From assembly GCA_018822435.1 (NCBI GenBank), contig JAHJKD010000040.1, positions 1 to 42,860 on the forward strand: a stretch of DNA of 42,860 bases, in the 5' to 3' direction. The position numbers and the translations under genes are program-made. Below are positions 1 through 42,860 of the stretch, piece by piece. The DNA is from Patescibacteria group bacterium. GTDB taxonomy: Bacteria; Patescibacteriota; Patescibacteriia; UBA9570; JAHJKD01. Each line of letters begins with the position of its first letter. Position 1 is the stretch's first letter. The notes beneath the pieces were generated by a model, which searched no databases, was not told the DNA's origin, and saw only the letters and a program-made list of their open reading frames with translations.

Positions 1-137
1 ATCTGGGGAATAGTGCCCAGTCCCAGCTCTAGGCCGGCGACATAGAACTTGATCTCTGACTCCGTAAAGCCCAATTTTGAAAGGTCTTTCCTTAATTTTT
101 CGTTTAAAGGTTTGCCTGATTTCTTTGTTGCTGACAT
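1..137 (-). CDS. N-terminus of a TrmB/winged-HTH-like transcriptional regulator (partial, runs off left edge)
   Basis: Hand translation of the minus strand from ATG at 137: MSATKKSGKPLNEKLRKDLSKLGFTESEIKFYVAGLELGLGTIPQ...; resembles the 'L..LGL(T/S)E.E...Y.A.LELG' start of TrmB-like HTH proteins. Not in the ORF track. Confidence 0.55.
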   Translation of the reverse strand, partial: MSATKKSGKPLNEKLRKDLSKLGFTESEIKFYVAGLELGLGTIPQ

Positions 138-218
138 AGTAAAATTTCTTAATTATTTATTCAAATACCATTTTACATGCCCCTGTGGATAACGTCAAAT
201 ATGGCTTATAATAGCCAA

Positions 219-252
219 AAAAAATAGGGGTTGATGTAAACCCTATTTTTAC
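219..252 (-). terminator. Intrinsic terminator downstream of the 263-487 gene
   Basis: Minus strand AAAAATAGGGTTTACATCAACCCCTATTTTTTTT: stem AATAGGG/CCCTATT followed by a T run. Confidence 0.65.
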
Positions 253-262
253 ATTGAAATTT

Positions 263-487
263 TTAATGGCCCTGATACGGACAAGTAGCACACTGGCCAG
301 AACATCCTGAAGCTTTGGGTTTCTTTTTTATCTTAACTTTTGGAGCTATATATTCATCACAGCTTTGTCCGCAATCATGCATAGCTTGCCAATTCCAAAC
401 TTTACCATAAATCTGGTTTTCCTTTTCTATCTTCTCCCCTTCTGCTTCGAAGACAGCGTCACATTTTTGACATTTGAATTTTCTCAT
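263..487 (-). CDS. Small Cys-rich protein (74 aa), CxxC N-terminus and [15 protein letters not shown]-terminus
   Basis: ORF; four-nt overlap with the upstream gene (484-487); CQKC and CSGQCATC motifs. Confidence 0.7.
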
Positions 488-900
488 TCCCCGATTATTT
501 TTACTAGCACTCGTTTATCTCTCTGACCATCAAATTCAGCATAAAACAACCTTTCCCAAGTGCCCAGGTCTAATTTCCCCTCCGTGATAGCTACGGTTGA
601 TTCTCGGCCCATAATAGTGCGCCAAAGATGGGCATAGGCATTGTCTTCGCCAGTCAGATTATGCTGCCACATGTCCTTGTCCATAGGAGCAAGTTGTTTC
701 AGCCATTTCTGATAATCCTGGATCAAGCCGCCTTCGTGGTCATTGATATAAACTGAAGCAGTGATATGCATAGGATTAATTAAAATCAGGCCTTCTTTAA
801 TGCCTGACTCATTAACAATCGCTTGGACGTCATCTGTTATATGAATAAATTCTATTCTTTCGGCCGTGTTAAAATGTAAATATTCTGTATGGGTTTTCAT
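484..900 (-). CDS. YjbQ/UPF0047 family protein
   Basis: ORF; family-like '[27 protein letters not shown]...[60 protein letters not shown]'. Confidence 0.9.
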
Positions 901-901
901 A

Positions 902-1663
902 TTATAAATTCTTGATAAATTTAACTATTTGATCATGAATCTTTCCGTTAGAGCCGATCATATCAGCCGTTTTCATGGGCCATGGCTGTCCTTTAAAATC
1001 AGTGATTTTGCCTCCAGCTTCTTGAATAAGTAAAATACCGGCACAAACATCATACGGATTAATTTGAGTGGTAATATAGACGTCTGCACGACCAGAGGCA
1101 ACCCAAGCGCATTCAAGGGCAGCGGAGCCGAGCTTGCGGATATCCGCACTTTTTGGACCAAGTTTTTGAAAAATTTTACTCGCTCGTTTAAGCGTGCGCA
1201 GATTCCCTTCGCACATGACCACATCCATATTTTTTGCCTCTTTACGGCTACTTACTTTTAGGCGTTTTCCATTTAGCCAGGCGCCTTCGCCCTTCTCCGC
1301 AATAAACATTTCTTCCATATAAGGCGCAAAAACCACACCCATAAGTGGTTGATCTTTTTCGTATAGCGCAATAGAGATGGAGAAGAAAGGATTACCGCGG
1401 CTGAAATTAGTGGTGCCATCTAAAGGATCAACATACCAGATGAAATCTGAATGCCTTTCAATAAAGCCAGCTTCTTCTGAATAGATGCTGTGGTGCGGAA
1501 ATTTCTTCATGAGAATATCCAGCACGGCCTTTTCTGACTCCAGATCGGCCCTAGTAACGATGCTGTTCTTTTTTGTACCCAAATCGTTTGCTTCTGAAGT
1601 GTGAAAATAGCTCATTATTACTTTTCCCCCGGCTTCGGCTGCTTTGATGGCTGTTTTTAGCAT
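902..1663 (-). CDS. Inositol monophosphatase family protein
   Basis: [28 protein letters not shown] metal-site motif, YSEEAG, and C-terminal [16 protein letters not shown]. Confidence 0.93.
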
Positions 1664-1705
1664 GATATTATTTCTTTGGACAGAATAATATTCTGTCCCT
1701 ACAAT

Positions 1706-2539
1706 TTATTTATTTTCTTTCTTTTTTGAAATCATTTCCACAATGGTTTCGACTGTTTCAGCAGCCGCGCCTTTTTTTCCAATGCCTTCAAACGCATGTA
1801 AGACTTCAAGAGGCACGGCAAAGATAACAGTGTTAGATTGATCTGAAGAAATATCATTAATACTATTAAGTGTTCTTAGATGCAAAGCGCCTGGAGCGGT
1901 GGCAATGGTTTTAGCGGCTTGAGCCAGATTGTCAGCGGCGACAACTTCACCTTCAGAATTAATAATCGTAGCCCGTTTTTCTCTTTCCGCTTCGGCTTGC
2001 TTGGCCATGGTCCTTTTTAAATTTTCAGGTAATTCAATATGCTTAAGTTCAACCGAATTAACATTTATTCCCCAAGGATCAGAAGACTCATCAACAATTA
2101 GCATGATTTTTTTAGCAACTTCATCACGATTTGCCAACAATTCATCAAGCGATACTTCTCCGACTACATTTCTCATAGTAGTTTGGGCCAGCTGTGAAAC
2201 AGCATAATAAAAATCTTCTACCTTTAATACCGCTTTCTCCGGATCAGCGACTTGATAATAAATAACTGCATTTACTTTTACAGATACATTATCTTTGGTA
2301 ATGGCCTCCTGATCAGGCACATCCACGGCTTTGACACGGATGTCCACTTTATATAATCTCTGAAAAATCGGAATGACAATTTTCCAGCCCGGACCATGGA
2401 TTTTTCTGAATTTGCCCATAGTGAATAATAAGCCCCGCTGATATTGGTCCACTTGTTTGATCATGATGATTAATAAGACCAAAATGAAAATGCCACCAAA
2501 AATAATAAAGGTGGCTAATATCCCAAATAATGCTTCCAT
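1706..2539 (-). CDS. SPFH/band 7 (slipin/stomatin-like) membrane protein
   Basis: ORF; N-terminal TM, DQYQRGLLFTMGKF, VSVKVNAVIYYQVADPEKAVLKVEDF, LDELLANRDEV, GINVNSVELKHIELPENLKRTMAKQAEAEREKRA. Confidence 0.93.
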   Translation of the reverse strand: MEALFGILATFIIFGGIFILVLLIIMIKQVDQYQRGLLFTMGKFRKIHGPGWKIVIPIFQRLYKVDIRVKAVDVPDQEAITKDNVSVKVNAVIYYQVADPEKAVLKVEDFYYAVSQLAQTTMRNVVGEVSLDELLANRDEVAKKIMLIVDESSDPWGINVNSVELKHIELPENLKRTMAKQAEAEREKRATIINSEGEVVAADNLAQAAKTIATAPGALHLRTLNSINDISSDQSNTVIFAVPLEVLHAFEGIGKKGAAAETVETIVEMISKKKENK

Positions 2540-2561
2540 AAATTTATATTAATTTCATTAA

Positions 2562-3371
2562 TTATATTTTCGCTGAATCCGGTTTTTTCGCGCAGGCGCA
2601 ACTTGGCTCGCTGCCCATTTTTTCCACCATATTAAAGATCAGCTTTTTCACTTTTTCGTTGTTTTCCTTGAAGGTTGCCATGATCTCATCTATGCCCGAT
2701 GACTTAATATTGGCATCGCCTTCCAGGCCGACATCGTAATCCGTGATCATGGAGACACTGACATAGCACGTGCCCAACTCAGCTGCCAGGATATTTTCCG
2801 GATACTGGGTCATGTTGATGACTTCCCAGCCCTGTTGCGTGAAGAATTTTGATTCGGCCCGGGTGGAAAATCGGGGCCCTTCTATGACAACAACCGTGCC
2901 CTGTTTGTGATGGGGGTAATTCAATTCTTCACAGCCCTTGATGGCAATCTGCCTGAGATTTTCGCAATAGACTTCACCGCAATGCATATGGGCCACATCA
3001 GGACCATCGAAAAAGGTATCATCTCGCTTTTTAGTTCGGTCAAAAAAAGAATCTACTATGACAAAATCGCCTGGCTTAACGTCTGGCTGCAAAGACCCGC
3101 AGGCAGAAGGAGAGATTATCTGTTTGACGCCGACCTCTTTCATGGCCCAGAGATTGGCCTTAAAAGGAATCTTATGAGGCGGATAATCATGAGATTTGCC
3201 ATGGCGCGGCATGAAAGCCAGTTTCTTGCCCTTGTATTCTCCCAACATAATTTTGTCTGAAGGAGAGCCAAAAGGAGTGTCTATCATTTTTTCTTCGGCG
3301 TTTTCCAGCAGGTCGTAAAACCCGGATCCGCCGAAAATGCCGATGCGTGCTTCGTTAGAGGTCATATTCAT
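2562..3371 (-). CDS. mtnP: S-methyl-5'-thioadenosine phosphorylase
   Basis: ORF; GIFGGSGFYDL, TPFGSPSDKIMLGEYKGKKLAFMPRHGKSHDYPPHKIPFKANLWAMKEVGVKQIISPSACGSL, EGPRFSTRAESKFF, VINMTQYPENILAAELGTCY. Likely start near 3365. Confidence 0.93.
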   Translation of the reverse strand: MNMTSNEARIGIFGGSGFYDLLENAEEKMIDTPFGSPSDKIMLGEYKGKKLAFMPRHGKSHDYPPHKIPFKANLWAMKEVGVKQIISPSACGSLQPDVKPGDFVIVDSFFDRTKKRDDTFFDGPDVAHMHCGEVYCENLRQIAIKGCEELNYPHHKQGTVVVIEGPRFSTRAESKFFTQQGWEVINMTQYPENILAAELGTCYVSVSMITDYDVGLEGDANIKSSGIDEIMATFKENNEKVKKLIFNMVEKMGSEPSCACAKKPDSAKI

Positions 3372-3879
3372 AATGTACTAATGATCTTGTTTTGTAATCT
3401 TTAAATTTTTCCCGGCCTTTCAAGGCGTCCAGCTCCACAATGAAATCAACTCCAACTATATCTCCGCCTAATTCTTTTACTAATTCAATGGCTGCATTCA
3501 TGGTGCCGCCTGTAGCCAGCAGATCGTCTACCAATAAAACTCTTTGGCCAGGCTTGATGGCATCTTCATGCATTTCAATTGTATTAGAACCATATTCTAA
3601 AGCATATTCACGGGAAATAGTTTTATAAGGCAGTTTGCCTTTTTTTCTGACAATGGCTACACCTGTACCCAATTTATAGGCCATAGCTGAAGCCATAAGA
3701 AAACCACGGGCATCTATCCCAGCAATAATATCAATTTTTTCATTTTCATAAGGACGGCACAATTCATCAATCATAAATTTAAATGCCTCAGCGTCTTCCA
3801 TCAGAGTAGTAATGTCTTTGAAGTTGATTCCCTTTTCCGGCCAATCCGGTACCTCGCGTATTTTTGATTTAAGATCCAT
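3355..3879 (-). CDS. apt: Adenine phosphoribosyltransferase
   Basis: MDLKSKIREVPDWPEKGINFKDITTLMEDAEAFKFMIDEL; PRPP loop VLLVDDLLATGGTMNAA. The track ORF extends to 3930 only by reading through a palindrome; Met at 3879 is the family start. Confidence 0.95.
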   Translation of the reverse strand: MDLKSKIREVPDWPEKGINFKDITTLMEDAEAFKFMIDELCRPYENEKIDIIAGIDARGFLMASAMAYKLGTGVAIVRKKGKLPYKTISREYALEYGSNTIEMHEDAIKPGQRVLLVDDLLATGGTMNAAIELVKELGGDIVGVDFIVELDALKGREKFKDYKTRSLVHYEYDL

Positions 3880-3892
3880 AGGTTTTGTATAG

Positions 3893-3932
3893 GTGTGCGT
3901 AGAGACGTGGCATGCCACGTCTCTACGCACAC
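3893..3932. repeat. 40-nt perfect palindrome
   Basis: gtgtgcgtagagacgtggca|tgccacgtctctacgcacac; two 20-nt arms, no spacer, no mismatch. Confidence 0.95.
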
Positions 3933-3933
3933 A

Positions 3934-4464
3934 TCAATTAATTTTATTAATAATTTGTTTGCCAGCGTCATCCATGGTACGACCGAGAGAAAAAAAGCCA
4001 TGGTTCTTGGCAATAAGAAAATTGGTTTTCTCGGCCAAATCAGCGACTGAATCAGCCAGCTCCAGAGTGCCATAAGGATATTCTTTATCTGTCACAGGAA
4101 CATTAGGGATATCAAGCGTATGGCCATGGAAAACTGCATTAATTTTACCAATTTTTTGGTATATTTTCAAATGTAAAAAGGCCTCTGAAGATGGCTCTTT
4201 AATGCCTTTTGCCTGGATCTCTTTTTTCTCCTCATTAAAACCAGTAACTTCAACTAAATCATAGATGGTCGCTTTGCCAAGATCCGTGCCCGTGCCTGTG
4301 ATTATGCAGCCGTTTTCCGTGCGAAAGCTAAGATTACCCGAGGTGCCCTCGTTATATTTCGCGAGAACATAACACCAATTTAAAAGCTCCTTAGCCTGAT
4401 CTGACTTAGGAACCTCCTTTTTTAAGAAACTGGTTGTAAATTTAGGGCCTGTATCTTCTTCCAT
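3934..4464 (-). CDS. Class II aldolase/adducin-family protein
   Basis: ORF; GTSGNLSFRTENGCIITGTGTDLGKA, EPSSEAFLHLKIYQK, AVFHGHTLD, FLIAKNHGFFSLGRTMDDA. Confidence 0.9.
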   Translation of the reverse strand: MEEDTGPKFTTSFLKKEVPKSDQAKELLNWCYVLAKYNEGTSGNLSFRTENGCIITGTGTDLGKATIYDLVEVTGFNEEKKEIQAKGIKEPSSEAFLHLKIYQKIGKINAVFHGHTLDIPNVPVTDKEYPYGTLELADSVADLAEKTNFLIAKNHGFFSLGRTMDDAGKQIINKIN

Positions 4465-5474
4465 GATGGTTTAATAATGCCTTGTTCAGTTATTATGCCG
4501 GCGACTAATTTGGCCGGGGTGACATCAAACGCAATGTTAACGGCATGACTGCCATGATTTGCAATTCTAATGCCATCTATTTCTAAAACTTCTTTTTCAT
4601 CTCTCTCTTCTATGGGAATGTCTTTTCCTGATTTGCAGGTAATATCAATTGTTGAGGTCGGGGCGGCCACATAAAATGGCACGCCGTGGGCTTTGGCCAT
4701 GGTAGCCAGAGTGTAAGTGCCGATCTTGTTAGCCACATCCCCATTTCTGGCAATCCGGTCGGAACCAACAATACACATATCTATAAGCCCTCTTTGCATG
4801 AGGGCGCCAGTGGTATTATCGCAAACAATTTTATGGGGAATTTTATTGTGGAATAATTCCCAGGCGGTAAGTTTTGCCCCTTGCAGTCTTGGCCTGGTCT
4901 CATCTGCATAAACAAAGACTTTCTTTTTCTGTTTCATTTTTGCCCAGTAGATTGGTGAAAGGGCTGAGCCCCAGTCTACAAAAGCCAGCCAGCCAGCATT
5001 ACAATGCGTAGAAATATTATATCCGCTTTTAATTAATTTAGAGCCATGGCGGCCGATTCTTTCGCAGGAGTCTGAATCTTCCTGAGCAATGTCCTCCGCA
5101 ACTTCCAAGGCAACCTCTCTCGCCTTTTTAGGATCATTTTTATAATCTTTAATTGCTTCAAAAACTAAATTTGTGGCATAAAATAAATTTTGGGCAGTGG
5201 GACGGGTCGCTTCTATGTCTTTCTTGGCCTTTTGCATGAATTTATAGAAATTCTTGTCCGGCGCATTCACAGCGGCCAGAGCCATGCCGTAGCCGGCTGT
5301 TCCGCCAATGGCGCCGGCTCCCCGGGTAACCATTGTATATATAGCATTACAAACCTGTTTGTACTTTGTGTAAGTGACAATCTTAAAACGATTGGGCAAC
5401 ATGTTTTGCTCAATCATTTTTACTTTATTGGCCTGCCACCAGACAGTGCGGTAGTGTTTTCCGTTGACGATCAT
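4422..5474 (-). CDS. mtnA: S-methyl-5-thioribose-1-phosphate isomerase (eIF2B-like family)
   Basis: ORF; TRGAGAIGGTAGYGMALA, THCNAGWLAFVDWGSALSPIYWA, VYADETRPRLQGAKLTAWEL, CIVGSDRIARNGDVANKIGTYTLATMAKAHGVPFYVAAPTSTID; overlaps the aldolase start by 43 nt. Confidence 0.93.
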   Translation of the reverse strand: MIVNGKHYRTVWWQANKVKMIEQNMLPNRFKIVTYTKYKQVCNAIYTMVTRGAGAIGGTAGYGMALAAVNAPDKNFYKFMQKAKKDIEATRPTAQNLFYATNLVFEAIKDYKNDPKKAREVALEVAEDIAQEDSDSCERIGRHGSKLIKSGYNISTHCNAGWLAFVDWGSALSPIYWAKMKQKKKVFVYADETRPRLQGAKLTAWELFHNKIPHKIVCDNTTGALMQRGLIDMCIVGSDRIARNGDVANKIGTYTLATMAKAHGVPFYVAAPTSTIDITCKSGKDIPIEERDEKEVLEIDGIRIANHGSHAVNIAFDVTPAKLVAGIITEQGIIKPSWKKIQALNLQPVS

Positions 5475-5503
5475 GATATTATTTTAGCATTTTTATATGG
5501 TCC

Positions 5504-5536
5504 GGCCAATACCCCGAATGAATTCGGAGCTTGGCC
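5504..5536. repeat. Intergenic inverted repeat / REP-like hairpin
   Basis: GGCCAAtaCCCCGAATgaATTCGGagcTTGGCC, imperfect palindrome between mtnA start and the first zinc-ribbon gene stop. Confidence 0.7.
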
Positions 5537-5540
5537 TGCG

Positions 5541-7052
5541 CTAATAAATTTTCTTATTATAACAGCCGTCACAATATATTTGACCCTTAGGATACGGTGT
5601 TATTAGTTTAATGCCACAGTCAGCACATTTGCGATCATAAAGATTACGTTCGCCTGCACGCAGATTGCGATTTTTATGGCGGCATTCTGGACATAGTTTA
5701 GGTTCAGGCAGATCTAAACGATTATAAAATTCTTTTTCTTGTGAGATTATTTTGAATTGTCTCTTGCAGTCTTGGCAGACTGGAAGACTGTCTTGAAGGC
5801 GGGTGTCATGATGGCGAGCATGGTGATGTCCGCTTTCAAAATAATATTCTGAAGCTACAGTCTCATGATATTTAAAACCAGATGTGCCTTGAGGAAAAAA
5901 TTGACCATATTCACCTGTTCTAATCATGTGCTTGATTATCTTGTCCTTTAACGTAGAATATTCAGACTCAGAATACTTCTTATTAAGAATTACATACTCC
6001 CCTTTCATAATGCCAATTGAACCAAAACAATCATGTGAATTATTGCATTTGTCGCAGTATTCCATGTGATGGCAATAATGCGAGGCATTGCAGAATTTGC
6101 TTTCCACCATATTCAGAGTGCTAATTAATTCTAACGAGTGTTCAGGTTTGTATAAACTGAAATTCAAATCATAACAATCTTTGGCATCAAGCACGTCCCA
6201 GAGCCATTTGGAATTTTCGCAATTAACTACATCAAAACAATCAGGGCAATTTTTTGAATTGGTAATATCATTGCCCGTACAGTTTTCGGAGTTGGTTTGG
6301 TAGGATGATTTTACGATTGGCTTGAGGCGGATGTGGTGACATCCGCTTCCAATTTTTTTATTAAATTCATCTTTAGAAACCTCCTTATTATTGATGCAAT
6401 ATTTTTTATTGCGGAGGTTGGAACAATTAATGCAATGGGAGCAACCTTTAAGATCAAAACAGCTGTGGCAATGATCACAATCAGAACAGCGATCCAGCCA
6501 AGTTGAGCCGTAGCAGTTGTGGCAGTTTACGCATTCATAACAAAGTTCAGAATTATAAGTAAATGAATTATCAACACAGTCTTTACAAAATTTTATAAAT
6601 TTCCCATATAAGCAATTTTCATTAGCCTCGCCCGCGATGTCAAAATAGCAGGACTTGTCGTCCCCGCAATACGAGACATAATTTGAATTTTCGCAATTTA
6701 CGATATCCAAAGATAAAGTTGGGACTCGCTTATACATCTCTTTGAATTGGGGAAAAAATTCGCGGCTAAAATCAAAGTTACGGCCATAATCAAACGGAGT
6801 CCATTTGTCTGAATACCAACATTCCGGGCAATAGACTACCTGGCCTGCATCAGCCGGATAATAAGCGATAATTTTTTTCTGACAACAATCACAAGTCCGT
6901 TCATAAAAAGTCCGTTCATTGCGCATGCTTAGGCGGCGCTGGTTGCGGCAGTTCGGGCACCAGGTCGGTTCAGGGACTTTAAAAGATTGATAATATTTTT
7001 TATCTTGCTTTGTAATTTCAAATGAATTTTGGCAATTCTGGCATTTATTCAT
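5541..7052 (-). CDS. Cys-rich dual zinc-ribbon protein, paralog 1 (503 aa)
   Basis: ORF; N-ribbon CQNCQNSFEITKQDKKYYQSFKVPEPTWCPNCRNQRR, CDCCQKK...YCPECW, C-ribbon CQDCKRQFKIISQEKEFYNRLDLPEPKLCPECRHKNR...KCADCG...YCDGCYNKKIY; about 46 Cys by manual count. Confidence 0.9.
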   Translation of the reverse strand: MNKCQNCQNSFEITKQDKKYYQSFKVPEPTWCPNCRNQRRLSMRNERTFYERTCDCCQKKIIAYYPADAGQVVYCPECWYSDKWTPFDYGRNFDFSREFFPQFKEMYKRVPTLSLDIVNCENSNYVSYCGDDKSCYFDIAGEANENCLYGKFIKFCKDCVDNSFTYNSELCYECVNCHNCYGSTWLDRCSDCDHCHSCFDLKGCSHCINCSNLRNKKYCINNKEVSKDEFNKKIGSGCHHIRLKPIVKSSYQTNSENCTGNDITNSKNCPDCFDVVNCENSKWLWDVLDAKDCYDLNFSLYKPEHSLELISTLNMVESKFCNASHYCHHMEYCDKCNNSHDCFGSIGIMKGEYVILNKKYSESEYSTLKDKIIKHMIRTGEYGQFFPQGTSGFKYHETVASEYYFESGHHHARHHDTRLQDSLPVCQDCKRQFKIISQEKEFYNRLDLPEPKLCPECRHKNRNLRAGERNLYDRKCADCGIKLITPYPKGQIYCDGCYNKKIY

Positions 7053-7144
7053 ATATTATTTATCTTATCCACATTTTGCTATTAAATCAACTTTTAATTG
7101 CTCTTGACCGCGAAGATGAATTAAGCTAATCTAACAACAGAAAA

Positions 7145-7166
7145 CACCCCTTTCGGGTGCTTTTTT
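7145..7166 (+). terminator. Intrinsic terminator hairpin
   Basis: CACCCctttcGGGTGcTTTTTT. Confidence 0.75.
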
Positions 7167-7183
7167 ATGTCTTTATAGGACAT

Positions 7184-7212
7184 TTGCACCGGAAAAGAAA
7201 ATGTCTTATAAT
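7184..7212 (+). promoter_or_regulatory. Sigma70-type promoter
   Basis: TTGCAC - 17 nt - TATAAT; ATG at 7222 lies 10 nt after the -10 box. Confidence 0.75.
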
Positions 7213-7221
7213 TAATAGCCC

Positions 7222-7767
7222 ATGATTATGGAATCAACCCAAAATTCTACCCAACAAATCCTGGAAGCTCTAAACAAAGGCTTCGAAGATCTTAAAAATG
7301 GTTTTAAAACTATGCAAAATGACATTACTTTCCTAAAGAAAGATTTCAGTGGACTGAAGAGTGACATGTCAGGCGTGAAAGAGGATGTCAGCGGACTGAA
7401 GAGTGACATGTCAGGCGTGAAAGAGGATGTCAGCGGACTGAAGAGTGACATGTCAGGCGTGAAAGATGATTTCAGTGGATTGAAGAGTGACATGTCAGGC
7501 GTGAAAGAGGATGTCAGCGGACTGAAGAGTGACAATAAATCTATTAAGGCCGGCTTAAATGATTTGAAAAAAGAAGATGAGTTGATTTTAAAATCAATTC
7601 ATGATTTTTCAGAAGATATGCAGGAAAACTTCGATGGAGTCAATTTTCGATTAGATAATTTAGAAATCGATAACATTAGGACCCATTTGCGCTTAGATAA
7701 CGTCGCCCACCGCTTTGAGCTGGAAGAACTGGAAAAGAAAGTAAGCAAAGCCAAAATTAATAATTAA
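7222..7767 (+). CDS. Coiled-coil repeat protein (181 aa)
   Basis: ORF with heptad-like (F/V)SGLKSDMSGVK(E/D)D repeats; promoter immediately upstream. Confidence 0.85.
   Translation: MIMESTQNSTQQILEALNKGFEDLKNGFKTMQNDITFLKKDFSGLKSDMSGVKEDVSGLKSDMSGVKEDVSGLKSDMSGVKDDFSGLKSDMSGVKEDVSGLKSDNKSIKAGLNDLKKEDELILKSIHDFSEDMQENFDGVNFRLDNLEIDNIRTHLRLDNVAHRFELEELEKKVSKAKINN
7345..7533 (+). repeat. 42-bp in-frame tandem repeat, about 4.5 copies
   Basis: Successive copies of ttcagtggactgaagagtgacatgtcaggcgtgaaagaggat, encoding 14-aa units. Confidence 0.95.
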
Positions 7768-7778
7768 AAAATACCCTT

Positions 7779-7949
7779 ATGTGGCAGATAAAATGCGACA
7801 AATGCAAAAAAATTATCAAGCAGAAAGAAGTAATGGTCGACGCCGGCTACCCCAACCGATATGAATTATGCCTTGATTGCGGCAAACCAATCATAACATT
7901 CTTAAAAAGGAACAGCTTATATAAGGAAAAACCAAAATTTTCAGTTTAA
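7779..7949 (+). CDS. Mini zinc-ribbon protein (56 aa), not in ORF track
   Basis: Hand translation MWQIKCDKCKKIIKQKEVMVDAGYPNRYELCLDCGKPIITFLKRNSLYKEKPKFSV*; CxxC...CxxCG; starts 11 nt after the coiled-coil gene stop. Confidence 0.7.
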   Translation: MWQIKCDKCKKIIKQKEVMVDAGYPNRYELCLDCGKPIITFLKRNSLYKEKPKFSV

Positions 7950-8626
7950 TCCACAATTCTATAAGATTTAGTGAACTCATCATCATTATTATAGATAAAT
8001 TGGACCTTAAAGGGGGCTTCAAGTTTTTTGATCTTTTCTACAATTCTATTAAATTCATCATCTGATAAATTAAATTCCTGTTTGACAGGCCTTGCCTTGC
8101 CTACCGCGGCAAACTGGAAAATTCTCCATTTATCTATATAAGCCGGAAGCGCCTCTGCTATCTTTTCGATATAATCTTTATTTTGAGGGCAGGCAACGGT
8201 TGAGACGGTGACTTTTATGTCTTTGTCTTTAAGATAATCCAAATGCTTCATGACCAGATCAAAATGCCCAATTGGCCTTAATTTTTTATTTGTGTCCTCG
8301 TTATATCCGTCCAAAGGAAGATTGATCTGGTCAAGAGAGTCTTCAAGTTGATTTATAATATCTTCTGTTAATAAAATCCCATTTGTGTGCAGGACCGTGT
8401 ATATTCCGGCTTTATGAGTTTTTTGGACCAATTCAACGATATCACTTCTTAATAAAGGCTCGCCGCCGGTAAAGACTATTCTCTTAATCCCCTGGTTTTT
8501 AAATTCGTCAATTTTATCAAGAGCTTCCCGGGTGGAGATGTCGGGCATTTTTTCCGGGCCAAAACAATAGCCGCAATCCATGTTGCATGAATGGGTTATG
8601 TTCCAGACGATGATTTCCGGCTCCAT
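7946..8626 (-). CDS. Radical SAM protein (226 aa)
   Basis: ORF; CNMDCGYCF cluster motif, FTGGEPLLR, HTNGILL; KWRIFQF ... LSDDEF near the C-terminus. Confidence 0.92.
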   Translation of the reverse strand: MEPEIIVWNITHSCNMDCGYCFGPEKMPDISTREALDKIDEFKNQGIKRIVFTGGEPLLRSDIVELVQKTHKAGIYTVLHTNGILLTEDIINQLEDSLDQINLPLDGYNEDTNKKLRPIGHFDLVMKHLDYLKDKDIKVTVSTVACPQNKDYIEKIAEALPAYIDKWRIFQFAAVGKARPVKQEFNLSDDEFNRIVEKIKKLEAPFKVQFIYNNDDEFTKSYRIVD

Positions 8627-8631
8627 AAAAT

Positions 8632-10146
8632 CTATTGCGGACCGGCGCTTATGACGCCAACATCTGCATCAGGAAATTTTTTGAAATTTTCTTTGAATAA
8701 AGTAATGAGATCAGCGGCTTTCTTTTCATACTCATCCTTGTTTTCCCAGGAATCGCGCGGGTCGTCCAATTTGGCCGGGGTGTCGAGATTAAGAAGGCCG
8801 TTGTGCTTATATTCGTCCTTATCTAGAACGCCGGTCAATATGTCCGTGATGATCTGACGGGTCAGTTTGATGCTGATTCTCTCGCCCACGCCATAAGCGC
8901 CGCCAATCCAGCCCGTGTTTACCAAATAGACCTGGCTGTTGTACTTTGATACGTATTTTTTCAGCAGGTCAGAATAGACCGTGGCCGGGCGAGGCATGAA
9001 AGGCGCGCCAAAGCAGGCGGAGAAAGTAGCCTGCGGCTCCACGATCCCCCTTTCCGTGCCGGCCAGCTTGGCCGTGTAACCGGAGAGGAAATAATATTCA
9101 GCCGCTTCTATGCTCAGCTTGGCGACCGGCGGCAGGATGCCGAAGGCGTCGGCAGTCAGGAAGACGACGTAATCGGGCTGGTTGCCCTTACCCGCGGCCA
9201 CGGCGTTATCGATATAGCATATAGGGTAAGCGGCGCGGGTGTTTTCCGTCAGGGCGGCATCTTCAAAATCAAGCTCCTGACCGTCTTTCATCACGACATT
9301 CTCCAATAAGGCGCTGTCGCGGATGGCGTTCCAGATCTGCGGTTCGTTCTCTTTCTTCAAATTGATGCATTTGGCGTAGCAACCGCCTTCAAAATTAAAG
9401 ACGCCGTCCTCAGTCCAGCCGTGCTCGTCGTCGCCGATAAGATTGCGGGAGGGATCAGCGGACAGGGTCGTCTTGCCTGTGCCGGACAGGCCGAAAAATA
9501 ATGCCGTATCCCCTTTTTCCCCCATGTTGGCGGAGCAGTGCATGGGAAATGCGCCCTTTTCCGGCAAAAGGTAATTCATGACCGAGAACATGGACTTTTT
9601 TATTTCGCCGGCGTATTTTGTGGCGCCGATCAGGACGGTCATCTCTTTCAGGTTCAGGACGACAAAAGCTTCGGAATTGGTGCCGTCCCTATCCGGATCA
9701 GCCAGGCAGGAAGGGAAGCAATAAATTTTCAGCCGGTCAAAGCCGTATTTTTTATCTTTCTCAATATCCTTACAAAGCACGTATTCGCAGAAAAGGGCCT
9801 GGTAAGCATATTCGCAGTGCACTTCCACGGGCAGGGCATATTTGTCATCCGCGCCCAGGACGCCCTCGGCAATGAAGGATTCGTCCAGCCCGTCCTCGAA
9901 TTTACTGACTTTTTCAAGAAGATTCCTGTATTTTTCTTCGCTCATGGGCACATTGACCTTGCCCCAGTCGATCTGATCATGCACTTCGGGCGTATCAACA
10001 ATGAATTTATCGTCCGGCGAACGGCCCGTGTATTTGCCCGTATTAACAACGAGAGCGCCCGTTTTGGACACTTCTCCTTCTTTTCTTTCTAATGATTTTT
10101 TAACCAGCTCATCAACTGGTAAGTCGTAATATATTTGTTTTGCCAT
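8632..10146 (-). CDS. pckA: Phosphoenolpyruvate carboxykinase (ATP)
   Basis: ORF; TGRSPDDKFIVD, FFGLSGTGKTTLSADPSRNLIGDDEHGW, YPICYIDNAV, FSACFGAPFMPRPATVYSDLL, VYLVNTGWIGGAYGVGERISIKLTR. Confidence 0.97.
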   Translation of the reverse strand: MAKQIYYDLPVDELVKKSLERKEGEVSKTGALVVNTGKYTGRSPDDKFIVDTPEVHDQIDWGKVNVPMSEEKYRNLLEKVSKFEDGLDESFIAEGVLGADDKYALPVEVHCEYAYQALFCEYVLCKDIEKDKKYGFDRLKIYCFPSCLADPDRDGTNSEAFVVLNLKEMTVLIGATKYAGEIKKSMFSVMNYLLPEKGAFPMHCSANMGEKGDTALFFGLSGTGKTTLSADPSRNLIGDDEHGWTEDGVFNFEGGCYAKCINLKKENEPQIWNAIRDSALLENVVMKDGQELDFEDAALTENTRAAYPICYIDNAVAAGKGNQPDYVVFLTADAFGILPPVAKLSIEAAEYYFLSGYTAKLAGTERGIVEPQATFSACFGAPFMPRPATVYSDLLKKYVSKYNSQVYLVNTGWIGGAYGVGERISIKLTRQIITDILTGVLDKDEYKHNGLLNLDTPAKLDDPRDSWENKDEYEKKAADLITLFKENFKKFPDADVGVISAGPQ

Positions 10147-10196
10147 ATGAGTAATTTTATTCCTTTTAATTTAACTCGTCAATAATCTACTGGCCC

Positions 10197-10226
10197 GTAA
10201 CCCACACGTGTAAAACGTGGGGTTAC
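10197..10226. repeat. Intergenic hairpin 1
   Basis: GTAACCCacACGTgtaaaACGTGGGGTTAC inverted repeat. Confidence 0.75.
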
Positions 10227-10243
10227 TGCATAGTCTTAAGTAT

Positions 10244-10273
10244 ATAACCCTACATTTTATATGTGTGGGTTAT
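10244..10273. repeat. Intergenic hairpin 2, related arms
   Basis: ATAACCCtACAttttatatgTGtGGGTTAT inverted repeat. Confidence 0.7.
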
Positions 10274-10283
10274 ACACGACTTT

Positions 10284-11933
10284 TTAATATATCTCTTCCT
10301 TATAACAATCAGCGCAATAAATTTTCTCCTTCCTTTCCGGAGAATATGGACCCTTCATGTCTTTTTCACATTTATTACACTTCCTATTCCACACTTTTCT
10401 TGGCTGACGGGATTTCATTCTTTTAATATATCGGCATTCTGAGCATTCCCTGGGCACGGGAATATTCTGCTTTTTATAGAATTCTATTTCATCAGGGATC
10501 AATTTATAATTGCGGCCGCAATCCGTGCAAGCCAGAACTTCATTAATGATTTCATCTTTAATGTCTTTGATGTTATCGGGAATATCTGTGTTTTTTAACG
10601 TCTCTTTACCAAACATGCCAGGCTTATTGTCTTCCCAGTTCCAGCCATGCTTTTTAGCTTCTTCTTTAGAAACTGGCATATAAAAATTTCCGACTGTTTC
10701 ATTGTATCCGAAGGGCGATAAATCATGCGGAAAATATTCGCCGTATTCCCCTGTTTTCCTCATATGATCAATAATTTTATTTTTTAATTTTTTATAGTCT
10801 TCTTCAGAATATGTTTTATTAAAGATGCTGAAAGGATTTTTCTTTAAACAGACGCAGCCGAACAGATCATGCGAGTCATGGCAGGAATCGCAGTATTGCA
10901 GATGCTGGTTGTCGTAGGAGAAATTCGTGAACATGTTGTTATAACCGTTTGTCACGGCATGAATCTCGTAGAGCAGTTCGGAGTTAAAGCCAAAATGATA
11001 GCCGTCATAGCAGTCCTTGGCTTCCAGGGAAGACACTGTATATTTGGCATTTTCCATGTTATCAATGTCAAAACATTCGTGGCAGTTTTTTGACCGGAAA
11101 ATATGATTGCCAGTGCAGTTTTCTGAATTTTCAATAATGTTGCGATGAATGGCTTTTGTTTGCACCATTTCTTCATATTTTTTCTTCAAATTGCAGATAG
11201 TTTTAAACGAGCCGAAATCAATTTCTTTCATCTTCTTTTCATAATCCTCTTTAGAATATTCTTTATTATTTATGCAATATTCTTTATGGCGAAGATTGGA
11301 GCATAAAAAGCAATTCTTACAGCCTCTAAGATCAAATCCAAAATAACAATCAGAGCAATCAAATAATAAATTTGACCAATTGCAGTTAAAACAGTCGCGT
11401 GAAGATGTGAGTTCATATGAAACCTGGGTATTTTTATAGATATAAGTGCAGTCAAAGCAATCCTGCGAATACATCACCCAGTTGGAATAATAGATGTTTT
11501 CCGAATACCAAATCACGGAAGAAAGGTAGACATTAGTATTGTCGCCGGAATGGTTGGCGTATTCTGCATTCGTGCTGTTCTTGGAAACCAGGGCCATGCG
11601 CGGCACTTCCCTCTGGAACTCTTTGAATTGGGGGAAAAATTCATGGGTAAAATCAAAGTCGCGGCCGTACGCCAGAGGATCCCAGCGATCGCTCCACCAG
11701 CAATCCTGGCAATAAACTTTGAAGGGCTTATTAGGCGAATAGATGGAAACTGTCGGCTTCTGGCACAAGTCGCATTTTCTGTCATAAAAAACCCTTTCAT
11801 TGCGCCAGGCATATCTTCTTTGTTGGCGGCAATCAAAGCAAAGCGTAGGTTCTGGGACATCTATCCTTTTATAGAATTCCTTGTCTTCGGGATAGACCGT
11901 GAAATTATTTTGGCATTGTTTACAAACTGGCAT
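10284..11933 (-). CDS. Cys-rich dual zinc-ribbon protein, paralog 2 (549 aa)
   Basis: ORF; CKQCQNNFTVYPEDKEFYKRIDVPEPTLCFDCRQQRR...CDLCQKP...YCQDCWWSDRWDPLAYGRDFDF; C-terminal CTDCGRNYKLIPDEIEFYKKQNIPVPRECSECR...CNKCEKD...YCADCYKEEIY. Confidence 0.9.
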   Translation of the reverse strand: MPVCKQCQNNFTVYPEDKEFYKRIDVPEPTLCFDCRQQRRYAWRNERVFYDRKCDLCQKPTVSIYSPNKPFKVYCQDCWWSDRWDPLAYGRDFDFTHEFFPQFKEFQREVPRMALVSKNSTNAEYANHSGDNTNVYLSSVIWYSENIYYSNWVMYSQDCFDCTYIYKNTQVSYELTSSRDCFNCNWSNLLFDCSDCYFGFDLRGCKNCFLCSNLRHKEYCINNKEYSKEDYEKKMKEIDFGSFKTICNLKKKYEEMVQTKAIHRNIIENSENCTGNHIFRSKNCHECFDIDNMENAKYTVSSLEAKDCYDGYHFGFNSELLYEIHAVTNGYNNMFTNFSYDNQHLQYCDSCHDSHDLFGCVCLKKNPFSIFNKTYSEEDYKKLKNKIIDHMRKTGEYGEYFPHDLSPFGYNETVGNFYMPVSKEEAKKHGWNWEDNKPGMFGKETLKNTDIPDNIKDIKDEIINEVLACTDCGRNYKLIPDEIEFYKKQNIPVPRECSECRYIKRMKSRQPRKVWNRKCNKCEKDMKGPYSPERKEKIYCADCYKEEIY

Positions 11934-11957
11934 ATTTATACTGAGTTTATCGAAGTA

Positions 11958-13544
11958 TTAATAGATTTCCTTTTTATAACAATCCTCACAATAAACTATT
12001 TCCGGTTTTTCTGGGGCATAAGTCGTTTTTATTTTTGCACCGCACTTATCGCATTGCCTGTCCCATAATTTCCGGGGATTGCGACGGCTCATTCTTTCCT
12101 TATGGCGGCACTTATAACATTTTGTTGGAGTAAAAATATTATTTTCTTTGTAATACTTTTTTTCTTGAGGAATAATCTGAAAATTCTGACCGCAATCTGA
12201 GCAAACCAGCAATTTTGGATCAACTGATTTTTTATCCTCGTCTTGCCATTTATAATTTTTCTCTAGCGCTTCTTCTTTTTTTAAGGGGAATAACTCCTGG
12301 GCAGAAGTGTCATTATAAAAATACGGCGAAATAGAGGCGGGGAAAAATTCACCAAACTCCCCTTCTTCTTTCATCTTATTAATTATTTTTTCTTTTAATT
12401 TTTCATATTCGTCTTGGGAATATTTTTTATTAAGAATATAATGCTCCCCCTTGCGTATGCCTGAACAACCGAATAGATTCTTACTGCCGTCAATAAAAGT
12501 CGAATACATGATGTTTTCTGAATTAAAGACAACGTGTCCAAATTTCAGATTATGCACGGGCAGGCCGGCGCAACTGCCCTCGTATGATAATTCGATCTCG
12601 CCGCAGCCGGATATGTCATAGCATTCTTTGGTGCTGGCCGGAAAATTGATCAGCCATTTTGAATTTTCCCCTTTTTCACCGTCAAAAATATCCTGGCAAT
12701 GGCTGCAATTCTTAATGCCGTCGCCGGTCGAATTTTCACAATTGATCTGATGGGCAAACTTGCGGGGAAATTTCATGGAAAATTCAAAAAATTTATTTTT
12801 TTGTTTTTCAAATCCAGCCTGGTCTGACATTATTTTTTCAACTTTTTCTTTATATTTATCAGGAGATAATTTTTTATTAAAAAAATGGTATTCTTCATTA
12901 ATCAAATTAGCGCAGCCAAAGCAATTCTTGCAATTTTTTAATCCGTATCCAAAAATACAATCCGTACAATCTTTGGATTGTTGTAAATATTGGCAATTGA
13001 ATAAATTATCACAATCTAAACAGCCATAGCATAATTCACATTCTCGGAGGTATGAACAGTCCATACAATCTTTAGAATGCCAGATATAATCGCTGTACAT
13101 GATATTCTCCAGCCAGTTGGCCGCAAACACCAGATAACAGTCCTTGGCATGAGAAACAAAATTTACATAATCGCAATTTTCGTTCGTTTCCCTAATATTT
13201 GTCAGATTAAAAATAGGCACTTCTTTTTGCAAGGCGTCAAAATTTTCAAAAAAGGGCTTATTAAAATCATAATCACGGCCATAAGAAGCAGGATCCCATT
13301 TGTCCGACCACCAACAATCCTGGCAATAAACAGTATATAAAGAATCGTCAGGCAATGTAGAAATCATGTCTTTTTTACATAATCTACATTTAGCCTGATA
13401 TAAGGTTTTTTCATTACGCCAACTAAGTCTTCTTTGGAAGCGACAGTCTGGACAATGAGTTGGCTCAGGCACTTCAATCCGTTGATAAAATTCTTTATCT
13501 TCAGGGTAGATAGTGAATTGTTGGCCGCAGTTAGTACACTTCAT
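11958..13544 (-). CDS. Cys-rich dual zinc-ribbon protein, paralog 3 (~528 aa)
   Basis: ORF; starts MKCTNCGQQFTIYPEDKEFYQRIEVPEPTHCPDCRFQRR (Met at 13544 preferred over 13562); ends YCEDCYKKEIY. Confidence 0.9.
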   Translation of the reverse strand: MKCTNCGQQFTIYPEDKEFYQRIEVPEPTHCPDCRFQRRLSWRNEKTLYQAKCRLCKKDMISTLPDDSLYTVYCQDCWWSDKWDPASYGRDYDFNKPFFENFDALQKEVPIFNLTNIRETNENCDYVNFVSHAKDCYLVFAANWLENIMYSDYIWHSKDCMDCSYLRECELCYGCLDCDNLFNCQYLQQSKDCTDCIFGYGLKNCKNCFGCANLINEEYHFFNKKLSPDKYKEKVEKIMSDQAGFEKQKNKFFEFSMKFPRKFAHQINCENSTGDGIKNCSHCQDIFDGEKGENSKWLINFPASTKECYDISGCGEIELSYEGSCAGLPVHNLKFGHVVFNSENIMYSTFIDGSKNLFGCSGIRKGEHYILNKKYSQDEYEKLKEKIINKMKEEGEFGEFFPASISPYFYNDTSAQELFPLKKEEALEKNYKWQDEDKKSVDPKLLVCSDCGQNFQIIPQEKKYYKENNIFTPTKCYKCRHKERMSRRNPRKLWDRQCDKCGAKIKTTYAPEKPEIVYCEDCYKKEIY

Positions 13545-15120
13545 TCTTAAAGCATTTATCACAATAGATGTCTCCGGTCTTGGCCGATGTTAATGTCATT
13601 TTATGGCAATTAACACACTTTCTTTTAAAGATCTCTGGCGGGGTGCGCTTCGCCTGCCGGGCTTTGTGCCGGCAATCCGGGCATAGTTCTGGTTTGGGTA
13701 GATTATTCTTTTCCAGAAACTCCTTTTCTTGTTTAATGACCTGAATATTTTTTCCGCATTCTTTACATTTAGTAAGATTATCCTGGGCAGGCGGTTCTGA
13801 TTTTTCGTACCATCCAAATCCTTGCTTTTCTGCCTCTTTTTTAGTTAATGGGTAGTAATCAGTCGCAATTGTTTCATTATAACCATAATCAGATAATTCA
13901 CGGGGAAAGAATCGGCCATACTCGCCTGTTTTTTTCATATAATCGATTATTTTGGCTTTCAGATCTTTATATTCTTGCTTTGAGTATTGCTTATTAAGAA
14001 TACAATATTGATTTTTATTCAGACCGACGCAGCCAAAACAATCTTTGGCGGCATTACACATAATGCAATATTCCAGATGGCTGGAGTCGGTCATGCAATG
14101 ATGGCAGAATTTAAGGTCATAAACATTATTGCCGCAGGAGTTGCATTCAAAAAGCAATTCGGCCCGGTCGCCCCAGGAATTATGGTCCATACAGGACTTC
14201 ACTTCTTTAAAAAGCCTGGTACAATACCGGCAATTATCCAGGTCTTCACTGTCAAAACACATATAAGCATTCTTTGAATTATAGAGATAATTTCCAAGAG
14301 AGTTTTCGTTTCTTTCCACTTGCAGATTTCTTCGAGGCTGTGTTTTTACTAATTCTTCAAATTGTTTTTTAATTTTTTCCAGACCTTCCCTTGTTTCCAG
14401 ATGCATTGCTTTTATTTTTTTATCATACTCATCCTTAGAATATTGCTTATTGAAGACCTTGTATTTAGCGTAGCGCTGGTTCACGCAGCCAATGCAATTC
14501 TGGCAGGAACGGCAGTCCAGCAGGAAATAACTGTCAGTGGAACTTTTTGTATCCTGGCTGAATTTGACGTTAAAGCATTCATTGCAGTCTATGCATTCAT
14601 AACAGAGCTCGCATTTGAAAATGACTGAACAATCAATGCAATTTTTGGAATAAAAAAGCCGATTGGAGAAGTAGCAGTCCTCGTTATAATCAGCCTCACC
14701 AACTAAATAACAATTCTTACAATAACCGGCGCAATTAGTGAATTCAGAATTTTCCATAGTGCCGGAAATGATGTAGCGCGACATATGCGGCACAACATCG
14801 GCCAATTCTTTAATCTGGTCAAAAAAATCGCGGTTAAAGTCAAAATCGCGGCCATAATCGAGGACATCCCATTGGTCGGAAAACCAAACATCAGTATCGT
14901 AAACAGGGAAAGGCTGTTTCGGATTGTATTGAGAAATTATTTCTTTCCCGGAAAAATCGCATTTTCTTTTATATAAGCTTTTAGCATTTCGGAATGCCAG
15001 ACGTGTCTTTAAGCGGCATTTTGGGCAGAATATCGGATCAGGGACCTGAAACATGTCATAGAATTCCCGGTCCTCATTTTTTATTTCAAAGTCTTTTTCG
15101 CATTGCTGGCATTTTTGCAT
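13531..15120 (-). CDS. Cys-rich dual zinc-ribbon protein, paralog 4 (529 aa)
   Basis: ORF; MQKCQQCEKDFEIKNEDREFYDMFQVPDPIFCPKCRLKTR...; ends YCDKCFKNEVY; 3' end overlaps the next gene start. Confidence 0.9.
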   Translation of the reverse strand: MQKCQQCEKDFEIKNEDREFYDMFQVPDPIFCPKCRLKTRLAFRNAKSLYKRKCDFSGKEIISQYNPKQPFPVYDTDVWFSDQWDVLDYGRDFDFNRDFFDQIKELADVVPHMSRYIISGTMENSEFTNCAGYCKNCYLVGEADYNEDCYFSNRLFYSKNCIDCSVIFKCELCYECIDCNECFNVKFSQDTKSSTDSYFLLDCRSCQNCIGCVNQRYAKYKVFNKQYSKDEYDKKIKAMHLETREGLEKIKKQFEELVKTQPRRNLQVERNENSLGNYLYNSKNAYMCFDSEDLDNCRYCTRLFKEVKSCMDHNSWGDRAELLFECNSCGNNVYDLKFCHHCMTDSSHLEYCIMCNAAKDCFGCVGLNKNQYCILNKQYSKQEYKDLKAKIIDYMKKTGEYGRFFPRELSDYGYNETIATDYYPLTKKEAEKQGFGWYEKSEPPAQDNLTKCKECGKNIQVIKQEKEFLEKNNLPKPELCPDCRHKARQAKRTPPEIFKRKCVNCHKMTLTSAKTGDIYCDKCFKNEVY

Positions 15121-15122
15121 AT

Positions 15123-16841
15123 CTATTTTTCCGGGGGGCTTGCCTCGCCGGAGTCTGATCCAGGCGAAGGCGGGCCGTTTTGTTTATAAGTAATTTCCTT
15201 GCGATAACATTGGTCACAATAAACAATATCAGGTTTTTCCGGTGGATAAGTGCAGAGGATGATCTTGCCGCAACAGGCGCATTCCCGCTCCCAGAAACGA
15301 TGCGGACTCCTCAACTTCAATCTGTCTTTATGACGGCAATCAGGGCATTTTCTTGGTATAGGCAAATGGAATTTTTTATAAAAATGAACTTCTTCCTGTA
15401 AAATCTGATAATTTTTTTCGCAATCCTCGCAATAAAGGACTTCGTCAATAATATCTTCTTTGACATCCTGAATTTTATCAGCCAGGTCTTTTACATCAAT
15501 CGTTTCCTCGCCTTTATGAAGAGGTTTTAAATCGCGCCAGAATAGATCATTTCCGAGAATCTCCTTTTTTTCCATAGGAAAATAATCCTGAGCAATTGTA
15601 ACGTTATAACAAAAAGGAGAGTTTTTCATGGGAAAAAATTCACCCCACTCGCCTGTTTCTTTCATATGGCCGATGATCTTGGCAGTCATTTTATCATAAT
15701 CTTGTTTCAGGTATTTCTTGTTCAGGATCATGAATTTATTACGTTTAACTCCAATGCAGCCGAAAAGATTTTTTGCGCTCAGACAAATATCAGAATAAGT
15801 TATATTGGAACAGCATTCAGAATTAACGGAAAAACGGGCATCAAAGCATTCCTCAACACCAACGGATTCGTAACACTTTTCCGAAGAACCGACGCCATAA
15901 ACATCATAGCAGTCTTTGGCGCGGAAAATCCAAGATGAGTAAGCGCAATTTTTCAATTCAAATCCGTCAAAGATTTGATAAGCTCCGACTGAATTATAAA
16001 GATTATTGCCAAGAGATTTTTCGCAGCCTTTCATCCACAAACATTTTCGAGGATAGTCTAAAACGAATCTCAAGAAGCGGTCAAACATATCTTGCAAAGC
16101 AGAAAAGCCATAGCCCTCATATTCTTTTTTAAATTTTTCATACGCTTCCTTTGAATAAGGTTTATTGAAAATATGATATTTTTTCTTACGCAGTCCTACA
16201 CAAGCGATGCAGTCCTCACATTCATTGGCGTCATAAAGGAAATGAGAATTCTTGCAATGGCGACTTTTTTTTGCAAAAGTACAGGAATCCATTTCAAAAC
16301 AATCGATGCATTCATAGCAATTATGCGAATCAAACATAAATTCAGAATCAAAGGTATTTCGTACTCGGATAGCATTAGAGGTAAAGAAGGAATCTTCTGA
16401 ATCACGGATGCCAAAACAGAGATAGCAGTTTTTATTGTAGTAGGCCTGGTTAGTAAATTCACTATCAACTGAATCGGTATTAAATAAATTCAAACGAGGT
16501 ACTTTTTTCCTAAGCTCAAGAAACTGATCAAAAAAAGGTTTTTTAAAATCAAATTCCTGGGCATAGTCAGATGCACTCCATTTTTCAGACATCCAGCAAT
16601 CATAGCAATAGACCGGAGACCAGCAATCCTTATGATAAATTGATATGATTTCTTTTTCGCAGCAATCACATGCCCTAAGATGAAGAGTCCGTTCATTGCG
16701 ATATGTCATCCGCCTTTGCTCACGACACTCCGGACAATGAGTTGGATCAGGGACATTTGTTTTATCGTAAAAGGCAGCGTCAGCTGCCCTTATTATAAAA
16801 TCTACCCCACAATGATTGCATTTAATGCTTTTGTCCGTCAT
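15123..16841 (-). CDS. Cys-rich dual zinc-ribbon protein, paralog 5 (572 aa)
   Basis: ORF; CNHCGVDFIIRAADAAFYDKTNVPDPTHCPECREQRR...; C-terminal CEDCEKNYQILQEEVHFYKKFHLPIPRKCPDCRHKDR...YCDQCYRKEITY. Confidence 0.9.
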   Translation of the reverse strand: MTDKSIKCNHCGVDFIIRAADAAFYDKTNVPDPTHCPECREQRRMTYRNERTLHLRACDCCEKEIISIYHKDCWSPVYCYDCWMSEKWSASDYAQEFDFKKPFFDQFLELRKKVPRLNLFNTDSVDSEFTNQAYYNKNCYLCFGIRDSEDSFFTSNAIRVRNTFDSEFMFDSHNCYECIDCFEMDSCTFAKKSRHCKNSHFLYDANECEDCIACVGLRKKKYHIFNKPYSKEAYEKFKKEYEGYGFSALQDMFDRFLRFVLDYPRKCLWMKGCEKSLGNNLYNSVGAYQIFDGFELKNCAYSSWIFRAKDCYDVYGVGSSEKCYESVGVEECFDARFSVNSECCSNITYSDICLSAKNLFGCIGVKRNKFMILNKKYLKQDYDKMTAKIIGHMKETGEWGEFFPMKNSPFCYNVTIAQDYFPMEKKEILGNDLFWRDLKPLHKGEETIDVKDLADKIQDVKEDIIDEVLYCEDCEKNYQILQEEVHFYKKFHLPIPRKCPDCRHKDRLKLRSPHRFWERECACCGKIILCTYPPEKPDIVYCDQCYRKEITYKQNGPPSPGSDSGEASPPEK

Positions 16842-16882
16842 AAAGCCTCTTTTTTTTATTCAGAATAAAATCATTATACTGA

Positions 16883-18835
16883 TTAAAGCATATCTTGTAA
16901 AGAGACTTTGGTTTTATTCTTATTTTGAGATGATTTTTGCGGCTGAGGTTTGGCTGCTTGTTTTGGTTGCCGGCTTTGCGGCTGTGGCTGAGGTCTTGGC
17001 ATTGGTTTTTGCGGCTGAGGTTTTGATTGTGGTGTAGGCTTAGATCTAGTTTGATTTTTAGGCGGCTCTTTAGTTGCCTGAGGTTCTTGCTGTTTTGCTG
17101 GTTGCGGCTGGGATTTAATTTTCTCTTTTAGTGGCCGGACAAAATTAATACCTTTGTTCGAAGCGGCCGGTTTTCGTTCTTGTTGAGGTTGAGGCTGTAC
17201 TTCTGCTTTGGGCTGGGCTTGTGGTTGAGCCTTGCCAAAATATGTTGTCTGATCAAAAATATTTTCTAATGAAGTTTCTTTTGGCGTGGATTTAACTTCT
17301 TTTTTAATTTCTTCTTTCTCTTCCATTTTTTGAATTTGCTTAGGTGTGGGGGCTTGTTTTTTTTGTTTAGGTTGAGCTTTAGATCGAGGTTGGGCCTGAC
17401 CTAACGATACGGGTAAATCTGAAATTTCCTTAATTTCTCTTTGCGGTTGAGGCTGGGCTTTAGATATAGCCTGGGCTGGTTTTGCAGTTTCCTTGGCCTG
17501 GAGTTTGTCTTTAGGCGGAACATCATCATTATCTTTGGCTTTTGAAGAAGTTTGCATTTCAACCCCGCTCCATCTTAGGATGCGATCCTCAACAATGGCA
17601 CGAGGTTTAGCGAATCGTTCCCGGGAAACACGAATTATTTTTTCGTCATTGCCCACGCCGCCAGTGGCCGGAGGAAGACCGATAGCGGAAAATGGGGAAG
17701 ATGAAACACCATTAATCATTAATTTGAGGAAAAAATTATATTTTTCAATATTAACCAGGTTCTGAGCAGTAAAAGCCGGAGCCATTTCTTTTTCCAACTC
17801 TTCAGCATCATTAGCGCCCACTCGAAATGCTATCATGGTGCCGACGTTGCCAAATACAGCCGCGCGTACTTCATCCGATAGTTGTTCAATATATTGATGG
17901 GCCAGAACAAGGCTTAAACGATATTTTCTGGCCTCTGATAAAATATTGGCAAAAGCTTCTGTGGCAAAATTTTGAAATTCATCTACATACAGATAAAAGT
18001 CGCGTCTTTCTTCTTCGGGAACGTCAACGCGGGACATGGCTGCCAACTGGATCTTAGTAATCATCATCGCGCCAAGCAAGGCAGAATTTTCTTCACCAAC
18101 TCTTCCCTTAGAAAGGTTCATGATTAATATCTTACCTTCATCCATGATTTCACGCGGATCAAATGAACTTTTTGACTGGCCAACTATATTTCTAATAATA
18201 GAAGATGCAATAAACTGCCCAACCTTGTTCTGGATCGGAGCAATGGCTTCCGTTCTGAATTTTTCAGAATAATTAGAAAATTCATCTGTCCAGAAAGTTT
18301 TCACAACCGGATCAGTTACTTTGGATACGACCTTTTTTCTGTAAGTCTTGTCAACAAGCATTCGCATAAGACCAAGTAACGTAGCACCAGGATACTCAAT
18401 TAAAGCAAGAATGGTATTAGTTAAAATATATTCCATACGGGGCCCCCAGGAATCAGCCCAAATTTTCTTGAAGACTCCAACCAGTCCGTAGGCGATCAAA
18501 TGCTTATAATCAGGATTGATATTTTCTAGAATATTAAAGGCAACTGGATTTTCAATATCAGCCGGATTAAAATAAATGACATCGTTGGTTCTTTCCGGAG
18601 GAATGAATTTGATGATCTTTTCCGCCAAGTCACCATGCGGGTCAACAATAGCCAGGCCATTACCTTTTCTAATGTCGTCAATAACCATATTTTCAATCAT
18701 GGTGGACTTGCCCATACCGGTCTTACCAACAATATAAGCATGGCGGCGGCGATCATCCTGCATAATGCCAAATTTACGCCGCTGATTGCGATAATTTGTT
18801 TCTCCGAAAATTGTTATTTCCTTATTATCTTCCAT
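16883..18835 (-). CDS. Type IV secretion / VirD4-TraG-like P-loop ATPase with Q/P-rich C-terminal tail
   Basis: ORF; VGKTGMGKSTMIENMVIDDIRKGNGLAIVDPHGDLAEKII, KILIMNLSKGRVGEENSALLGAMM, RRDFYLYVDEFQNFATEAFANILSEARKYRLSLVLAHQYIEQL. Confidence 0.92.
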   Translation of the reverse strand: MEDNKEITIFGETNYRNQRRKFGIMQDDRRRHAYIVGKTGMGKSTMIENMVIDDIRKGNGLAIVDPHGDLAEKIIKFIPPERTNDVIYFNPADIENPVAFNILENINPDYKHLIAYGLVGVFKKIWADSWGPRMEYILTNTILALIEYPGATLLGLMRMLVDKTYRKKVVSKVTDPVVKTFWTDEFSNYSEKFRTEAIAPIQNKVGQFIASSIIRNIVGQSKSSFDPREIMDEGKILIMNLSKGRVGEENSALLGAMMITKIQLAAMSRVDVPEEERRDFYLYVDEFQNFATEAFANILSEARKYRLSLVLAHQYIEQLSDEVRAAVFGNVGTMIAFRVGANDAEELEKEMAPAFTAQNLVNIEKYNFFLKLMINGVSSSPFSAIGLPPATGGVGNDEKIIRVSRERFAKPRAIVEDRILRWSGVEMQTSSKAKDNDDVPPKDKLQAKETAKPAQAISKAQPQPQREIKEISDLPVSLGQAQPRSKAQPKQKKQAPTPKQIQKMEEKEEIKKEVKSTPKETSLENIFDQTTYFGKAQPQAQPKAEVQPQPQQERKPAASNKGINFVRPLKEKIKSQPQPAKQQEPQATKEPPKNQTRSKPTPQSKPQPQKPMPRPQPQPQSRQPKQAAKPQPQKSSQNKNKTKVSLQDML

Positions 18836-18842
18836 ATATATA

Positions 18843-20468
18843 TTATACTACAGGCAAGTTAGGTGGTGGAGCCCCTGCGTTTTTATTTTGCTCCTGGGGT
18901 TGGGGTTGGGCCTGAGGTTGAGCCGGCGGGGCTTGCACAGGCAAAGGAGGTTGAGCCGGCGGAATTTGTTCGGGTAGAGGTTGGGGGAAAGCGGAAACCG
19001 GAATGCCAGTAACAACATTATCGGGAATTTTTTCCTGATGCTGTTCTTCGATGACTTCCGGCGGTTCAGCGCCTTCTTCTACGGGGATGGGAATTTCATT
19101 TCCCGCGTTAATATTAAGCTGGAACGGAGGTTCAACACGCTTGGTTTCAGCCATAGTGACAAAAGGTGCGCGGACTTCAAGAACTGGGAAATGGTAAAGG
19201 GAGGCCAGTTCATCCACGGCGTAAATGTGTCCAAAATTCTCTCCTCTTTGCCAGTCGCGGATCTTATAGGCGCGCAAGATTTTAATCTGCCGCCTTTTAA
19301 CGCGGTATTTCGGAAAAATATATTCCGCCCCGTAAAAGGGGTAGTTCTGAATATTGATCTGCGTGCGCACGCCCGGATCAAGCCAGTTCGGACCGTTAAA
19401 CTGATCCAGGGCGCCAAGCATGGCACGGCGGCCTTTAAATTCATCAAAGAGGTCTGTTCGGGCGACATATACAAATCTTATCTTGGCTTTATGGATTACC
19501 TGGGAATTCTTACTATCGACAGCCGTAACCAAGTCTTGTTCCGGCTTTACGAGGTAAAGGCTCTTATCCATCGTGTCGCCTACCTGGGCATCGCTTGTGG
19601 CCGGCCCGAAGACCTGTTCGCCGGCTATTTCCAGAGTCTTGATAGGCGCGTCCATAACATGGTCAAGAACGCTCTTTTTAGCCGCATAAGTCTTGCCGTA
19701 AAGCTTGTCCCGGCTGGCCACCTTAAGGATGAACTTATTAGCCTTGATTTTGAAGTTCTGCCATTCTTTAGGATGGAGCGGGGTAATCAGGATCTGATAC
19801 CAAAATTGTTCGCCTGGCTCAAGCCGGCTCATGACTTCCAATATCCCAGCCATCGGATCGATATAGCGACCCGTCAACTGATGTTCAAATCTGTCGTAAG
19901 TCTTAATCGGATACCAGTCGTCAAAACGAAGCTGCATTTCTGCGCCCCAAATTTTAACTTTTTTCTTCTCGATCATTTCCGGCGTAATATCCTTGGCATA
20001 ATCTTCCACTTCCACGATTTCCGCATCCGGATATTGGGCATAAATGGCCGACTCGATCAGATCCCGGAAATATTCCGGCGTATGAACATAAAAACTGATC
20101 GAACCGTTGATTGAGGCGATCTCAAAACTGAAACTTTCCTGTATCCAGCCGTCCCACCAGGCTTCGGTAAAGGTCGGCGTATTGGCCGCGCCCTTCAATG
20201 CGACAAATATCTTTTCCACCGCTTTCATGCTTTGCTCATTTTCCTTGGGAATGCTCAATTTAAGTACGACATATTTTCGAATTCTTTTTTGCCTTTCCAT
20301 AATATAGCGCTTCCAGCCGGTAATGCCATAAACTACTATGATAATAAAGACAATAAAAACTCCTCCATTCAGGAAGAGGAATAAAAAAACTGATAAAGGA
20401 TTGCCTCCAAAGGAAATCAGAAAACTCTGTAAATCGAAGTATTGTAAGTTAAAAAAATCCGGCATCAA
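18843..20468 (-). CDS. Membrane protein, predicted partner of the adjacent ATPase (541 aa)
   Basis: ORF; N-terminal TM segment (FLFLNGGVFIVFIIIVVYGITG), large soluble domain, Q/P-rich C-terminus; 7-nt gap to the ATPase start. Confidence 0.85.
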   Translation of the reverse strand: MMPDFFNLQYFDLQSFLISFGGNPLSVFLFLFLNGGVFIVFIIIVVYGITGWKRYIMERQKRIRKYVVLKLSIPKENEQSMKAVEKIFVALKGAANTPTFTEAWWDGWIQESFSFEIASINGSISFYVHTPEYFRDLIESAIYAQYPDAEIVEVEDYAKDITPEMIEKKKVKIWGAEMQLRFDDWYPIKTYDRFEHQLTGRYIDPMAGILEVMSRLEPGEQFWYQILITPLHPKEWQNFKIKANKFILKVASRDKLYGKTYAAKKSVLDHVMDAPIKTLEIAGEQVFGPATSDAQVGDTMDKSLYLVKPEQDLVTAVDSKNSQVIHKAKIRFVYVARTDLFDEFKGRRAMLGALDQFNGPNWLDPGVRTQINIQNYPFYGAEYIFPKYRVKRRQIKILRAYKIRDWQRGENFGHIYAVDELASLYHFPVLEVRAPFVTMAETKRVEPPFQLNINAGNEIPIPVEEGAEPPEVIEEQHQEKIPDNVVTGIPVSAFPQPLPEQIPPAQPPLPVQAPPAQPQAQPQPQEQNKNAGAPPPNLPVV

Positions 20469-20489
20469 TAAATATTTTTATTTTTGGTT

Positions 20490-21671
20490 TTACTTGTCCT
20501 CTTCAGTATCAGAAATAGGAGCTTCAGCAGGCTTAACTTCCTGCTCGGCAATAGCATATCTTCCATCAGATAACTTATTAAACTTTTTCTTATTAGTTAA
20601 AGCAAGATGGATAGTATTTTTCTTAACGATTCTCTGGTCGAGAACACGCTTAACTATTTCATTTCTGGTCAGAGGTTCACTGGCTTTTTCCAGAACTTCG
20701 GTAATAACATCAGCCACAACGCCGCGCTTGTAACCCCATTCGGTCAATGCATAAATTCCCCGGCCCACTAAAACATACTCTTTATTAAGAATAAGTTCAT
20801 TGTGAACTGTGGGCGGATATGCTTTTTTCTTGAATACTTCGGTTATGCGTCCGGCAATGTCAACAAAATGCATGGGTTTGCCTTCTTTCTTTAAAATAAG
20901 ATAGATCTTATCATTCATGCGTTTTGGCACGACTGAACCCCAAGATGATAAACCATATTCATCAAAAGGATTCCTGGCAATTGCCTGGCTAACCTCCATG
21001 AAAGAACCAAGGACATCTTCTGTTATTTGTTCTTTGTATTGATTATAAAAGTCAGTAGTCATGAATAATTCAAAGATTCTTTCCAGTGATTGAGGCTTTT
21101 CATCATTATTAAGTTCGCCTTTAACAACTTCAATGACTTTATCAAGGAAATCTATTTGGGTTAATTTCATTTTCCAGCTTAAACGATATCGCTTACTATT
21201 TGGGACCTTTTCAAACCGGTCTCCAAGCAATTCAGATAAAATAAAGAGAATGGCTCTTTCATTGGCAGGGGTGTGGCTAGTCATAAAAACCTCTTTCATT
21301 AAGAAGTTCTGCTCGCAGACGCCACCGTTTTGAGAAAGAATAGTGGTAATAACATGCTCAGCATTTTTTACTAGGTCCTGAAAATCACTAGCTTCCTTGA
21401 TCTTCTTAATTGAAAGGTTCTCGATCTGACGAATCCTTTCACGGGTGACATTATAATAATTGCCAATCGCTTCGAGGGTTTGTTTATCATGTTCATTAAG
21501 ACCAAAACGCCTTTTAAGCACGTCAGCTTCTTTTGAAGTTAATTTTCGCAGTAATAATGATATTAGTTCCTGCGGATTAAATTCACTTTTTTCAGATTCC
21601 TCCTTTGATTCGATAACTTTGTCTAAAATTGATGGGGTTTGTGTATTTTGATCACTCATATATTGCGCCAA
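20490..21671 (-). CDS. Sigma-70 region 4-like HTH protein with two HARE-HTH-like domains
   Basis: ORF; LTSKEADVLKRRFGLNEHDKQTLEAIGNYYNVTRERIRQIENLSIKKIKE, then two winged-helix repeats (DKIYLILKKEGKPMHFVDIAGRI... and DVITEVLEKASEPLTRNEIVKRVLDQRIVKKNTIHLALTNKKKFNKLSDGRYAI). Confidence 0.85.
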   Translation of the reverse strand: MAQYMSDQNTQTPSILDKVIESKEESEKSEFNPQELISLLLRKLTSKEADVLKRRFGLNEHDKQTLEAIGNYYNVTRERIRQIENLSIKKIKEASDFQDLVKNAEHVITTILSQNGGVCEQNFLMKEVFMTSHTPANERAILFILSELLGDRFEKVPNSKRYRLSWKMKLTQIDFLDKVIEVVKGELNNDEKPQSLERIFELFMTTDFYNQYKEQITEDVLGSFMEVSQAIARNPFDEYGLSSWGSVVPKRMNDKIYLILKKEGKPMHFVDIAGRITEVFKKKAYPPTVHNELILNKEYVLVGRGIYALTEWGYKRGVVADVITEVLEKASEPLTRNEIVKRVLDQRIVKKNTIHLALTNKKKFNKLSDGRYAIAEQEVKPAEAPISDTEEDK

Positions 21672-21735
21672 TATAAGCCAAAAAGAAATGACTTATATCA
21701 AATTAATTTAGTCAATTTATGTTACTTACTTTAAC

Positions 21736-21764
21736 ACTATATCATAAAATCAAAAAACTGTCAA
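21736..21764 (-). promoter_or_regulatory. Sigma70-type promoter for the 20490-21671 gene
   Basis: Minus strand TTGACA - 17 nt - TATAGT. Confidence 0.8.
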
Positions 21765-21817
21765 GCAATATTAAAAAATAAACTTGACATTAGTGCAAAG
21801 TAAATTATTTATTATAA

Positions 21818-22702
21818 TTACCTCTTCAGAACCTTTGCTCCCCAAAGGAGGAGTGGTGAAGCAATAAATATTGAAGAATATGTACCAGTAATAATACCAA
21901 CCATTAATGCAAGGACAAAATATTTGATTGTTTCCCCGCCAAACAGGAATAATGCAGCCAGAACAAACAATGTAGTAAGGGAAGTATTTAGAGATCTGGT
22001 GATTGTGTGGTTAACAGCTTCGTTAACAACGCCTTCAAATGTATCTTGATGAGATGTTTTCAGCCCTTCCCTAATCCTATCAAAAACAACAATGGTATCG
22101 TTTACAGAATACCCGAGCACGGTCAATATAGCTGTAATAAACATGATATTTAATTCCACACCGAAGAAATGGCCGATAATCAAGAATACGCCCAATGTAA
22201 TAATAACGTCATGAGCTAGAGCGCCTAAGGCAGCCACACCGTACATCCAAGATGGAACCGGGCCCTTGCTAACACCACGGAAAGCCCAAGACAGATATCC
22301 GACAATGCCAATGAGGACTAGTAATATGGCGATCCATGATTTTCTTTTTAATTCTTCACCTATGACGGGTCCGATAGATTCAAAGCTTTGTTCCTCTGCT
22401 CCGGGTAAAGCTTCCATAACTTCCTGCCTCTGTTCGTTTGATATAAATCCCATTTTCAAGATAATACCGTTGTCCCCTGTTGTCTGGATATTAGCTTCGC
22501 CAAGATCTGGAACTGATGATGCTTGCTCCTCAACTTCTTCCACGCTAGGACGGCCATCTGGATATTCCACATACAAGAGTGAACCACCTGTGAAATCTAT
22601 CCCTAAATTAAAGCCATACATAATTGCCGCCACTAAAGTTACCGCAATGAGGGCCATGGATATGGAGAACCAAATTTTTCGGGTTTTGATAATATTATAC
22701 AT
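21818..22702 (-). CDS. secF: Protein translocase subunit SecF
   Basis: ORF; FNLGIDFTGGSLLYVEY, LGYSVNDTIVVFDRIREGLK, NEAVNHTITRSLNTSLTTLFVLAALFLFGG. Confidence 0.96.
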   Translation of the reverse strand: MYNIIKTRKIWFSISMALIAVTLVAAIMYGFNLGIDFTGGSLLYVEYPDGRPSVEEVEEQASSVPDLGEANIQTTGDNGIILKMGFISNEQRQEVMEALPGAEEQSFESIGPVIGEELKRKSWIAILLVLIGIVGYLSWAFRGVSKGPVPSWMYGVAALGALAHDVIITLGVFLIIGHFFGVELNIMFITAILTVLGYSVNDTIVVFDRIREGLKTSHQDTFEGVVNEAVNHTITRSLNTSLTTLFVLAALFLFGGETIKYFVLALMVGIITGTYSSIFIASPLLLWGAKVLKR

Positions 22703-24377
22703 CTTCTTTGTCCTCCGAATTTACATTGGCGCAACCATACCACCAAAGGCTCTTTGTAGAAATTATTTTTAACAATGTCCGGGTAATGATAATAGCAGAA
22801 AACATTGAAACCAGAATACCGATAGCCAGGGTAATAGCAAAGCCCTGAATTAATGATGTGCCCATCCAAGCCAATATTAAACATGTAATTAGTGTAGAAA
22901 TATTTGAATCTCTGATAGATGTCCAGGCGCGCTTAAAACCGTCGTCTATGGCCAGGCTAACTGGCTTCTTGTTTCGCAGCTCTTCTTTCATTCTTTCAAA
23001 AATAAGCACGTTTGCATCTACCGCCATACCGATAGATATTATAAAACCGGCGACACCTGCCAATGTCAAAGTGACCGGCCATAATTTAAATATCGCCAAA
23101 ACTACTAATCCGTATATAAATAAAGCAATGACTGCAATAACGCCGGGCAGTCTATAATAAAGGATAATAAACAAAGATAAGATAACGAGTCCGATTAAAC
23201 CGGCAAGTAAGGATTTTTCAATTGATTCCTGGCCTAAAGTCGGGCCGATATTTCTTTGGTTGATCAACTCGATAGGCACGGGCAAGGCACCGGCATTTAG
23301 GCGCTGGGCTAAAGTTTTGGCTTCTTCCAGAGTGTCATCACCTGTGATTACTGCACTTCCGTCCCGAATAGGCTCGTTAACCACGGGGGTGGAAATTGGG
23401 GAACCATCAAGATATATAGCCACTGTCTTGCCGACATTCCTTTCAGTGATTTCGGCAAACAAATCTTTTCCTTCATCGTCAAAGGTCAGATTTACTTGCG
23501 GTAAATTGGTTTGCGGATCAAATACAACTTCTGAACCTTTTAACTGTTTTCCTGATAAACCAGTATTTACATATTCCGGAGCGAGCATTTGCGGTTCGTC
23601 CGGAACTTTTAACATTAATATATGAGAAGCTACGGCCACATCATTGCCTTCTTCGTCCTGCCTTAATTCATCTACTTTAATAATATGATAGCCAAAGACT
23701 GTCTCCACTACTTCAGGATAAACCTGCCCGACTTCGGCTTTTTCAAAAACTACTTCTTCAAATTCAGCAATAGTCTCCCCTCTTCTGATCTCACCCAAAG
23801 CCCCGCCTTCTGTAGCCGAGCCGGGATCCTGGGATTTTTCCGTGGCTAAAACAGCAAAGTCTTCACCAGCTAAGGCTTGATCTAAGACCTCCTGGGCTAA
23901 TTTCTTATTTTCTATATTTTGCTCTTCTATCTCGGCCTTTTCCTCTTCTGTATATTCTTTAGGCTCACCTTCTTCTTTGAATTCTAATAAAGGAGTTTCG
24001 CCGATTTCATTTACAGCTTCATTTACATCTTCTATGCCAGGTAATTCCACGTTTACTCTCCAGGTGTCTCCATATTTTGTGGTTTGGACTAAAGGTTCAG
24101 AAACGCCAAAAGCATTGACTCTTCGTTCAATCACATCTCTTACGCCTTCCATTGCTTCTTCCTTTTCTTCATTAGGGATTTCAGTCAGGTCGGCTTCATA
24201 TAATAAAGCGGTTCCGCCCTGGAGATCCAAGCCCAAATGGACTTTGATTTGGCGCTTTAATTCCCCGCCCCAGGAAATATCCGGACCCTGGGGAATATCA
24301 ACCATTAAGGCAAAACCTGCCAAAACTAAAATACCCAAAAGGGTAAGCCATAATTTTCCTCTAGCTGATAGGTTCAT
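22695..24377 (-). CDS. secD: Protein translocase subunit SecD with inserted parvulin (PpiC-type) rotamase segment
   Basis: ORF; HLGLDLQGGTALLYE, RRVNAFGVSEP, ELPGI, LAQRLNAGALPVPIEL, GPTLGQESIEKSLLAGLIGL, GMAVDANVLIFERMKEEL; insert GEDFAVLATEKSQDPGSATEGGALGEIRRGETIAEFEEVVFEKAEVGQVYPEVVETVFGYHIIKVDE. Confidence 0.96.
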   Translation of the reverse strand: MNLSARGKLWLTLLGILVLAGFALMVDIPQGPDISWGGELKRQIKVHLGLDLQGGTALLYEADLTEIPNEEKEEAMEGVRDVIERRVNAFGVSEPLVQTTKYGDTWRVNVELPGIEDVNEAVNEIGETPLLEFKEEGEPKEYTEEEKAEIEEQNIENKKLAQEVLDQALAGEDFAVLATEKSQDPGSATEGGALGEIRRGETIAEFEEVVFEKAEVGQVYPEVVETVFGYHIIKVDELRQDEEGNDVAVASHILMLKVPDEPQMLAPEYVNTGLSGKQLKGSEVVFDPQTNLPQVNLTFDDEGKDLFAEITERNVGKTVAIYLDGSPISTPVVNEPIRDGSAVITGDDTLEEAKTLAQRLNAGALPVPIELINQRNIGPTLGQESIEKSLLAGLIGLVILSLFIILYYRLPGVIAVIALFIYGLVVLAIFKLWPVTLTLAGVAGFIISIGMAVDANVLIFERMKEELRNKKPVSLAIDDGFKRAWTSIRDSNISTLITCLILAWMGTSLIQGFAITLAIGILVSMFSAIIITRTLLKIISTKSLWWYGCANVNSEDKEDV

Positions 24378-24427
24378 ATTGGATTATTATATATGAGAAT
24401 CCCAAGGATTACAAGTGTTATATTAGC

Positions 24428-25885
24428 TTAATAATGCACAATCACATCATCACCGGTATTAGCCCAATGATACAGGACGTCGGCTTCGTATAAAGGTTCA
24501 TTAATACAACCGTGGGACATGACATGGCCCCAGTTATTATGCCAGTAGGCGCCGTGGATGGTGTAATCGCCGTAAAAAGCGAGGACATGGGGCACATTTT
24601 CCAGGTCATAATTATTCGGATCGCCCTCCCCGTAAAATCCGGTCATACGCAGGGTCGCCATTTTGGCATATATATTGAAGTGGCCGGTTGGTGTGGCATA
24701 GCCAGCTTTGCCAGTGGAAACGTAAAAATCCATATCTTTCTTACCGTTTCTATAAGCGCGAAGCTTTTGTTCGCTAAGATTTACATCAATATATTTAAAT
24801 AAATCACTACGGCCTTCTATCTGTCTTTTACCTGGCAAAGTGACAATCCTGATATTTCTTATCTTGCCTGCTTTTCTTTGTTTCTTGGTCAGCTTCCTGG
24901 TCAGCTTGCCGGCGGCGATCTTAACACCGCCCTTGAAATCGCTCTCGTAAGCGATGGTGCCGGGAGCGAGAGGCTGGCCATGGCCCTCGAACGTGCGCAC
25001 TTGCGGACCGCCATCCCAGTTCGGAGCTGTAATTATTTCATCAACACCGTCTGAATCTATGTCGCCGGCAGTTATCTGCACCCCGCCGCGGAAGCCGTCA
25101 GCGTAGGCCAGGAAATCTCCCAAAATTGTTTTATCGTTATTTGCTTTATAAACTTTTACACGCGGTTGGCCAAAGCTCTGGATGGATGTAACGATCTCGT
25201 CTTCAGCGCCGCCATCAACATTAGCGCAAGCGACATTAGCACCGCCTCTCATATCAGAGGAAAATGGCCGGAAGTCTAATCCTAGATACCGGCCGCGGCC
25301 ATTGAAGGTACGGACATGGGTAGACCCGCCCGGACCAGCAGAAGCAATAATTTCATCTTTGCCATCGCCATTAGTATCGCAGGCAGCCACATTGACCCCG
25401 CCTTTGAAGCCGGAATCAAATGCATAAAAGCTGCCCCTGTATTTTGGTTCACCTTTAAAGTCAAAAACTCTGACCTGGGGTCCCCCGTCTATCATTGGTG
25501 CTGTAATGATCTCGTTTCTCTTTTTCTTGCCTTTTTTCTTGCCGCGGACATTTCCCACAGCCACATTCACACCCATTTTAGAATTAATGTCATAAGCCAA
25601 GAACTTTCTCTTAAAATCTCCATTAGACTTAAACACATAAACCCATGGTTCTTGGCCGGGACCGGAACCAATAATAATTTCTGCCTTACCATCTTTACCA
25701 ACATCCCCGACAGCCACAGAACCGCCTTCTTGGTTCATGTTTTCAAACGGAAAAAAAGACTTTTTCTGGTTAAAAGCCTGAGTAAAAACCTTTGCCTCTG
25801 GCGGACGTTCGTCAAACGCCATGCTCACACATGGAATAAGGAATATTCCTAATGTGAGGAGTATATAATATTTGAAGTTTTTCAT
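24428..25885 (-). CDS. FG-GAP/VCBS-repeat protein with C-terminal YkuD L,D-transpeptidase domain, paralog A
   Basis: ORF; signal-like MKNFKYYILLTLGIFLIPCVSMA (Met at 25885); repeats such as GGVQITAGDIDSDGVDEIITAPNWDGGPQVRTF; IHGAYWHNNWGHVMSHGCIN catalytic motif. Confidence 0.92.
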   Translation of the reverse strand: MKNFKYYILLTLGIFLIPCVSMAFDERPPEAKVFTQAFNQKKSFFPFENMNQEGGSVAVGDVGKDGKAEIIIGSGPGQEPWVYVFKSNGDFKRKFLAYDINSKMGVNVAVGNVRGKKKGKKKRNEIITAPMIDGGPQVRVFDFKGEPKYRGSFYAFDSGFKGGVNVAACDTNGDGKDEIIASAGPGGSTHVRTFNGRGRYLGLDFRPFSSDMRGGANVACANVDGGAEDEIVTSIQSFGQPRVKVYKANNDKTILGDFLAYADGFRGGVQITAGDIDSDGVDEIITAPNWDGGPQVRTFEGHGQPLAPGTIAYESDFKGGVKIAAGKLTRKLTKKQRKAGKIRNIRIVTLPGKRQIEGRSDLFKYIDVNLSEQKLRAYRNGKKDMDFYVSTGKAGYATPTGHFNIYAKMATLRMTGFYGEGDPNNYDLENVPHVLAFYGDYTIHGAYWHNNWGHVMSHGCINEPLYEADVLYHWANTGDDVIVHY

Positions 25886-25920
25886 GCCAATATTATAATT
25901 TATTTCTGGATTTTTTTCAA

Positions 25921-26220
25921 GAAGAACCGCAGATTTCGCTGATTGGGCAGATTTCACAGATTTTTTCTTTTGGAATTTATTAGTCTTTTAAATTGGAGGC
26001 TGCGGGCACCAAAATTGAGTATTAAACCGACTTCCACATTAAAAGCTTCTAAATAATTGATGGCTTGAGAATAGTGTACTTTTTTAATTCTGAAACCGCT
26101 TTTAATTCAACTAAGACTTTTTCTTCAACCATCATATCAACTCTTCTTCGACCCATCATGATGCTTATCATAAAAAATAAATCTGTGAAATCCTTCCAAT
26201 CTGCGTAATCAGTGGTTCTA
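25921..26220. mobile_element. Small element: inverted repeats flanking a GxxExxY remnant
   Basis: Left end AACCGCAGATTTCGCTGATTGGGCAGATTTCACAGATT (from 25925); right end reverse complement AACCACTGATTACGCAGATTGGAAGGATTTCACAGATT. Confidence 0.6.
25954..26159 (-). pseudogene. N-terminally truncated, frameshifted GxxExxY-family gene
   Basis: Minus strand MGRRRVDMMVEEKVLVELKAVSELKK then, in the -1 frame, VHYSQAINYLEAFNVEVGLILNFGARSLQFKRLINSKRKNL*; frame change at A_AAA_AAG (26079-26085). Confidence 0.75.
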
Positions 26221-26222
26221 CA

Positions 26223-26249
26223 CAAAAAAAACAGAGGCGCCGAGCCTCT
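26223..26249 (-). terminator. Intrinsic terminator
   Basis: Minus strand AGAGGCtcggcGCCTCTgTTTTTTTT. Confidence 0.8.
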
Positions 26250-26273
26250 ATTTCCTAAATTAAGATTATTAAA

Positions 26274-26303
26274 ATTAAAAGCACCTGTCAAATAGACAGG
26301 TGC
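26274..26303 (-). terminator. Intrinsic terminator of the second YkuD gene
   Basis: Minus strand GCACCTGTCtatttGACAGGTGCTTTTAATTTT; perfect 9-bp stem. Confidence 0.85.
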
Positions 26304-26327
26304 TCCACTGAAACTGTGGAAAATATT

Positions 26328-27752
26328 TCAGTAGTGAATCAAAACTGGCGTACCGACTTCTATCCAGTTGAACATCCATTCCGCGTCTGGGTACGACAGA
26401 TTAATGCATCCATGCGACATGACATGTCCGAAATTATTGTGCCAGTATGCGCCATGGATATAATAAGCTCGGGTGAATTCAGCGTTGTATAATGTATTAG
26501 GCAGATAATAGCCTGGGCCGACATAAAGATGTGAATATATTTTTCTGATGATGTGAAAGACTCCGGTTGGAGTTGGTGTGCCGGGCAGGCCAGTCGAGGT
26601 AAGCATTTCCCTTTGCAAATATCCGTTCTCCCAGGCATAGGCTTTTTGTTCAGATAAATTGACCTCAAAATATTTGTTGTATGTCAGATTGCCCTCGGGC
26701 ATGAGTTTAGAAGGACCGGTGACAATTTCTGCCTCTTTGTCTGCATCCAGGTTTCCGGCCGCGACATGGACGCCGCCACGGAAATCTTCTTCATAAGCCA
26801 TGAACCCAGGATGAATTTCCCGGCCGTCAATCTCAAAGAATTTTGTTTGCGGTCCGCCGCCGGCCGCAACGGAAACTAATATTTCGTCTTTGTTGTCTCC
26901 GTCGACATCACCGGTGGCTACGTTAACACCGCCGCGAAAACCAGAATCAAAAGCGCGGAACTCTCCGATGACTGTTCTGTTGGCATCGCCCTTATATACT
27001 TTTACCCAAGCTTCTCCAGCAGAGAATATACCGGTCACGAGCTCGTCGTCATGGCCGCCATCAATATTTCCGGCAGCAACAGAAACGCCGCCGCGATCTG
27101 ATTCGGCATAAGGCCGATAATCTAATCCGGTATAATTTCCATAAACATCAAATACTCTGATATGTGGCGATCCGCCTGGTCCGGCAGCGGCAATAACTTC
27201 ATCACGGCCATCACCGTTCAAGTCTCCGGCCGTAACATCAACGCCGCCGCGAAAACCTTCGTCAAATGCAAAGAAGCCCATGGTGTATTTCGGGTTGCCG
27301 TTCTTGTCAAAGACGCGGACATGAGGGCCGCCGCCTTTCATGGGGCCGGTGATAATCTCCGCCTTGCCGTCACCGTCAAGGTCGCCGGCTGCGACATTTA
27401 CGCCGCCGTGGAAAGTTTCTGAATAGGCCCAGAACTGATTTAAGAAATGGCCGTTGCTGGCAAAGACGCGCACTTGCGGTCCGCCGCCGTTTCCGGCCGC
27501 TGTGATTATTTCATTATTTTTATTGCCACGATAATCTCCGATGGCTACATCAACTCCGCCGTGAAAACCTTGGCCGTAGGCATAGAAGTTTAATTCCTGA
27601 TTAATTTCATTGCCATAGTTAAACACTTTTACTTCTGGCTCTCTTTGTTCGCTGGCATAAGCAGTGTTTACCAAAACTGCGGCTAATATAATAAATAAAA
27701 ATAAAAAAACAACCATGAATCCAGCTGCTTTTTTTAAGTATCTTTCCTCCAT
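26328..27752 (-). CDS. FG-GAP/VCBS-repeat protein with C-terminal YkuD L,D-transpeptidase domain, paralog B
   Basis: ORF; repeats GGVNVAAGDLDGDGKAEIITGPMKGGGPHVRVFDKNGN...; IHGAYWHNNFGHVMSHGCINLSYPDAEWMF. Confidence 0.93.
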   Translation of the reverse strand: MEERYLKKAAGFMVVFLFLFIILAAVLVNTAYASEQREPEVKVFNYGNEINQELNFYAYGQGFHGGVDVAIGDYRGNKNNEIITAAGNGGGPQVRVFASNGHFLNQFWAYSETFHGGVNVAAGDLDGDGKAEIITGPMKGGGPHVRVFDKNGNPKYTMGFFAFDEGFRGGVDVTAGDLNGDGRDEVIAAAGPGGSPHIRVFDVYGNYTGLDYRPYAESDRGGVSVAAGNIDGGHDDELVTGIFSAGEAWVKVYKGDANRTVIGEFRAFDSGFRGGVNVATGDVDGDNKDEILVSVAAGGGPQTKFFEIDGREIHPGFMAYEEDFRGGVHVAAGNLDADKEAEIVTGPSKLMPEGNLTYNKYFEVNLSEQKAYAWENGYLQREMLTSTGLPGTPTPTGVFHIIRKIYSHLYVGPGYYLPNTLYNAEFTRAYYIHGAYWHNNFGHVMSHGCINLSYPDAEWMFNWIEVGTPVLIHY

Positions 27753-27842
27753 ATAAATTTTTATTTTGTTTTTGTTTTTTTGGCGAAAAGCCCTATAAAG
27801 GGCCTTTCATATATAAGTATAGCACATTTTGATGAGTTGGTC

Positions 27843-27884
27843 AAGAGCGGAGGACGAATTTTTCAGATTCGCCCCCCTGCTCTT
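27843..27884. repeat. Long imperfect hairpin downstream of the GC-rich gene
   Basis: AAGAGCGGAGGACGAATttttcagATTCGCCCCCCTGCTCTT; no T-run. Confidence 0.7.
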
Positions 27885-27903
27885 GTGCTTAAACCCCCAT
27901 TGA

Positions 27904-28257
27904 TTAGGCCGGATTCCCATCCGTGGCCGAGCGCATGTTCGGCGCGGACTGGTCCTCCCAGGGCCAGCCGCAGGCGATCACGTCCGCCCACCAGATCAGG
28001 GCGCCGGTGGCATCGTGACCATGCGGAGCCGTGCCCTGCCTGGTCTGCAGGCACCTGACCCGGCTGGGCATCTGCCGGCCGAAGCGGTGGATGTCGGCAT
28101 GCGCATCCCGGCCATCCGTGTAGATGAACACGGCCTGGCCCGGACCGATTTCGACTGTGCCGTCTTCCTCGGCGGCGACCTTGCCCAGCCAGCCCTGGCC
28201 CCTGATGAAGCGCTGGTAGCTCTCTCCGGCCAGAATAAGACAACGGAATTCTTTCAC
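27904..28257 (-). CDS. Small protein of unknown function in a GC-rich islet (117 aa, GTG start)
   Basis: GTG at 28257 preceded by TAAAGGAGGTGTTCC (strong SD at good spacing); promoter-like TTGACA (28310-28315) with TATAAT/TAATTT upstream. Confidence 0.75.
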   Translation of the reverse strand: MKEFRCLILAGESYQRFIRGQGWLGKVAAEEDGTVEIGPGQAVFIYTDGRDAHADIHRFGRQMPSRVRCLQTRQGTAPHGHDATGALIWWADVIACGWPWEDQSAPNMRSATDGNPA

Positions 28258-28321
28258 GGAACACCTCCTTTATGGTTGCATTTGATAAATTATATTAAGA
28301 GACTAATTGTGTCAATGGATA

Positions 28322-29953
28322 CTACCTTTGCACATATATATTCTCATCCTGTTCCGGAGCACAGGCCTTAACGTTGATCCGGCCGTTGGCCGTTGTTTTA
28401 ATGGCGTAATAAGTCATGGCATCAGTTCCCTCTTTAGGATCCTCGGGCATTGAAGTTAAGTAGTAGTCAACTAGCTCTGGTGTAAGATTCAAGCAAGCTG
28501 CTTGAGTAAGTTCGCCTGATCCCCCGCCTCCTGTTCCGGTGATAGTAGAATTAATTAATTCCGGTGATAATGAAGAATCGTCAGTTTCAAAATCAACCTG
28601 ATATTGAAAGTATTGATTATTAACTACGTTAGAAAGAGCAAGTGAAGGAAGAGATGTACTGGAATTGTCTAATTCAGAATAATAACTAGCTCCGGTACCG
28701 TCTGGTCCGATAAATGATTCACCGGAACAGGCGGCATCGTCGCAGGAACGAACTTGGAATTTGAGACGGTTGGCGCCGCGACGATAGAGGTCTGTTATTT
28801 CCGGACCGGATAAAGCCCGGTTCCAAATAGCCACTTCATCAATGGTTCCGTCAAAGTAGAGATTCCATCCATCGTGAAAACCGCCGATGGTAAATTCAGC
28901 TGTATTGCCGGTCACACTTTGCATGCCCTGGCTATCAGAATTCCGCAGTACTCCGTCAATGTATAATTGTCGTGATAATCCATCTACCACACCAACAAGA
29001 TGATGCCACTCGCCATCATTATATCCGCCACTATGATTAATCCACGAATGATTGGTGTTGGCATTGTTTCGAGTAAGAAATCCAAGATTTCCTGCTCCGC
29101 CATTACCGGCATCTAAGGAAATTAAGGTAGAAGGAGAAGCGCTTCTCTTAAGGCTGGCAATATATCCATTGTCACCAGTGTCAGTATGCTTGATCCAGGC
29201 GGAAAAAGTTATAGTCTGAAGATTGTTACCAGTTATATCATCAGAAGGCGGACCGTGAATAATATCACCCGTCCCATTAAAAAAAAGGGCGGTATTGAAT
29301 TGTCCGGCTACTCCATAATTGGCTCCGCTATTTGTGCCATCATTTCCATTGCCGGAAGAATCCATAATATTTCCGGATGATTCGTTCAAATGCCAAAGGC
29401 CTGAATTGGAAGCCATGTTGGCGTTTCCAGCCGGATAACCGGTTTCAGAAACTCCATTGTCTGGTAGTTGCTTATAAAACGGTTGTTGCGGTGTCCAGTC
29501 TAAAGTATTCCAGGGAATAGAAACACCGGCGTCCTTGATAGTAGATTGATAAGAGCCAGTTGGATTTCCAGCGGGATTTGATAACTCAACCCATGAATTT
29601 CCTCCATCCCACTGAGTATTTGTATAAGTTCCGGAAAAACTGGCGGCATCGTTATCTACGAATGTTGAGGAACCGGAAGAAGTCGCACCGCAGGCAATAT
29701 CGCAGCCAGATGTGGCCGTTCCAATCATTCTTAAATTCGTATCAATGCCCATGGGCATTTCACCATCATTATCAGTCTGGTATTTTAATACGGCATTTAG
29801 GATAGAGTCAGTTTCCTGCCACCGAGTAGTGTTCCTGGCAGACGCAAAGCGGTAAGCAGGATCTAAGGCGATAAAAATAATTACTGCTAATATTGTAATA
29901 ATAGCAATGACTATAAGCAGTTCGACCAAAGTAAAACCTTTTGTTTTCTTCAT
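28322..29953 (-). CDS. Type IV pilin-like protein with LamG/concanavalin-like domain
   Basis: ORF; prepilin N-terminus MKKTKGFTLVELLIVIAIITILAVI; LamG-like GLWHLNESSGNIMDSSGNGNDGTNSG...FSAWIKHTDTGDNGYIAS...GEWHHLVGVVDGLSRQLYIDGVL...FDGTIDEVAIWNRALSGPEI. Confidence 0.9.
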   Translation of the reverse strand: MKKTKGFTLVELLIVIAIITILAVIIFIALDPAYRFASARNTTRWQETDSILNAVLKYQTDNDGEMPMGIDTNLRMIGTATSGCDIACGATSSGSSTFVDNDAASFSGTYTNTQWDGGNSWVELSNPAGNPTGSYQSTIKDAGVSIPWNTLDWTPQQPFYKQLPDNGVSETGYPAGNANMASNSGLWHLNESSGNIMDSSGNGNDGTNSGANYGVAGQFNTALFFNGTGDIIHGPPSDDITGNNLQTITFSAWIKHTDTGDNGYIASLKRSASPSTLISLDAGNGGAGNLGFLTRNNANTNHSWINHSGGYNDGEWHHLVGVVDGLSRQLYIDGVLRNSDSQGMQSVTGNTAEFTIGGFHDGWNLYFDGTIDEVAIWNRALSGPEITDLYRRGANRLKFQVRSCDDAACSGESFIGPDGTGASYYSELDNSSTSLPSLALSNVVNNQYFQYQVDFETDDSSLSPELINSTITGTGGGGSGELTQAACLNLTPELVDYYLTSMPEDPKEGTDAMTYYAIKTTANGRINVKACAPEQDENIYVQR

Positions 29954-29967
29954 GTACTAATTATATT

Positions 29968-29998
29968 AAAAAATGAGCTTTTTTTCAAGCTCATTTTT
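29968..29998 (-). terminator. Intrinsic terminator downstream of secA
   Basis: Minus strand AAAAATGAGCTTgaaaaaAAGCTCATTTTTT. Confidence 0.8.
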
Positions 29999-29999
29999 C

Positions 30000-32693
30000 T
30001 TATTGTCCATGACACTTTTTATATTTCTTACCCGAACCGCAAGGACAAGAATCATTCCTGCCCACTTTATTCCCGCTCTCATCTTTAGCTTTGGCCTTGG
30101 GCTGGGGTGCTTGTTGCGTTTCCTTTTTCTGCATGTTCTTGGCCGGAGCCCGATACATATGAGTTTGTGACTGAACTGGAGAAGGCGCCATTTGTTTTAC
30201 AGCCGCAATTTTAAATATTGAGTAAACAACATTTTTTTGAATATTTTCCAGAAGGGCAGTAAACATCTGATAAGCTTCTCCCTTGTATTCGATCAAAGGA
30301 TCTTTCTGGGCATAACCACGGAGTCCGATCCCCTCTCTCAAGTAAGTCATTTCATCCAGATGTTCAACCCAGAGCATATCGATGCTTCTTAAAATAAAAC
30401 TTCTTTCCACGCGGACAAGAGCTTCTTCGTCTTCTACTTCTTCCAGCATGCGTTCGTAATTTTTAAAGGCCAGGTCTTTAATGTATTCAATAATTTTTGT
30501 GCGCGCGGCCGCATCTTGCTGGGCATCGCCGCCTTCGGCCTGAAGATCTTTTAGATCCAAGCGGACATCTTCAGGAACAGGAAAAATAGAATTTACAGTT
30601 TCATAAATTTCTTTGATATCCCAGTCTTTTTCATTTTCAAGATTTGTATGAAGAGAGACAACTGCTTCTATCTCATTCTCAATCAACTCAAATATTTTTT
30701 TCCGGACAGCTTTGCCTTTAAGATCTAATATATTATCGCGTTTTTTATAAATAACATCTCTGTGCTTGTTCAAAACATCATCATATTCAACCACGTGCTT
30801 ACGGGCATCAAAATGATAGCCTTCAACTTTTTTCTGGGCAGATTCGATTGAACGCGAAATCATCTTGTTTTCAATCGGCATGTCGTCCGGCACCTTCAAT
30901 GTATTCATGATAGATTTCATGCGTTCTGATCCAAAAATACGCATCAGGTCATCGTCCATAGAAACAAAGAACTGGGTAATACCGGGATCGCCTTGCCTGC
31001 CGGAACGGCCCCTTAACTGATTGTCGATTCTTCTGGATTCGTGCCTTTCCGTACCGATCACAACTAGTCCGCCATTTTTCTTTATATCTTCGGCTGCTCC
31101 CTTGTCCGGAGGGTTGCCACCGAGAATAATATCAACACCACGGCCAGCCATATTGGTAGCCACAGTAACCCCGCCTTTTTTTCCGGCCTGGGCAATTATT
31201 TCCGCTTCTTTTTCGTGGTTTTTGGCGTTGAGCAAGTTATGTTCAATTCCCTCTCTTGATAGCAGCTGGCCCAAGAGCTCATTCTTTTCAATGGAAATAG
31301 TACCGACTAATACCGGTAAGCCTTTGGCATGATATTCTTTGATATTTTTTACGACTGCTTTAAATTTACCGGCCTCATTCTTGTAAATGGAATCAGTCAG
31401 GTCTTCTCTTATTAATGGTTTGTTGGTAGGAATAACCAGGACTTCCAAACCATAAATCTTATGGAATTCTTCTGCTTCAGTTACAGCCGTACCAGTCATG
31501 CCGGAAAGTTTGTCATATAATCTAAATAAATTCTGAAAAGTAATAGTCGCCATGGTGCGGGATTCTTGCTTGATGTCCAGCCCTTCTTTTGCTTCAATCG
31601 CCTGATGCAGACCTTCAGAATAACGGCGGCCTTGCATCAAACGGCCAGTAAACTCATCGACAATGATGACTTCGCCCTCTTTTACCACATAATCAACATC
31701 CTTTTTAAACATGGCCTTTGCCTTAAGGGCGGCTTCAACATGATGAACAATTTGCACGCCACCAGCTTCATAGATATTGTCCATGCCCAAAGCAGCTTCG
31801 ACTTTGTTGATACCGGCATCGGTTAGGGTCGTGGCTTTCATCTTTTCATCAAGATTATAATCAGTATTTTCTTTTAATGTAGATGCAATGCGGGCAAATT
31901 GCTGGTACTGGTCTGTCGCTTCTTCAGCTGGAGAAGAAATAATCAACGGGGTGCGGGCTTCATCAATTAAAATAGAATCAATTTCATCCACAATGGCATA
32001 GTGCAGGCCTCTTTGAACTTTTTGACCTGCTTCCTGGACCATGTTGTCCCGAAGATAATCAAATCCGAATTCATTATTTGTACCATATGTAATATCGGCC
32101 TGATAAGCTTCTTTTCGGGAAACCGGCTTTAAGTTTTCCATGTCAACTTTAAATGAAGCGATTTCTTCGTCTTCTTCGTTTTGTTTGCCTGCTTCAGGCT
32201 CAAATAAATAAGACACCATTTGATTTTGGGCGCATGAAATGCTGAGCCCTAAAAAATCATAAACACGGCCCATCCAATCACAGTCGCGGCGGGCCAGATA
32301 ATCATTAACAGTGACAACATGCACGCCTTTGCCTGAAAGGGCGTTCAAGTATACGGCGGTAGTGGCAGAAAGAGTCTTGCCTTCACCGGTTTTCATTTCC
32401 GCGATCATGCCGCGGTGCAAAGTAATGCCGCCGATGAGCTGGACATCATAATGCCTCTGGCCCAAGGTTCTTTTGGCTGCTTCGCGCACGACAGCAAAAG
32501 CCTCGGGAAGGATATCGTCTTCTTTCTCCCCTTTTTTTATCCGTTCTTTGAATTCTTTGGTCTTGTCTTTAAGTTGTTCGTCTGATAATGCCTTTATATC
32601 ATTTTCCAGAGCATTGATCTGGTCCACGATCGGTTGGATCTTCTTGATCGTCTTAACATCGGCGTCACCGAAAAATTTGTCTAAAAATTTCAT
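30000..32693 (-). CDS. secA: Protein translocase subunit SecA
   Basis: ORF; MKTGEGKTLSATTAVYLNAL, GRLMQGRRYSEGLHQAIEAKEG, TNMAGRGVDIILGG, GRSGRQGDPG, C-terminal SEC-C motif CPCGSGKKYKKCHG. Confidence 0.98.
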   Translation of the reverse strand: MKFLDKFFGDADVKTIKKIQPIVDQINALENDIKALSDEQLKDKTKEFKERIKKGEKEDDILPEAFAVVREAAKRTLGQRHYDVQLIGGITLHRGMIAEMKTGEGKTLSATTAVYLNALSGKGVHVVTVNDYLARRDCDWMGRVYDFLGLSISCAQNQMVSYLFEPEAGKQNEEDEEIASFKVDMENLKPVSRKEAYQADITYGTNNEFGFDYLRDNMVQEAGQKVQRGLHYAIVDEIDSILIDEARTPLIISSPAEEATDQYQQFARIASTLKENTDYNLDEKMKATTLTDAGINKVEAALGMDNIYEAGGVQIVHHVEAALKAKAMFKKDVDYVVKEGEVIIVDEFTGRLMQGRRYSEGLHQAIEAKEGLDIKQESRTMATITFQNLFRLYDKLSGMTGTAVTEAEEFHKIYGLEVLVIPTNKPLIREDLTDSIYKNEAGKFKAVVKNIKEYHAKGLPVLVGTISIEKNELLGQLLSREGIEHNLLNAKNHEKEAEIIAQAGKKGGVTVATNMAGRGVDIILGGNPPDKGAAEDIKKNGGLVVIGTERHESRRIDNQLRGRSGRQGDPGITQFFVSMDDDLMRIFGSERMKSIMNTLKVPDDMPIENKMISRSIESAQKKVEGYHFDARKHVVEYDDVLNKHRDVIYKKRDNILDLKGKAVRKKIFELIENEIEAVVSLHTNLENEKDWDIKEIYETVNSIFPVPEDVRLDLKDLQAEGGDAQQDAAARTKIIEYIKDLAFKNYERMLEEVEDEEALVRVERSFILRSIDMLWVEHLDEMTYLREGIGLRGYAQKDPLIEYKGEAYQMFTALLENIQKNVVYSIFKIAAVKQMAPSPVQSQTHMYRAPAKNMQKKETQQAPQPKAKAKDESGNKVGRNDSCPCGSGKKYKKCHGQ

Positions 32694-32696
32694 ATG

Positions 32697-33062
32697 TTAT
32701 TCTGCTTTCCTCCAGAAAAAAATACTTTTTAATCCTCTTCTTGTTTTATTAGCTTCCCTATTTTTTGCTTCGTATTTTGATTTTAATTTCCTTAATTGGC
32801 GCTCGGCGTCTTCTTTGACCAGATCGATAGCGGCGTACACGTCTATGTCAACGTGTTCCGCCCGAATTAGGTCACCAGGAACTTTCATGTTAACAGTTAC
32901 TTTATAAACTTCGCCTTTCTTGTGATGAGTATTTTTATCCAGCTCGACCCGGCATTCAATTACGTTCATGTTCAGCTTATCTAAACTGCCGATTTTTTCA
33001 TCAATATATTTTTCTATGGCTCCGGTTATTTCAATATTTCTTGCGCTTTGAATAATTTTCAT
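32697..33062 (-). CDS. hpf: Ribosome hibernation promoting factor / RaiA-like
   Basis: ORF; ITGAIEKYIDEKIGSLDKL ... KVTVNMKVPGDLIRAEHVDIDVYAAIDLVKEDAERQLRKLKSK. Confidence 0.9.
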   Translation of the reverse strand: MKIIQSARNIEITGAIEKYIDEKIGSLDKLNMNVIECRVELDKNTHHKKGEVYKVTVNMKVPGDLIRAEHVDIDVYAAIDLVKEDAERQLRKLKSKYEAKNREANKTRRGLKSIFFWRKAE

Positions 33063-33081
33063 TTTTTTAAGTTTTATTTAT

Positions 33082-33954
33082 TTAGAACCCGATCATTTGG
33101 ATTTCAAACTCCAATTGGACATTAAAAGTATCACGAACTTGTTGCTTTATCAAGGAGGTCAGAATGACAAAGTCTTCGGCCTTGCCTTTGCCTGTATTTA
33201 TTATGTAATTCGCATGTTTGGATGAAACTTCAAGACCGCCAATTTTCTTGCCCTTTAATTGGCATTCCTCGATCATTTGGGCGGCAGTTAGCTCATGCAT
33301 GGGATTTTTAAATACACAGCCGGCCGATGGGTACTTTAAATCTTGCGTTTCCTGCTTGTGCAGGATGTTATCCCCGATATTTTTCTGAACTAAAGCTGGT
33401 TCAGCATAATCCAAGTTTAATACGCACCCTGTTATATAATATTTTTTATCCTGAAAAATACTTTTTCTGTATCCAAATTCCGAGTCCGGCCCGCTAATTG
33501 TTTTCTTATTAAAAAATTCATCCAGATATTCCACTTCTTTTACATAATTGCCAATAGCGATTTTACGCGAGCCAGCGTTCATCCAGACTGCGCCGCCAAT
33601 GTTGCCAGGTATGCCGGCTAAAAATTCCAGGTCTCCTAGTCCGTATTTAGTCTGAGCCGTCACAACTTCATTTAAATTATTACCGGCTCCGACTGACATT
33701 AAGTCATCTTCTACTTTAATATATTTAATTAAATTTCTGATTACAAGTCCGTCAAAACCCTTATCAGAAAAAATCAGATTTGAACCGGCTCCAATAACAA
33801 GAGTATTTATTCCGGCGGCTTTGGCTTCTTGCAATGCGATCTGCAGATCCTGGCTAGATTTGGCATTATATAAATACTTAGCTGGTCCGCCGATTTTTAT
33901 TGATGTGTATTTTGACAGAGGAACATTTTCCTCAATTTTTATTTTTTCGAACAT
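33082..33954 (-). CDS. murB: UDP-N-acetylenolpyruvoylglucosamine reductase
   Basis: ORF; LSKYTSIKIGGPAKYL, VIGAGSNLIFSDKGFDGLVIRN, FLAGIPGNIGGAVWMNAG, YPSAGCVFKNP, VSSKHANYIINTGKGKAEDF. Confidence 0.96.
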   Translation of the reverse strand: MFEKIKIEENVPLSKYTSIKIGGPAKYLYNAKSSQDLQIALQEAKAAGINTLVIGAGSNLIFSDKGFDGLVIRNLIKYIKVEDDLMSVGAGNNLNEVVTAQTKYGLGDLEFLAGIPGNIGGAVWMNAGSRKIAIGNYVKEVEYLDEFFNKKTISGPDSEFGYRKSIFQDKKYYITGCVLNLDYAEPALVQKNIGDNILHKQETQDLKYPSAGCVFKNPMHELTAAQMIEECQLKGKKIGGLEVSSKHANYIINTGKGKAEDFVILTSLIKQQVRDTFNVQLEFEIQMIGF

Positions 33955-35312
33955 AGTTCTTCAACTAAAAGATAAATATCGCCCGCTCCGACGATTAATA
34001 ATACATTGTCTTTTTCCAAATGCTCATCTAAAAGCTGCTTGGTCTTTTTGAAATCAGGAGAATAAAAAACGTACTTACCTCTTTTTTCTACTTCCTTGGC
34101 CATCTCTTTAGAACTGATATTCTGGTCTTCATCTTCTTCACGGCCAGGGACATCGAATATTTCCTGTAGGATCACGAAGTCAGCTCCATCAAATGATTCA
34201 ATAAATTTTTTGTATAATTTTTTTGTGCGATTATGCTGATGCGGCTGGAAGACAATAAAAATTCTCTTTTTCGGAAAAAAATCTTTGGCAGCATTGATCA
34301 ATCCGGAAACAGCCGTCGGGTGATGGGCGTAATCAGAAATGACCTGAGCGCCTTTGTATTCGCAAACATATTCAAAGCGACGCCAGGTGCCTTCAAATTC
34401 AAACAAGGCATCATGGATTATTTCATCGTCTATGCCCAGTTCGCGGGCCATGGCAATGGCTGATAAGGCATTGTATACATTAAACTTGCCGGGAACCTTT
34501 AATTTGAATTTTTCTTTTCCAACTTTGAATTCCTGGACCTGGTCTTTAATTTTTATGGCCTTAGCCATGACATCAGCTTTTTCTTCTATGCCGTATGAGA
34601 TGATCCGGCCGTCAAACCCAAGATTGCGCGATTCCGAATCATCATTATTTTTTACTAACAATCCCCCGTCTTTGGGAAGCTTATTGATAAAATTCTGAAA
34701 AGTCATTTCAATGTGTTCCAGGTCCCGATAATAGTCTAAATGATCTTCTTCAATATTAGTCATTACAATAGCTTTAGGAGAAAGCCGCATCATGTGCTCT
34801 TTGTGTTCGCAAGCCTCGATAATAAAATATTTTTTGTCTTTTCCTAAGCGGGCATTGGAATTAAGCTTCTTAATTTTAGAGCCGACGATCACGGTTGGGT
34901 CCAAACCAGCTTTGATCATGATTTCCGCAATCATGGCGCAGGTCGTGGTCTTGCCGTGCGTGCCGGAAACAGCAATCGCATATTCGTATTCCTTCATAAG
35001 TTCGGCCGCGGCATCAAAATAGCTGAATTCTTTATCATCTAAGCCAAGTTCCCCTACTTTTAGGCGTTCGGGGTTATCTTTAGGGACAGCATCAGAAAAA
35101 ACGATCAAATCATAACTTTCGTCAATCTTAGAACCATCCTGGCCAATAATCACTTGAATGCCCTCTTTTTTTACTTCGTCCGTGATTTCTGACTGAACCA
35201 TGTCAGAACCGACGACTTGCTTACCCATATCATTAAAAATACGGGCTAATCCGGAGATGCCGATCCCGCCAATACCTATTATATAGACCTTTTTTATGTC
35301 ATCTATTTTCAT
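33939..35312 (-). CDS. murC: UDP-N-acetylmuramate--L-alanine ligase
   Basis: ORF; VYIIGIGGIGISGLARIFNDMGKQVVGSD, AVSGTHGKTTTCAMIAEI, EEDHLDYY, VISDYAHHPTAV, FQPHQHNRTK. Confidence 0.96.
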   Translation of the reverse strand: MKIDDIKKVYIIGIGGIGISGLARIFNDMGKQVVGSDMVQSEITDEVKKEGIQVIIGQDGSKIDESYDLIVFSDAVPKDNPERLKVGELGLDDKEFSYFDAAAELMKEYEYAIAVSGTHGKTTTCAMIAEIMIKAGLDPTVIVGSKIKKLNSNARLGKDKKYFIIEACEHKEHMMRLSPKAIVMTNIEEDHLDYYRDLEHIEMTFQNFINKLPKDGGLLVKNNDDSESRNLGFDGRIISYGIEEKADVMAKAIKIKDQVQEFKVGKEKFKLKVPGKFNVYNALSAIAMARELGIDDEIIHDALFEFEGTWRRFEYVCEYKGAQVISDYAHHPTAVSGLINAAKDFFPKKRIFIVFQPHQHNRTKKLYKKFIESFDGADFVILQEIFDVPGREEDEDQNISSKEMAKEVEKRGKYVFYSPDFKKTKQLLDEHLEKDNVLLIVGAGDIYLLVEELCSKK

Positions 35313-35324
35313 ATCTATATTTTA

Positions 35325-36551
35325 TCACATATTAAGACCTTTTTTAAGGTCACCAATCATATATAAAGATCCGGTAATTACCAGTAAATCATTAAGCTTT
35401 AATTTACGCTTAATGGCCTTATAACTCTTAATTGCATCGTCAATTATAATTACGTTCTTATTAGGATAATTATTTCCGATATACTTTTTTAATGTTTTTA
35501 AATCAATCGACTTTTCAAAGCCAGTTAAAATAATATTATCAAATAAAGGTACGATGTTGTCTATTACTTTTTTATAGTCTTTATTATATTTCAAACTAAA
35601 AAGTAAATATTTATTTTTAAAATCTTTTTTCTCTAACACAATTTTTTTTAAAGAACTTGAAAAAGCTTTCATTTTTTCAGGCGAATGTGCTCCATCCATG
35701 ATTATGAGCGGCCTTCTTGAGATTATTTCAAACCGGCCCGGATGTTTTGCTTTTATTAATCCTGAATAAATATTTTTTTCCGGAATCTTTAATATCTTGG
35801 CTGCCTCTATTGCCAGGATGGCATTTTTGATCTGGAATTCTCCGAGAAGTGATAGCTGGACGTTTTTAAGAGATTTATAATTGAAGGATGTGATCTGCAA
35901 GTCAGTAGTCAGTAGCCGGTAGTCAGATGTATTTATATATTTGGCATTCTTGATTAATTTTGAGCCACTCAATGCAATCGAGCTTGTTTTTATGATGGCT
36001 TGTTTTTCACGGGCGATTTGAGGAAGGGTGGTGCCGAGGATGTCGGTGTGGTCATAATCAATCGTAGTGATGATGACCATGTCTGATTTTAAAACATTAG
36101 TTGCGTCAAAGCGGCCACCTAGTCCGGTTTCTACTACAGCCCAATCAATTTTTTGCTTAGCAAAATAAATAAATGCCAGGGCGATCCAGACTTCGAAATA
36201 AGTGAGCTTATATTTTTTTATCTCTTGTTTGTATTCTTTTACCAGGCTTTCAAAAGAATGAGAAGAAATATTACGGGAATTGATTTTTATTTTCTCAAAA
36301 GGAGAGACTAAATAAGGAGAAGTAATTAAGCCTGTCTTATAACCTGCCTCTTCTAAAATTTTCGCCAACATGGTAGATGTCGAACCTTTCCCGGACGTAC
36401 CAGCAATATGGACAGAATGGAATTGATCCTGCGGATTTCCCAAAGAGCTTAAAAACTCCTTAATGCGGTCGGTCGAATAATGGTCGGTCCGGTTCGCGTC
36501 TAAGGAGCTAAGCCAATTTGATAATTTTCTCGGCAATGGTCTGGCTGGCAT
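35325..36551 (-). CDS. folC: Folylpolyglutamate/dihydrofolate synthase-like Mur ligase family protein
   Basis: ORF; HIAGTSGKGSTSTMLAKILEEAGYKTGLITSPYLVSPFEKIKIN, VVETGLGGRFDATNVL, DYDHTDILGTTLPQIAREKQAIIK, MDGAHSPEKMKAF. Confidence 0.88.
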   Translation of the reverse strand: MPARPLPRKLSNWLSSLDANRTDHYSTDRIKEFLSSLGNPQDQFHSVHIAGTSGKGSTSTMLAKILEEAGYKTGLITSPYLVSPFEKIKINSRNISSHSFESLVKEYKQEIKKYKLTYFEVWIALAFIYFAKQKIDWAVVETGLGGRFDATNVLKSDMVIITTIDYDHTDILGTTLPQIAREKQAIIKTSSIALSGSKLIKNAKYINTSDYRLLTTDLQITSFNYKSLKNVQLSLLGEFQIKNAILAIEAAKILKIPEKNIYSGLIKAKHPGRFEIISRRPLIIMDGAHSPEKMKAFSSSLKKIVLEKKDFKNKYLLFSLKYNKDYKKVIDNIVPLFDNIILTGFEKSIDLKTLKKYIGNNYPNKNVIIIDDAIKSYKAIKRKLKLNDLLVITGSLYMIGDLKKGLNM

Positions 36552-37527
36552 CAGATTTGTTTATCTTCCTTATATTAATAGAGAGAGAATTTTGTTTTTC
36601 TTTGTTGTCTATAAGTTCTTTTATTTTTTTGGTGAATTTTTCCTGAGTGAGATTATCCTGGCCATAAACAATTGCGGCATTTTTTTCTTCTAAGAATCTG
36701 GCATTTTCTTCCTGGGCCCCTTCATATGGAATCAGGATAGTAGGTTTGCCCAAAATTGATAATTCAGAAATTGCGCCTAAGCCTGCCCGGCTAACGACTA
36801 TATCCGCTTTTCCCAAAGCTTCATTCATTTGATCGGTTAAGAATTCAAAAGACTGATAATTTTTACTATCTAATTCTAACCCTTTCTTCCCCTTGCCGGT
36901 TATATGAATAATATTACAGAATTCTAATAATTTTTCATTTACAAGCTCATTTACTTTTTGAGCGCCAATGCCACCGCCCATAATTAAGACGACTGGTTTG
37001 TCGTCTTGAAAATTAATTTCGCTAGTTGTGGGAGAAAGATCTCTTACTGGATTGCCGGTCCAGATGGCTTCAAGAGGTATTTCCTTAAAAGCTTTGGTTA
37101 AAACTGTGGCATTTTTCTTCATGAGCTTGGTGGCCATGGTCATCTGCAGATCCTGATGATGAACCAGAGATTTAATGCCGCGAAATTTTCCGGCCCAAAT
37201 AAACGGCGGCGAGACGAAGCTGCCGGCACTGACAATAACGTCTGGTTTTACTCTTCCTAAAAAGAAATATGCTTTTACTATTGCGATTAAAACTTTAAAT
37301 CCATCAATGGGCGTGCGAAAAGAAATATAGCGGCGAAATTTTCCCGCGATAAAACTTTGGAACTTTATTCCAGCGGCTTCAACCACTTCTCTTTCCGGTC
37401 CGTCTTCAGTGCCAATAAAAAGAATATCATGGCCTTTCAATTTTTCGGCAATTGCGATTAATGGTGTGGCTGATCCGGCTGTTCCTCCTCCGGTCAATAA
37501 TATTTTCATTTTTTTATGATTTTTCAA
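36508..37527 (-). CDS. murG: UDP-N-acetylglucosamine--N-acetylmuramyl-(pentapeptide) pyrophosphoryl-undecaprenol GlcNAc transferase
   Basis: ORF; ILLTGGGTAGSATPLIAIAEKL, VIVSAGSFVSPPFIWAGKF, IMGGGIGAQKVNELV, DIVVSRAGLGAISELSILGKPTILIPYEGAQEENARFL; likely start at the MKILLTGGG Met. Confidence 0.93.
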   Translation of the reverse strand: MKNHKKMKILLTGGGTAGSATPLIAIAEKLKGHDILFIGTEDGPEREVVEAAGIKFQSFIAGKFRRYISFRTPIDGFKVLIAIVKAYFFLGRVKPDVIVSAGSFVSPPFIWAGKFRGIKSLVHHQDLQMTMATKLMKKNATVLTKAFKEIPLEAIWTGNPVRDLSPTTSEINFQDDKPVVLIMGGGIGAQKVNELVNEKLLEFCNIIHITGKGKKGLELDSKNYQSFEFLTDQMNEALGKADIVVSRAGLGAISELSILGKPTILIPYEGAQEENARFLEEKNAAIVYGQDNLTQEKFTKKIKELIDNKEKQNSLSINIRKINKSDASQTIAEKIIKLA

Positions 37528-38455
37528 TATAGTTATGAATATTTACTAAAACACCCGGATCTTTGATTTTCGATTTTTTTAAATATTGTAATATTTCATT
37601 ATAAATAATAATTGTCTTTTCTATACTATTCTTTCTCAAAATTGATTCAATATTAAATACCTTTATTAAACTATCGGTTAAATTTTTATCGGTAAACCAA
37701 ACTTTAAAATCATCTCCTGAAAATTTAAAAATTTTTACTAATTTATTTAAAATTTGATTTACAATTTTATTAAGCTCAATTATTTTTTCAGCGGGGATAT
37801 CTGGATAATTTTTTTCTATATAGGAAAAATTATCTGAAATAATAATTTTACACATACTTTCAATCCTTGGAATTGCTTCTTTGGCTGAATCAGAATTTTC
37901 TAATAATTTATTGATTGTTAGATTATTTCTTCCGCTTTTTAATTCAACTTCACAAAATTTTATTTTTTTATTTTTCTCATCATATAATAAATTCATTTGC
38001 CAACCTGGAATTTCAAGACCAAATTTTTCATAAGCTTGTGCGAGCTCTGATCCTTCGGGATATTTTTCTTCAATATATTCTTTATATTCTTTTATCAATT
38101 TTTCTATTTCTTTTTTATCTAGCTCTCCATCATAATAATTTTGCATCGCCTGATTAATTCGCTCTTTTCTTTCACGATCTTCTTCCGGGACTTCCACTTT
38201 TCGCGAATAAAGCTTTAAGGAATCCCCTTTTTTTTGAGAGCCAACAACTTCGATAATATGATCAGGTAAAACTTGCCGGGCTAATCGAAAAGTAAAATAA
38301 ATATCCTTTAATTTTCCTGTTGTAATTCTTTCTTTAGCATTGTCTAAACTTAAAGGACGGAATTCTTTTTCAATGATGTCATTAGGCAATTCAAAAATCT
38401 CGCCTTCTTCGCCTGCGGTGATTTTCCTCCTGCTTTTTTCCGAGGCAGGTATCAT
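37514..38455 (-). CDS. Hypothetical protein (313 aa) inside the cell-wall cluster
   Basis: ORF overlapping murG and ftsW ends; no family recognised. Confidence 0.8.
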   Translation of the reverse strand: MIPASEKSRRKITAGEEGEIFELPNDIIEKEFRPLSLDNAKERITTGKLKDIYFTFRLARQVLPDHIIEVVGSQKKGDSLKLYSRKVEVPEEDRERKERINQAMQNYYDGELDKKEIEKLIKEYKEYIEEKYPEGSELAQAYEKFGLEIPGWQMNLLYDEKNKKIKFCEVELKSGRNNLTINKLLENSDSAKEAIPRIESMCKIIISDNFSYIEKNYPDIPAEKIIELNKIVNQILNKLVKIFKFSGDDFKVWFTDKNLTDSLIKVFNIESILRKNSIEKTIIIYNEILQYLKKSKIKDPGVLVNIHNYIEKS

Positions 38456-39660
38456 GATATTTTTGTTTTCCTAGTTTGTCGGGAAATATTTACGAGCAGA
38501 CCCATGGCTGCCAGGACGGTAATAAGGGACGTACTGCCATAACTTATAAACGGCAAAGTGATTCCTGTCAATGGTAGCAGACCGATCATGGCCATGATGT
38601 TTACAAAGGCCTGAAATGACACCCAGGAAATGATACCGACAGCCAGGAGTTTTCCAAATGCATCCGGAGCATTGCGGGCTATTTTGATGCCCTGATATGC
38701 CAGGCCAAAAAATAATAATACCAGTCCGACCGCAAAGAAAAAGCCCATCTCTTCGGCGATGATAGCGTAAATAGAATCACCGGCTGCTTCCGGCAAGTAG
38801 TTGAATTTTTGCCGCGAATGCCCGAGGCCTAGCCCGAAGACTCCGCCCGAGCCGATGGCCAATAAAGCCTGATTCACGTGATAGCCGATCCCCTGCGGAT
38901 CCAGCTCGGGATTTAAAAAAGTGGTAAGCCGGTTGGCCCGATATGGCGCAATTTTAATAAGCAAATAAAAAAGAATAGCGCCTCCTCCTGCCATCCACCC
39001 CAGGTGTTTCCACGGTGCGCCAGCCACAAAATATACCACAATAGAAATTACGCCAATGACAATCATGGTTCCCAGATCCTTCTGGATTCCCGCGACCATG
39101 AAAACCAAAAAAGCGATCATGATAATAAATGGCATGAAAGAGTATGAGAAGTCTTCTAGCTTTTTCTCCCGTTGCTCAAGCCAGGTAGCGAGATATATGA
39201 GAAAGGTCAATTTTACCAGTTCGGACGGCTGAAACGGAATACCTAAAATACTGACCCATCTTTTTGCACCTAAAAACTCATAACCAATGCCAGGTATTAA
39301 AACTAAGAAGAGAAGAAATATCGAAACAATCACTATGGGAAAAGCGTATTTTTTCCAATAATGATAATCGATCTTGCTCATTACCCAGAAAGCGACAATG
39401 CCGATAAGGACCCCGTAAAGCAACTGATGCTTCAGGAAATAATTATGGTCTCCGAATTTCTGCCAACCAAGAACAGATGAGGCAGAGGAAAGCATAATGA
39501 GGCCAAATACTAAAATTACACCAAGGATGATTATCAGGGTGTAGTCCGGTTCGTGCGTGTTAGTTGGTTTTGTTCGTGACGGCTTTTGCGTGGCCTGGGC
39601 CGGCCGACGCGGTATGCCGATTTTCTTTTGCATGCCCATATTATACCAGATTTTTTGCAA
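38452..39660 (-). CDS. ftsW: FtsW/RodA/SpoVE family lipid II polymerase
   Basis: ORF; multi-TM; WVSILGIPFQPSELVKLTFLIYLATWL, SGGVFGLGLGHSRQKFNYLPEAAGDSIYAIIAEEMGF, LLPLTGITLPFISYGSTSLITVLAAMGLLVNISRQ; probable start at MGMQKK. Confidence 0.96.
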   Translation of the reverse strand: MQKIWYNMGMQKKIGIPRRPAQATQKPSRTKPTNTHEPDYTLIIILGVILVFGLIMLSSASSVLGWQKFGDHNYFLKHQLLYGVLIGIVAFWVMSKIDYHYWKKYAFPIVIVSIFLLFLVLIPGIGYEFLGAKRWVSILGIPFQPSELVKLTFLIYLATWLEQREKKLEDFSYSFMPFIIMIAFLVFMVAGIQKDLGTMIVIGVISIVVYFVAGAPWKHLGWMAGGGAILFYLLIKIAPYRANRLTTFLNPELDPQGIGYHVNQALLAIGSGGVFGLGLGHSRQKFNYLPEAAGDSIYAIIAEEMGFFFAVGLVLLFFGLAYQGIKIARNAPDAFGKLLAVGIISWVSFQAFVNIMAMIGLLPLTGITLPFISYGSTSLITVLAAMGLLVNISRQTRKTKIS

Positions 39661-39696
39661 TAAAAAAACCCGCCGTCGCTGAAGCTATGGCGGGGC
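39661..39696 (-). terminator. Intrinsic terminator of the candidate small RNA
   Basis: Minus strand GCCCCGCCATAGCTTCAGCGACGGCGGGTTTTTTT. Confidence 0.8.
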
Positions 39697-39872
39697 AAAG
39701 CCGCCCAAGAAGCTAAGGAATATACTCAGGATTAGTTGCCTGTTGGCCAGCCCGAATGCCAAAAGGTATTCAGGGAGGAGAGAGATTTTGGCCGCGTAGG
39801 CACTCCGAGTCAATACTCCTTAGCTTCCTGGACGGATTCCAGGGGATTAATTTTTCTAACCAAAAAACCCGA
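39661..39872 (-). ncRNA. Candidate rod-shaped (6S-like) small RNA, ~205-212 nt
   Basis: Minus strand: extended -10 TGtTATAAT just upstream; 15-bp closing stem GAAGCUAAGGAGUAU/AUAUUCCUUAGCUUC; inner stems GCCUacGcGGCCA/UGGCCaaCaGGC and CCUGAAUaCCuuuuGGcAUUCGGG; ends in terminator CCCGCC...GGCGGGTTTTTTT. Confidence 0.6.
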
Positions 39873-39877
39873 GCCTT

Positions 39878-39886
39878 ATTATAACA
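39878..39886 (-). promoter_or_regulatory. Extended -10 promoter element
   Basis: Minus strand TG-T-TATAAT; -35 weak (TTCCTG at 39901-39906). Confidence 0.55.
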
Positions 39887-40033
39887 CTCTCTCCTTAGAA
39901 CAGGAAGTTATATCAGACTCGAGTTTATTTGTATAATGGGACAGATTCATTCTTTTGTTTTTCTTATATATTAATTTAATAAACAATTGAAAATCTTCCA
40001 GAAAGCCAAGCGCCAGTTAAGGCGCCGGCTTTC

Positions 40034-40112
40034 AACAGGAAGGAAAAGGAGGTGATATTGGGACAATTTAATTTAAATATTTCCCGCTCTCCTCCTATTC
40101 TTTCCTGCTGAA
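40034..40112 (-). repeat. Long hairpin element, diverged copy
   Basis: Stem CAGGAAnGAA.AGGAGG/CCTCCTnTTCCTTCCTG with A/T-rich loop GGGAAATATTTAAATTAAATTGTCCC matching the two copies below. Confidence 0.7.
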
Positions 40113-40124
40113 AGAACCTTTCTG

Positions 40125-40212
40125 AGGACAAGTGAGATAAGGTGGTGGTAAAGCCTAGAGACAATTTATATTAATATTTCTCTGGCTACTCTCTCCCTTA
40201 CCTCGCTTTTTC
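40125..40212 (-). repeat. Long hairpin element, copy A
   Basis: GCGAGGTAAGGGAGAGAGTAGCCAGAGAAATATTAATATAAATTGTCTCTAGGCTTTACCACCACCTTATCTCAC on the minus strand; near-identical to copy B. Confidence 0.9.
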
Positions 40213-40241
40213 TCACAAATCCTTGATTGGGGTTATTTTCT

Positions 40242-40330
40242 AGGAACAAGTGAGATAAGGTGGTGGTAAAGCCTAGAGACAATTTATATTAATATTTCTC
40301 TGGCTACTCTCTCCTTACCTCGCTTTTTCC
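40242..40330 (-). repeat. Long hairpin element, copy B
   Basis: Same ~75-nt core as copy A with one base fewer in the G-run. Confidence 0.9.
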
Positions 40331-40355
40331 TACAATTTTGGGCACAACTGAAGTA

Positions 40356-40411
40356 TGAAAAAAAGCAGTAGTTTGCGTGCTGGAAAGAGTATGCAAAATA
40401 CTGCCGTTTTC
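40356..40411 (-). terminator. Leader terminator-like hairpin
   Basis: Minus strand GCAGTATTTTGC...GCAAACTACTGCTTTTTTT; 12-bp stem with one mismatch and T7. Confidence 0.75.
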
Positions 40412-40458
40412 TATATATGTACTCTCTCCAAAGTATCTCGATTTTTAATGAACATATA

Positions 40459-40487
40459 AGTATATACACAAAAAAAGATTTTGTCAA
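40459..40487 (-). promoter_or_regulatory. Sigma70-type promoter driving the 39.66-40.46 kb non-coding locus
   Basis: Minus strand TTGACA - 17 nt - TATACT. Confidence 0.85.
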
Positions 40488-40528
40488 GACCCCGACAAAA
40501 CCTTCCGCTAATATTAGCTAAATTTGTG

Positions 40529-40849
40529 CTATTTTTTCAATTTATTCTTGAATTCACCTATATTAAAATATACTTCTGCGCCGCCTTCGACAGGCCGTAA
40601 TACGATCGTACTTTCTATTTGAGTATCAACGTCTTTTTTCATTGGATCATCAGTTCTTTTCATAAATTTCATTTCCCGATAATCAACTACTTCATATTCT
40701 GTATCGTTTAAAGTAATTTTATCTCCAATTTCATAATAACAACCAGCGTCTTTGAACTCCTGTTCAACTTTTAGGCCTTTCTGAACTTTTTCATACCCTG
40801 AGGCCCATAAAGGCCGGCCTACGTCTGGTGATTTAATTGGTTCTCCCAT
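40529..40849 (-). CDS. Hypothetical protein (106 aa)
   Basis: ORF directly downstream of lepA. Confidence 0.7.
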   Translation of the reverse strand: MGEPIKSPDVGRPLWASGYEKVQKGLKVEQEFKDAGCYYEIGDKITLNDTEYEVVDYREMKFMKRTDDPMKKDVDTQIESTIVLRPVEGGAEVYFNIGEFKNKLKK

Positions 40850-40859
40850 AATATTTATG

Positions 40860-42641
40860 TTATCTTTTTAATACGGCTAAGAAGGCTTCTTGTGGTATGT
40901 CCACCTTGCCGATGGCCTTCATCTTCTTTTTACCAGCTTTTTGCTTTTCCAGCAACTTACGCTTTCGGGTAACATCACCACCATATAATTTAGCAGTTAC
41001 GTCTTTGCGCATAGCCGGGATCTTTTCCGAAGCGTAAATTTTTCCGCCCACGGCTGCCTGGACGCGGACTTCGAACATTTGCCGGGGCAAAACATCTTTT
41101 AGGGCCTTGGCGATTTTTCGGCCAGCTCTTTGGACTTCGTCTTTATAGACAATGGAAGCCAGGGCCTCGACTGGTTCAGTCGCGACTAATATATCCATGC
41201 GCGAAACAGTGCATGTCTGATAACCGGCAAAGTCATAATTCAAACTGGCATAACCAGAAGAAATGTTTTTAAGTTTGTCATAAAAATCCACGACTATCTG
41301 AGAGAGGGGCACTTTGTAATGAATGACAACTCTAAACTCATCCAAATATTCCATTTGATTATCAACCGGTATTCCCCTCTTCTCCTGAAGCAAAGTCATG
41401 ATACCGCCGATATAATCAGACGGGGTGACAACATCTATCATCATCATGGGTTCTTCCACGTGGTCGATGAAATTAGGATCAGGTAAATCTAACGGTGAGG
41501 AAATTATTTTTTCTTCTCCTTTAGAGGTGGTGACTTTATAAGCAACAGATGGAACGGTAACTATTAAATCTAAATTGAATTCGCGTTTTAATCTTTCCTG
41601 GACAATATCAAGATGAAGCAAACCAAGAAAACCAGCGCGAAAACCAAAACCTAAGGCGGTTGATCTTTCTGGTTCGTATATCATGGCCGCGTCATTCAGC
41701 TTCAACTTTTCCATGGCTTCTTTTAGTTCCGGATAATCATTGCCTTCCTGGCAAAAAATGCCGGCAAAAACCATGGGCTTAACTTCTTTGTACCCGGCCA
41801 AAGGCTCTGAGGCCTGATTTTTTAAAATTGTAACAGTGTCACCAACTCTGCTTTCAGCCACTTCTTTAAAACCAGTTACTATATAGCCGATATCCCCGGC
41901 GGATAAAGAATTTTCAGATTTCATTTTTGGTTTGAAGAAACCGACTTCTAATACTTCGCTTTCTTTTTGGGTAGCTAAAAGTCTCATTCTGTCCCCTTTT
42001 TTAATCTTCCCATCAAAAACTCTGACATAGGTGATAACACCGCGATAGTCATCGAATACAGAATCAAATATCAAGGCCCGGGTTTTATCCGAGGTGGTTT
42101 TAGGTTCAGGCACTTTTTCCACTACGGCTTTTAAAACCGCTTCTACATTTTCTCCGGTTTTGGCGGAAACTGGAATAATATCTTTTTCATCACAACCAAG
42201 AAGCCCAACGACTTCTTTGGTGACTTTTTTTACATCCGCCGCAGGCAAGTCAATCTTATTAAGAACCGGGATTATTTCTAAATCCTGCTCTATGGCAAGA
42301 TAGAGATTAGCTAAAGTCTGGGCCTCTATTCCCTGAGTGGCATCTACTACTAATAAGGCGCCTTCGCAGCAAGCCAGGCTCCGGGAAACTTCATAGCTGA
42401 AATCAACATGACCGGGTGTATCGATCAGGTTTAATATATTGCCTTCATATTCCATTCTAACTGGCTGAAGCTTGATGGTAATACCTCTTTCTCTTTCTAG
42501 ATCCATAGAATCAAGCAGCTGTTCTTTCATGTCCCTTTTTTCAACTGTGCCGGTCAATTCCAAAAGACGGTCGGCCAGCGTAGACTTGCCGTGGTCGATG
42601 TGAGCGATGATGCAGAAATTACGGATTTTTTCTAGATTCAT
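40860..42641 (-). CDS. lepA: Elongation factor 4
   Basis: ORF; IRNFCIIAHIDHGKSTLADRLLELTGTVEKRDMKEQLLDSMDLERERGITIK, NLIDTPGHVDFSYEV, C-terminal KVDIPQEAFLAVLK. Confidence 0.98.
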   Translation of the reverse strand: MNLEKIRNFCIIAHIDHGKSTLADRLLELTGTVEKRDMKEQLLDSMDLERERGITIKLQPVRMEYEGNILNLIDTPGHVDFSYEVSRSLACCEGALLVVDATQGIEAQTLANLYLAIEQDLEIIPVLNKIDLPAADVKKVTKEVVGLLGCDEKDIIPVSAKTGENVEAVLKAVVEKVPEPKTTSDKTRALIFDSVFDDYRGVITYVRVFDGKIKKGDRMRLLATQKESEVLEVGFFKPKMKSENSLSAGDIGYIVTGFKEVAESRVGDTVTILKNQASEPLAGYKEVKPMVFAGIFCQEGNDYPELKEAMEKLKLNDAAMIYEPERSTALGFGFRAGFLGLLHLDIVQERLKREFNLDLIVTVPSVAYKVTTSKGEEKIISSPLDLPDPNFIDHVEEPMMMIDVVTPSDYIGGIMTLLQEKRGIPVDNQMEYLDEFRVVIHYKVPLSQIVVDFYDKLKNISSGYASLNYDFAGYQTCTVSRMDILVATEPVEALASIVYKDEVQRAGRKIAKALKDVLPRQMFEVRVQAAVGGKIYASEKIPAMRKDVTAKLYGGDVTRKRKLLEKQKAGKKKMKAIGKVDIPQEAFLAVLKR

Positions 42642-42661
42642 AGCTTGTAATTTACCTTATT

Positions 42662-42690
42662 TTGATTTTATTTTCAAGGGTTGTTATAAT
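42662..42690 (+). promoter_or_regulatory. Sigma70-type promoter upstream of the RAYT gene
   Basis: TTGATT - 17 nt - TATAAT. Confidence 0.7.
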
Positions 42691-42700
42691 GGTAATGGCG

Positions 42701-42729
42701 TCCACATGGCAATCCATGCGGATTTTTTT
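42701..42729 (+). terminator. Terminator-like hairpin between promoter and ATG of the RAYT gene
   Basis: TCCaCATGGcaatCCATGcGGATTTTTTT. Confidence 0.7.
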
Positions 42730-42733
42730 ATTT

Positions 42734-42860
42734 ATGTATATTGCCCGGAACCGCAAACCGCAACGGTTGAAAAATAGGGATTATTCGAAAAATGGATATT
42801 ATTTTGTGACTTTTTGTTCACGGTTTTTTATTCGTTGGTTTGGAAAAATTGAGGATGATC
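42734..42860 (+). CDS. N-terminus of REP-associated tyrosine transposase (Y1/IS200-like family), partial
   Basis: Hand translation MYIARNRKPQRLKNRDYSKNGYYFVTFCSRFFIRWFGKIEDD...; 'RLKNxDYSxNGxYFVTxC' is typical of the family. Confidence 0.85.
   Translation, partial: MYIARNRKPQRLKNRDYSKNGYYFVTFCSRFFIRWFGKIEDD

Follow-up and report, generated by a model that had tools for sequence, protein, structure and literature searches.

Tandemly arrayed zinc-ribbon beta-solenoid proteins of Patescibacteria and their genetic coupling to VirD4/HerA-like ATPases

A 42,860-nt stretch of DNA from a Patescibacteria group bacterium (contig JAHJKD010000040.1, hereafter the window) contains a run of Cys-rich genes that a preliminary description recognized as diverged paralogues of obscure function. 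What do these proteins look like, how long have they been diverging, and with which partner might they act?

The array and its shared architecture

The array comprises four minus-strand genes, defined by their open reading frames and by alignment. In transcription order these are paralogue 1 (15123..16841, 572 aa), paralogue 2 (13531..15120, 529 aa), paralogue 3 (11958..13562, 534 aa from a GTG codon, overlapping paralogue 2; the internal ATG used in the preliminary description gives 528 aa at 11958-13544) and paralogue 4 (10284..11933, 549 aa). The ORF list bears out the co-directional arrangement first described, with a spacing of 2 nt, an overlap and a spacing of 24 nt. A fifth copy on the same strand (paralogue 5; 5541..7052, 503 aa), on the far side of pckA and of the radical SAM gene, is indeed homologous end to end with the other four. 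All five align over their full length, with 37-41% identity to the 549-aa copy used as reference and ~80 invariant columns. The sequence motifs quoted previously are present in the proteins, although "giant" overstates products of 503-572 aa. The source genome (1.32 Mb, 63 contigs) has 12 family copies, five in the window and seven on a second contig, C10, where one copy is cut by the contig end. Since a chosen set of 37 array-bearing genomes has 1-23 matches each, in addition to these 12 copies, the array is not a product of chance.

Paralogue 4 was modeled by AlphaFold from a 120-sequence alignment (pLDDT 93, pTM 0.91). The model runs through a ribbon pair, a short helix, two beta-solenoid halves with helical caps, a linker and a second ribbon pair. 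The N-terminal double ribbon spans residues 1-98 (11640..11933), with Cys 4/7/32/35 and 54/57/75/78; the first solenoid half and its cap, delimited by DSSP of the model, span residues 112-262 (11148..11600), the second half and its cap residues 263-396 (10746..11147), and the C-terminal double ribbon residues 467-549 (10287..10535), all on the minus strand. Both modeled halves are built of short strands, frequently spaced by 12 residues. Hydrophobicity along the core peaks at lag 12, a height that none of 2000 shuffles equaled. By hhalign, solenoid half 1 is homologous to half 2 (probability 99.9, E=7.6e-36), and the N-terminal ribbon pair is homologous to the C-terminal pair (probability 99.8, E=1.8e-30). 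Each protein is thus built as R-S-S'-R', with homologous pairs of treble-clef ribbons (R and R') on either side of a duplicated beta-solenoid (S and S'). The preliminary description correctly noted a core rich in Cys, Asn and aromatic residues; it missed that this core is two homologous beta-solenoid halves and that the ribbon ends are homologous to each other. Its term "dual zinc ribbon" named the ribbons properly and understated their number, as both ends carry a pair of Cys4 sites, giving four per protein.

These sites are unevenly preserved. The first and second N-terminal sites (N1 and N2) are intact in 93% and 50% of family members, and the C-terminal sites (C1 and C2) in 70% and 98%; paralogue 2 (13531-15120) has lost three Cys of its second N-terminal site, which now reads C,S,D,V. 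Each protein contains 35-46 Cys, with Cys present in >50% of members at only ~15 core positions. With so few of these positions conserved, the abundance of Cys in the core does not obviously point to metal binding. Mean entropy was 2.2-2.4 bits in the solenoids versus 1.8 in the ribbons and 1.4 in cap 2. Variability is highest in the two solenoid halves and cap 1, and conservation is strongest in cap 2. N372, in half 2 of paralogue 4, is invariant in the 120-sequence alignment.

The terminal treble-clef ribbons are zf_Tbcl-type domains, as had been surmised from their appearance, and both Pfam matches and superposition support the assignment. zf_Tbcl (PF13451, cut-off 24 bits) scored 32.2, 37.0 and 37.3 bits in three of the five paralogues and 23.3 and 20.2 bits, just under the cut-off, in the other two; E-values were 2.6e-9 for paralogue 1 (two stretches), 3.3e-9 for paralogue 3 and 1e-7 for paralogue 5. 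Two paralogues matched zf_Tbcl_2 (PF23477) below its cut-off. In a viral structure library, good superposition was obtained for the ribbons only (43 residues, rmsd 0.7 Å). zf_Tbcl accounts for <50 residues at the protein ends and not for the full length. The models of zf_Tbcl, zf_Tbcl_2 and TIGR04272 (CxxC-x17-CxxC), which the terminal ribbon pairs of the family match, span 37-48 residues and include neither the solenoid core nor the R-S-S'-R' arrangement. The suspicion that the proteins belong to no characterised full-length family has held: Pfam and NCBIfam contain none for the five, and there was no full-length fold match. No right-handed beta-helix or pentapeptide family of Pfam matched the core of any of the five at E<=1. 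Foldseek pointed to left-handed beta-helices of the LpxD/GlmU type (best E=7e-4, TM 0.08-0.11, rmsd 18 Å), which we rejected because the E-values are repeat-driven and TM is about 0.1. Pneumo_NS1, MCM_OB, WT1, LysW and Tox-ODYAM1, from Pfam and NCBIfam, all fell under curated cut-offs, and a PDB sequence search with the A2 profile recovered LIM-domain zinc fingers alone. No prior description of the family was found in the open-access papers searched. The model and alignments thus provide a structure-level description for an unannotated protein family.

Distribution and age of the family

Full-length members were found in 27/362 genomes of the phylum sample (those common to the member search and the ATPase-profile search). 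Order-mates among 57 relatives carry 0-17 matches, and in these ultra-small (CPR) bacteria the family reaches roughly 20 genes in genomes of only ~0.9-1.4 Mb. For 111/136 members the closest homologue is in another genome (gene sampling is incomplete for some genomes), and most paralogues are therefore old. This agrees with the original proposal of long divergence rather than gene dosage, and we infer that the targets of the paralogues have diversified. Copies with internal stop codons in three genomes (G002, G004 and G209) indicate that arrays also decay.

Phage and plasmid records contained no match to the 549-aa paralogue at tblastn sensitivity; one viral-contig fragment (L106) matched. A 3.1-kb Oligoflexales contig (L059) shows the gene arrangement seen in CPR genomes and probably results from mis-binning. 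Stand-alone double treble-clef proteins of 129-130 aa (L108:7126-7518 and L110:7602-7991) are homologous to the C-terminal ribbons, and short matches of this kind occur in many members of the phylum, often one per genome. Such ~130-aa forms, L108 for example, are clear members of zf_Tbcl-type families.

Linkage to VirD4/HerA-like ATPases

Directly upstream of the array, 41 nt from paralogue 1 and on the same strand, lies a gene for a 650-aa ATPase with a Pro/Gln-rich tail (16883..18835, minus strand). It is a member of the VirD4/HerA superfamily, with matches to TrwB_AAD_bind (55.3 bits, cut-off 20.5), DUF87 (29.6, cut-off 23.2) and TraG-D_C (26.4, cut-off 22). A further 7 nt upstream, also on the minus strand, is a gene for a 541-aa protein with one N-terminal TM segment at residues 15-35 (18843..20468). 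Both this protein and the ATPase correspond to single-chain homologues such as the 1016-aa L117 protein: the 541-aa protein matches part of it, clustering with L117:4897-7947, and the ATPase also clusters with such homologues. The adjacency of ATPase and paralogue is conserved in the order, and the second array of the source genome, with its seven copies on C10, is also near such an ATPase.

The window ATPase has 2-5 matches per array-bearing genome, mostly 3-4. The surroundings of most of these yielded 116 ATPase genes from array-bearing and related genomes, of which 30 have a family gene within 3 kb. A maximum-likelihood tree was built for 111 ATPases, 31 of them linked (a family gene within 3.5 kb). 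A dedicated clade, mostly of 730-790 aa proteins, contains 23 linked ATPases out of 35, several of the unlinked ones being close to contig ends; the order-level lineage of the window has six out of seven, and there are two further single cases. Linkage was seen in 0/43 ATPases of a clade nearly all of which have a TM segment, and in 0/18 of another. The window ATPase lies outside the dedicated clade, in the second, order-specific linked lineage; the dedicated-clade ATPase of the source genome is encoded on C10, where it lies 1.6 kb from the second array in the opposite orientation. A separate sample (genome_contigs) placed 20/27 ATPases within 1 kb of a family gene, 20/20 on the same strand. 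Many family genes are distant from any ATPase.

The two traits also coincide across genomes. Profile A3, representing the dedicated clade, scored at least 961 bits in 25/362 genomes, all with full-length members, and the next genome scored 836; this gap is partly biased, because member-bearing genomes supplied the sequences for the profile. In the other two member genomes (G217 and G402), a short form of about 500 aa falls within the dedicated clade. Therefore, the clade is present in 27/27 genomes with full-length members, related genomes not being independent, with two known exceptions that lack members. These exceptions (G186 and G353) came from a tree that included ten top-scoring genomes without full-length members, eight of which fell outside the clade; genomes beyond these ten were judged by score only. 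Both exceptions belong to family f125, as do three member genomes. Families f114, f102 and f81 contain both states, and in them the member and ATPase traits change together. We consider the genetic coupling between family and ATPase well supported. The preliminary description, sound on the terminal ribbons and on paralogue divergence, had overlooked this tie as well as the TrmB-type regulators. These were found in 22/78 loci of the genome_contigs sample, where 26/28 regulator genes adjoin a family gene, 19 of them divergent from it. In three loci (L042, L074 and L124), three TrmB-type regulators are interspersed with the family genes, and most are transcribed divergently from the neighboring one.

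A simpler form of the pair also exists. In 10/195 genomes of another class, a separate protein of ~230-240 aa is homologous to one solenoid half; an eleventh genome (G335) carries a fusion, and one more separate gene was found in G391. The separate gene is directly downstream of a soluble VirD4/HerA-like ATPase, on the same strand, in 11/11 genomes (L114-L116, L130, L270-L276), starting within about 26 nt of the ATPase gene end and abutting or overlapping it. The other flanking genes mostly differ; L115 has a Pfam TrmB gene upstream, and L273 a similar-looking gene. In the fusion, ATPase and C-terminal solenoid form one 629-aa protein. In its AlphaFold model the ATPase core, which matches HerA and TrwB, is confident, and the solenoid part is weak (mean pLDDT 65.5), with strands that recur, at low confidence, in 12-residue steps. 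Cys is scarce in the minimal solenoid partner (L116 type). One locus (L118) has an ATPase, a 99-aa ribbon protein and a 347-aa double solenoid as separate neighboring genes, which makes it plausible that R-S-S'-R' arose from ribbon and solenoid genes that were once separate. One clade of VirD4 homologues thereby gains a specific partner tied to it genetically; the ties include a natural fusion as well as a minimal gene pair that lends itself to biochemical work.

Possible roles of the ATPase and its partners

The co-occurrence of family and ATPase suggests a motor-plus-adaptor machine. The reading we favor, though we put it somewhat short of probable, is that the five genes encode paralogous adaptor subunits of a VirD4/HerA-type hexameric motor. 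That ATPase would be the engine, and the family proteins, predicted to bind it directly, would be interchangeable substrate-selector subunits acting, we presume, in the cytosol. The conserved ribbons and NK-x-Y caps would dock on the motor, and the variable faces of the solenoids would recognise different macromolecular substrates, protein or nucleic acid, a guess prompted by their variability. In some arrays, TrmB-type regulators might choose which adaptor is made, and one motor could then serve up to about 20 substrates. More doubtful is the wider proposal of a CPR-specific cytosolic translocase with one VirD4/HerA-type hexameric motor and up to ~20 interchangeable adaptors, evolved from a minimal ATPase-plus-solenoid pair.

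The closest functional analogy is offered by VirD4/TrwB coupling proteins with their adaptors, in which a motor works with separate selector proteins (e.g., the L. pneumophila T4CC, PDB 6sz9). The ATPases described here share their T4CP domains and fold, but the dedicated clade has no clear N-terminal membrane anchor, and the partner is a multicopy zinc-ribbon beta-solenoid protein. Hydropathy gave no clear N-terminal TM segment in 25 dedicated-clade ATPases, one being borderline (L161, residues 60-79), whereas 42/43 unlinked paralogues have a TM segment; the four minimal-form ATPases tested also lack an N-terminal one. For the dedicated clade, this near-constant absence points to a motor in the cytosol rather than to membrane secretion; the case is less clear for the window ATPase, given its TM partner. 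A PDB sequence search with profile A3 gave no match. The ATPases probably belong to the orphan VirD4 homologues of Patescibacteria, whose role is left open in PMC12102498; that paper counts 5,713 VirD4 homologues in 2,918 genomes, 148 of them near virB4, and describes them as dispensable for the epibiotic growth of one strain and as possibly exapted. The word zinc is absent from its text, in which we noted no mention of such a partner.

The membrane question bears on an alternative that we regard as unlikely, namely that the proteins are themselves substrates, either effectors or surface proteins, of a machine resembling type IV secretion, with the neighboring VirD4 homologue as coupling protein and paralogy reflecting adaptation to different host cells. 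The T4CP domains and upstream TM partner of the window ATPase fit such a machine, as do a VirB4-like match on another contig of the source genome (111.7 bits, below the family cut-off) and the presence in CPR bacteria of T4SS genes, with VirB2-like pilin arrays diversified in tandem (PMC12102498). Yet the dedicated-clade ATPases, the borderline L161 aside, show no N-terminal TM segment, whereas nearly all of the unlinked paralogues have a TM segment, and a minimal solenoid fused to, or abutting, the motor would be unusual for secreted cargo. Family proteins begin with a zinc ribbon, no signal sequence being visible, and the small share of VirD4 homologues near virB4 (148/5,713; PMC12102498) also argues against delivery.

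The adaptor reading also has to be set beside HerA-based systems. HerA-NurA, SIR2-HerA and DUF4297-HerA resemble the present pair in having a soluble HerA/VirD4-type motor beside a dedicated partner gene, and with TrwB they are among the nearest solved folds. Their partners are enzymes; the partner here has ribbons and a solenoid only, with no recognised enzymatic domain. A defence against mobile elements, in which a HerA-like motor acts with diversified sensor proteins, would account for the patchy distribution and for the differing genes around the minimal module, and PADLOC mad8 (E=2e-12 to 2e-17) and HerA models match the ATPases. We nonetheless think it improbable, as domain searches of both partners revealed no nuclease, NADase or other effector, the paralogue tested had no PADLOC match, the paralogues form long-lived subfamilies, and the phage and plasmid records searched by tblastn held no match to the 549-aa copy. 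NCBIfam HerA_antiphage scored the fusion protein (L119) at 22.3 bits (cut-off 850) and 17.6 bits (cut-off 800); the window ATPase was not listed.

Storage of metal or thiols, with the ATPase nearby by chance or through shared regulation, would suit the 35-46 Cys per protein and the well-kept N1 and C2 sites, but is very improbable given the few conserved core Cys positions (on which we judged metallothionein-like storage unlikely), an N2 site intact in only half of the family, a minimal partner with few Cys and an ATPase association repeated across many families.

Several other genes near the arrays merit description. The window has no Rfam match and no tRNA. Upstream of the 541-aa protein gene, a 393-aa protein (20490-21671, minus strand) combines Sigma70 region 4 and HARE-HTH domains, and a SecD-like protein (22695-24377, minus strand) has a match to a parvulin-type PPIase (Rotamase, residues 149-237) between its SecD N-terminal and P1 head matches. 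A plus-strand gene located between paralogue 5 and the radical SAM gene (7222-7767) encodes a coiled-coil-like protein and contains a 42-bp tandem repeat (4.6 copies, 93% matches). At 3934-5474 (minus strand), an IF-2B/eIF2B-type isomerase gene overlaps a class II aldolase-like gene, an arrangement that may represent a sugar-phosphate salvage pair. Within the second array on C10, a 617-aa protein (L121:11202-13055, genome G000) has NosD and right-handed beta-helix matches and a signal-like N-terminus.
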